A stretch of DNA of 49,401 bases. It comes from an uncultured Synergistales bacterium. GTDB lineage: Bacteria > Synergistota > Synergistia > Synergistales > Aminobacteriaceae. The notes beneath the pieces were generated by a model. It searched no databases and had not been told where the DNA came from. It saw nothing but the letters and a program-made list of their open reading frames with translations. The stretch is taken from positions 1 through 49,401 of the forward strand of contig CAJOEW010000005.1 in the NCBI GenBank assembly GCA_905233525.1, read 5' to 3'. A program made the translations under genes and the position numbers. The first letter of the stretch is position 1; each line of letters opens with the position of its first letter. Below, one piece after another: positions 1-49,401 of the stretch.

Positions 1-737
1 CGCGCCCATAAAATTGCATGCCTGACATCAACACCGGACTCGTTTTTAATTGGACGATCTATCAAAATTATTTTCATGTTTAAAAATTTCGCTGCGTCTA
101 TTTTTGATCTTATTCCGCCAATAGATCCTCCGTCCTTCGTTAATAATATTTTCGCATTTACAGCTTCAAACATCGATTTATTAAGCTCGTATGAAAAATT
201 TCCCTGCATCGCTATTACATGGCCGGCTCTGAATCCTAACGCCTCACATCTCGCTAATATTTCAGAATCAGGCAGCACTCGAATATATGCACGCTCTGAA
301 AATTCCTTTAAAAATTCAAGATCTTTACTTCCGGTTGCAATAAAAATATTTCCGTCAAGCTCCCGCAAAATCTTTACAGCCTCATGAATCGAATCAACGC
401 GCGTAATATTTTCATGCTCAAAATTATTTTCAGGTCTGATCACTCGCAATAATTCTGAATTAGTTTTCTGACAGGCTGATTTTATATTCTTGCTCGCATC
501 AACTGCATATGGGTGTGTTGCGTCAATAACATATTTTATTTTTCTGGACTTAATTAAATTTATCATATCGTCCTCGTTAAGCCGGCCTATTAAAATTTCA
601 ACGCCTGGAATATTTTTTACAAGCTCGGCTCCGTAATCACTCACAACTGAATATATTGCCGGTATCTTGTGATTTAATATATCCCGCGCTTCTGTTGTAC
701 CGCCAAATAGTAAAACCTTATCTGCATTATCAATCAT
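1..737 (-). CDS. cobK: Precorrin-6A reductase (CobK/CbiJ), 3' end truncated by the window edge
   Basis: My translation of the minus strand from ATG 737-735 (not in the ORF track): MIDNADKVLLFGGTTEARDILNHK...VSDYGAELVKNIPGVEILIGRLNEDDMINLIKSRKIKYVIDATHPYAVDASKNI...NIFIATGSKDLEFLKEF...; GGTTEAR, DATHPYA and TGSKDL are CobK/CbiJ motifs; open to position 1. Confidence 0.88.
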   Translation of the reverse strand, partial: MIDNADKVLLFGGTTEARDILNHKIPAIYSVVSDYGAELVKNIPGVEILIGRLNEDDMINLIKSRKIKYVIDATHPYAVDASKNIKSACQKTNSELLRVIRPENNFEHENITRVDSIHEAVKILRELDGNIFIATGSKDLEFLKEFSERAYIRVLPDSEILARCEALGFRAGHVIAMQGNFSYELNKSMFEAVNAKILLTKDGGSIGGIRSKIDAAKFLNMKIILIDRPIKNESGVDVRHAILWA

Positions 738-799
738 GGAACGTATTATAATTGCAAACACATTCGACACTGTCATAAATGGAGGTTGAAAATTACAAC

Positions 800-1336
800 A
801 TGGCCAAAAAATTTTTATATCTCGCTGTTTTTATAATATTATCCGATTTTTCACAGGCTTATGCCCTTTCAAATAGTGCTGACGCTTTCATGTCGCTGCC
901 GTTCGGCCATTCTTTCGCAAGAACTCAAAAACGTATGACTAACAGCGGAGCTACTGTCTTGACACCGCGTCAAACTACGTTATCGATGGAAGGATTTTTT
1001 GAAGGATTCCCTGCGAGATTTATTTTCGGCTTTCACAAAAAGAAAGGTCTTAAATCTAAAGCTCTTTACGTTCAAAGCTCAGGCAATGCCGCTCAAGATC
1101 AATTCTTGTATACGAGTTTACAAAAAGCCTATAACGCACAATTCGGATCAGGCCGCGAGTCGCCCATTCAAAATCCTAGAGCCGCCGGAAAAATTATGCT
1201 GCGTAATATTTGGACACCTGACAGATATACAACTATAACGCTGACTTATAATCCGGAAGCTACAAATAGATTCCCTACAAGCGCAATGAGCGACAGACCT
1301 GTACAATTAGTTTATAAATATGACAAATGGGACTAA
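800..1336 (+). CDS. Exported hypothetical protein with signal peptide
   Basis: ORF 779-1336. SD GGAGGT at 781-786 favours the internal ATG at 800 (MAKKFLYLAVFIILSDFSQAYALS), which gives a typical signal peptide. Confidence 0.7.
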   Translation: MAKKFLYLAVFIILSDFSQAYALSNSADAFMSLPFGHSFARTQKRMTNSGATVLTPRQTTLSMEGFFEGFPARFIFGFHKKKGLKSKALYVQSSGNAAQDQFLYTSLQKAYNAQFGSGRESPIQNPRAAGKIMLRNIWTPDRYTTITLTYNPEATNRFPTSAMSDRPVQLVYKYDKWD

Positions 1337-1339
1337 CGC

Positions 1340-1816
1340 TCATAAATTTGTGACACGCGTTAATTTTTCATCTGCAAAATTTTTTAATAATTCCCTCACT
1401 GAAATATTTAATATCGGGTGAACGTATTCAGGTAAAATTTCATTCAATGGAACTAATACAAACGCACGGTTATGCAAATTTTCATGAGGGATCTTTAATT
1501 CGGGCGCATTGACAATTTCATGCTCATAGAAAATTATGTCGATATCAATCTTGCGCGCACTCCATCTAGCTGAAGGGACTCGGCCTAATTTTATTTCAAG
1601 AGCTTTAACGAATTTTAATAGCTCAAACGGATTTTTATTTATTTCCATCGTTAAACAGGCGTTCAAATAATCAGGCTGCGGCACTCCTCCCCATGCTGGA
1701 GTCTCATAAACATTGCTGCGTGAAATAATTAAACCTGCGGTGCTCAAAAAATTAACAGCGTTCCGCAGATTCTCTAAACGATTCCCTAAATTTGATCCTA
1801 AACTGAAAGCGATCAT
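1340..1816 (-). CDS. folK: 2-amino-4-hydroxy-6-hydroxymethyldihydropteridine diphosphokinase (HPPK)
   Basis: IAFSLGSNLGNRLENLRNAV, NVYETPAWGG, DIDIIFYEHE, IPHENLHNRAFVLVPLNEI are HPPK motifs. Confidence 0.93.
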   Translation of the reverse strand: MIAFSLGSNLGNRLENLRNAVNFLSTAGLIISRSNVYETPAWGGVPQPDYLNACLTMEINKNPFELLKFVKALEIKLGRVPSARWSARKIDIDIIFYEHEIVNAPELKIPHENLHNRAFVLVPLNEILPEYVHPILNISVRELLKNFADEKLTRVTNL

Positions 1817-1825
1817 ATTAAAATT

Positions 1826-2425
1826 TTAAAACGCGCTGTCTTTATGAACTTTAGCCCACATGCGCTCATTGTTCGTAAAATCAGAGTCCTTTATTGCGTT
1901 CAAATTGATCGTTATATTTTCATCGGCGCATAAAACTCCGCAACGAGCTAAATAAATCGCTGAATATAAATCACTCACAGCAGCAGCATTCGTTTTACCG
2001 ATAAGATCCTTCGCAAGATTGACAACTTCACCGCAATACATAACCGTGTTTTTTGGCGGCTCAATGGCTTGTTTATATGCGTCCTGAATTTTATTTGAAC
2101 GTTCGGGATCTTCTTTTGAGATTTTAAACGCGCTCATGACGTTGTTATATTCGTTAATGTCATCGATAACGCACTGCATTAAATTTTTTCGGAGCTGTTC
2201 GGATTTTATAAGAGCTTCCTTAGCAATTTCTTCATACTGGGCATATTTCGCGCGTCCGATCGTCAAATTACACACCATTGAAACTAAACCGGCTGCCATT
2301 GCTCCAGATAAAGCCGCTGTACTTCCTCCGCCTGGTGTTGGTGAATTTGAAGCTAAAGTATCTAAAAAATCTCCGAGCGAAATTTTAAAAAAGTCCTGTA
2401 ATTTTTCCATCGTCATCAACATCAA
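1826..2425 (-). CDS. fchA: Formiminotransferase-cyclodeaminase / methenyltetrahydrofolate cyclohydrolase family protein (FchA-like)
   Basis: [38 protein letters not shown] is the cyclodeaminase signature; overlaps the fhs 3' end. The start may be ATG 2410 (MEKLQDFF). Confidence 0.88.
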
Positions 2426-4064
2426 TATTTAAGGCCGCAGGTTTTTTAGGTAATCCCGGCATCGTCATTATATTGCCTGTAATCGCTACGATAAAACCAG
2501 CGCCGGCCGATATTCTGATCTCACGAACAAGAACGCGGAAATGTTCAGGTCTGCAAATCAATTCGGCGTTATCGCTCAATGAGTATTGCGTTTTGGCCAT
2601 GCACACAAGCAATTTATCAAGTCCCATATCGTGAATTTTTTGAAGGTCTTTTAATGCTGCAGGCGCGTAATCAACACCATCGGCTCCGTAAATTTTTTTG
2701 GCGATCGTTTCGATCTTATCTTCCGGCGATTGATCAGCTTCGTATGTAAATTTGAAGTCTGATTTTTCTTCGCAGGCTTTCACAATTTTTTCAGCTAATA
2801 ATTTTCCGCCTTCTCCGCCTTTCGCCCAAACTTCAGCCAATGCGCAAGGAATATTTAAGGAATTTAATTTATCCTGCAAAAATTTGATCTCGTTCGCCGT
2901 GTCTGTAGGAAAATTATTTACCGCTACAACAACGGGAAGGCCAAAAGCTTTTATATTTTCAACGTGCTTGAATAAATTAGGCAGTCCTTTTTCAAGAGCG
3001 TTTATATTTTCGTTGGCCAGTTCTGTTTTTTTCAAGCCGCCATGCATTTTCAAAGCTCTTATTGTCGCGACGATCACAACTGCTGACGGTTTTAAATTCG
3101 CTGAACGGCATTTGATATCTAAAAATTTTTCGCCTCCTAAATCTGCACCGAAACCGGCTTCTGTAACAAGATAATCATTAAGTTTTAATCCTAATTTCGT
3201 CGCCTGAACACTGTTACAGCCGTGAGCGATATTTGCAAATGGGCCGCCGTGAATAAATGCAGGTGAACCCTCTAAAGTTTGAACGAGGTTAGGTTTTATA
3301 GCGTCCTTTAATAATGCTGCCATTGCTCCTGAAGCTTGAATATCGTTAGCTGTTACAGGTTTGTTATCGTAAGTGTAAGCTAATATAATTTTTCCGAGAC
3401 GCTTTTTTAAATCCGCAAGATCATTCGCAAGACATAATATCGCCATAACTTCAGAAGCTACAGTTATATCAAATCCGCTTTCACGAGGTACACCATTCGC
3501 AGAACCTCCAAGGCCGATAATAATATTTCTTAATGCACGCTCGTTTAAATCCATTACGCGTCTGAATACTATTTTGCGAGGATCTATATTTAATTCATTT
3601 CCCTGCTGAATATGATTATCAAGCATGGCCGCACAAAGATTATGAGCCGTCGTTATCGCATGAATATCTCCAGTAAAATGCAGGTTAATATCTTCCATAG
3701 GGATAACCTGAGAATAACCGCCTCCAGCTGCTCCGCCTTTGAGTCCGAAGCTTGGCCCTAATGAAGGCTCACGCAATGCCACCGCGGCTTTTTTACCTAT
3801 TTTGCGTAATCCGTCAGTTAATCCTACGCTTACAGTCGTTTTACCTTCGCCGGCTGGTGTTGGTGTTATGGCTGTGACTAAAATCAATTTACCGTCAGGA
3901 TTATTTTCAAGACGCTTAAAAAGTTTTGGTGATAATTTCGCTTTATAACGTCCGTATAATTCTAATTCGTCCTCTTTGATTCCAAGTGATTCAGCAATTT
4001 CAGTTATAGGTTTTGGAGTAACTGACTGCGCTATCTCAATGTCAGATTTGTAAATTTTAAACAC
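2385..4064 (-). CDS. fhs: Formate--tetrahydrofolate ligase
   Basis: 559 aa; [24 protein letters not shown]-loop, [36 protein letters not shown]-terminal [12 protein letters not shown]. Confidence 0.97.
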
Positions 4065-4143
4065 TCCTAATAAAAAAATTTATAACGTGCGAATAATATA
4101 ATAACCTTTCAATTTTAAAAAGCATGTTCATATTCAAGCGTTA

Positions 4144-4149
4144 TATAAT
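4144..4149 (+). promoter_or_regulatory. Putative -10 element (TATAAT) upstream of yggS
   Basis: TATAAT in the fhs/yggS divergent intergenic region; no good -35 seen. Confidence 0.4.
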
Positions 4150-4194
4150 TTCAATATGCATATTATAAAAATTTATTGAGGTGATTATTTTTTC

Positions 4195-4878
4195 ATGCAT
4201 CCTTCAGAAATCCGCGAACGTATAGAAAACGCAAAATCAAAGGCCGGACGCAATAACGATAAAATAATTTTTACAGCCGTTACAAAATTACATTCAATCA
4301 ACGAGATCGAACCTATTCAAAATTTTGTGGACGCTTTCGGAGAAAATCGAGTGCAGGAGGCTTTGAGCAAACGTGAATTTTATGACGCACGCAAAATTCC
4401 TTTAAGGCTCATCGGACATCTACAACATAATAAAGCGCGTAAAGCCCTGGAATTATTTGATACTATTGACAGCGTTGACAGCATTGAACTAGCAGAAAGG
4501 CTCGATAAAATTTCAAACGAACTCAATAAAATTACGCCTGTTTTAATCGAGGTCAATACATCAGGCGAATCAAGTAAATCAGGAATTTCACCGGACGGCG
4601 ACGAATTTAATAAGCTCGTTGATTTTATTGCAGGCTTGAAAAATTTGAGGCTCGACGGCTTGATGACTATAGGCCCGTTAACTGATAATGAAAATGAAAT
4701 CCGTAAGGCTTTCGCAAAATTGAGAACGCTTAACGAAAATGCACGCTCTAGAATAAATTTAGCGCTTCCTGTTTTATCAATGGGAATGAGCGGAGATTTT
4801 GAGCTTGCTGTTTTGGAAGGCAGCACAATGGTAAGAATCGGTACGTTATTATTTGGTGAGCGAGTTTATAAAAAATAA
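4195..4878 (+). CDS. yggS: YggS family PLP homeostasis protein
   Basis: FTAVTKLHSINEI (catalytic Lys), FGENRVQEA, LIGHLQHNKARKAL, LSMGMSGDFELAVLEGSTMVRIGTLLFGER. Confidence 0.95.
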   Translation: MHPSEIRERIENAKSKAGRNNDKIIFTAVTKLHSINEIEPIQNFVDAFGENRVQEALSKREFYDARKIPLRLIGHLQHNKARKALELFDTIDSVDSIELAERLDKISNELNKITPVLIEVNTSGESSKSGISPDGDEFNKLVDFIAGLKNLRLDGLMTIGPLTDNENEIRKAFAKLRTLNENARSRINLALPVLSMGMSGDFELAVLEGSTMVRIGTLLFGERVYKK

Positions 4879-4935
4879 TAAATTCGTGTTATATTAACCT
4901 GCAATCGAAATTTTTTAATTTGGAGGCGTTATTTT

Positions 4936-5331
4936 ATGAACATCATGAAATTTCTCGGCTTTGAAAATGAAGACGAAGATTACGAAAATGATAACGATTA
5001 TGAAGATCGCTCGCGCAAAAATAAAACTAAACGCGACTCAAAAAATACATCCGGCAGTAATAAATTGATATTATTCCGCGGAATAGCAAACGATTCTGAA
5101 AAGCGCAAGTTGTGTGAAGCTTATAATGACGGCGCTATGATCTTAATCGATATGCATGATCTTAACAGAAGCGAATATGATGAATCCGGAAAAGATTTTA
5201 TTACGTTTATGGGCGGTGTAGCTTATGCTCATGACGGCGAGATGAAACATATTAAACCGGCGCAGTATTTATTGACACCGCGTGCAGGAATGTTTGAAAT
5301 ATGGCCTGAAGGAGAATCTTCAGATGAGTGA
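4936..5331 (+). CDS. sepF: Cell division protein SepF
   Basis: Acidic N-terminal region MKFLGFENEDEDYEND, then VAYAHDGEMKHIKPAQYLLTP; between yggS and divIVA as in other bacteria. Confidence 0.88.
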   Translation: MNIMKFLGFENEDEDYENDNDYEDRSRKNKTKRDSKNTSGSNKLILFRGIANDSEKRKLCEAYNDGAMILIDMHDLNRSEYDESGKDFITFMGGVAYAHDGEMKHIKPAQYLLTPRAGMFEIWPEGESSDE

Positions 5332-6112
5332 TCTTTTGACGGCTAAGGACGTTGAATTAAAAGTATTTAAGAAAGTCCGTTTCGGAGGTTATGCTGTGGC
5401 TGAAGTTGAGGACTTTCTTAACCAGCTTGCGGACGATTTGGAAGCTTACGCAACACAGATCGAAGAAAAAAATAACCGTATTGAAGAGCTTGAAGCATGG
5501 GTGAAAAAACAAGAGTCAATGACTGATATGATCAAGGACGCTTTAATTCAGGCTCGTAAATCTGCAAAAGACATGGAAGAACAAGCTACACAAACGGCTG
5601 ATAAAATCGTTAACGATGCCAAAAGTGAAGCCAATAAAATTATTAACGAGGCCGACTCCGAAATTAAAACAAGAATGAGCGACGCTGACAGACAAGCCTC
5701 TGAAATTGTAGCTAAAGCAAAAATATCAGCCGAAGATATAGAAACAGAAGCTAACGATAAACGAATCCGCGCCGAACAAACTTTATCAGGCATTGAAGAC
5801 GAGATCGAAGAACGCCGGCGTGAAGCTAATGATCAGGCTGATGACATAATCGCAGCAGCACGATCCGAAGCCGATAGAATTATCACTGACGCTCGCGATG
5901 AAGTTGACGAGTACAAAAATCATCTCAAGTTCTTGAATCTGCGTAAACAGCAATTTGTAAAAAATACCGTTTCTCTGTTGTTTGACTTCGGAAAAATCAT
6001 AGACAGAGCACAAAACGATGACGATCTATTAAGTTTTGATGAACCGGATGAAAATAACAACACCAGCCTAAATAATTCGTACGATAAAGATAATGCCGCC
6101 CAAACAGAATAA
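5324..6112 (+). CDS. divIVA: DivIVA-domain coiled-coil protein
   Basis: MSDLLTAKDVELKVFKKVRFGGYAVAEVEDFLNQLADDLEAY is the DivIVA N-terminus, followed by a long coiled coil. ATG 5324 preceded by GAAGGAGAA and overlapping sepF is preferred to the 5282 start. Confidence 0.9.
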   Translation: MSDLLTAKDVELKVFKKVRFGGYAVAEVEDFLNQLADDLEAYATQIEEKNNRIEELEAWVKKQESMTDMIKDALIQARKSAKDMEEQATQTADKIVNDAKSEANKIINEADSEIKTRMSDADRQASEIVAKAKISAEDIETEANDKRIRAEQTLSGIEDEIEERRREANDQADDIIAAARSEADRIITDARDEVDEYKNHLKFLNLRKQQFVKNTVSLLFDFGKIIDRAQNDDDLLSFDEPDENNNTSLNNSYDKDNAAQTE

Positions 6113-8153
6113 AATTGGCTCAGTCGTTCTAAATACTCCGATCGATATAATACGCGGTATCGGTCCAAAAAAATTAGAGGCGTTTAAAAAATTAGGCATT
6201 GAAGTTCTTGAGGACTTATTTTATTTTTTGCCTAGACGTTATGAAGACAGACGTGAGCCTGTACCATTAAGAGATCTTCAAATTGGTGAATATAACTGCG
6301 CTATAGCAAAAGTGACTGATGTTACATGCGAATTCGGACGTACGAACGCAGTAATATTTGACGGACGTTCTTATGCGAGTGTTGTATGGTTCAGTGAAAA
6401 ATTATCATTCGTGCGGCCAAATATGATATTAGCTTTATACGGCATGGTTGATAATTTCGGCGGTCAAGCTGCGTTTTCTCATCCTAAATTTGAAATATTG
6501 CGCTATAAAAACCAGTCAACGCTCATCGGTAAAATTTTCCCTGTATATCCTGCTACGGCTGAATTATCTCAAAAAGAAATATCAGGTGCTGTTGATTATG
6601 CGCTTGAAAATTTTTTGTATTTACTTCAGGAATTTTTACCGGAAAAAATTATTAAACATCATGGCCTTATGAGTTATCCGGAAGCGATTATAAATATTCA
6701 CAATCCAATCGACGAGGACAATTTTTTAAGAGCGCGTAACAGATTAGCATTTGACGAATTATTTTTATTGCAGACAGGAATTTTTATGCGCCGTCAAAGA
6801 AATTTAAAACCTGGTGCAAAAATTTTACAGGCTGGAAAATTACATAACGCCTTCATGGAATCTTTACCGTTTAAAATTACAAGAGCACAGAACCGCGCTA
6901 TACAAGAAATTTTAAAAGACGTTGGAACAAGCTGGCCGATGAACAGATTATTACAGGGCGATGTCGGTTCAGGTAAAACGCTCGTAGCAATTTCCGCAAT
7001 GCTTACAGCCGTTGACAGTGGAGCGCAAGCCGTTTTTATGTGTCCGACTGAAATTCTTGCGCAGCAGCATTACATAACGTTGAAAAAATTTTTAGCTTCT
7101 TTGAATATAAAAATTGCGTTATTGACAGGCAGCACAAAATTATCTGAGCGCAAAAAAATTTTATCCGGTCTTAAAAAAGGCACCATAAATATTTTAGTCG
7201 GAACTCACGCGGTTTTCTCTGACGATGTAAAATTTGATAATCCTGCTTTATTCGTAATAGATGAGCAGCATAAATTCGGAGTCTTACAGCGCAATGCCTT
7301 AATCTCAAAATCAGAAGCTCCGCACGTTTTAGCAATGACCGCCACACCAATCCCGAGAACTTTAATACTTTCGATATATGGAGATTTAGACGTTTCAGTT
7401 TTAGATGAGCTTCCGCCAAATCGTAAACATATCGAAACGATCGCAATGCAGCCTGTAGAATTTGACATATTACCGAGAATGATTAGACAGCGCGTGAGAT
7501 CTCATGAGCAAATTTATTGGGTGTGTCCGTTGATAGAAGAAGGCGAAAGAGCTTTAAGCAACGTTACAAATACTTTTGAGCGTTTGAAAAGAATTTTGCC
7601 TGATATAAAAATTGCAATGCTTCACGGACGCATGAGCATAGAAGAAAAATCGGAGGTAATGCAGGAATTTTCAGAAGGCCATATAAATTTATTAGTAGCT
7701 ACGACCGTTATAGAAGTTGGCGTTGATGTTCCGAATGCCAGTTTAATGATAATTCAAGACGCTGGACAATTCGGACTTGCACAGCTTCATCAATTAAGAG
7801 GACGTATCGGACGCGGCAATGTTAAAAGCACTTGTATTTTAATGGAGAGTCAAAATATCACGGACGAAGGTGAAGCGCGTATTATGGCCATGGTTGAAAA
7901 TTCGGACGGCTTCCAATTAGCTGAACAGGATTTAATGCAGCGTGGGCCAGGTGCGTTATGCGGAGTGCGTCAACATGGTGTAACTGATTTTTACGTTGCT
8001 GATCTTGTGCGTGATAAAAGAATTTTAAATTTAGCACGGCGAGACGCTGAAATTTTAATTAAAAACGATCCTGAGCTTGAAAGCGAGCCTCTGTTAAAAA
8101 ATGAGTTAATGCGGAGATTAGGTGAAGCTCTGGAATTGATTATAACGTCATAA
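6093..8153 (+). CDS. recG: ATP-dependent DNA helicase RecG
   Basis: LLQGDVGSGKTLVAISAML, DEQHKFGVLQR, LAMTATPIPRTL, ATTVIEVGVDVPNASLMIIQDAGQFGLAQLHQLRGRIGR, RGPGALCGVRQHG. Confidence 0.97.
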   Translation: MPPKQNKIGSVVLNTPIDIIRGIGPKKLEAFKKLGIEVLEDLFYFLPRRYEDRREPVPLRDLQIGEYNCAIAKVTDVTCEFGRTNAVIFDGRSYASVVWFSEKLSFVRPNMILALYGMVDNFGGQAAFSHPKFEILRYKNQSTLIGKIFPVYPATAELSQKEISGAVDYALENFLYLLQEFLPEKIIKHHGLMSYPEAIINIHNPIDEDNFLRARNRLAFDELFLLQTGIFMRRQRNLKPGAKILQAGKLHNAFMESLPFKITRAQNRAIQEILKDVGTSWPMNRLLQGDVGSGKTLVAISAMLTAVDSGAQAVFMCPTEILAQQHYITLKKFLASLNIKIALLTGSTKLSERKKILSGLKKGTINILVGTHAVFSDDVKFDNPALFVIDEQHKFGVLQRNALISKSEAPHVLAMTATPIPRTLILSIYGDLDVSVLDELPPNRKHIETIAMQPVEFDILPRMIRQRVRSHEQIYWVCPLIEEGERALSNVTNTFERLKRILPDIKIAMLHGRMSIEEKSEVMQEFSEGHINLLVATTVIEVGVDVPNASLMIIQDAGQFGLAQLHQLRGRIGRGNVKSTCILMESQNITDEGEARIMAMVENSDGFQLAEQDLMQRGPGALCGVRQHGVTDFYVADLVRDKRILNLARRDAEILIKNDPELESEPLLKNELMRRLGEALELIITS

Positions 8154-8160
8154 TAAAAAA

Positions 8161-8595
8161 ATGGTTCAAAGCTATAACGAAAACGATCCGCGCGAAATAT
8201 TTTTTAATTATTTGTTCTCACATACTTGTTCACGAAAACAAGCAGAGATTTTTTTAATGCGCAAAAAATTTAACGAGCCTGAAAAATTATTACGTGAAGC
8301 AGAATACGCAGGCTTAATTGATGATAAGGCTTTTGCGGATTTATTTGCGTTTGGTCATTTACATTGGGGAGATTTGAAAATTTTTCACGAGCTTGCATTA
8401 CGCGGCATTGATAAGAAAAATATTAACTCAGCGCTTAAAAATATCCCTGACGAACAAACGCGCGCCCGAAAATTATATAACGACTGGAAAAATTATTTAG
8501 ACATTAAAAAAATTATTGCACGTTTGAGATCACGAGGCTTTTCAAATAATTCCCTACGTTCAATTTATAATAACGGCAGCGATATAAATTTTTAG
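8161..8595 (+). CDS. recX: RecX-family regulatory protein
   Basis: Helical repeats NYLFSHTCSRKQAEIFL...AEYAGLIDDKAFADLF...DLKIFHELALRGIDKKNINSAL; directly downstream of recG. Confidence 0.7.
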   Translation: MVQSYNENDPREIFFNYLFSHTCSRKQAEIFLMRKKFNEPEKLLREAEYAGLIDDKAFADLFAFGHLHWGDLKIFHELALRGIDKKNINSALKNIPDEQTRARKLYNDWKNYLDIKKIIARLRSRGFSNNSLRSIYNNGSDINF

Positions 8596-8746
8596 TAAAA
8601 AAAAACTGCACATTATATAATTACAAACTATTGAAGGGCTCTAGACGGAGGTAACGGTTCGTCAGCTTAAGGAGTTTTTGCCGTTAGAAATTTGATGAAC
8701 ATCGTGAGCAGATTCAAGAAGCAAACGAGATCCCGAAAAAAGAAAA

Positions 8747-8786
8747 CGACAAGCTCCATTTTTTCAAAAGGCTAAAAAGCTTGTCG
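8747..8786. repeat. 9-bp perfect inverted repeat CGACAAGCT...AGCTTGTCG (22-nt loop)
   Basis: Arms at 8747-8755 and 8778-8786 in the long recX/livJ gap. Confidence 0.7.
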
Positions 8787-8975
8787 AGTTCCTCTTTTAT
8801 TTGCTTAACCTAATCCTGACTGCCTGACAGTTATTGGACAGGTTCTCCAAGTAACTAGGGATTTCAAACTTCTTCAGAACGCAGTACTCTTCGCTGCTTC
8901 CTGCTTTGAATTTTAGCACACTAAGAAATTTTCCACACGTAAATGAATAAAGCTAATTATCAAAAAAACACGCAT

Positions 8976-8984
8976 GATATAATT
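8976..8984 (+). promoter_or_regulatory. Putative extended -10 (TGATATAAT) upstream of livJ; coordinates approximate
   Basis: Sequence ...CGCATGATATAATTTTCGC... about 45 nt upstream of the livJ start. Confidence 0.45.
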
Positions 8985-9027
8985 TTCGCACCATTTTTAA
9001 TTTTTAAAACAGGAGTGATTTTTGGTC

Positions 9028-10158
9028 ATGCGTAAGATTTTTGCAGCTGTGCTTTTAATTGCAATGCTGTGTTCGTGTGCATATGCTGATGACGGCGTTA
9101 TTAAGATCGGTGTTTTTAATTGCCTGACTGGTCAAAACGCTTTAGGAGGTCAATTAGAACTCGAAGGTACACAACTCGCTCATAAGCTCATGCCGGAAAT
9201 TTCAGGGAAAAAAGTTGAGCTTATTATCGTTGATAACAAATCTGATAAAGTCGAAGCAGCTAACGCTGTAACAAGATTGATCGAAAATGATAAAGTCTGT
9301 GCAATAATTGGAACGTTCGGATCTTCTCTTGCGATGGCCGGCGGTGAAGTTGCAGAAAAAGCAAAAATTCCAGTAGTCGGAACTTCATGCACAAATCCTT
9401 TAGTAACGCTTGGCAAGAAATATTATTTTAGAGTCTGCTTCATAGATCCTTATCAAGGTGCAGGCGCTGCGACATATGCGTTAAGAAAATTGAATTTTAA
9501 ACGCGCTGCGACTCTTATTGATGTTGCCAGTGATTACAGCGTAGGTCTTGGGACGTTCTTTAAAACTGCTTTTGAAAAAATGGGCGGCGAGATCGTTGCA
9601 GAATTAAAATACAATTCCGGCGATCAGGATTTCACAGCGCAATTAACGGAACTGATCACGAAGAATCCTGATATAGTTTTCTTACCGGCTTATTTTGCTG
9701 AAGGCGCTATAGTTTTAAAACAGGCTAATGAGCTTGGAGCCGAATTTAAATTTATTGGTGCTGACGCTATGGACAATCCGGAGATCGTTACGCTCGGCGG
9801 TGACTCTGTCGAAGGTTTCATGCATACAACTTTCGCTTATGATCCTTCAATGAAAGATATGAATCCGACAGCAAAACAATTCACAGAAGAATGGCGTAAA
9901 GTTCACCCAGATAAAGATCCAAATGCTTTAGCCGCTGTTGGTTATGATGCTTACGTAATGTTAAAAGATGCTATCGAACGCGCCGGAAGTGCTGAACCTG
10001 AAAAAATCCGCGACGCTCTCGAACAAACAAAAGATTTGCCAACTGTAACGGGTATCACTACAATTAACGTAACTCACGATGCAGAAAAAGATATGGGAAT
10101 CGTAGAGATCCGCGACGGCAAAAAAGTTTTCATCGGCACAGTAATACCTGAAAATTAA
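9028..10158 (+). CDS. livJ: Branched-chain amino acid ABC transporter, substrate-binding protein (LivJ/LivK-like)
   Basis: Signal peptide with C at the cleavage region, IKIGVFNCLTGQNALGGQLELEGTQLAHKLMPEISGKKVELIIVDNKSD, periplasmic-binding fold family I; SD AGGAGTGA at 9011. ATG 9028 preferred to TTG 9022. Confidence 0.93.
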   Translation: MRKIFAAVLLIAMLCSCAYADDGVIKIGVFNCLTGQNALGGQLELEGTQLAHKLMPEISGKKVELIIVDNKSDKVEAANAVTRLIENDKVCAIIGTFGSSLAMAGGEVAEKAKIPVVGTSCTNPLVTLGKKYYFRVCFIDPYQGAGAATYALRKLNFKRAATLIDVASDYSVGLGTFFKTAFEKMGGEIVAELKYNSGDQDFTAQLTELITKNPDIVFLPAYFAEGAIVLKQANELGAEFKFIGADAMDNPEIVTLGGDSVEGFMHTTFAYDPSMKDMNPTAKQFTEEWRKVHPDKDPNALAAVGYDAYVMLKDAIERAGSAEPEKIRDALEQTKDLPTVTGITTINVTHDAEKDMGIVEIRDGKKVFIGTVIPEN

Positions 10159-10183
10159 TTTTTGGAACGACTGTTTTTTTCGA

Positions 10184-10218
10184 GGGAGGGAATTTTTTTT
10201 TCAAACCTCCCTTTTTTT
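10184..10218 (+). terminator. Rho-independent terminator-like hairpin between livJ and livH
   Basis: GGGAGG...CCTCCC followed by T7. Confidence 0.75.
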
Positions 10219-10256
10219 ATTTTCAAATTTTATTTTTTAAACAGGAGGCCATTTTT

Positions 10257-11153
10257 TTGACTCTGAATATTTTTGTGCAGCATTTTGTAAACGCATTGAG
10301 CTTAGGATCTTTATACGGGCTTATATCGATCGGCTATACAATGGTTTACGGAATATTGAGGCTTATAAATTTTGCGCACGGAGATATTTTTATGCTCGGT
10401 GCTTATTTTGTTTTTTTCGCAACGATCGTATATAAATTAAACTGGATTTTAGGAGTAATCATTGCGATCGCTGCCACAACTATTTGCGGATTGCTTGTCG
10501 ATCGAATTGCTTACAGGCCGTTACGTCAAGCTCCTAGAATATCAGCTTTAATCAGTGCGATCGGAGTATCATTCTTTATTGAAAATTTCGCTGTCGTTGT
10601 TTTCACAGGTATGCCGCGTCCTGTTGTTCAGCCGAAAATTTTAATGAAGCCGATAATTTTGCCTAATAAAGTCCGTTTGATTCCTTTAGGGATTCTCGTG
10701 CCTGTTGTAGCGTTTATACTTGTTGCTGCGTTATTATGGCTGTTGTATAAAACTAAACCAGGTTTGGCCATGCGCGCGATATCTTTTGATATTGAGACTA
10801 CTAGAATGTTAGGTGTAGACGTAAATAAAATTATTGCGCTTGCGTTTGGATTAGGATCGGCTTTAGCTGCTGTAGCTGGTATATTATGGGCGCTCCGTTA
10901 TCCTAGAGTTGAGCCGTTTATGGGAATGACACCGGGCATTAAGGCATTTATCGCGGCTGTTTTTGGCGGTATAGGTTCAATTCCGGGAGCTATGATCGGA
11001 GGAATTATATTAGGCTTTGTTGAAATAATGTCAGTCGCGTTTTTTCCGAATCTTTCAGGATATAAAGATGCCTTTGCGTTTTTCTTGCTGATAGTGATTT
11101 TATTATTCAAGCCGACCGGAATTTTAGGATCGAAGATCGAGGACAAAATATAA
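10257..11153 (+). CDS. livH: Branched-chain amino acid ABC transporter permease LivH
   Basis: GSLYGLISIGYTMVYGILRLINFAHGDIFMLGAY; TTG start after AGGAGG. Confidence 0.94.
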   Translation: MTLNIFVQHFVNALSLGSLYGLISIGYTMVYGILRLINFAHGDIFMLGAYFVFFATIVYKLNWILGVIIAIAATTICGLLVDRIAYRPLRQAPRISALISAIGVSFFIENFAVVVFTGMPRPVVQPKILMKPIILPNKVRLIPLGILVPVVAFILVAALLWLLYKTKPGLAMRAISFDIETTRMLGVDVNKIIALAFGLGSALAAVAGILWALRYPRVEPFMGMTPGIKAFIAAVFGGIGSIPGAMIGGIILGFVEIMSVAFFPNLSGYKDAFAFFLLIVILLFKPTGILGSKIEDKI

Positions 11154-13006
11154 TGCATAAAACAAGAAATCTAATTTTAACGGTCATATCTGTAATTTTA
11201 TTTGCGTTGTTTTTAAATAAAGCTCCTGAAATTTTAAACGGATATTGGTTAAGAATTTTTAATCTCATCGCAATAAATGCAATACTGGCATTAAGTCTGA
11301 ATCTAATTTACGGAATAACAGGTATGTTTTCGCTTGGCCATGCAGGATTTATGGCTATAGGTGCTTATGTTTCAGCGTTGTTAATTCTTCCGCCGGCTCA
11401 AAAGGCTGCGATGTGGATATTAGAGCCTATTTATCCGTTTATGTTAAATTTGAACACGCCTTTTATAATTTCGTTAATAATAGCTGGAATTGCGGCGGCA
11501 TTTTTTGGAATGTTAGTAGCGATTCCTGTATTGAGATTGGGCGGAGATTATTTAGGGATTGCTACGTTAGGATTTGCCGAAATAATCAGGATCATTATTA
11601 CGAATATGACCAGGCTTACAAATGGATCGTTAGGCTTAAAAGGTATTCCTGCGTATACGGATTTATATATGTCATGGGGATGTTTCGCCGTAATTTTATT
11701 ATGTACTGTGTGCATGTTAAACAGCAATTTCGGAAATATTTTGCGTGCTGTCCGTGATGATGAAGTTGCCGCGAAAATGATGGGCGTTAATATTTTTAAA
11801 GTTAAAGTCATCGCGTTTACATTAGGATGTTTTGGAGCAGGTTTAGGCGGTGCTTTAATGGGTAATTTAATCACTACGATCGATCCTAAAATGTTCATGA
11901 TCACTCAGACATATAATATTTTAATGATAATCGTTGTCGGAGGTCTAGGATCTGTAACAGGTTCGATAATCGGATCATTTCTTATAACGATAATGCTCGA
12001 GTGGTTAAGATTTGTGGAGAATCCTATAACGATCGGCAGCTTTGAAATTCCAGGAATACCAGGAATGCGAATGGTAATATTTTCGTTACTGCTGATAGTC
12101 GTGATAATTTTCAGGCGCGAGGGAATTATGGGCACTCGTGAATTTTCATGGGATATATTTTTTCCGAAGAGTAAGGCTAAAAAATCAAAGCCAGTTCAAA
12201 ATTATGATCACGTCCTTGAAGTCGAACACGTTAAATTAAAATTCGGAGGCTTGACAGCGATCGAAGATTTAAATTTCAACATTGACGCAGGTCAAATAAT
12301 TGGTTTAATCGGACCGAACGGTGCAGGCAAAACATCAGCCTTTAATGTAATCAGCGGATTCTATAAACCAACTGAAGGCCGGATAAAATTTTTAGGTAAA
12401 CAAATCGGCGGATTGAGTCCCGATCAAGTTTGTAAAGCCGGAATGAGCAGGACATTTCAAAATATAAGATTATTCGGAACTGAAACGGCGTTACAAAATG
12501 TTACAGTAGGATCTTGGGTGCGTCAGAAAAATTCATGGTGGATGAGCTTATTGCCGTTTATATTCACTGATGTATTACGTGAAGACAGCGAGATGAAAAC
12601 TCAGGCAATGAATTTATTAGAGCAGCTCGGATTATCAGAATACGCAAATGAAAAAGCTTCAGCCTTACCATACGGAGCGCAGCGCAGATTAGAAATAGCA
12701 CGTGCTTTAGGAACGCGGCCTAAATTTTTATTACTTGATGAGCCTGCCGCAGGAATGAATCCGAATGAAAGCCATGAGCTTATGGAATTTATAAAACGTT
12801 TACGCGATGAATTTAAGCTTACGATTTTGTTAATTGAGCACGATATGAAAGTTGTTATGAACGTCTGCGATTATATTCATGTATTAGATCAGGGTGTTCA
12901 CATTGCTCAGGGCACGCCGTCCGAAATCAGAGCTAATAAAAAAGTAATCGAAGCATATTTAGGTGCAGGAGCTTCATCTGAAAATTCACAGGAGGCTAAA
13001 TTTTAG
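11153..13006 (+). CDS. Fused branched-chain amino acid ABC permease-ATPase (LivM-LivG)
   Basis: 617 aa: LivM part (NLIYGITGMFSLGHAGFMAIGAY ... VRDDEVAAKMMGVN) joined to LivG ATPase (IGLIGPNGAGKTSAFNVISGF ... LPYGAQRRLEIARALGTRPKFLLLDEPAAGMNPNE). Confidence 0.95.
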   Translation: MHKTRNLILTVISVILFALFLNKAPEILNGYWLRIFNLIAINAILALSLNLIYGITGMFSLGHAGFMAIGAYVSALLILPPAQKAAMWILEPIYPFMLNLNTPFIISLIIAGIAAAFFGMLVAIPVLRLGGDYLGIATLGFAEIIRIIITNMTRLTNGSLGLKGIPAYTDLYMSWGCFAVILLCTVCMLNSNFGNILRAVRDDEVAAKMMGVNIFKVKVIAFTLGCFGAGLGGALMGNLITTIDPKMFMITQTYNILMIIVVGGLGSVTGSIIGSFLITIMLEWLRFVENPITIGSFEIPGIPGMRMVIFSLLLIVVIIFRREGIMGTREFSWDIFFPKSKAKKSKPVQNYDHVLEVEHVKLKFGGLTAIEDLNFNIDAGQIIGLIGPNGAGKTSAFNVISGFYKPTEGRIKFLGKQIGGLSPDQVCKAGMSRTFQNIRLFGTETALQNVTVGSWVRQKNSWWMSLLPFIFTDVLREDSEMKTQAMNLLEQLGLSEYANEKASALPYGAQRRLEIARALGTRPKFLLLDEPAAGMNPNESHELMEFIKRLRDEFKLTILLIEHDMKVVMNVCDYIHVLDQGVHIAQGTPSEIRANKKVIEAYLGAGASSENSQEAKF

Positions 13007-13009
13007 GAC

Positions 13010-13729
13010 ATGCTTAAAATAAACGACTTAAATATTTTTTATGGAGCTATTCATGCTGTCAGAAACGTATCACTTGAAATTCAGCAGGGCGATATTGTTA
13101 CGTTAATCGGTGCTAACGGTGCAGGTAAATCGAGCGTAATAAGATCAATCATGGGACTCGTAAAGATCAATTCAGGCGAAATTATATACACTCCTAAAAA
13201 TGGCAAGCCTGTAAATATTTCAAATATGCCTGTTGAAAACCGCGTTAAATCAGGAATCGCATTAAGTCCTGAAGGCCGGCGAATACTTCCTCAATTAACT
13301 GTTGAAGAAAATTTAAAATTAGGAGCATATATCCGTAACGATGTATCAGGAATTTTGAGCGATATTGATTATGTTTACACGTTGTTCCCAAGATTGAAGG
13401 AGCGCCGAAAACAAAAAGGCAGCACATTATCAGGAGGCGAGCAGCAAATGTTAGCATTAGGCCGCGCTTTAATGAGTCGTCCTGATTTGCTTATGCTTGA
13501 TGAACCGAGCTTAGGACTTGCGCCGATTTTGGTTGACGAAGTATTTGAAATTATCCGTGAAATAAATTCGCAAGGTAAAACAATTTTACTTGTTGAACAA
13601 AACGCCTGGGCAGCTTTGAAAATTGCGAAACGAGCTTATGTTTTAGAGACCGGCTCAATAAATATATCAGGTACAGGCCAAGAATTATTAAACGATCCAA
13701 AAATCAGAGCTGCTTATTTAGGCGGTTAA
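13010..13729 (+). CDS. livF: Branched-chain amino acid ABC transporter ATP-binding protein LivF
   Basis: TLIGANGAGKSSVIRSIMGL, STLSGGEQQMLALGRALMSRPDLLMLDEPSLGLAP. Confidence 0.95.
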   Translation: MLKINDLNIFYGAIHAVRNVSLEIQQGDIVTLIGANGAGKSSVIRSIMGLVKINSGEIIYTPKNGKPVNISNMPVENRVKSGIALSPEGRRILPQLTVEENLKLGAYIRNDVSGILSDIDYVYTLFPRLKERRKQKGSTLSGGEQQMLALGRALMSRPDLLMLDEPSLGLAPILVDEVFEIIREINSQGKTILLVEQNAWAALKIAKRAYVLETGSINISGTGQELLNDPKIRAAYLGG

Positions 13730-13743
13730 TGTTTAAAAAAATA

Positions 13744-13776
13744 TTCCTCCTCGTTTTTTTGCGGGGAGGTTTTCCA
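13744..13776 (+). terminator. Terminator between convergent livF and argH
   Basis: CCTCCTCGTTTTTTTGCGGGGAGGTTTT hairpin. Confidence 0.65.
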
Positions 13777-15147
13777 TTAAGCTAACATCTTCAAACGCTC
13801 GCGGCCTTCGTTAATTTGTAAAGCTACTTGCTCAAATCCTGTACCGCCGTAAATATTTCTGCGTTTCACACTTTCAAACGGTGTCAAAATTTTTAACATA
13901 TCTTCATCAGCAGCAGGCATAAATTTTTTAAATTGCTCCAGTGTTAAATCGCTGAACTTCAAATTATTTTCAATACACCAGCCTGTTAATTTGCCTGTCT
14001 GAAAATGTGCATCTCTGAAAGGTACGCCGCGCATTACTAAATATTCGGCTATGTCCGTAGCTAATGAATATCCTTTTTCAAGAGTCGCAAGCGCTGATTT
14101 TTCGTCTACGTCAACTTTTTCAAGCAAGGCGCTCAAAATTTTTATAACACTCTCAACAGTGTCAATTGACTGCCATAAACAACGCTTATCTTCTTGAAGA
14201 TCTCTGTTATATGTCATTGGTAAGGCTTTTAAATTTATTACAAGATCCAACATTTGAGCGATAATATTTCCTGTTTTGCCGCGGGCTAATTCTAAAACAT
14301 CAGGATTTTTTTTCTGAGGCATCATACTTGAACCGGTGCAAAATTCATCAGGTAAAATTATCCAGCCGAATTCTTGCGAGTTCCAAATTATTAAATCATT
14401 ACACAATCTCGAAACATGTAACGCAAATTCACACGCAAAAAAATGATAATCAAGCATATAATCGCGTTGCGCTACTGTGTCAAGGCTGTTGCGAGTCGGT
14501 GCCGTGAAATTTAATAGCTTCGATGTTAATTCACGATCGATCGGTAATGTTGAACCTGCTAAGGCTCCAGCTCCTAACGGACATTCATTTAAATTTTCAA
14601 GAGCAAAATTTAATTTTTTATAATCACGCATAAACGCCTCAAACCATGACAGCCAATAATGTCCCATTGAGATCGGCTGTGCTTGTTGTAAATGCGTATA
14701 GCCCGGAATGATCGCGCCTTTATGTTTATCTGCGTTATCAAGAATTATTTCAAGCAAAATTTTTAACACGTCTTTAATTTTTAACAAACGCTCGCGCAAA
14801 TATAACCGTGTAGTCGTTGCAACTTGATCATTACGGCTTCTTGCTGTGTGTAATTTCGATCCTAGAGGTTCAATTTGAGTCAAGCGCGCTTCTATATTCA
14901 TATGAACGTCTTCAAGATCGATCGACGGCGTAAATTTTCCTGAGTTAATTTCATCAAGCACTTTATTTAATCCTGCTTCGATCTTTTCGGCTTCGTCAGG
15001 TTTTAATATCCCTGTTTGAGCCAGCATTTTTACGTGAGCTATACTGCCCTGAATATCACAAGCATACATTCTGAAATCAATATCAAGCGATTGTGTAAAG
15101 TCCTGTACTATTTTCGCAGTGTCATGTTTAAATCTTCCGTGCCACAT
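13777..15147 (-). CDS. argH: Argininosuccinate lyase
   Basis: MWHGRFKHDT, HTARSRNDQVATTTRLYLRE, GYTHLQQAQPISMGHYWLSW, GSSMMPQKKNPDVLELARGKTG. Confidence 0.96.
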   Translation of the reverse strand: MWHGRFKHDTAKIVQDFTQSLDIDFRMYACDIQGSIAHVKMLAQTGILKPDEAEKIEAGLNKVLDEINSGKFTPSIDLEDVHMNIEARLTQIEPLGSKLHTARSRNDQVATTTRLYLRERLLKIKDVLKILLEIILDNADKHKGAIIPGYTHLQQAQPISMGHYWLSWFEAFMRDYKKLNFALENLNECPLGAGALAGSTLPIDRELTSKLLNFTAPTRNSLDTVAQRDYMLDYHFFACEFALHVSRLCNDLIIWNSQEFGWIILPDEFCTGSSMMPQKKNPDVLELARGKTGNIIAQMLDLVINLKALPMTYNRDLQEDKRCLWQSIDTVESVIKILSALLEKVDVDEKSALATLEKGYSLATDIAEYLVMRGVPFRDAHFQTGKLTGWCIENNLKFSDLTLEQFKKFMPAADEDMLKILTPFESVKRRNIYGGTGFEQVALQINEGRERLKMLA

Positions 15148-15303
15148 TTTTATTAAAATCCTCCGTTTAAATTTTCGAGTGAGATCCTAGCATAAAAATT
15201 TTTATAAATTTTCAAGACTTGCAAAATATTTAAACACGATCTCAATATCTCAAAAGATATAAAAATGTTATGATCTCCGAAAAATTCAGGAGGTATATAA
15301 AAA

Positions 15304-16107
15304 ATTCATTATTTCGATGAGATCGTAAACATACTTGAAAAATTACGCGCTCCTGACGGCTGCCCATGGGACAGAAAACAAACGCTCGAAACTTTACGCA
15401 AACCTATCACAGAAGAAGCTTACGAGCTTGCTGACGCTATCACTAAAAATAATATCGCAAATATCAAAGAAGAAGCCGGAGATTTATTATTACAAGTCGT
15501 CTTCGTTGCAACGCTCGCTAAAGAACAAAATTATTTCTCAATGCCCGATATCGTCCGTTCTTTGTGCGATAAACTGATTCGCCGTCATCCTCATGTGTTC
15601 GGAAATGTTAAAGCTGATACAAGTGAAGAGGTCTTGAAAAATTGGGAACGTATCAAATCTGAAGAACGTAAAGAAAAAAATCAGGACGACTCAATTTTAT
15701 CAGGCGTTCCAAATGGTTTGCCGCCTCTCTTGAAAGCTGACAGATTACAGGCTAAAGCTCAGCACATCGGATTTGATTGGCCGCTTGGTGATAATACGCC
15801 GATGTTCGAAAAATTAGACGAAGAAATCCAGGAATTTAAAGACGCTGTCAACGAAAATAATCAAGCTCACATGTCCGAAGAGTTAGGCGATATATTATTC
15901 ATGATCGTAAATATCGCACGGCGTTTTAAAATTAATGCCGACTCAGCTTTATCAAGTGTGTGTGAAAAATTTAAAGCCAGATTCAATTTCATGGAACGCG
16001 CTGCAAAAGAACAAGGCTTTAATTTATCGGACTGCAGCTTAGAAAAATTAGATGACCTTTGGAACAAAGCTAAGGTTAATTTAAAAAATTCAAGTATAAT
16101 GAACTAA
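15304..16107 (+). CDS. mazG: Nucleoside triphosphate pyrophosphohydrolase MazG, apparently ATT start
   Basis: In-frame translation from 15301: (K)IHYFDEIVNILEKLRAPDGCPWDRKQTLETLRKPITEEAYELADAI...EEAGDLLLQVVF...; second domain EELGDILFMIVNIARRF. In-frame TAA at 15298-15300; SD CAGGAGGT at 15287-15294; no ATG/GTG/TTG before the conserved N-terminus. Confidence 0.9.
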   Translation: MHYFDEIVNILEKLRAPDGCPWDRKQTLETLRKPITEEAYELADAITKNNIANIKEEAGDLLLQVVFVATLAKEQNYFSMPDIVRSLCDKLIRRHPHVFGNVKADTSEEVLKNWERIKSEERKEKNQDDSILSGVPNGLPPLLKADRLQAKAQHIGFDWPLGDNTPMFEKLDEEIQEFKDAVNENNQAHMSEELGDILFMIVNIARRFKINADSALSSVCEKFKARFNFMERAAKEQGFNLSDCSLEKLDDLWNKAKVNLKNSSIMN

Positions 16108-16142
16108 ACATTAAAGCACTAAAAACAGGAGGTAATTTTTTT

Positions 16143-17552
16143 ATGGCGGAAGGAAGCAAAGCAAAAAGACCTGTACGCGTTACTGAAACAGTTTTGCGCG
16201 ACGCTCATCAGTCCTTAATTGCTACGAGAATGACAACGAATGATATGCTCCCGATAATTGAAAAGATGGATGAGGCCGGTTATTGGGCGCTGGAAATGTG
16301 GGGAGGAGCTACGTTTGATTCTTGTATGAGATTTCTTGATGAAGATCCTTGGGAACGTTTACGCCTGATCAGATCAAGAGTTAAGAAAGCAAAATTACAA
16401 ATGCTCCTGCGCGGTCAAAATCTCGTCGGTTATAGACATTATGCTGATGACGTTGTTCGCGAGTTCGTAAAAAAAGCCGTCGCTAATGGTATTGATATCG
16501 TCCGTGTGTTTGACGCTTTGAACGATTTACGCAATGTTGAAATCGCTGCCGACCAGGTTAAAAAAGAAGGCGCTCATTTGCAGTTATGTATCGCTTATAC
16601 TTTATCGCCTGTTCATACTCTTGAAGCGTTCGCTAACATGGCCAAACAAATGACTGAGATGGGTGCTGACTCGATCGCAATAAAAGATATGGCAGGTTTA
16701 TTAAGTCCCGGCGATTGTATAAAACTCGTTAAAGCTATTAAAGCTAAAACAAATGTACCGATCGAATTACATAGCCATTACACAACAGGTCTCGCAAGCA
16801 TGATGTATTTCGCAGGAGTTGAAGCCGGAGCCGATATTATTGATACAGCTATTTCACCTTTTGCTCTCGGAACAAGCCAGCCTCCGACAGAATCAATGGT
16901 CGCTGCTCTCGCTGGTACTGAATGGGATACAGGAATCGAGATCTCCAAATTATTGCCGGTCTGTGAACATTTCAAAGGCTTGCGCGAGAAATATAAAAAC
17001 TTGTTACCGGAAATCGCAGGCGTTAATATAAATATCCTGCGTTACCAGATTCCTGGCGGTATGTATTCAAACATGGTCAATCAGTTAAAAGAAATGAACG
17101 CTATTGATAAACTTGAGGACGTTTTAAAAGAAGTACCTGTAGTTCGTGAGGCAATGGGTTATCCTCCGTTGGTAACGCCTAGCAGCCAAATGGTCGGAAC
17201 TCAAGCTACAATGAACGTATTGAGCGGACGCTGGAAAATTTTCCCGAAAGAAATCCGCCAATATTTCTTAGGTTATTATGGAATGCCGCCCGCACCGTTT
17301 GATAAAGAAGTCCAGAAAATGGCAATCGGAAAAGAAGAACCTATCACTTGCAGACCAGGCGAAAAAATAGCTCCTGAAATGGAACAAGCACGCAAAGACT
17401 CTGAACCATGGGCAACACAACCTGAAGACGCTTTAACATGGATAATGTTCCCTCAAGTCGCTAAAGAGTTTTTACCGAAAAAATATGCCCGTCTCCACAA
17501 GCGCGATGTAGGACTTCAAAAGACAGAAGATCCGGCAGCTTATCCAGTATAA
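16143..17552 (+). CDS. Pyruvate/oxaloacetate carboxyltransferase (OadA/PycB-like, no biotinyl domain)
   Basis: VRVTETVLRDAHQSLIATRM, YWALEMWGGATFDSCMRFL, NLVGYRHYADDVV, VFDALNDLRN, IPGGMYSNMVNQLKE. Confidence 0.93.
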   Translation: MAEGSKAKRPVRVTETVLRDAHQSLIATRMTTNDMLPIIEKMDEAGYWALEMWGGATFDSCMRFLDEDPWERLRLIRSRVKKAKLQMLLRGQNLVGYRHYADDVVREFVKKAVANGIDIVRVFDALNDLRNVEIAADQVKKEGAHLQLCIAYTLSPVHTLEAFANMAKQMTEMGADSIAIKDMAGLLSPGDCIKLVKAIKAKTNVPIELHSHYTTGLASMMYFAGVEAGADIIDTAISPFALGTSQPPTESMVAALAGTEWDTGIEISKLLPVCEHFKGLREKYKNLLPEIAGVNINILRYQIPGGMYSNMVNQLKEMNAIDKLEDVLKEVPVVREAMGYPPLVTPSSQMVGTQATMNVLSGRWKIFPKEIRQYFLGYYGMPPAPFDKEVQKMAIGKEEPITCRPGEKIAPEMEQARKDSEPWATQPEDALTWIMFPQVAKEFLPKKYARLHKRDVGLQKTEDPAAYPV

Positions 17553-17558
17553 AAAATT

Positions 17559-18536
17559 ATGGATATAGCTTTATCAGGCGAGGCTTTGATTCGTTTAGCC
17601 GGTCAGCACGATGAAAATTTTGAGGCTATCGAGTCGCGTTTCCCTGTTAGTTTAAGTGTAGTTAATGGGATCGTTCGTGTGAGCGGTCCCGATTCCCAAC
17701 CTGTAGAAATCGTTTCAAATCTGTTAAAAGAATTAGCTTCAGTCGCTGAAAAAGGCCATGAAATTTTTACAGCTGATGTACGTTCCGCAATGGACGCTAT
17801 AGCAGAAGGCCATGAATTAAATTTAAGCGCGTTATATTCTGAAATTATATGCACAACTTCACGCGGTAAACCTATCAGAGCTAAAACACCAGGACAAAGA
17901 AATTATTTAAGAGCTATACGGTCAAATGATATATTATTCGCAACTGGCCCGGCCGGAACCGGAAAAACTTATTTAGCAGTATGTGAAGCCGTATCAATGT
18001 TAAAAGCCGGCAAAATAAACCGTATTGTCCTCGTGCGTCCAGCCGTTGAGGCCGGTGAGAGCTTGGGATATCTGCCAGGTGATCTGCGTGAAAAAGTAGA
18101 GCCGTATGTAAGACCGTTATATGATGCCTTTTTTGAATTATTATCGCCTGAAAAATTCGCACGCTATATTGAAAAAAATATTATTGAGCTTGTGCCTTTA
18201 GCTTACATGCGAGGCAGGACGTTAAACGAAAGTTTCATTATTCTCGATGAAGCTCAAAATACAACGCCTAAACAAATGAAAATGTTTTTGACTCGCTTAG
18301 GTTTTGGATCAAAAGCCGTAATCACTGGCGATATAACACAAATTGATCTGCCGGTTAATACGTTATCAGGATTGAAAACAGTTAAAGAAATTCTGAACGG
18401 TATAAAAGGAATTGGATTTATAGATTTAAGTTACGCCGATGTCGTCCGTCATGAAGTAGTTCAAAAGATCGTGCTTGCTTATGAACGTTATGAGGAAAGA
18501 TCCCAAAATGAAATTAAAAATGAAAAAATCAAATAA
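17559..18536 (+). CDS. phoH: PhoH family ATPase
   Basis: TPGQRNYLRAIRSNDILFATGPAGTGKTYLAVCEAV, VRPAVEAGESLGYLPGDLREKVEPYVRPLYDAF, FIILDEAQNTTPKQMKMFLTRLGFGSKAVITGDITQIDLP. Confidence 0.95.
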   Translation: MDIALSGEALIRLAGQHDENFEAIESRFPVSLSVVNGIVRVSGPDSQPVEIVSNLLKELASVAEKGHEIFTADVRSAMDAIAEGHELNLSALYSEIICTTSRGKPIRAKTPGQRNYLRAIRSNDILFATGPAGTGKTYLAVCEAVSMLKAGKINRIVLVRPAVEAGESLGYLPGDLREKVEPYVRPLYDAFFELLSPEKFARYIEKNIIELVPLAYMRGRTLNESFIILDEAQNTTPKQMKMFLTRLGFGSKAVITGDITQIDLPVNTLSGLKTVKEILNGIKGIGFIDLSYADVVRHEVVQKIVLAYERYEERSQNEIKNEKIK

Positions 18537-20637
18537 GCTTTCGTTTGAAAATAAAAAGCCGTCAAGATTCGCTCTAATTTTTAATAGACTATTCGCTAAT
18601 TTCGCATGGCCTATATTTTTTTTGATGCTGGCAGGAATTTTAATAGTGCTGGCTCAATGGTATTTTTTAAATAGAAAAGGCGAAAGCTTTGCCGTCGGTC
18701 AACCTGCACCGGAAACATACAGAGTAATTACAGCTGTACGTTATGACGATCAAGAGGCTGCTAAAAATTTACGCATAATGATCCGTGACAGTATTGCCGG
18801 AGTTACAGTTAGAGATATCTCAGCAAAATCACGGTTACAGCAGCGCCTCGAAGCTCTGAACGGATCAAAGGCACGCGCGTATTTACCTGAACCTCTTGTA
18901 AAAGCCTTAGCAGCCATGAATGAAATAGACCGCGCCAGAATTTTAAATCTTGCTTATCAAATCGGACGCTCTTATATTGACAGGCTCGAAGCTGAAAAAA
19001 TTTTCATGAATAACACCGTTGAAACTTCGATTTTATGGGATGAGATCAATAAAAATATTACGGCTGTTAATGACGCGAATTTCGTATATCAGATTTTGGC
19101 AGGCTTAGGAAATTTAAATCTCAGGATTGACGGCGAATTAACAGATATTGCTAAACGTGCAGCAGTAAATGATGTTCCAAATATCGATCGAAAATTAGAA
19201 CCAGGCGATGTAATAATTTCAAGAGGCGAGATCGTTACAAAACAGACCGCTAATTTATTACGTTTACAAGGCTATACTGAAGATGTATTCCCGTTATTTC
19301 AATTATGTGTTGTATTTTTGAGCGTGATAATTTTTCCGATCTGGTTAAATATTTTGGGCTGTGTATCAGGCGATAAAGGCGTTTCATGGCGTTGTGTAGC
19401 GTTTTTAATTTTAACGGCATGGATCGGTGAAGTCTTGGCGGCTCGTTTCAGAATACATGGAGCCGGTATTGTGCCAGTAGTAACGCTCGCATATTTATGT
19501 ATAAATGATTACGCGGCATTTTGTATATCACTTATAGGCGCGTCAACAGGAATATTTATAATCACAGGCCAGGCTGTATCAAATTTAAATTTACTGGCTT
19601 TAATGTCAATCGCTGGCGCAACGTTGGGACATCATTTTTTAAGAAATCTTAATATCATGAAGCAGCATATTATTACTCGTGTATTATTCATGTCGCTGTC
19701 AATGACGTTAATAAGAATGTTAATGCTTTATTTTCAAGGGCCTGATCTCACTCGCGACTCATTCAGATTATTTGTGCCTTTAGGAGAATTTTGGCGTATC
19801 ACAGGATTATATTTATTGTACGAAGGTTTAGCGACGTGCTTTGTAGTTTTCATGCTGCCGTCCTTAGAAAATTATATCGGCGTTTTGTCAGTCTTAAGTC
19901 TTCGTGAAGTCAGCCATCCTTCAAATCCTATGTTAAGAGATTTACAGCGCAATGCTCCAGGAACATATCAACACAGCTTAACGATCGCAATGCTGATTGA
20001 AGCAGTCGGTTTAAAACTCGGAATGAATATAAATTTATTACGAGCAGGCGCTTATTATCATGATATCGGAAAATTGAGGCGGCCTTCTTTCTTCGTTGAG
20101 AATCAGGGCGGAGGCTTAAATGTCCATGATGAAATGTCGCCGATGTTGAGCGCAATAACAATTATTTCACACGTCAAGGACGGTTTAGAACTAGCATGGG
20201 AAGCAAAACTGCCTAAACGTATCCGCGATTTTATAGCAGAACATCACGGTACAACATGCGTAAGATATTTTTATAATAAATCAGTTTCAGAAGGCCAGAA
20301 TGTTCAATGGTCATCTTTTTGTTATCCAGGGCCTAAGCCTCAATCACGTGAGACAGCGCTTTTAATGATCGTTGACTCTGTCGAAGCTGCTGTTAGAGCT
20401 GCAAATATACGAGAGCTTGAAAATCAGGATAATAACCGCGGTAAAGGCCAGGGCTATTTAATGATTGAAAAAATTGTACGTCAGGTTATTAACAGCAAAA
20501 TCAATGAAGGCCAATTTGATGAAGCCGGCTTTACATTAAAAGATCTCGCGGTAATCAGACAGACTCTTATTGATGTCCTTATGTCAATGTATCATACGAG
20601 GCACGTTAAAAAAATCGATAAAGAGAAAAAAAGCTAA
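18508..20637 (+). CDS. pgpH: 7TM receptor with intracellular HD hydrolase (PgpH/YqfF family, c-di-AMP phosphodiesterase type)
   Basis: 7TMR-HDED extracellular part, several TM segments, HD motif GAYYHDIGKLRRPSFFVENQ; ATG 18508 with upstream GAGGAAAG preferred to 18475. Confidence 0.9.
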   Translation: MKLKMKKSNKLSFENKKPSRFALIFNRLFANFAWPIFFLMLAGILIVLAQWYFLNRKGESFAVGQPAPETYRVITAVRYDDQEAAKNLRIMIRDSIAGVTVRDISAKSRLQQRLEALNGSKARAYLPEPLVKALAAMNEIDRARILNLAYQIGRSYIDRLEAEKIFMNNTVETSILWDEINKNITAVNDANFVYQILAGLGNLNLRIDGELTDIAKRAAVNDVPNIDRKLEPGDVIISRGEIVTKQTANLLRLQGYTEDVFPLFQLCVVFLSVIIFPIWLNILGCVSGDKGVSWRCVAFLILTAWIGEVLAARFRIHGAGIVPVVTLAYLCINDYAAFCISLIGASTGIFIITGQAVSNLNLLALMSIAGATLGHHFLRNLNIMKQHIITRVLFMSLSMTLIRMLMLYFQGPDLTRDSFRLFVPLGEFWRITGLYLLYEGLATCFVVFMLPSLENYIGVLSVLSLREVSHPSNPMLRDLQRNAPGTYQHSLTIAMLIEAVGLKLGMNINLLRAGAYYHDIGKLRRPSFFVENQGGGLNVHDEMSPMLSAITIISHVKDGLELAWEAKLPKRIRDFIAEHHGTTCVRYFYNKSVSEGQNVQWSSFCYPGPKPQSRETALLMIVDSVEAAVRAANIRELENQDNNRGKGQGYLMIEKIVRQVINSKINEGQFDEAGFTLKDLAVIRQTLIDVLMSMYHTRHVKKIDKEKKS

Positions 20638-20719
20638 TTCAAGAAATATTTTTAATTGTGCTATTATTTCCGCGTTTTAATTTTTTAAATTCAATTTCTG
20701 ATTTAACAGCGGAGGTATC

Positions 20720-21730
20720 ATGAAAAAGTTTAAGATTTTTGCTGCGTTGCTTTTTGTGTTTTGTCTTAATGCCGGTGCTTTATGGTGTGAAGAAGTCGTC
20801 ACAGCTTACACAACTTTAGAGGCATCGCTTGCTCAAAAATTATTCGCGGCATTCGAAGAAGAAAGCGGCATCAAAGTTAATTGGGAACGTTTGTCAGGCG
20901 GTGAAGCGATCGCACGTCTTGAATCTGAACGCGAAAAACCTAAGGCTTCAATTTGGGTTGGCGGTGTCGGTACTCAACACGTTGAAGCAAAATTACGCGG
21001 CCTGTCTGAACCTTACCGTTCAAAATTTGCGTTTAGTATTCCTGCAATGTATAGAGACAATGAAAATTATTGGACTGGTCTTTACGTTGGGCCGATATGC
21101 TTCTGTATCAACAAGAACAGCGCTGTAGATTTGAATTTGCCCACGCCTCGCACCTGGTCTGATTTAATAGCTCCTGTTTACGATAAAAAAATCCGTATGG
21201 CTCATCCAAGTACTTCAGGAACAGGCTATAACGTTATTACGACTTTGATACGCGTGAATAAAGGCGACGAGGAAAAAGCATTTGAATATTTTAAAAAGCT
21301 TAATAATTCCATCGAAAGATATACACGCTCAGGCTCTGCTCCTGGTAAAAGCTGCGTATCCGGTGATATTCCGTTAGCTATAGGATACTTTGATGATCTC
21401 GTCAGGGCAAAAGCTCAAGGCGCTCCTATTGAAGTTATTGTACCGGAAGACGGAACAGGATTCGAAACGGCTTCAATGTCATTATTAAAAGGCGCTCCTG
21501 AACCTGATAACGCGAAAAAACTTTATGACTGGATCTTAGGTGAAAAGGCCATGAATATTATCGCCGGCGATTACGTTATACCATTGTCTAAAAAAGCTAA
21601 ACCTCTTGAAACTGGATTCTCGCTCGCATGGCTGAATCTCGTTGAACAAGATGATAAATGGGATGCTGAAAACAAAGAACGCTTAATTAAACGCTGGATC
21701 GATGAAATTTCACCGGTGCCCGAAAATTAA
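20720..21730 (+). CDS. Extracellular solute-binding protein, Fe(3+)/AfuA-FbpA type
   Basis: Signal peptide; EEVVTAYTTLEASLAQKLFAAFEEESGIKVNWERLSGGEAIARLESEREKPKASIWVGG...AHPSTSGTGYNVITTLI. Confidence 0.85.
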   Translation: MKKFKIFAALLFVFCLNAGALWCEEVVTAYTTLEASLAQKLFAAFEEESGIKVNWERLSGGEAIARLESEREKPKASIWVGGVGTQHVEAKLRGLSEPYRSKFAFSIPAMYRDNENYWTGLYVGPICFCINKNSAVDLNLPTPRTWSDLIAPVYDKKIRMAHPSTSGTGYNVITTLIRVNKGDEEKAFEYFKKLNNSIERYTRSGSAPGKSCVSGDIPLAIGYFDDLVRAKAQGAPIEVIVPEDGTGFETASMSLLKGAPEPDNAKKLYDWILGEKAMNIIAGDYVIPLSKKAKPLETGFSLAWLNLVEQDDKWDAENKERLIKRWIDEISPVPEN

Positions 21731-21754
21731 AAAGACTCATTAAAAAATTTCACG

Positions 21755-21789
21755 CAGGGGAAAATTTCGACATTATCCCCTGTTTTTTT
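21755..21789 (+). terminator. Rho-independent terminator after the solute-binding protein gene
   Basis: CAGGGGA (21755-21761) / TCCCCTG (21776-21782) followed by T7. Confidence 0.85.
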
Positions 21790-21843
21790 GTGTTTAAATA
21801 TATAAATAATAATTGCGCTCAAAAAAGAAGGTTGTGTTTTATT

Positions 21844-22338
21844 TTGCAAGGTGTAGAAATAAATTTACAGCAAATGCTCGACAGAAGGGAATTGCGCTCG
21901 CATCAACAACACGAATTTTTAATCAAATATTCATGTCCGCTGATATCATTCTCGATGAATATTCCAGGACCAATAAAAACTAATGAGCTTATAAAAAAAG
22001 CTTTCACGTTCGGAAAAATTAAATTACTCGAAAAATTAAAGCCGTTCAAAATTTTAAACGCTCTCGAAATTCACGAAGATACAGGCGATGAATTATTATT
22101 ATCAGTCAACGGCAATGCAGGCAATCTGAAAAATATAGCCGTTGAAATTGAAAATGATTCGCCGGCTGGAAGATTATTTGATATCGATGTTATAGACGTT
22201 GACGGAAAAAAATTATCGCGCGAGAATTTCAGAAAGTGCCTTTTATGCGATAAACAAGCTCAAGATTGTGCACGCTCAAGAAATCACAGCGTTAAAGAAA
22301 TGCAAATCGCCGTCGAAAAATTATTATCGGCGTTATAA
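21844..22338 (+). CDS. citX: CitX-like holo-ACP synthase (apo-citrate lyase phosphoribosyl-dephospho-CoA transferase)
   Basis: LQQMLDRRELRSHQQHEFLIKYSCPLISFSMNIPGPIKTNELIKKAF, SPAGRLFDIDVIDVDGKKLSRENF, RKCLLCDKQAQDCARSRNHSVKEM match the recalled CitX pattern. Likely TTG start at 21844 (the ORF track begins at 21790). Confidence 0.85.
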   Translation: MQGVEINLQQMLDRRELRSHQQHEFLIKYSCPLISFSMNIPGPIKTNELIKKAFTFGKIKLLEKLKPFKILNALEIHEDTGDELLLSVNGNAGNLKNIAVEIENDSPAGRLFDIDVIDVDGKKLSRENFRKCLLCDKQAQDCARSRNHSVKEMQIAVEKLLSAL

Positions 22339-22379
22339 TTTACTCGTAATATAAAAAATTACGGAGGTCATCTTTCAAA

Positions 22380-23291
22380 ATGGAAACAAAAGGAACTGTA
22401 GCCGCAGCTAGCAGAAAATGGGAAGTTGTAATTTTTACGCTAGGTAAAGAAGCTTTTGCAATAAACGTTAATAAAACACGTGAGATATTGCGCTGGACTG
22501 GCTGCCGTCCTGTTCCTACGACTACACCGGCCTTCGTTGGTATAACTACCGTACGTGAGACGACATTGCCGCTGATAGATTTGAGAATATTTTTAGGTAT
22601 TCAATCCGCCGTGCCGATGAATCAAACAAAAGTAATGATCGTTGAATTTAATGACATTAAGCTTGGTTTTCTGGTCGATGGCGTTGAAAGAATCAGACAG
22701 GTTAACGCCGATGATCTTGACGCTTCAAAAATGCGCGGTGTGTCTTTAAAATGGGTGTTGTATATCGTTCGTAAGGACGCGCGGAATATTTTATTATTAG
22801 ATTACGAAGCCATAATACAAGAAACAGCACCGGCCGTCGCAAAACACATGTTCGATCAGTCTAAATTAAATGCCTTTCACAAAGTTATCGGCCATGTCGA
22901 AGACTTTCATATATTGGTCGCTGATGATTCGCCTTTATTACGTCAACAGACTTGCGACGTATTGAAACAATCAGGATTTTTAAGCGTTTATCCGGTTAAA
23001 GACGGCGCGGAAGCAAGAGAATTATTATTAGGCAAGAGCGAAAATTTTGATTTGCTTGTGTCTGATATTGAAATGCCTATGCTGGATGGCGTTAGCCTCG
23101 TTGAAGCACTAAGACAAGACAAACGCACCGTAGATATGCCCGTAATATTATTCTCGTCCATAATGGTTAAAGACGTTTTAGACAGAGCAGAACAATTAAA
23201 AATTATTCACGTCCTTAAACCTGATATATACAAGCTCGTTGAAGAAGTATCGAAACTTTATAAGGAGTTCAGAAAACGCAGAGCATTTTAA
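22380..23291 (+). CDS. cheV: CheV-type chemotaxis coupling protein (CheW domain + receiver domain)
   Basis: CheW-like N-terminus KWEVVIFTLGKEAFAINVNKTREILRW; REC domain ILVADDSPLLRQQTCDVLKQSGF...DLLVSDIEMPMLDGVSLVEALR. Confidence 0.93.
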   Translation: METKGTVAAASRKWEVVIFTLGKEAFAINVNKTREILRWTGCRPVPTTTPAFVGITTVRETTLPLIDLRIFLGIQSAVPMNQTKVMIVEFNDIKLGFLVDGVERIRQVNADDLDASKMRGVSLKWVLYIVRKDARNILLLDYEAIIQETAPAVAKHMFDQSKLNAFHKVIGHVEDFHILVADDSPLLRQQTCDVLKQSGFLSVYPVKDGAEARELLLGKSENFDLLVSDIEMPMLDGVSLVEALRQDKRTVDMPVILFSSIMVKDVLDRAEQLKIIHVLKPDIYKLVEEVSKLYKEFRKRRAF

Positions 23292-24517
23292 TCCGCGCTT
23301 CCTGCTGTGTATCCTGTTGACCAGCACATCTGTAAATTAAAACCTCCTGAAGGCCCATTGAGATCTAACGCTTCGCCGGCAATGTATAAATTTTCACAAA
23401 GCTTTGATCTCATTGTGGCGGGATCGATCTCGTTTAAATCAACTCCTCCACGTGTAACAAGCGCATTTTTATAACTCCATAGGCCGTTAATGTGAAATTT
23501 AATGCTCTTTAATAATTCTACTGTCGATAAGATTTCCTCGTCCGAAATATATTCAATCGGCTTATCGTGCGGAACGTCTGATAATTCTAATACCACCGGC
23601 AGCATTTTCGCAGGCACTAATAAACGCATTAAGCCTCCGAATTTTCTTTGACCTGAATATTTTTTGATCTCGCGCTTGATTCTGTTCGTTAATATCTCGT
23701 TCGATAACGTAGGCTTTAAATCAAGTTCAAAAATTATTTCGCCGTGCCAGTCAGGAATTTTTGAGCTTAAGTCCATTATTATAGGGCCGCTTAATCCAAA
23801 ATTCGTGAATTCCATTTCGCCGAACCGTTCATCAATTTTTTCGCCGTCTAATAATACATTTATTCTCACGTTACGAAGATCACAGCCTTTCGCAAGCTTC
23901 ACCCATGTTTCACGAGTCTTAACAGGTACGAGCGCAGGATATGTCTTTATGATTTTATGTCCTGCCTGCATTGCAAATTTATATCCGTCGCCGGTTGAGC
24001 CTGTGTCCGGAAATGATAGGCCGCCTGTCGCAATAATATATTTATCCGCGTGAATTTCATCGTTACTCGTTATCAAGTAATCTATTCTGGAATTTTTAAC
24101 CTTCAATGACTGCACAGGAGTTTCACGAAAAATCCAGACACCATTTTTTTTACAGAGTTTTAATAATACGTTTAATATTCTTTGTCCTCCGCCTTCTGTT
24201 GGAAAAATTCTTTTGCCGCGCTCTTTAACGGTTTTGACTCCTTCACGCTCAAAGAATTTAATTACATCGGACGGACTGAATTTTTTAAAAGCCTGTTCTA
24301 AAAATTTTCCGTTATCACCATATTTTGACAGGAATATATTTAAATCCTCTTCACCGTTCGTAAAATTACAACGTCCGCGCCCTGCCAATAAAATTTTTTC
24401 GCCTAAGCCTGAATTTTTTTCAAGTATTAAAACCTTTTGACCTAACGATGACGCACGAACAGCAGCCATTAAACCAGAAGCTCCTCCGCCGATTATTACC
24501 GTATCAAATTTCTGCAT
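23288..24517 (-). CDS. NAD(P)/FAD-dependent oxidoreductase, HI0933/YhiN family
   Basis: FDTVIIGGGASGLMAAVRASSLGQKVLILEKNSGLGEKILLAGRGRCNFTN; C-terminal NLYIAGEALDLNGPSGGFNLQMCWSTGYTAG. Confidence 0.95.
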   Translation of the reverse strand: MQKFDTVIIGGGASGLMAAVRASSLGQKVLILEKNSGLGEKILLAGRGRCNFTNGEEDLNIFLSKYGDNGKFLEQAFKKFSPSDVIKFFEREGVKTVKERGKRIFPTEGGGQRILNVLLKLCKKNGVWIFRETPVQSLKVKNSRIDYLITSNDEIHADKYIIATGGLSFPDTGSTGDGYKFAMQAGHKIIKTYPALVPVKTRETWVKLAKGCDLRNVRINVLLDGEKIDERFGEMEFTNFGLSGPIIMDLSSKIPDWHGEIIFELDLKPTLSNEILTNRIKREIKKYSGQRKFGGLMRLLVPAKMLPVVLELSDVPHDKPIEYISDEEILSTVELLKSIKFHINGLWSYKNALVTRGGVDLNEIDPATMRSKLCENLYIAGEALDLNGPSGGFNLQMCWSTGYTAGSAD

Positions 24518-24611
24518 GTGTTGAAAAAATTTTCTCCTTTATGAAAATATAAGCTAGCTTCTCGATTAGTATAGTATAATTTCAAAAAATCTTGCTGTAA
24601 GGTGAATTTTT

Positions 24612-25976
24612 ATGCGTCAATCAAAAATACTCTCATATATAATTCTCGCCTGTACTGTTTTTTTCAATGGTACAGCGTCGGCTTCCGTCTCAATGGATTT
24701 ACAACAGTATATACGCGAAATTCTGTTAAATAATCATTCGTTAAGATCAGCTGTAAAATCTGTCGAAGCCGGTTATTATTCTGTATTAGCTGCTGTCGGT
24801 AATCAACGCACACAAGTTGGAGCATCGGCCGGTTTTAATTGGATATCTAAAACGCCTGACAAATCTGGTTACACATCAGGTAATGTAATGCTTTCATTAA
24901 CACAGGCTATAGACATCGCAGGAGGAATTTTTACGCTTGACCAGCAACAAAATATACTTGGCTATGAAATTTCACGCGCTCAATTTAATGCTAACGTCAA
25001 TTCGTTAATCGCCACCGCTGAAGAAACTTGGTGGTCAGCTGTTCTCGCTCGTGAAAACGTAAAATTACAACGCGAAATATTATTACAACGTTCAGAGAAT
25101 CACAGAGTAACGCTTGAAAAATATAATCAAGAGCTTGTCCCAAGATTAGACGTTGTCAGAAGTGAAGCTCAAGTCGTTGCGGCTGAAACCACTGCTAAAA
25201 ACGCTGAAACAACTTATCAAAATTTACTCGCAAATTTATCGTTCTTAGTTGGCGGCCTCGATATCGAACCAATAAATGAAGATCTTCGAGTGCCTGAATT
25301 TGATGTAGAAGTAAATTACGAAGAAGCTTTACAATACAGACCTGATGTTATCGCCGCAAGATTAACAGTTGACCGCGCAAACATCGTGAAAAAATTAACG
25401 GCTAAAGGTTTATCACCGACATTAAATTTTTCATTAGCCGTAACTCCATGGTCTGATCCTTCAACGTCAACAACTCCTAATAGTCACGAAGTCATGGCCG
25501 GATTTAATTTTTCGCTTCCGATTTTTGACGGCAATAAAACAAAATACAGCGTTATGAATTATGACAGACTCGTACAAGCTGCTGAAGCTAATTTATTATC
25601 ATTACATGAACAGACGCGGCTTGATATTGCTCTGGCGTTAAATAACTGGAAGGACGCTTCAGCCTCCGAACAAGATAAAAAAAGACAAGTCGAACGCTCA
25701 GAGGAAGAATTAAGAATTACAGAACTAATGTACGCCGAAGGAATGGGAGCACAGATCGATTTAATCAACGCTCAAACGGCTTATCAGTCTGTCAGAACTG
25801 AATATCTTGACTCGATCAAAAATATGTATGTCGCTCTTGTTGATTTAAGGCGCGCGCTCGGTGTTTATTCTCCTGATGAAAACGGCGACTGGAATGAGGC
25901 TAAAATGCTTTATAAAAAAGGCAATGATGTAATTGGCGAAACAGGTTTAAAAACTTTACGAAAGGACTCTAAATAA
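24612..25976 (+). CDS. TolC-family outer membrane efflux protein
   Basis: Signal peptide; duplicated coiled-coil OEP repeats (LDVVRSEAQVVAAETTAKNAE; MGAQIDLINAQTAYQSVRTEYLDSIKNMYVALVDLRRALG). Confidence 0.9.
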   Translation: MRQSKILSYIILACTVFFNGTASASVSMDLQQYIREILLNNHSLRSAVKSVEAGYYSVLAAVGNQRTQVGASAGFNWISKTPDKSGYTSGNVMLSLTQAIDIAGGIFTLDQQQNILGYEISRAQFNANVNSLIATAEETWWSAVLARENVKLQREILLQRSENHRVTLEKYNQELVPRLDVVRSEAQVVAAETTAKNAETTYQNLLANLSFLVGGLDIEPINEDLRVPEFDVEVNYEEALQYRPDVIAARLTVDRANIVKKLTAKGLSPTLNFSLAVTPWSDPSTSTTPNSHEVMAGFNFSLPIFDGNKTKYSVMNYDRLVQAAEANLLSLHEQTRLDIALALNNWKDASASEQDKKRQVERSEEELRITELMYAEGMGAQIDLINAQTAYQSVRTEYLDSIKNMYVALVDLRRALGVYSPDENGDWNEAKMLYKKGNDVIGETGLKTLRKDSK

Positions 25977-26512
25977 TGCCTGACAGGAAAAATTACAACG
26001 TAACATCATTTTTAAAAGCGTCGTTAATTATTATGGCGCTTGTTTTAAATATTCCTGATACGTCATGTGCCGATGATACACTTTCAAAATCACAGGCTTC
26101 GAGAATTTCAAGACTATTCATGAAAAAAAACCATCGATTGACTCAAAAAACTGCTGACTCATATGCGCAATATATTATTAACGCTTCGTCTAAATTTAAA
26201 GTTAATCCGTATTTGATCGCAGCCTTGATTATTAACGAAAGTACAGTTAATGCGAAAGCCGTGTCAAAGGGCGGTGATTACGGTTTAATGCAGGTGCGCT
26301 ATAAAGTTCACAGCAAAACTTTGAAACAAAAATACGGAGTCAAAAGTGCCAGAGGATTATTTGATCCTAGAATAAATATTTTATACGGCACTGAAATTTT
26401 ATCTGACTGCGTGAAACGTGCTAAAGGTAACATGGCCAGAGGCGTTTTATATTACAGCGCAGGTAATAAAAAGCTCGTTGAAAAAGTCAGAAAAACGTTA
26501 AAGGAGTTTTAA
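25976..26512 (+). CDS. Lytic transglycosylase, SLT domain, exported
   Basis: NPYLIAALIINESTVNAKAVSKGGDYGLMQVRYKVHSKTL ... FDPRINILYGTEILSDCV. Confidence 0.88.
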   Translation: MPDRKNYNVTSFLKASLIIMALVLNIPDTSCADDTLSKSQASRISRLFMKKNHRLTQKTADSYAQYIINASSKFKVNPYLIAALIINESTVNAKAVSKGGDYGLMQVRYKVHSKTLKQKYGVKSARGLFDPRINILYGTEILSDCVKRAKGNMARGVLYYSAGNKKLVEKVRKTLKEF

Positions 26513-26561
26513 AAAATATCTGCTCTGAAAATTACATGAAGGAGAAAATTTTTTATTTATC

Positions 26562-27698
26562 ATGAAAAGAATCACAGCGTTTATATTTGCTTTCGGCATG
26601 GTGTTAAATTTTATAATGCCTGCGTCAGCTGATTTCGCTTATACAACTGAAAACGGAACGCTCGGAATTTTTACAGTTACAAGTTTATCGAGCACCAGTA
26701 TAGATGTCACAATGAGCGATACATACGAAGGTTACAGCGAAGATTTATTTGTATCCGGTTTTTATAATACCTCTAATCCTGGCTTGATCGTAATCGAAAA
26801 AAATCAGGGCAGCAGCGTCTCGGGCGATTATGCTTATATTTATAACGGTACTGATTTCGTAACGCCTGTCTATGAAGGATATTTAGCCGGTGTTCGTGGA
26901 GCTAATGCCGTCGCAAGTGCAAACAATGGCCGAAGTATTTTTATAGCCTCGGAAAATAACGCCTCGATTGCTGAATTTGATTTAACAAATTTATCTGATA
27001 TGCCGCGGCATTATTACACTTATCCGTATGAAAGTTTTGATATTCAGGCGCTCGTTTTAAACGGTTATTATTTATACGCGCTGTTTACAAATCCAGAAAG
27101 TGAAGATCAGAAAAGTAAAATAAAACAATTCGATGGACAATTGCTTGAAAAAACAAGTTATTTAAGCGCTGATGTAGATCATTACGCAAATGATATCGTT
27201 ATAGCAAGCAATGCAGGCGTATTTATCGGAACAGACAGCGGCTTTGAACTGTTTAGATATAACAAATCTACGTCAATAGTCAGCGATGACTCTTTCGGAT
27301 CTGTTAAATCAATGTGTTCTGACGAATCGAACGGCTTTTATTTTGTAAGCAGCATGCTCTCAGGCGATCAGATATTCCGTTATAAAAATTCCGGTGAAGT
27401 CGTTTGGCTGCATTCGACACCAGATAACGGAGCCTATCAAAAAATTTTATATGACAATGATAAAAAGATTTTAGCCGCTGTAATGGGAGGCCGTGTCGTT
27501 TTCTTGAATGTAAATAATGATACGCCGTCTTTAATTGCTTCGTACACTTCATCAAGTTTTGACGGAGCTGTTACAGGAATCGCTAAGATATTCACGTCAG
27601 GAGCAAGTGATCAACGCAGCAGTTCAGGATGTGATTTTATGAGCTTAGGATTTTTAACAGGAGCTTTAATAATTGCATTGAGCTTGAAAAAAAGATAA
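26562..27698 (+). CDS. Exported protein with Synergist-CTERM-like sorting tail
   Basis: Signal peptide MKRITAFIFAFGMVLNFIMPASA; beta-rich, propeller-like body; C-terminus SSSGCDFMSLGFLTGALIIALSLKKR (SSSGC at 27618-27632, then TM and basic tail). Confidence 0.8.
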   Translation: MKRITAFIFAFGMVLNFIMPASADFAYTTENGTLGIFTVTSLSSTSIDVTMSDTYEGYSEDLFVSGFYNTSNPGLIVIEKNQGSSVSGDYAYIYNGTDFVTPVYEGYLAGVRGANAVASANNGRSIFIASENNASIAEFDLTNLSDMPRHYYTYPYESFDIQALVLNGYYLYALFTNPESEDQKSKIKQFDGQLLEKTSYLSADVDHYANDIVIASNAGVFIGTDSGFELFRYNKSTSIVSDDSFGSVKSMCSDESNGFYFVSSMLSGDQIFRYKNSGEVVWLHSTPDNGAYQKILYDNDKKILAAVMGGRVVFLNVNNDTPSLIASYTSSSFDGAVTGIAKIFTSGASDQRSSSGCDFMSLGFLTGALIIALSLKKR

Positions 27699-27731
27699 CG
27701 TCTTAAAAAAATTTTTAATAATAAAATTTCA

Positions 27732-27770
27732 TGCGGTCTCTTGAAAATTTAAAAGGAGGCCGTTTTTTTT
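27732..27770 (+). terminator. Terminator after the Synergist-CTERM gene
   Basis: CGGTCTC / GAGGCCG stem (one GU) followed by T9. Confidence 0.65.
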
Positions 27771-27772
27771 TA

Positions 27773-27778
27773 TATAAT
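27773..27778 (+). promoter_or_regulatory. -10 element TATAAT, 6 nt before ATG 27785
   Basis: TATAATCATTGCATG directly after the terminator T-tract; no SD at normal spacing. Confidence 0.45.
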
Positions 27779-27784
27779 CATTGC

Positions 27785-30010
27785 ATGAAAAAAAATATAT
27801 TAGCTCTGTCTGATTTAGAAAATATAAATTATTCGCAGGCCGGTTTACGTGTAGAATTTCCATCGAGATTTATTTATTTGTCCGGCGGTGTTATGCGTGC
27901 ATTAAAATTAACTCAAGATACACGCCCTCGCACGCTCGATCAATGGTATGAATTATGCCACCCTGAAGATCATGACGTTATTGACAAAATTGAACGCGCT
28001 GTATCTGGTAATGAAACAAATATAAATTTTACTCGTAAATTATATTGCGGTGACGGCATATATAGATTATTCAGATTAGACGCTGTGATCAAACGCAATT
28101 TAAACGGCACAGCTGTAGAATTATCCGGTAATGAAACTCCGATTTTGCAGTTATGGCTTAATAATTATGCTGATGACGGCGATTTAATTGAGTTAGGCGG
28201 GAAAATTTACGAGGCTGTTAATATTCAAGGCGTTATGACTTTGCGTGACGCTGATTTGATTCGAGACGCTGAACAGGAAAATATGAGACTCAGACGCGAA
28301 ATCCAAAAAAGAATTTTTAACGCCGATATAAAACAAAATAACGATCCTGAAAATTACGGCTGCGAAGAATTTTTAAACGAGCTTACAAGAATTATAAACA
28401 CTGTCGTAAATATTTTGGCCGGCAATAGTAAATTAAAAGCTCTCAAAAGAATTTTACATGACAGAAATATTATAATCGGTGTTGCAGGATTGACAGGCAG
28501 CGGGAAATCTTCGTTTGTTAATGCTTTACTCGGCGAACGTCTTATTCCTGAACATATTCAATCAACAGACAATATACCGATTATTTGCACGAACAGCGAT
28601 TCACGGCACGCAAATATATATTATCAGGACGGACGCATAAATAAAATTTCAGGCGATAAATTAAATTCAAGCTTCGTACGAAAAAATTGCGGCTTCGTTC
28701 AAAATTCGGACTCAAAAAATTTTAATACAGGCAACAAAACAGGAATCGCACGCCTTGAATTATCATTACCAGGATCATTTATTCCGGAAGGTTTTAAATT
28801 TATTGATACTCCTGGATTCGCTTCACGCTCTGAAAATGGTAATGTGATACTGCGTAATATAATCCCTGAATTTGATTTTGTAATATATATCACGCCTGCA
28901 CTAGCTTCGTTAAAAGGTCAGGATCACAGGCTCATAAAAAAATTAGGCGACAGAATTTTATTTTTATTATCTCAAACCGAATTCGAACACGATGACACAG
29001 AAGCCGGCTTAATTATTACAACAAAAGCTCATAAAATTTCAAACTCGATCGCAAGTATAAAAAATTCCTATGATAACGCGCCCGTAATCCCTGTATCATC
29101 AAAAAATGCTATAGGAAAATTTTACGATCGAAAATCTAACGAATGGCACGAAGCAAATTTTGATGCCGTTATGAATTATCTTTCACCGTTGAGAAATAAT
29201 AATATTTTTAAAAACGCCTTAACACTCAGAGCTGAACGCGCCGTAAAAATTATTGAGAATATTTTATCTGGAGAATTGGCCGGTTCAGTCCGTTGGAGAT
29301 TACAGGAAAATATGGAAGCCATAAAAAGATTATTAACGCTTTACGGAGCCGATAATTTAATTTTTCAAGAACCTGAAATTTATAACGAAGAACCGCAAAA
29401 TAAAAACGCCGGCAAAAATTTAATTTCATCGTTATTAACGTCAATGCGTGAACGCGAGTTCAGAACGTCATTTTTCTCAATGGAAGCTTTTAAACGCTCG
29501 CGAAAAATAATTATGCTAAGTGCTGATAAACGCGAAAGTATAAAATTATTTACAAGGCTCGCTCATAATATAAAACTATCCGAAATGCCTGAACTTGATC
29601 CTGATAATCATGATTATATATATTCCGGCTCAATAGAACCTGAAATTAACGCATTAGAGATCGCAGGAGTCCGTGATGATATTTTGATAGCGCCGCCTGA
29701 TCATTTAATAGCCGGTGATATTGATTTATTGCATGAAATTTTTTATGAGCGCGTGCCTGTCGTCAGTGTTGATTTAATAAGATTTGAAAGCGGTTTATCA
29801 GATTTAACAGACGCGCCGTATTTTGATGAGCTTAAAAATTTTGATTGGATCTTAGCTTTCGGCAATGCAGGATATTTTGACCGCCAGCCTGATTTTTTAA
29901 TTGAGGACGTGCCGGAGAAAATAAAAAGCTTCATCAACAGCAACGGCCTCAAAAATCCTGAATTATTTTTCTTTGAAAACTATAAAATTATTCGCGCCCA
30001 AAATGTTTAG
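27785..30010 (+). CDS. PAS domain-coiled coil-dynamin-like GTPase
   Basis: PAS_3-like WYELCHPEDHDVIDKIERAVSGNETNINFTRKLYCGDGIYRLFRLDAVI; G1 GLTGSGKSSFVNALLG; G3 DTPG; G5-like VSSKNA. Start 27785 (MKKNILALSDLENINYSQ) preferred to 27731, whose ATG lies in the terminator. Confidence 0.75.
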   Translation: MKKNILALSDLENINYSQAGLRVEFPSRFIYLSGGVMRALKLTQDTRPRTLDQWYELCHPEDHDVIDKIERAVSGNETNINFTRKLYCGDGIYRLFRLDAVIKRNLNGTAVELSGNETPILQLWLNNYADDGDLIELGGKIYEAVNIQGVMTLRDADLIRDAEQENMRLRREIQKRIFNADIKQNNDPENYGCEEFLNELTRIINTVVNILAGNSKLKALKRILHDRNIIIGVAGLTGSGKSSFVNALLGERLIPEHIQSTDNIPIICTNSDSRHANIYYQDGRINKISGDKLNSSFVRKNCGFVQNSDSKNFNTGNKTGIARLELSLPGSFIPEGFKFIDTPGFASRSENGNVILRNIIPEFDFVIYITPALASLKGQDHRLIKKLGDRILFLLSQTEFEHDDTEAGLIITTKAHKISNSIASIKNSYDNAPVIPVSSKNAIGKFYDRKSNEWHEANFDAVMNYLSPLRNNNIFKNALTLRAERAVKIIENILSGELAGSVRWRLQENMEAIKRLLTLYGADNLIFQEPEIYNEEPQNKNAGKNLISSLLTSMREREFRTSFFSMEAFKRSRKIIMLSADKRESIKLFTRLAHNIKLSEMPELDPDNHDYIYSGSIEPEINALEIAGVRDDILIAPPDHLIAGDIDLLHEIFYERVPVVSVDLIRFESGLSDLTDAPYFDELKNFDWILAFGNAGYFDRQPDFLIEDVPEKIKSFINSNGLKNPELFFFENYKIIRAQNV

Positions 30011-31712
30011 CGAGATCCTGACGTGAAATTTTTAATATAGTCGGCCTTCCGTGTGGACATGTGAAAGGCTGTTCACACTCGTTTAATTTACGCCATAATT
30101 CGACAGCTTCATAACGCGATAATTGATTTGTGAGCTTGACCGACATTTTACAAGCCTGCGTCGCCCATGTCCGCCATAATAAATTTTTAATGTCGCCGTC
30201 ATGATTTTCACGTAATGCAGCGAGCGAGATTCTTAATAAAATTTCCGGCTCTTCAATTTCAGATACGGCTGCTGGAATCCCGTTAAGAGATAATCCGCCT
30301 GATGTGTTTTCAATTTCAAAGCCGTTATCATTCAATTCTTTCAAATATTCCTGAACTTCAAGAGCGAGTGTCGGATGTAATAAAACAGGCAATAATAATT
30401 TTTGGGTGTTTTCATTTTGCGAGGCAATATTTTTTATGCGCTCGTAATTTATTCTTTCGTGAGCAGCATGAGGATCGATTAAAATAATTTCATCAGGCTT
30501 ATCAAAAATTAAATAACCTGTCATAGTTTGGCCAAGATAAATTATTTGTGATTGAGGCTGTGAAATTTCCGTATCGAATAAATTTTTTTGAACAGGCTTA
30601 ATAAATGATTTGCTCTGTTTTGATTCGTAATTATTATCCTGAAATTTTTTAGGCGTGTCATATTTATATGGGCTTGCGCTTGAAAATTTTAGCGGCTCTG
30701 ATTTTTCATATTCATGTTCTTGTTCATGTTTTTGTTCTGTAAAAATATTTTGAGGTGCGCCAATATTATACGTTGCGAGTTTCAAAGCCTCATAAATTTC
30801 CGATGGATATCTGAATCTGACTTCAGCTTTAGCCGGATGAATATTAACATCAACTAACGAAGGCTCAAGCGAAAATAATAAAGCCCAATTGCCGTTCATA
30901 TCGCGTGCAGCAGAATTAACAGCGGTCTTAATCGTATTATCATTAACAGCGCGCGAATTTACGAAGGCTGTAACATCATTGCGGCCGTACTTAGCTTGAA
31001 ACCAGCATTCGAGATTCATATGTTGAGTTTTAATTTGCACGCATTGTATTTCTGATTCGGCGTTCCATAATTTTTCAAGAACACGCCTGCGATCTCCACT
31101 GCCGTCCGTTGAAAAAATCATTTTGCCGTCATTTTCGAGCGTGAAAATAATATCAGGCCGGCATATCGCATACTCACGTACAAGATTAGCGCAGCGCTTT
31201 AATTCACCTGAAGCTGACTTTAAAAATTTTCTGCGTGCCGGTAATGTTCCGAACAAGTCATCAATTTGAATGCGTGTACCGTTATTGCAATTTACTTGAG
31301 CATGTTTTATGACTCGTCCGTTAAAAGTTTTTATTACGCCTCCGTTTGGTGAGTTTTTTATTTTGCTGGTGATCTCTAAATTTGCAACGGCTGTTAAACT
31401 TGCAAGAGCCTCACCTCTATAGCCGAGAGTCATGACGTTTTCAAGATCTTCGATCGTTTGAATTTTGCTTGTAGCGTGATATTCAATAGCTAAAGGAAGC
31501 TCATTAAATTCAATTCCTGCGCCGTTGTCCTCGATAATAATTCTTAAGCGTCCTCCGTCCTGCAGGGATATATTTATATTATTTGCGCCTGCGTCGATAG
31601 AATTTTCAACGAGTTCTTTAACAGCTGATACAGGACGTTCAATAACTTCACCGGCTGCTATTTTGCTCCATACGTCTTGAGATAAATTTTTAATAGGCAT
31701 GAATGAGATCAT
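29988..31712 (-). CDS. mutL: DNA mismatch repair protein MutL
   Basis: IKNLSQDVWSKIAAGEVIERPVSAVKELVENSIDAGA, DNGAGIEFNELPLAIEYHATSKI, LGYRGEALASLTAVA, C-terminal CPHGRPTILKIS. Confidence 0.97.
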   Translation of the reverse strand: MISFMPIKNLSQDVWSKIAAGEVIERPVSAVKELVENSIDAGANNINISLQDGGRLRIIIEDNGAGIEFNELPLAIEYHATSKIQTIEDLENVMTLGYRGEALASLTAVANLEITSKIKNSPNGGVIKTFNGRVIKHAQVNCNNGTRIQIDDLFGTLPARRKFLKSASGELKRCANLVREYAICRPDIIFTLENDGKMIFSTDGSGDRRRVLEKLWNAESEIQCVQIKTQHMNLECWFQAKYGRNDVTAFVNSRAVNDNTIKTAVNSAARDMNGNWALLFSLEPSLVDVNIHPAKAEVRFRYPSEIYEALKLATYNIGAPQNIFTEQKHEQEHEYEKSEPLKFSSASPYKYDTPKKFQDNNYESKQSKSFIKPVQKNLFDTEISQPQSQIIYLGQTMTGYLIFDKPDEIILIDPHAAHERINYERIKNIASQNENTQKLLLPVLLHPTLALEVQEYLKELNDNGFEIENTSGGLSLNGIPAAVSEIEEPEILLRISLAALRENHDGDIKNLLWRTWATQACKMSVKLTNQLSRYEAVELWRKLNECEQPFTCPHGRPTILKISRQDLAKHFGRE

Positions 31713-31774
31713 ACGCGTTAATTTTCACTTGTTCAATTACGGATTTGAAAGCATGAAAAATTTTTTAAAGCAAA

Positions 31775-31806
31775 AAAAAACGCCCTCACGAAAATCGGAC
31801 GCTGCA
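31775..31806 (-). terminator. Putative terminator downstream of the tRNA gene
   Basis: Minus strand GCGTCC...GAGGGCG followed by T9; bounds approximate. Confidence 0.6.
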
Positions 31807-31817
31807 TTATATATATT

Positions 31818-31894
31818 TGGTGGGCCTGCCTGGACTTGAACCAGGAACCTTCCGGTTATGAGCCGGTGGCTCTGACCAGTTGAGCTACAAGCCC
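31818..31894 (-). tRNA. tRNA with CAT anticodon (elongator Met, or Ile2 if lysidine-modified), CCA encoded
   Basis: Minus strand GGGCTTGTAGCTCAACTGGTCAGAGCCACCGGCTCATAACCGGAAGGTTCCTGGTTCAAGTCCAGGCAGGCCCACCA; 7-bp acceptor, D-arm, anticodon loop CTCATAA, T-loop GGTTCAAGTCC. Confidence 0.95.
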
Positions 31895-31912
31895 GTTTGA
31901 ACAACTCGCGAA

Positions 31913-31941
31913 ATTATATTTCAAGTTTTACGGCGCGTCAA
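31913..31941 (-). promoter_or_regulatory. tRNA promoter TTGACG-N17-TATAAT
   Basis: Minus strand: -35 TTGACG (31941-31936), 17-nt spacer, -10 TATAAT (31918-31913), upstream of the tRNA 5' end at 31894. Confidence 0.85.
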
Positions 31942-32051
31942 GCTTTATGAATTTTTATGAGCGTGTGATTTTGAAATTATGTATTATAATCTGCGAATGT
32001 TTTATTTACCGCGTGAGTATTTGAAAATTCAGACGGCGAATTTATAAAATT

Positions 32052-32102
32052 ATTCCCTGTCGTTGTGAAAGTGTTTAATAATTAAGATAATATACAGGGA
32101 AT
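32052..32102. repeat. 9-bp perfect inverted repeat ATTCCCTGT / ACAGGGAAT bracketing a promoter
   Basis: Arms at 32052-32060 and 32094-32102. Confidence 0.85.
32063..32091 (+). promoter_or_regulatory. Putative promoter TTGTGA-N17-GATAAT of the ROK kinase gene
   Basis: -35 at 32063-32068, -10 at 32086-32091, 17-nt spacer. Confidence 0.6.
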
Positions 32103-32117
32103 TTTTTTCGGGAGGTT

Positions 32118-33002
32118 ATGCAAATAATGTTATTCGGAGCTTTAGAAGCTGGCGGTACAAAAATGGTCTGTGCTATTGGAGATGAATACGGCCAAGTTTT
32201 GGAACAGACTTCGATCACAACAACAACACCTGATGAAACCATGCCGAAGATATTTGAATTTTTTGACGGCAAAGAAATTGAAGCGATGGGCGTGGCGTGT
32301 TTTGGGCCTGTTGATGTTCGTAAAGGTTCAGCAACTTACGGAAATATATTAAATACACCTAAGATCGCATGGCGTGATTTTCCGATTGTGCAAAACATAA
32401 AGGACAATTTAGGAAAAGATCTTCCAGTCGGATTTGATACAGATGTCAACGGATCACTTTTAGGTGAGGTTACATGGGGAGCCGCCAAAGGTTTAACGGA
32501 CGCTGTATATTTTACAATCGGTACAGGAATCGGAATGGGTGCTATTTCCGGCGGCAAACTTGTTCACGGAATGCTTCATCCTGAAATAGGCCATATCAAG
32601 ATGTCAATTTTGGACGGAGATAATTTTAAAGGCGTATGTCCGAATCATGGCACGTGCTTTGAAGGTATGGCATCAGGTCCGGCAATTGAAGCACGTTACG
32701 GCAAAAGCGCAAAAGAGCTTGAAAATAATAATGACGTTTGGAATTTGGAAGCCGGTTATATTGCTCAAGCTGTCACGGCTGTAATTTTCACGTTAAGTCC
32801 TCAAAAAATTATTTTAGGCGGCGGAGTCATGCATCAAAAACAATTATTCCCGCTGATCAGAAATAAAGTACTCGAAGATATCAACGGCTATATCGACACG
32901 AAAGAATTACGCAATATTTCAAGTTATATAGTTCCGGCAGCGTTGAATGATAATCAGGGCATTATGGGCGCTCTGAAACTTGCTGCTCTTGAAATAGCTT
33001 AA
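32118..33002 (+). CDS. ROK-family sugar kinase (fructokinase/glucokinase type)
   Basis: LFGALEAGGTKMVCAIG, GFDTDVNGSLLGEVTWGAAKG, YFTIGTGIGMGAISGGKLVHGMLHPEIGHI, CPNHGTCFEGMASGPAIE. Confidence 0.93.
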   Translation: MQIMLFGALEAGGTKMVCAIGDEYGQVLEQTSITTTTPDETMPKIFEFFDGKEIEAMGVACFGPVDVRKGSATYGNILNTPKIAWRDFPIVQNIKDNLGKDLPVGFDTDVNGSLLGEVTWGAAKGLTDAVYFTIGTGIGMGAISGGKLVHGMLHPEIGHIKMSILDGDNFKGVCPNHGTCFEGMASGPAIEARYGKSAKELENNNDVWNLEAGYIAQAVTAVIFTLSPQKIILGGGVMHQKQLFPLIRNKVLEDINGYIDTKELRNISSYIVPAALNDNQGIMGALKLAALEIA

Positions 33003-33019
33003 AGTGTTAATAAAAAGAT

Positions 33020-33061
33020 CTCCTCTGTGTCTAAATTGCGGAGGAGGTTAATTTTTTTTTC
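33020..33061 (+). terminator. Terminator-like hairpin between the ROK kinase and cheW
   Basis: CTCCTC / GAGGAG stem followed within a few nt by a T-tract. Confidence 0.6.
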
Positions 33062-33090
33062 AATTTTCATAAATCTGGAGGTTATATAAA

Positions 33091-33627
33091 TTGGCTGAAG
33101 TAAAAGACTTGAAAAACGCCGGCTCTGAAACAAAAAACCAGGACTTCAAAGACATGGATGTTGAATCACTTGGTGAAGAGCATATAAATTTGGTGTTCAT
33201 GCTTGGTAATGAAAATTTCGGCGTTGATGTAAATATCGTCAGCGAGATCGTTAGAGTGCCGTCATTTATAACGCGCGTTCCAAATGCTCCGATGTATATA
33301 AAAGGCGTTATGAATTTGCGCGGAAATATCGTCCCTGTTTTTGATATGCAGTTGAAAATCGGAATGATTCAAAGTCCATTGACAGAAGAAGCGCGCATTA
33401 TAGTTTTATCGATTAAAGAAGTAATGTTCGGCATAATCGTTAATTCTGTAACTGAAGTACGTACGATTTATGATACACAGCTTGAGCCGGCTACAAAATT
33501 ATCGTCATCAGTTGATAAGCGTCATATTTTATGGGTGGCCAAGCCTGCGGACGAACGTTTGATATTATTGCTTGATGTGTCGAGTTTATTCGAGCTTGAT
33601 CAAATTTTACAGGAGGATAGCGAATAA
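33091..33627 (+). CDS. cheW: Chemotaxis protein CheW
   Basis: INLVFMLGNENFGVDVNIVSEIVRVPSFITRVPNAPMYIKGVMNLRGNIVPVFDMQLKIGM; TTG start with GGAGGT upstream. Confidence 0.94.
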   Translation: MAEVKDLKNAGSETKNQDFKDMDVESLGEEHINLVFMLGNENFGVDVNIVSEIVRVPSFITRVPNAPMYIKGVMNLRGNIVPVFDMQLKIGMIQSPLTEEARIIVLSIKEVMFGIIVNSVTEVRTIYDTQLEPATKLSSSVDKRHILWVAKPADERLILLLDVSSLFELDQILQEDSE

Positions 33628-33629
33628 AT

Positions 33630-35459
33630 TTGAGGAAGTTTAAATTTTTATTAGCAGTGCTGATTATCCTCGCAGCGTCAATCAGTCAGGCACATGCACA
33701 AACGGCATTATATAAAGGCTCACGCGAGATCGGCATTGTTAAAAGTTTTGAGAGCAGCGGAATCGAATATGTATCACTCGAAGACGTTGCGGCATTGATG
33801 AATTTTTCGTACGTTAAGCGCGGCGAAGAAATTTTTTTAAAACATGGCCGTGATAATTTAAAAGTAGTTCTAAATTCTGCAGGAGCATGGCGCGGATATT
33901 CGTTAGTTTCGTTAGCGTCAGTGCCTTTTGAAAATGAAGATATATGCTGGCTTGACACAACGAGCGCAGCGGCATTATTTCAGCATTACGCCGGCAAAGG
34001 AAGTAAAAATATTTTACGCTTCGGAAAATCTTTAGCAGGACTCTATAAAACTAAAGAGACCGTATCAGAAAAAAAACTTGACGATCAAATTATTAGCACG
34101 CCTGAAAATCAAGCTAATCAGGACAGCGAGATCGATCTAAGTGAAATTCTTGATGAACATTTAGCCAAAAAAGAAGCTAAAACAAAACAAGAAGAAGTAA
34201 TAATACAGCGTCAAGTCATCATGGAAGCTACAGATAAAACAGAACAGCCCAAGAAAGAAATTTTTGACACGGCATCAGCTCAAAAAGATAATAAAACTGT
34301 TTTTTTCAGCGGTGAACTTAAATGGATCAGATGGGCCAATTCAAAATCAGGTAATCAGAAAAAAATATTATCCGTCATATCAGTTAGTGAGGCTGCAAAA
34401 CCGTCAGTAATATATCAGGACGGAGCCATTCATGTATTTTTTAAATCTCATGCTGATAACGTCGAGGGAATCCCTTCACAATTTGAAAATATTACGGCTG
34501 AGATCAAAACTGATAACGGAATTTCGGAGCTTGTTTTAAAAACTGACGCTCTAAAAATCGAAAAGATGCTTTTAAAATCTCCTGAGCGTATAGTTTTGGA
34601 ATTTGTTTATCCTGATACAACTGAGATTAAGCGCGCTGTTGTTATGCCTGCAAAAGATAATCCGCCTGCAAATATTATAAATAATGAGCCTGAAGAAGAC
34701 GATGCAGAAATTGCTTTTGACGAAAATTCAGACGGCGAACAGATTACACAAGTCATGGCCGCTAAATCAAAATCAAAAGCTAAACCTAAAACGATCGTAA
34801 TTGATCCAGGCCATGGCGGGAAAGATCCAGGCGCTCAAGGAAATGGAATCATCGAAAAAAATATAAACCTGGCGATCGGAATGGAGTTAGGCCGTGTTTT
34901 GCGTGCAATGGGTTATAACGTCTTAATGACTCGTGCAACGGATGTATATTTGACTTTACAGGAACGTACGGACATAGCGAATAATGCTAACGCCGATTTA
35001 TTTGTCAGTGTTCATGTAAATGCTTTGCCTTCAAGAAATTCAATGAAAGGCTTTGAAATTTATATAATGGCTTTGCCGACAGATAAAGACGCTTTAGAAT
35101 TGGCCAAGATCGAAAATAGAGAATACGTCGAAGGTAAAGGCTATGACATTGAAAACGTTGACAGCCGCACGGAATTATTATTAAAAATTTTAGGCGATAT
35201 GCAGCAAAATAATAAAATCAGCGAAAGTTCAGACTTTGCAGGAGTTTTATTTAATGCCGGTAAAAAATTCGGTCTTCCAATGAGACGAATAGCGCAGGCA
35301 CCATTTTTTGTAATACGAGGTTCAGGAATGCCGGCGGTATTATTGGAGACAGGTTATTTAACGAATGCAAACGAAGCTAAAAATTTGTCCGAGCCTGAAT
35401 ATCAACATAAGATCGCTCAAGCAATGGCATCAGGAATCGCAAGCTATTTAAAAAAATAA
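33630..35459 (+). CDS. N-acetylmuramoyl-L-alanine amidase (copper-amine-oxidase-N-like + AMIN-like + Amidase_3)
   Basis: TIVIDPGHGGKDPGAQGNGIIEKNINLAIGMELGRVLRAMGYNVLMTRATD...FVSVHVNALPS...VLLETGYLTNANEAKNL; TTG start after GGAGGATAG. Confidence 0.92.
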   Translation: MRKFKFLLAVLIILAASISQAHAQTALYKGSREIGIVKSFESSGIEYVSLEDVAALMNFSYVKRGEEIFLKHGRDNLKVVLNSAGAWRGYSLVSLASVPFENEDICWLDTTSAAALFQHYAGKGSKNILRFGKSLAGLYKTKETVSEKKLDDQIISTPENQANQDSEIDLSEILDEHLAKKEAKTKQEEVIIQRQVIMEATDKTEQPKKEIFDTASAQKDNKTVFFSGELKWIRWANSKSGNQKKILSVISVSEAAKPSVIYQDGAIHVFFKSHADNVEGIPSQFENITAEIKTDNGISELVLKTDALKIEKMLLKSPERIVLEFVYPDTTEIKRAVVMPAKDNPPANIINNEPEEDDAEIAFDENSDGEQITQVMAAKSKSKAKPKTIVIDPGHGGKDPGAQGNGIIEKNINLAIGMELGRVLRAMGYNVLMTRATDVYLTLQERTDIANNANADLFVSVHVNALPSRNSMKGFEIYIMALPTDKDALELAKIENREYVEGKGYDIENVDSRTELLLKILGDMQQNNKISESSDFAGVLFNAGKKFGLPMRRIAQAPFFVIRGSGMPAVLLETGYLTNANEAKNLSEPEYQHKIAQAMASGIASYLKK

Positions 35460-35481
35460 TCAGGAGTGAGAAAAAATTATT

Positions 35482-36264
35482 ATGCCTAAAAATCCGCCGA
35501 TCCAGAAAAATACAAATCCAAGTCAGGAAAATAATAATCAGCCTTCTTCAGCTCCTGCACGTCCTGTAAAAAATGTCGTTCATCGTCCTTCAGGATTACA
35601 CCCGGTGCAAAAAAGAGGCCGTCCGGTTCCTCGTCATGTTATGAATCACAATAACAAGCCTGATAAAAAAACGCCGTTCATGTTGAAATTATTATCATGG
35701 CTCGGCTTGATATTATTATGTTTTGTTATCGGCTATCTTGGAACTACATGGCTTATGGAATTTTTAAACACGAAATTATTATTAAAGCCTGAAAACAGAA
35801 TCGAGAATCAAGAAGATTTTCAGGATTACGAAGACGCAGAACAGAAACGCGCACAAAAAGCTGAGTCAGGTTTTAAGCAGGTATCATTAAATCTTCATTA
35901 TGTTTCTAACGGAGCCATAACTGAAGCGCGTAAATCATTCCCTTTAAGAACGCCGGAGGATAATATTAAATCAGCTTTTGATGAAATTATCTCTATGAGT
36001 TCAATACCTGACAGCGATAGAATTAAATTGCTGCATGTTTTCCGTAATGATGACACAGTTTTTTTTGATGTATCTTCGCAGTTTGAAACGTCGTTAAATC
36101 TTCTTGAGCAGCACACAGGACTATTATTATTAACAGGAATTGTAAGGACTATGACAGAAAATTTTTCGCCGGTTTCGCAAGTAAGATTCTTAGTTGATTC
36201 GAAGCTTCCAAAATCCGGCGGAAGTTTAGATTTAAGCACGGCCTGGAAATTACCTGACGAGTAA
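35482..36264 (+). CDS. Membrane-anchored GerMN-domain protein
   Basis: One TM segment, then VSLNLHYVSNGAITEARKSFPLRTPEDNIKSAFDEI...FFDVSSQFETSLNLLEQHTGLLLLTGIVRTMTENFSPVSQVRFLVD. Confidence 0.75.
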   Translation: MPKNPPIQKNTNPSQENNNQPSSAPARPVKNVVHRPSGLHPVQKRGRPVPRHVMNHNNKPDKKTPFMLKLLSWLGLILLCFVIGYLGTTWLMEFLNTKLLLKPENRIENQEDFQDYEDAEQKRAQKAESGFKQVSLNLHYVSNGAITEARKSFPLRTPEDNIKSAFDEIISMSSIPDSDRIKLLHVFRNDDTVFFDVSSQFETSLNLLEQHTGLLLLTGIVRTMTENFSPVSQVRFLVDSKLPKSGGSLDLSTAWKLPDE

Positions 36265-36270
36265 TAAATT

Positions 36271-36847
36271 ATGCTGCTTATCGATAAAATTTTAATAGCC
36301 ACCAGCAATAAAAATAAATTCATAGAATTTCAGGACATAATTAAAAGCGCTTTTGAACGTGAAAAAAATCCCGCTGGTGAAAAAATTTTTGCTGACGGGA
36401 TAATTTTTGCGCCTGATTTTGCAAATTCAATAACGATTAAAGAGACCGGCTCAAATTATATTGAAAACGCTGTTTTGAAGGCTGAAGCATGGTGTAAGAT
36501 TTCAGGTTTGCCGAGTTTAGCAGATGACAGCGGCTTTGAAGTAGAGGCATTAAATAACGCGCCCGGAATATTTTCAAACAGGATCATAAGCGGCACGGAC
36601 GATATAAAAATTAAATGGGTACTTGATAAATTAAAGGCCGTCAATAATGAAAGGCAGAATTTTTATATCCGAAGGTTATTGCAACGGCCATGTAAAAAAT
36701 TTTCCTTCAGGTTCTAACGGTTTTGGCTATGATCCGATTTTTATTCCGGATAATTATTTAAAGACTTTTGCAGAAATTGATCCTGAAATAAAAAATAAAA
36801 TCTCACATCGCGCGGAAGCATTTAAAAATCTCATTAAGCAATTTTAA
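36271..36847 (+). pseudogene. rdgB: RdgB/HAM1 XTP pyrophosphatase, disrupted
   Basis: Frame 1 (36271-36717) carries ILIATSNKNKFIEFQ...LPSLADDSGFEVEALNNAPGIFSNR...[10 protein letters not shown]; frame 2 (36647-36847) carries [34 protein letters not shown]...ISHRAEAF. The expected RxxFxCxLAL strand between them is absent. Confidence 0.85.
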
Positions 36848-36870
36848 AATTTTACAGGAGTGTGATTTAA

Positions 36871-37439
36871 AATGTCATATTTAGAATTTAAAGAAGCTGT
36901 AAAAGCTCGTTGCCCTGAAATTATTTGGCTGGCGTTGATAAATTTTATCTGTACAATAACGACAGTACGGACGACACTGAAAAAATTTTAGAGCCTTATA
37001 TTAAAGGCGGCCTCGTCGATTTAATTTATTTTCCAGGTCAGGCAAAACAATTCCCAGCTTATAACAATGCTCTGAAAAAATATCGTAACGATTGCGAGTA
37101 TATGGCATTTGTTGATGGCGATGAATTTATCAGGCCGATAGACCGCTCAAGAAATATTTATGATGTAGTCAAAGAAATTTTCTCGCTCGCAAATTCAAAA
37201 TAGACGAAAACGGAGCACTAAAACAAGATCCAACAACAAGAATTATTCCGAATAAGCTTTGCATTTATCATTACTTCACGAAATCTAAAGAAGAATATAT
37301 TAAACGCCGTTCAATGGGACATGCTGACCAAATCGATCAATTTTGGACGATTGAGTATTTTTACACACACGATTTTAATGACGTTCATGACGACTCAATG
37401 TTATATTACGTCGAAAAAATGAAGGACTTAAAATTTTAA
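36871..37439 (+). pseudogene. Glycosyltransferase family 92 (DUF23-like) gene, decayed in several fragments
   Basis: MSYLEFKEAVKARCPEI (frame from 36871), then GVDKFYLYNNDSTDDTEKILEPYIKGGLVDLIYFPGQ (36925-37203), then KLCIYHYFTKSKEEYIKRRSMGHADQID... in another frame to TAA 37439. Confidence 0.8.
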
Positions 37440-37551
37440 CAGGTGCTTGAAAATTTTCATGGCCAAGAAATATTAAAATATTGCAAAAATTTAAAGAGAT
37501 ATTTAAAATTCAACGGATTTATTTTTTATGAAAGGACTTGAAATTTTATTC

Positions 37552-38730
37552 ATGCCTAATCTAAGCGACAGAGTAGGAACGTTTACTGACTCAGTTATCC
37601 GCAGAATGACAAGAATTTGCAATAAGTATAACGCCATAAATTTATCACAGGGCTTTCCGGATTGGGAACCGCCTAAAGAAATGCTTGACGCTCTCGCAAA
37701 TGCAGCTTATAAAGGCCCTCACCAGTATGCTATAACATTCGGCGCTAAAAATTTACGTGAAGCCATTTGCGAAAAACAAAGCAAAGCTATCAAACGCACA
37801 ATCGATCCTGAAAAAGAAATAGTGATCACTTGCGGAAGTACTGAAGCTATGATGGCTGCTATGATGACAATTTGTAATCCTGGCGATAAAGTTTTAGTGT
37901 TCTCGCCGTTTTATGAGAATTACGGAGCTGACGCAATATTATCAGGTGCCCAGCCTATATATGTTCCGTTGGTGCCTCCTACGTATGATTTTGATATAAG
38001 CATTATTGAAAATGGATTCAAAGCCGGTGCAAAAGCTATCGTTGTTTGTAATCCGTCTAATCCGTGCGGTAAGGTTTTCACGGAAAAAGAATTGACCGAT
38101 ATAGGAAATTTAGTGCTTAAATATGACGCTTTCATGATCACTGATGAAGTATATGAGCATATTTTATACGATGATAATAAACACGTTTACGCAGCCGGTT
38201 TACCTGGATTATTTGATCACGTAATAACTTGTAACTCGCTTTCAAAGACATATTCTGTAACAGGCTGGCGTTTAGGATATTTGATCGGCTCTGAAAAAGT
38301 TGTTGAAGGCGCTAGAAAAGTTCATGACTTCTTAACAGTTGGTGCAGCTTCGCCGTTACAGGAAGCAGCCGTTACCGGTTTGAAATTCGGTGAAGATTAT
38401 TATGAACATCTCAAAGAAAAATATACATCTAAACGTAACAGAATGCTCGAAGGCTTTGACAAGATCGGATTAAAGCATAATGTACCGGCCGGAACTTATT
38501 TCGTAATGGTTGATATTCAAGAGTTTTTGGATCTGCCGCAGTTTAAAAATTTCACTGACCTTGAATTTTGCGAATGGCTTGTTAAAAATGTCGGTGTTGC
38601 TGCTGTTCCCGGCTCAAGCTTCTTTAGAGAGGACGTTAATAATTTAATCCGCTTCCATTTTGCCCGCTCCGATGAAGTTATTGATGAGGCTGTAAGACGG
38701 CTCGGAAAATTAAAAGAGCTTGTAAAATAA
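37552..38730 (+). CDS. PLP-dependent aminotransferase, class I/II (aspartate aminotransferase-like)
   Basis: INLSQGFPDWEPPKEML, VVCNPSNPCGKVFTEKEL, ITDEVYEHILYDDNKH, CNSLSKTYSVTGWRLGYLIG; likely start ATG 37552 (MPNLSDRVGTF). Confidence 0.93.
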   Translation: MPNLSDRVGTFTDSVIRRMTRICNKYNAINLSQGFPDWEPPKEMLDALANAAYKGPHQYAITFGAKNLREAICEKQSKAIKRTIDPEKEIVITCGSTEAMMAAMMTICNPGDKVLVFSPFYENYGADAILSGAQPIYVPLVPPTYDFDISIIENGFKAGAKAIVVCNPSNPCGKVFTEKELTDIGNLVLKYDAFMITDEVYEHILYDDNKHVYAAGLPGLFDHVITCNSLSKTYSVTGWRLGYLIGSEKVVEGARKVHDFLTVGAASPLQEAAVTGLKFGEDYYEHLKEKYTSKRNRMLEGFDKIGLKHNVPAGTYFVMVDIQEFLDLPQFKNFTDLEFCEWLVKNVGVAAVPGSSFFREDVNNLIRFHFARSDEVIDEAVRRLGKLKELVK

Positions 38731-38746
38731 TTATATCCAAAAAATT

Positions 38747-39802
38747 ATGAGTGTTCTTGTAGCTATGAGCGGTGGCGTTGATTCGAGCGTTGCCGCTTTT
38801 TTAATGAGTGAAAAATATAAAAATTCATGTCACGGCGCAACAATGATATTATTCAACGCATGCTCAAATGAAAATAATATAAACGATGCTAAAGCGATTT
38901 GCGAACGTTTAAAAATTCCTCACAGCGTCATAAATTACGAGGCTGAATTTAAAAAACGCGTCATTGAAAATTTTATTGAAACTTACGAACGTGGCGGAAC
39001 TCCAAATCCGTGTATAGAATGCAATAAATATTTAAAGTTCGGCGCATTATTTGATCATGCAAAAAATTCAGGACTTAATAAAATCGCGACAGGCCATTAT
39101 GCAATTATTGAGCGTTCGTCTTCAGGGCGTTATTTATTAAAAAAAGCTCATGATACCGCGCGTGATCAGTCGTATGTTTTATATGTTCTGAGTCAAAAAA
39201 TTTTATCGTGTGTTGAATTTCCGTTAGGAGGCATGACAAAATCAGAAGTCAGAAATTTAGCCGCCCAATTAAATTTTATAAACTCAAACAGAACTGACTC
39301 GCAGGATATTTGCTTTGTGCCTGACGGAAATTACGCAGGCTTCATAAAAAATCAGACCGGCAAAAATTATTCACCTGGAAATTTTATAGACACCTCCGGA
39401 AAAATTTTAGGCGTTCACAAAGGCATAATAAATTATACGGCTGGTCAAAGACGAGGCTTAGGAGTATCAGCGCCGACAAGATTGTTTATTTTGAAAATCG
39501 ATCCTGAAAGCAATAACATAACGCTTGCTCCTGAAAATGATGATGAATTATATTTTAAATCCGTTAAGCTCAAAAATATAAATCTAATTGCTTTGGACAA
39601 GATCGAAAATTTTTTAAATGCCCGCGTAAAAATCCGTTACCGTCAAAATGAAATTCCTGCGAAAATTTTTCAGACAGACGAAAATAATTTAGCCGTCGAG
39701 TTTCAACAACCTCAATTAACTCCAGCGATCGGACAGTCGTGCGTAATTTATGATGATGATTACGTTATCGGCGGAGGAATAATCGCTGAAGCATGTAAAT
39801 AA
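38747..39802 (+). CDS. mnmA: tRNA-specific 2-thiouridylase MnmA
   Basis: VLVAMSGGVDSSVAAFLM, GGTPNPCIECNKYLKFGALFDHAKNSGLNKIATGHYA, DSQDICFVPDGNYAGFI, INYTAGQRRGLGVSA. Confidence 0.96.
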   Translation: MSVLVAMSGGVDSSVAAFLMSEKYKNSCHGATMILFNACSNENNINDAKAICERLKIPHSVINYEAEFKKRVIENFIETYERGGTPNPCIECNKYLKFGALFDHAKNSGLNKIATGHYAIIERSSSGRYLLKKAHDTARDQSYVLYVLSQKILSCVEFPLGGMTKSEVRNLAAQLNFINSNRTDSQDICFVPDGNYAGFIKNQTGKNYSPGNFIDTSGKILGVHKGIINYTAGQRRGLGVSAPTRLFILKIDPESNNITLAPENDDELYFKSVKLKNINLIALDKIENFLNARVKIRYRQNEIPAKIFQTDENNLAVEFQQPQLTPAIGQSCVIYDDDYVIGGGIIAEACK

Positions 39803-39857
39803 AATTAAATGCCTCGGATTTATTTGCGCTCGATCAAAATGCTGTAATCAATAAATT

Positions 39858-40589
39858 TTATTTATGTATTAACAAAAAAATCTCATGCACAAGATAAAAT
39901 CCGCATATGATTAAAAATATTCCGCAGATTATATTAAAAATTTTGAGCGCTCTAGAATTTTCACCGGCCTGCAAAAATCTTGATGATAAATTCGTAAACA
40001 TACCTGCAATAATTATCACTGCGCTGTAACCAACTGCGTAAGCTAAGACTAAATATAAAGCTCCTAAAAAATTTCCCTCGGAGGCATTCGTAAACGCAAT
40101 TGATAAAATCGGACTCACATAAGCTATACTGCATGAACCTACAGCTAAACCTGATAATATCCCTAAAATTACAGCGCCTCTTAAATTTCTCGACTCATTA
40201 CCTGACGCAGCGGAACCAAAATTAAAAAAATTGATCCTCAAAATTCCGGTCAGCTTTAATCCTGTTAAAATAAATACGCACGCCGTTAAAAGCGTTAAAA
40301 ATTTTCCGTAACCTCCTAAAATATATCCAAGTCCTGAAATTATTATTGCAACGAGAATTAAATTTATAATTATTCCTAAACAAAACGCGCATGAAATTTT
40401 AAAGGCTTCAAATAATTTCGGCTCGTCAGAATTTGCGATATAGCCTGTTACTAACGGAATCATTGCAATTCCGCACGGACTTAATATCACGCTGCAAACT
40501 CCCCATAAAAACGCGCCTATGTATTGAATAATTCCAGCCTCAAAAATTAAGTCGAATATATAATCAAGCATAAACATTTTATAAATCAC
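39858..40589 (-). CDS. CcdA/DsbD-type cytochrome c biogenesis transmembrane protein
   Basis: AFLWGVCSVILSPCGIAMIPLVTGYIA and LGILSGLAVGSCSIAYVSPILSIAF, 6 TM; degenerate LSPC(x)P-like motifs. Confidence 0.75.
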   Translation of the reverse strand: MIYKMFMLDYIFDLIFEAGIIQYIGAFLWGVCSVILSPCGIAMIPLVTGYIANSDEPKLFEAFKISCAFCLGIIINLILVAIIISGLGYILGGYGKFLTLLTACVFILTGLKLTGILRINFFNFGSAASGNESRNLRGAVILGILSGLAVGSCSIAYVSPILSIAFTNASEGNFLGALYLVLAYAVGYSAVIIIAGMFTNLSSRFLQAGENSRALKIFNIICGIFLIICGFYLVHEIFLLIHK

Positions 40590-40625
40590 CGTCCAACAAA
40601 ATTAACACACTCAGGCATAAAAAAA

Positions 40626-40655
40626 CAGGAGCATTCAAAAAAACACTCCTGCCGA
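40626..40655 (-). terminator. Terminator after ptb-like gene
   Basis: CAGGAG...CTCCTG stem with T-tract on the minus strand (plus: AAAAAAACAGGAGCATTCAAAAAAACACTCCTG); bounds approximate. Confidence 0.75.
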
Positions 40656-40690
40656 TATAAAATCACAAGTTCAAAAAATTTAATGAAATA

Positions 40691-41623
40691 TTAGCCCTGA
40701 TGATGTGCAAGCATTACAGCACCGGCAATTGATAATAATTTCGCTCTCGGTGAATCTGCACGGCTCGTTAATACTACAGGTGCAGCCGCTCCAACGATTA
40801 AGCCTGCTGTTTCGCTTCCTTTTGCAAAGAAACTGATCGATTTTGCAAGCGCGTTACCAACTTCGATTTGAGGAACTAATAAAACATCGGCATGGCCTGC
40901 TACGTCTGATTTAATGTGTTTAATTCTCGCGGCTTCTTCGTCAATGGCGTTATCAAGTGCTAAAGGTCCATCAACGATGCAATTTTTGATCTGTCCGCGT
41001 TTGTTCATTTGAACGAGTGCTGTAGCATCAAGTGTGCACGGCATATCAGGATTTACCATTTCAACAGCGCATAAACATGCAACTTTAGGCGTTTCAACTC
41101 CAAGTGAACGGGCAAAATTTACGGTATTCTGTACGATATCAGCCTTCATCTTTAAATCCGGATACATGTTAAAAGCACCGTCAGCAATGAAAATTACTCT
41201 GTCATATCCCGGAATCGAATGGAAATAACAATGCGAAATTGCTTTTTTACCTACACGGAGTCCGACTTCTTTATTAAGCATACCGCGTAAGAAATTATCC
41301 GTGTGTAATTGGCCTTTCATATAAATGTCAGCGCGCTTTGATGATACTTCAGTTACAGCAACAATACCGCAAGCTGCTTCGTTCGTTTCGGCGATGATGT
41401 GATAATCTGTTTCATTGGCTCCTGCCTCAGCGATACAAGCCTTAACTTTATCGGGATTGCCTACGAGTGTAGCGTCAACAAGTCCTAATTTGCGAGCCTC
41501 TTCAATTGCTGAGATCAATCCCGCGTCTTCAGCCATAGCTACAGAAATACGTTTACGGCCTTTTGCGTCACAAAGCTTGCGAGCCTCTTCGATTAACTGC
41601 GATAATGAGCGTACTTGTTCCAT
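40691..41623 (-). CDS. Phosphate butyryltransferase / phosphate acyltransferase (Ptb-like)
   Basis: RISVAMAEDAGLISAIEEARKLGLVDATLVGNPDKV, ADIYMKGQLHTDNFLRGML, LVPQIEVGNALAKSISFFAKGSETAGLIVGAAAPVVLTSRADSPRAKLLSIAGAVMLA. Confidence 0.9.
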   Translation of the reverse strand: MEQVRSLSQLIEEARKLCDAKGRKRISVAMAEDAGLISAIEEARKLGLVDATLVGNPDKVKACIAEAGANETDYHIIAETNEAACGIVAVTEVSSKRADIYMKGQLHTDNFLRGMLNKEVGLRVGKKAISHCYFHSIPGYDRVIFIADGAFNMYPDLKMKADIVQNTVNFARSLGVETPKVACLCAVEMVNPDMPCTLDATALVQMNKRGQIKNCIVDGPLALDNAIDEEAARIKHIKSDVAGHADVLLVPQIEVGNALAKSISFFAKGSETAGLIVGAAAPVVLTSRADSPRAKLLSIAGAVMLAHHQG

Positions 41624-41772
41624 TTTGTGAAAACACCTCGAAAATTAAATTTTTTATATAATATTCCAGCCTCATAAAAATCACAAACACAGAAAAGCTT
41701 AAATCTAATCAAAAAAAATCCGGCGCAAAAATTTTTTTTTAATACACTCACGTTTAAACAACAGCTCTTAAC

Positions 41773-41801
41773 TTGACGCGCAATATATTCAAAAATATAA
41801 T
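41773..41801 (+). promoter_or_regulatory. Promoter TTGACG-N17-TATAAT of the fapR-plsX-fab operon
   Basis: -35 at 41773-41778, -10 at 41796-41801, spacer exactly 17 nt. Confidence 0.85.
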
Positions 41802-41810
41802 CTCTGAAAA

Positions 41811-41827
41811 TTATTATCTGGTATTAA
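41811..41827. promoter_or_regulatory. Putative FapR operator TTATTATCTGGTATTAA
   Basis: Fits TTANTA-N5-TANTAA, the symmetry of the recalled FapR site TTAGTACCTnnTACTAA; just downstream of the predicted TSS and upstream of fapR itself. Confidence 0.7.
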
Positions 41828-41854
41828 GAGCAGGTGCGATGAGTAAAAAATAAA

Positions 41855-42418
41855 ATGATTGCTGAAAATAAACACGACAAAAAAAAATTAAGACAGAATA
41901 AATTAAAAAATCTCCTCCAAAATAATCCGGCTGCTACTGATCGCGAATTGGCTGACTTGCTCGGAGTAAGTGTCAGTACAGTCAGGCTTGATAGAGCTTT
42001 TATGGGTGTACCTGAACTTCGTGAAAGGCTTCGCGCAATGGTCGAGAACGCAGGCAATAAATTAAAGGCCGCTGAAAATAACATAACAGGCGAATTATTA
42101 GAGCTTGTGCCTGATAAATGGGCTTTGTCAGTTCTTAAAACCGTTAAGGATATGGCGTTCAAACTTACGGATATAGTCGAGGATTGTTATATTTATTCTC
42201 AAGCCAGTTCAATCGCTGTCGCCGTAATAGAATCCGCAGGTATGATAATTGACTCAATGCGAGGCGAATATAAATCCCATGCTCATGTCGGAGACGTTTT
42301 AATCGCCCGTGCTAAAGTCGGAACATCACACGATAATAAAAAAATTGTCAGCGTTCATACAACAGCAGGCGATAAAGAAATTTTTACAGGCCGTTTTATT
42401 TTAGGAGAGCTTGAATAA
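41855..42418 (+). CDS. fapR: Fatty acid biosynthesis transcriptional regulator FapR
   Basis: N-terminal HTH LLQNNPAATDRELADLLGVSVSTVRLDRAFMGVPELRERLR; C-terminal hot-dog domain YSQASSIAVAVIESAGMI...HVGDVLIARAKVG; next to plsX. Confidence 0.92.
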   Translation: MIAENKHDKKKLRQNKLKNLLQNNPAATDRELADLLGVSVSTVRLDRAFMGVPELRERLRAMVENAGNKLKAAENNITGELLELVPDKWALSVLKTVKDMAFKLTDIVEDCYIYSQASSIAVAVIESAGMIIDSMRGEYKSHAHVGDVLIARAKVGTSHDNKKIVSVHTTAGDKEIFTGRFILGELE

Positions 42419-42421
42419 ATC

Positions 42422-43405
42422 ATGTCAAAAATCACAATAGCAATAGATGCAATGGGCGGCGATCATGCTCCTGCTGAAATTTGTAAAGGCGCTGTTTTAG
42501 CATGCAAAGAATTTGAGGACATAGAAATAATTTTGACAGGCGATGAAGATAAAATTAAAGCATGTTTAGAACCTCATCCGCGCATAAAAATTCAACACAC
42601 GACCGAGATAATTACAATGGACGAACACCCGGCCAACGCCATTCGAAAAAAGAAAGATTCAAGCATGCGTATAGCTATGGAAATGGTGAGATCCGGTGAA
42701 GCTCAAGGCTGTGTCTCTGCAGGGAATACGGGTGCTATAGTTGCCGGTGGTGTGCTTGTTGTAGGGCGTTTAAAAGGAATTGACCGGCCTGCGTTAGGTG
42801 TGAGCCTTCCTACGATTGAGAGGCCGTCCTTTATGATTGATGTTGGTGCGACTGTTAGGTGCAAGCCTGAAAATTTATTACAGTTCGCGCTCATGGCAAA
42901 TATATACGCTGAAAAAATTTTGAAGATCAAAAATCCTGAAATAAAATTATTATCGAACGGCACAGAAGAAATTAAAGGCGATGAAACTGTGTTAGGTGCT
43001 AAAAGTTTGATCGAAGCCAGAAAAAATTTAAACTTTCAGGGATATCTCGAAGGCAATGAGATCGTTTGGGGACATAGCGACATTATTGTGTGCGACGGTT
43101 TTAACGGTAATGTTGCTTTGAAATTCGGCGAGGGCATTATGCAGGGCTTGAAGTCATTATTATTTGACGAGATCAAAAAATCATTCATGGCCAAATTCGG
43201 ATTATTATTCCTTGCGCCGGTAGTAAAAAAATTATGGACTCGCTTTAATTATGAAAAATACGGCGGCACTCCATTATTAGGCGTTAAAGGTTCTGTTATA
43301 AAGGCTCATGGACGATCAAAAGCACCGGCAATTTTAAGCGCAATATCTGCTGCACGCACGTTCATTGAAGAGGACGGAGCAAGCTTAATCAGCAGTGAGA
43401 TATAA
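42422..43405 (+). CDS. plsX: Phosphate acyltransferase PlsX
   Basis: ITIAIDAMGGDHAPAEICKGAVLA, MDEHPANAIRKKKDSSMRIAMEMV, CVSAGNTGAIVAGG. Confidence 0.97.
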   Translation: MSKITIAIDAMGGDHAPAEICKGAVLACKEFEDIEIILTGDEDKIKACLEPHPRIKIQHTTEIITMDEHPANAIRKKKDSSMRIAMEMVRSGEAQGCVSAGNTGAIVAGGVLVVGRLKGIDRPALGVSLPTIERPSFMIDVGATVRCKPENLLQFALMANIYAEKILKIKNPEIKLLSNGTEEIKGDETVLGAKSLIEARKNLNFQGYLEGNEIVWGHSDIIVCDGFNGNVALKFGEGIMQGLKSLLFDEIKKSFMAKFGLLFLAPVVKKLWTRFNYEKYGGTPLLGVKGSVIKAHGRSKAPAILSAISAARTFIEEDGASLISSEI

Positions 43406-43428
43406 AAATTTTCAAGAGGTGATAAAAA

Positions 43429-44376
43429 ATTTATATTCTGAAAAATAACCGCGTATGCAAAATTTTAGGAACTGAATATCCGTTGATTCAGGGCGGTATG
43501 GCTTGGGTGGCTAATGCTGAATTAGCTTCGGCTGTCAGTAACGCAGGCGGACTCGGAATAATTGCAGCTGCTGCCATGCCAAAAAATTTATTAGAGCAGG
43601 AAATAAAAAAGATCCGTGATTTATTGGAGCCTGGTAAAAAATTCGGTTTAAATATCATGCTCATGTCTCCAACGGCCGATGACGCTTTAGAAATTGCAGC
43701 CGAATATAAAGTTCCGGTCGTTACTACAGGTGCAGGAAGTCCAGGAAAAGTTTTAGAGCGCTTGAAACCTTTAGGAACTGCTGTAATTCCTGTTATAGCT
43801 TCTGTAGCTCAGGCTAAACGCGTTGAAAAACAAGGTGCTGATGCTGTTGTCGCTGAAGGCATGGAAGCTGGAGGACATATCGGAGAATTAACAACAATGG
43901 TATTAACGCCTCAAATCGCCCGCGCCGTAAATATTCCTGTTATATGTGCCGGAGGTATAGCTGACGGTCATGGAATTGCCGCGGCTGTAATGTTAGGTGC
44001 TGAAGGTTTTCAATTAGGCACGCGTTTTATATGCTGCAAAGAATGTACAGTTCATGATAATTATAAAAATGCTGTAGTCTCTGCACGCGATAGAAGTACA
44101 GCAGTAACAGGCCAAAGCTTGGGACATCCTGTGAGGTGTTTAAGAAATAAATTAACTGATGAATTTGAGAAGCTCGAAAAAAATAACGCTCCTGCCTCAG
44201 AAATTGAAGCTCTTGGAACTGGTAAATTACGCGCTGCCGTTGTTGATGGTGATACTGAATGGGGATCTCTCATGTCCGGTCAAAGCGCAGCAATGATAAA
44301 TGACATTCTGCCGGCAAAAGAGATCATCACGAAAATTTTTAACGAAGCTGAAAAATTATTGAAAGGCGGCGAATAA
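43429..44376 (+). CDS. fabK: Enoyl-ACP reductase II FabK, apparently ATT start
   Basis: NNRVCKILGTEYPLIQGGMAWVANAELASAVSNAGGLGIIAAAAM; the conserved N-terminus lies upstream of the ORF-track ATG 43483. In-frame TAA 43423-43425; ATT 43429 sits 8 nt after AGAGGT. Confidence 0.88.
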   Translation: MYILKNNRVCKILGTEYPLIQGGMAWVANAELASAVSNAGGLGIIAAAAMPKNLLEQEIKKIRDLLEPGKKFGLNIMLMSPTADDALEIAAEYKVPVVTTGAGSPGKVLERLKPLGTAVIPVIASVAQAKRVEKQGADAVVAEGMEAGGHIGELTTMVLTPQIARAVNIPVICAGGIADGHGIAAAVMLGAEGFQLGTRFICCKECTVHDNYKNAVVSARDRSTAVTGQSLGHPVRCLRNKLTDEFEKLEKNNAPASEIEALGTGKLRAAVVDGDTEWGSLMSGQSAAMINDILPAKEIITKIFNEAEKLLKGGE

Positions 44377-45315
44377 ATGAATTACTCGATAATTTTTCCA
44401 GGCCAAGGCTCTCAAAAAATCGGTATGGGAAAAGAATTATATGACGCTTTCCCAGTTGCCAGATCAGTTTTTGAAGAGGCCGACGAGTCATTAAAATTCA
44501 ATTTAACGCGCTTGATGTTTGAAGGCGATGATCAGGAACTCGTTTTGACTCAAAATTCACAGCCTGCGATCATGACAGTAAGTTTTGCGGCGTATAAAGT
44601 TTTAACGGACGAGATGAAGATAAAATTAAATCCTGTCTGTTCTGCCGGTCATAGCTTAGGAGAATATACAGCTCTTGTTGCTTCGGGCGTTCTTTCGTTT
44701 TGTGAGGGCGTTAAACTCGTTCGTGACAGAGGGAAATTTATGCAGGAAGCCGTCGCTGAAGGTGTTGGTTCAATGGCTGCAATATTAGGACTGAAAGCTG
44801 ATGACGTTCGTGAAATTTGTAATGAAGTCTCGCAAAATAATGAGTGTCAGCCTGCGAATTTCAATGCTCCTGGCCAAGTAGTTATATCAGGTTTAAGTGA
44901 AGCTGTTGACGCTGCGATCGTTAAAGCTCAGGAAAAAGGAGCAAAACGCGCAAAAAAATTAAAGGTCAGCGCTCCTTTTCACAGCAAATTTATGACACCG
45001 GCAGCAGAAAAATTAAAACAGGAATTTTTAAAATGCACCTGGAATAAATCAGCCTGGCCTATAATCGCAAATTGTACAGCCAGACCTGTTGATGATAATA
45101 ATTTTCAGGAATTGCTTTATAAACAGACGTTCAGCCCTGTTTTATGGGAAGACAGCGTAATTTATATGGTCGATGATCTTAAAATTGATACGTTCTTTGA
45201 ATTTGGTCAGGGCGATGTTTTAACAGGCTTGATTAAACGCACGAGAACAGGCTTAAATTTAAAATCAGCCGGCACGCCTTCAAAGCTTGAGGAGATTGCA
45301 GAATGCTTGCGCTGA
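44377..45315 (+). CDS. fabD: Malonyl-CoA:ACP transacylase
   Basis: SIIFPGQGSQKIGMGKELYD, SAGHSLGEYTALVASG, APFHSKFMTPAAEKL. Confidence 0.96.
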   Translation: MNYSIIFPGQGSQKIGMGKELYDAFPVARSVFEEADESLKFNLTRLMFEGDDQELVLTQNSQPAIMTVSFAAYKVLTDEMKIKLNPVCSAGHSLGEYTALVASGVLSFCEGVKLVRDRGKFMQEAVAEGVGSMAAILGLKADDVREICNEVSQNNECQPANFNAPGQVVISGLSEAVDAAIVKAQEKGAKRAKKLKVSAPFHSKFMTPAAEKLKQEFLKCTWNKSAWPIIANCTARPVDDNNFQELLYKQTFSPVLWEDSVIYMVDDLKIDTFFEFGQGDVLTGLIKRTRTGLNLKSAGTPSKLEEIAECLR

Positions 45316-46040
45316 TTACAGGAGCTTCACGAGGAATAGGACGGGCGGTAGCTTTAGAACTTGCTAAAAATAATTTTGACGTTGCTTTAAATTATAATCA
45401 TAGTCAAGGCGAAGCTGAAAACCTCTTAAATGAAATTAACGCGCTCGGAAATGTTAAGGCCGGAATCTTTCAAGCTGATGTAGCTGATAATGATCAAGTC
45501 GTAGAAATGTTTTCGGACATAAAAAATTATTTCGGCGTTCATGTAAGTGTACTTGTAAATAATGCCGGACTGACTCGCGATAATTTGATCCTGCGCATGA
45601 AAATTGAAGACTGGCAAACGGTTATAAACGCTGATTTAAATTCTGTTTTCTATTGCACAAAATCAGCTATACGCGACATGATGAAAGCTAAGTACGGCAG
45701 AATTATAAACATCGCTTCGATCTCAGGCTTAATCGGAAATTTCGGACAGGCAAATTATTCAGCAGCTAAGGCCGGAATCATAGGACTTACAAAAGCTGCT
45801 GCACGTGAATACGCTTCGAAGGGAATTACAGTTAATGCGGTAGCTCCTGGTGTAATTGAAACCGATATGACGCGCGCAATGCCTGAAGACGCAAGAAACG
45901 CAATTATAAATAATGTTCCGTTAAATAAAATTGGTGAACCTCAAGATATTGCGAATGCGGTGTTATTTTTTGCGGGTGAATGCAGTAAATATATTACAGG
46001 TCAAGTTTTGGCTGTTGACGGCGGCTTGACAATGTGTTAA
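45303..46040 (+). CDS. fabG: 3-oxoacyl-ACP reductase
   Basis: ALITGASRGIGRAVALELA, VNNAGLTRDNLILRM, NIASISGLIGNFGQANYSAAKAGIIG, IETDMTRAM. Confidence 0.96.
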   Translation: MLALITGASRGIGRAVALELAKNNFDVALNYNHSQGEAENLLNEINALGNVKAGIFQADVADNDQVVEMFSDIKNYFGVHVSVLVNNAGLTRDNLILRMKIEDWQTVINADLNSVFYCTKSAIRDMMKAKYGRIINIASISGLIGNFGQANYSAAKAGIIGLTKAAAREYASKGITVNAVAPGVIETDMTRAMPEDARNAIINNVPLNKIGEPQDIANAVLFFAGECSKYITGQVLAVDGGLTMC

Positions 46041-46082
46041 AAATTGCGCGTTTGAAATTTTTAAGGGAGGTGAGTAATTGAA

Positions 46083-46334
46083 ATGCAGCGTGAAGAAGTA
46101 GTAGAACGTCTTACGAAAATAATTACGGATCGTTTAGGTGTTGAAGCCGATCAGATTGTGCCTGATGCTACATTTAACGAGGATTTAGGCGCTGATTCAT
46201 TAGATCTTGTTGAACTTATCATGGGAATTGAGGAAGAATTTGACATTGAGATTCCCGACGAGGATGCCGAAAAATTAACGACAGTCGGTGAAGCATTAAA
46301 ATACACGCTTGAAAAGATCGGTGTGGAAGAATAA
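46083..46334 (+). CDS. acpP: Acyl carrier protein
   Basis: [42 protein letters not shown]. Confidence 0.97.
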
Positions 46335-46351
46335 CAATGCCGTTGAATATT

Positions 46352-46394
46352 GCGGGGTGAAGGGCGATTTTTTTGGAACCTTGCCCCGTTTTTT
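46352..46394 (+). terminator. Terminator-like hairpin between acpP and fabF
   Basis: GCGGGGTGAAGG...CCTTGCCCCG followed by T6. Confidence 0.7.
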
Positions 46395-46419
46395 GTGTAT
46401 AGATTAAGGAGTTGATTAC

Positions 46420-47667
46420 ATGACAGAAAAACGCAGAGTCGTTGTCACAGGCTTAGGTCCAGTCAGTCCGATCGGCATAGGTAAGGAAATTTATTGGGAT
46501 GCCTTGCGCAATGCTAAAAACGGAATACAAAAGATCACAGATTTTGATCTTGGAGATTGTCCTGTAACAATAGGTGCGGAAGTAAAAGATTTTGAGCCTG
46601 AAAAATTCATGCCTCTCAAAGAAGCCAGACGCGCGGATCGTGTGATTCAATTTGCTGTTGCGGCTTCAAAGCTTGCTGTAGAGGATTCCGGCATTGATTT
46701 ATCTTCAATGGATCCATATAGAATCGGCGTATATATCGGAACTGGTCAAGGCGGTATTGAAACGTCATTTAGTAATTTCAGGGTAATGCTCGAAAAAGGA
46801 TCGCGCCGTGTCAGTCCGCATTTTATCCCTATGATGATCTCGAACATGTCTACGGCTTATGTTGCTATATTGCTTGGAGCAAAAGGCCCTAATATGTGTG
46901 TAGTAACAGCTTGTGCAACGTCGTTACATAGTATGGGCGAGGCTTATCACGCGATCGTCAGAGATGATGCCGATGTAATAATTTCAGGCGGTTCGGAAGC
47001 GGCATTAAGAGCTATAAGTATTGCCGGATTTGCTTCAATGAAGGCATTATCAACAAGGTGCGATGAACCTGAAAAAGCGAGCCGGCCATTTGATAAAAAC
47101 CGTGACGGATTTGTAATGGGCGAAGGTGCCGGCGTTGTAGTTCTTGAAGAATTAAATCACGCGCTTGCACGAAATGCCCATATATATGCAGAATTTACAG
47201 GCTATGGAACTTCATGCGATGCAAGTCATATTACTGCGCCTGATCCAGAAGCACGCGGAGCCATTTTTGCAACAGAACACGCTATGAAAATGTCAGGCTG
47301 GAATAAAGATCAAATTGATTATATAAATGCTCACGGCACGTCAACAGGTTTAAACGACAAAATGGAAGCCGGAATGATCAATAAATTTTTTGGCGAATAT
47401 GCTAAAAATATAACTGTTACATCTACGAAGAGCATGATCGGACATTGTTTAGGAGCAGCCGGAGGACTTGAAGTAATTGCGTCATTGCAGGCCATCGAAG
47501 AAGGTTATATACATCCGACGCTGAATTATGAAACGCCTGATCCTGAGTGCGATATAAATATTTCAACCGGTGCCGGCGTGAAACGTGAAGTAAACCGTTT
47601 GCTTGTTAATAGTTTTGGATTCGGCGGACATAACGGCGTTTTAGCATTTGAGAAATTTAAAGGCTGA
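46420..47667 (+). CDS. fabF: 3-oxoacyl-ACP synthase II
   Basis: RRVVVTGLGPVSPIGIG, VVTACATSLHSMGEAYHAI, NAHGTSTGLNDKMEA, STKSMIGHCLGAAGGLE, NSFGFGGHNGVLAFEKF. Confidence 0.97.
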   Translation: MTEKRRVVVTGLGPVSPIGIGKEIYWDALRNAKNGIQKITDFDLGDCPVTIGAEVKDFEPEKFMPLKEARRADRVIQFAVAASKLAVEDSGIDLSSMDPYRIGVYIGTGQGGIETSFSNFRVMLEKGSRRVSPHFIPMMISNMSTAYVAILLGAKGPNMCVVTACATSLHSMGEAYHAIVRDDADVIISGGSEAALRAISIAGFASMKALSTRCDEPEKASRPFDKNRDGFVMGEGAGVVVLEELNHALARNAHIYAEFTGYGTSCDASHITAPDPEARGAIFATEHAMKMSGWNKDQIDYINAHGTSTGLNDKMEAGMINKFFGEYAKNITVTSTKSMIGHCLGAAGGLEVIASLQAIEEGYIHPTLNYETPDPECDINISTGAGVKREVNRLLVNSFGFGGHNGVLAFEKFKG

Positions 47668-47669
47668 TT

Positions 47670-48443
47670 ATGAACGAATATCACGGACCGTTACGCGAGC
47701 GTGCAATTATTGATGAGCGCGATCTTGACAGGCTTGAGGAAGATTTAGGCTATAAATTCAATGATCGTTTAACGTTAGAAGAAGCATTAACGCATTCGTC
47801 ATATTCTCACGAGCAGGGATTATATTACGATAATGAGCGGCTTGAATTTTTAGGCGATGCTATTTTAGATTTTGTTACGGCGCGTGCTTTATACAGAATG
47901 TATCCTGATGCAGGCGAGGGCGAATTAACAAATATGCGTTCTGAACTTGTGAGAGCTGAAAGTTTATACAGGAAAGCCGAAATTTTGCGAGTGCCTTATT
48001 TATTATTGCACGGGCGTTCAATGAGATCCGAGAATCTTCCGCGCTCAATATGTTCTGACGCAGTGGAGGCCATTATCGGAGCTATTTGCATTGACGGCGG
48101 AGTTGCAGCTGCTGAAAAAGTTATCAAGAAATTATTTTTAAGCAGTGTTGACGAGCAGGAAGCAGAATTAGATCCTAAATCACGTCTGCAAATCTGGTTA
48201 CAAAAGCGCGGATTGCCTTTACCTGTATATGAGCTTATCAGAGTCACAGGGCCGTCGCATAAACCTTTATTTGAAGTTCGTTTACGCATGAACGGTTTTG
48301 ATCACACGTCGACGGACACAACAAGAAAAGGCGCTGAATCAAATGTTGCCGAAGCGATATTAAACGATTTAAAAGAGCAGGAGCTTAAAGAATTAAAAGC
48401 TGCCGAAAAAAATCAGGCTCAGCAAGATTATGACGGCGATTAA
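47670..48443 (+). CDS. rnc: Ribonuclease III
   Basis: LEEALTHSSYSHEQGLYYDNERLEFLGDAILDFV, CSDAVEAIIGAICIDGG, dsRBD DPKSRLQIWLQKRGLPLPVYE...KGAESNVAEAIL. Confidence 0.95.
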   Translation: MNEYHGPLRERAIIDERDLDRLEEDLGYKFNDRLTLEEALTHSSYSHEQGLYYDNERLEFLGDAILDFVTARALYRMYPDAGEGELTNMRSELVRAESLYRKAEILRVPYLLLHGRSMRSENLPRSICSDAVEAIIGAICIDGGVAAAEKVIKKLFLSSVDEQEAELDPKSRLQIWLQKRGLPLPVYELIRVTGPSHKPLFEVRLRMNGFDHTSTDTTRKGAESNVAEAILNDLKEQELKELKAAEKNQAQQDYDGD

Positions 48444-49272
48444 AAAATTTTTAGTCTGCTTAATATTTTTATTGCTTGCAAATTCAACAGCCATGAGTGC
48501 AGAAAAGCTGAAAATAGCCGTAACTCACCCATGGCTTGCTATTTTAGCGAGTTTTATTGGCGGCGCTGAAGTTGAAATAATTCAAATATTAACCTGGAAT
48601 CCTGACGGCGATTTAATCAGAACATCGAACGGAAAAATTTTAAAAGAGCTTCCAGACCGCACAAAGATAATCGCAATAGACGAGGCCGAAGCAAAATCAG
48701 CAGGAATAAATTTAAACAAGAACGAAAAAAATTTTGACATAAGATTATTATATAAACCTTTCCCGATCGGCATTAACAGGATCGCAGATCCTTCTGTAGT
48801 GCCTTTTGTCGCTCAAAGAGTTTTAACGGCTTTATCAGAATGGGACGCGGCAAATTATCCGTTTTATCAAAGAAGGCTAGCAGAATTTCAAGCTCGTTTA
48901 TCAAGTTCAATGTTAGCAGGCCAAGTTTTAAACGGCGCTTTAATTTATGATCTAAGTGTTTCATCAGGGATTTTATTACAAGCTGCCGGTTGTAAAATCT
49001 CACGTCCGTCAAGTGAAATGCTTACGCAGCTGCAAAATTACGGAGCGGGCGCATTAAAAAATTTTGCCAATGAGAAACATTCACAAGGCTATATTATATT
49101 TATGGACGCATGGACGCATAAAAATATAAAGCGTCATCTCGAAGGACGTTCAGACGTATATTTATGGGCATTGCCTTCGATTGAAATGGATTATCCGTCA
49201 TTTTTGCACGAGCAATATATTTCATTATGGCAGAAAATAACAGCCAAGCCTTTACCAGGAATACGCAGATAA
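48430..49272 (+). CDS. Exported ZnuA/TroA-like metal-binding SBP family protein (tentative)
   Basis: Signal peptide; KLKIAVTHPWLAILASFIGGAEVEIIQILTWNPDGDLIRTSNGKILKELPDRTKIIAID. Confidence 0.5.
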   Translation: MTAIKKFLVCLIFLLLANSTAMSAEKLKIAVTHPWLAILASFIGGAEVEIIQILTWNPDGDLIRTSNGKILKELPDRTKIIAIDEAEAKSAGINLNKNEKNFDIRLLYKPFPIGINRIADPSVVPFVAQRVLTALSEWDAANYPFYQRRLAEFQARLSSSMLAGQVLNGALIYDLSVSSGILLQAAGCKISRPSSEMLTQLQNYGAGALKNFANEKHSQGYIIFMDAWTHKNIKRHLEGRSDVYLWALPSIEMDYPSFLHEQYISLWQKITAKPLPGIRR

Positions 49273-49290
49273 TTTTTTTGTGAGCTTTGA

Positions 49291-49296
49291 TATAAT
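49291..49296 (+). promoter_or_regulatory. Putative extended -10 (TGATATAAT) upstream of the terminal ORF
   Basis: TTTGATATAATTTGCACG. Confidence 0.45.
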
Positions 49297-49332
49297 TTGC
49301 ACGTTAAATCATATAAACGGAGGTTGATTTTT

Positions 49333-49401
49333 TTGGAATTTGCGTATAATAAAATTGGATCAGAGATCAGAGATCAGAGATCAGAGATCAGAGATCAGAG
49401 A
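49333..49401 (+). CDS. 5' end of an unidentified CDS containing a 7-bp tandem repeat (truncated by window end)
   Basis: SD ACGGAGGT followed by TTG 49333: MEFAYNKIGSEIRDQRSEIRDQR..., open to the end. Confidence 0.5.
   Translation, partial: MEFAYNKIGSEIRDQRSEIRDQR
49358..49401. repeat. 7-bp tandem repeat (GATCAGA)x6 plus GA, reaching the window end
   Basis: Six exact GATCAGA copies at 49358-49399 plus GA. Confidence 0.98.

Follow-up and report, generated by a model that had tools for sequence, protein, structure and literature searches.

In E. coli K1, the neuO gene of the CUS-3 prophage encodes a capsule-modifying enzyme and carries AAGACTC heptamers in its 5′ coding region, with one third of the copy numbers being ON (PMC13001214). 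A different arrangement is found in the pil1 and pil3 loci of Streptococcus gallolyticus, in which GCAGA repeats reside within a leader peptide ORF, and the frame decides the expression of the next gene (PMC3894217). Haemophilus influenzae possesses a multi-locus simple sequence repeat (SSR) phasome of surface-structure genes, built mainly of tetranucleotides in 5′ coding regions, although heptamers exist as well (PMC2651432). Multi-locus phase variation is known mainly from pathogens according to a review, perhaps through database bias, and phase variation in Synergistota was not the subject of any paper in the literature searched.

The window analyzed here is a whole stretch of 49,401 nucleotides from an uncultured Synergistales bacterium. 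With a probability of about 0.86, the array at its end belongs to a multi-locus translational phase-variation repertoire (phasome) of surface-glycan enzymes. The anatomy of the switch is directly observed, and from it we infer switching, protein expression, and an effect of coupling. In the proposed mechanism, ribosomes would initiate at a codon supported by a Shine–Dalgarno (SD) sequence, read 5–18 leader codons, and then enter a perfect, stop-free array with a unit length not divisible by three; replication slippage would add or remove whole units, and thereby shift the exit frame. Two layouts are distinguished. When the array is fused into the N-terminus of a glycan-enzyme ORF (layout I), the exit frame would either match that ORF or reach a stop a few codons on. 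When the array lies within a short leader ORF ahead of a separate gene (layout II), the ON state would be the frame running to a stop that overlaps or abuts the next start codon, helping translation by coupling. Across the population, cells would differ in which surface-glycan enzymes are ON or OFF, in many combinations.

The GATCAGA array at the end of the window is its top-scoring tandem array in TRF and matches at 100% (Table 1), bearing out the original prediction of six perfect copies placed eight codons into an SD-equipped TTG ORF. The frame opened by GGAGGT and the TTG at 49333 reads MEFAYNKIGSEIRDQR..., three units translate to DQRSEIR, and no stop occurs in any forward frame. The original prediction is correct in every detail, the cyclic heptapeptide included. 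The leader has a paralogue at C9:24220-24295 with 90% identity, and a perfect TATAAT lies upstream of the SD in 38 of 80 cassettes, compared with 7.6% in shuffles. The gene upstream of the array, which has no Pfam or NCBIfam match, is conserved throughout the genus (43/43 genomes).

Table 1. Coordinates of the features at the end of the window.
Feature	Position	Strand	Basis or remark
Upstream gene, 280 aa, next to rnc	48430..49272	+	Not part of the switch
TATAAT	49291..49296	+	Sequence; probable −10 of P1, the upstream (expression) promoter
Shine–Dalgarno GGAGGT	49319..49324	+	Sequence; conserved among paralogues
TTGATT-N15-TATAAT, weak version of the TTGACA-N17/18-TATAAT element	49324..49350	+	Spacing of 15 suboptimal
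TTG start of the leader with its first eight codons (MEFAYNKI, then the first base of the following codon)	49333..49357	+	Paralogous leader on C9
GATCAGA array, 6.29 copies, ending at the contig end	49358..49401	+	TRF, genome scan

The contig that carries the window (C5) is exactly 49,401 bases long and shares its last base with the window, and the array is thus cut by the contig end. The idea that the assembly breaks at the repeat fits the other contigs, as C5, C6, C28, and C46 all end in or near arrays. The suggested extension of the contig led no further, as none of the genome's contigs begins with a matching array; the left end of C45, which holds an open GT2 frame, was considered as the continuation of the window and was rejected, as there is no link between the two.

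The genome, which comprises 66 contigs and 1.64 Mb, was scanned in stretches for exact arrays above stated cut-offs. The census contains 23 heptamer rows (C24 counted twice), five octamer rows, four pentamer rows (one of them AT-rich and outside the pattern), and one decamer row; a period-11 array on C3 and a short pentamer array on C4 were added later, bringing the total to approximately 33. The phase-variation reading in the original prediction is therefore well supported and was too modest, given the approximately 33 similar arrays in the genome and the arrays found at orthologous starts. Not a single array of period 6 or 9 exceeds the census cut-offs in the whole genome (an 18-bp TTCTTG period-6 run on C22, without a cassette, lies below them), and three replicates of an order-3 Markov control, run for the whole genome, were free of arrays with periods of 6 or longer. 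Among the approximately 41 distinct GC-containing units, none contains a stop when read on the gene strand, and 18 contain one on the opposite strand. The perfection of the arrays, their unit lengths that are not multiples of three, and their position near the 5′ end of an ORF are those of a translational SSR contingency locus. A long AGAACGC array (C24:17195-17310) bears a single internal deletion of part of a unit, which may be a scar of slippage. Poly-G/C tracts of 10–11 were also seen in or beside glycan-like genes (C10:35419, C2:22097, C32:15280, C9:35846, and C22:88236), several of the five sharing a TACGTA-like flank; these tracts probably represent another class of slippage site.

GATCAGA is also found inside contigs C9 (three copies) and C22 (seven copies), where the array leads into a GT2 and a GT1 frame, respectively, according to Pfam; both glycosyltransferase frames are intact, in line with the expectation that a coding sequence follows the repeat. 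Further copies of the window-type leader precede GAAAGCA (C6) and AGAACGC (C10 and C24). The glycan-type Pfam families among the siblings are GT1, GT2, GT8, DUF4422, MBOAT, polysaccharide pyruvyl transferase, and bacterial sugar transferase, and the further families are DUF6625, UbiA, FrhB, methyltransferases, FkbH, MaoC, DUF2284, and radical SAM; a few sibling genes have no Pfam match. Judged by these assignments, the sibling arrays lie mostly at the N-terminus of surface-glycan genes and, by analogy, the gene behind the window array, beyond the contig end, is likely a glycan enzyme.

At the sibling loci, the array is open in all frames and the correct frame is needed for the product. In layout I, none of 43 rows contains an in-frame start with SD support in the 15 aa that follow the array; since no usable start lies behind the array, the leader start is required, and the copy number sets the predicted ON or OFF state. 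The predicted states, which depend on the choice of start codon and on copy numbers taken from the assembly consensus, are 14 ON and 22 OFF, with eight layout-I rows lacking a start that meets the SD rule; over the ON/OFF calls in general, 21 rows lacked such a start. The ratio of predicted states, 14:22, is near the one third expected of a free-running switch.

In layout II, at 29 of 30 loci one of the exit frames reaches a stop that falls between −12 and +13 nt relative to the start of the following gene, and the remaining two frames mostly stop 19–101 nt before that start. A comparable stop is found at 95 of 233 ordinary genes of the genome (41%), giving P ~1e-10, a value that is overstated because the layout-II loci are partly paralogous. 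The genes of layout II carry their own SD. Sequestration of the ribosome-binding site was not supported by folding (unpaired 0.33, versus 0.30 with shuffled upstream sequence), and a simple perfect-stem scan revealed no terminator-like hairpin at the 30 loci. From the position of the stops, we infer that layout II works by translational coupling; with neither a hidden ribosome-binding site by folding nor a terminator, termination–reinitiation would be the likelier mode, and the OFF state may be leaky or partial.

Differences of whole units in copy number were found between paralogues, and they support replication slippage as the probable source of variation. Four ATCGCAC cassettes share 39–43 of 45 upstream bases, and the cassettes on C9 and C58, which are identical at 41 of 45 upstream and 107 of 120 downstream positions, contain 5.71 and 3.71 units; the two are exactly two units apart, the former predicted to be OFF and the latter ON. 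The octamer cassettes, with 60–69 of 70 upstream bases identical, range from 3.75 to 10.75 units. A leader cassette of the form MGTS.AEN.. occurs on C3, C10, C16, C2, C28, C43, and C50, where an almost identical sequence is followed by arrays of period 8, 10, or 11; in these cassettes, the unit has been replaced and the leader retained.

Protein searches with GT8 and MBOAT across 43 genomes of the genus revealed arrays at gene starts in approximately 30 loci of relatives, with units such as CGCCCAA, CGACCAA, CACGAGC, and pentamers, mostly behind a TTGACA motif again; contigs of these relatives also end at arrays. The expectation that relatives carry the repeat at orthologous starts thus holds for the arrays, but not for the GATCAGA unit itself, whose array is absent from the 42 other species of the genus examined. 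Orthologous starts keep the array as the unit turns over. Most members of the genus contain the SD-TTGACA-TANAAT pattern, with as many as 13 instances in a genome, and it is rare elsewhere among 20 genera of the family, where the motif loci inspected lack an array and include at least two tRNA promoters. One C-terminus in the genome passes the Synergist_CTERM cut-off, which makes Synergistota the probable phylum. Outside the phylum, GATCAGA arrays were seen in 107 stretches, including Acidobacteria, Melainabacteria, and Deltaproteobacteria; homology with these was rejected, as the cassette is missing in the 12 examined, with at least four mismatches, and the recurrence of GATCAGA across phyla is an unexplained convergence.

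A near-consensus TTGACA-N17/18-TANAAT (TATAAT) element lies between the SD and the array at most heptamer and pentamer loci, with spacers unrelated in sequence, and the arrays begin at or close to its −10. The element occurs with at most one mismatch at 41 of 59 arrays (taken from a motif-independent set pre-filtered to at most three mismatches, a filter that at least 18 further arrays of the set fail), compared with 11 of 20,000 random positions and two of 617 gene starts. The arrays thus sit in leader ORFs and also directly behind a promoter-like element, and they invite comparison with hmw of H. influenzae: RNA could start inside the array from the embedded promoter, with the unit number altering transcriptional output. 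Such tuning is quite improbable, since RNA from the embedded promoter would lack an SD and a start, the genes of layout I have no usable start behind the array, and the octamer cassettes are without the element; the stop-free units, the periods that are not multiples of three, and the coupling geometry would also be left unaccounted for. It is conceivable, though unlikely, that the element belongs to a genus-wide design in which the embedded promoter opens the DNA at the array and raises slippage, with the frame being read by fusion or by stop-on-start coupling.

The heptamer arrays yield the same cyclic peptide from all three frames, and longer NeuO repeats have been reported to increase activity (PMC13001214), which would suit a NeuO-like modulation in which the main role of the repeat number is to determine how long an N-terminal heptad domain is, and so to tune enzyme activity. 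This explanation is very improbable by itself, as the leader peptides of layout II are separate products, unrelated peptides result from periods 5, 8, 10, and 11, and the OFF frame is predicted for most arrays, but it could coexist with frame switching. That the arrays are neutral microsatellites or assembly artefacts which happen to lie near gene starts is already disfavoured and hardly credible: the presence of GATCAGA in many unrelated phyla and the breaking of contigs at arrays are compatible with it, but the position, strand, period, and gene class of the arrays are strongly non-random, different arrays occupy orthologous starts in other genomes, and the foreign arrays examined lack the cassette.

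If true, translational phase variation at approximately 33 loci in 1.64 Mb would constitute an unusually rich glycan phasome, and the coupled-leader readout would by itself add a new mode to SSR phase variation. The loci would also offer a natural series in which the sequence and period of the unit vary freely and the position and frame logic stay constant, and the arrays would explain why contigs repeatedly break and some genes look like pseudogenes in such metagenome assemblies. Among known systems, neuO is nearest to layout I by virtue of its heptanucleotide array in the 5′ coding region; however, the set is not of the NeuO type, since the unit is GATCAGA rather than the AAGACTC of that prophage O-acetyltransferase gene and the siblings precede glycosyltransferases, MBOAT, and others. 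In addition, neuO is a single phage-borne locus, whereas the set described here is chromosome-wide, shares cassettes among its loci, covers several periods, and includes a coupled-leader layout. The pil1 locus, with repeats in a short leader ORF, is nearest to layout II, but the ribosome on the pil1/pil3 leader opens a transcription terminator, whereas the leader stop here falls on the next start codon. H. influenzae is nearest in its multi-locus character, although the heptamers of hmw1A and hmw2A reside in promoters and those described here in ORFs. None of neuO, pil1, and H. influenzae unites all the features of the Synergistales set.
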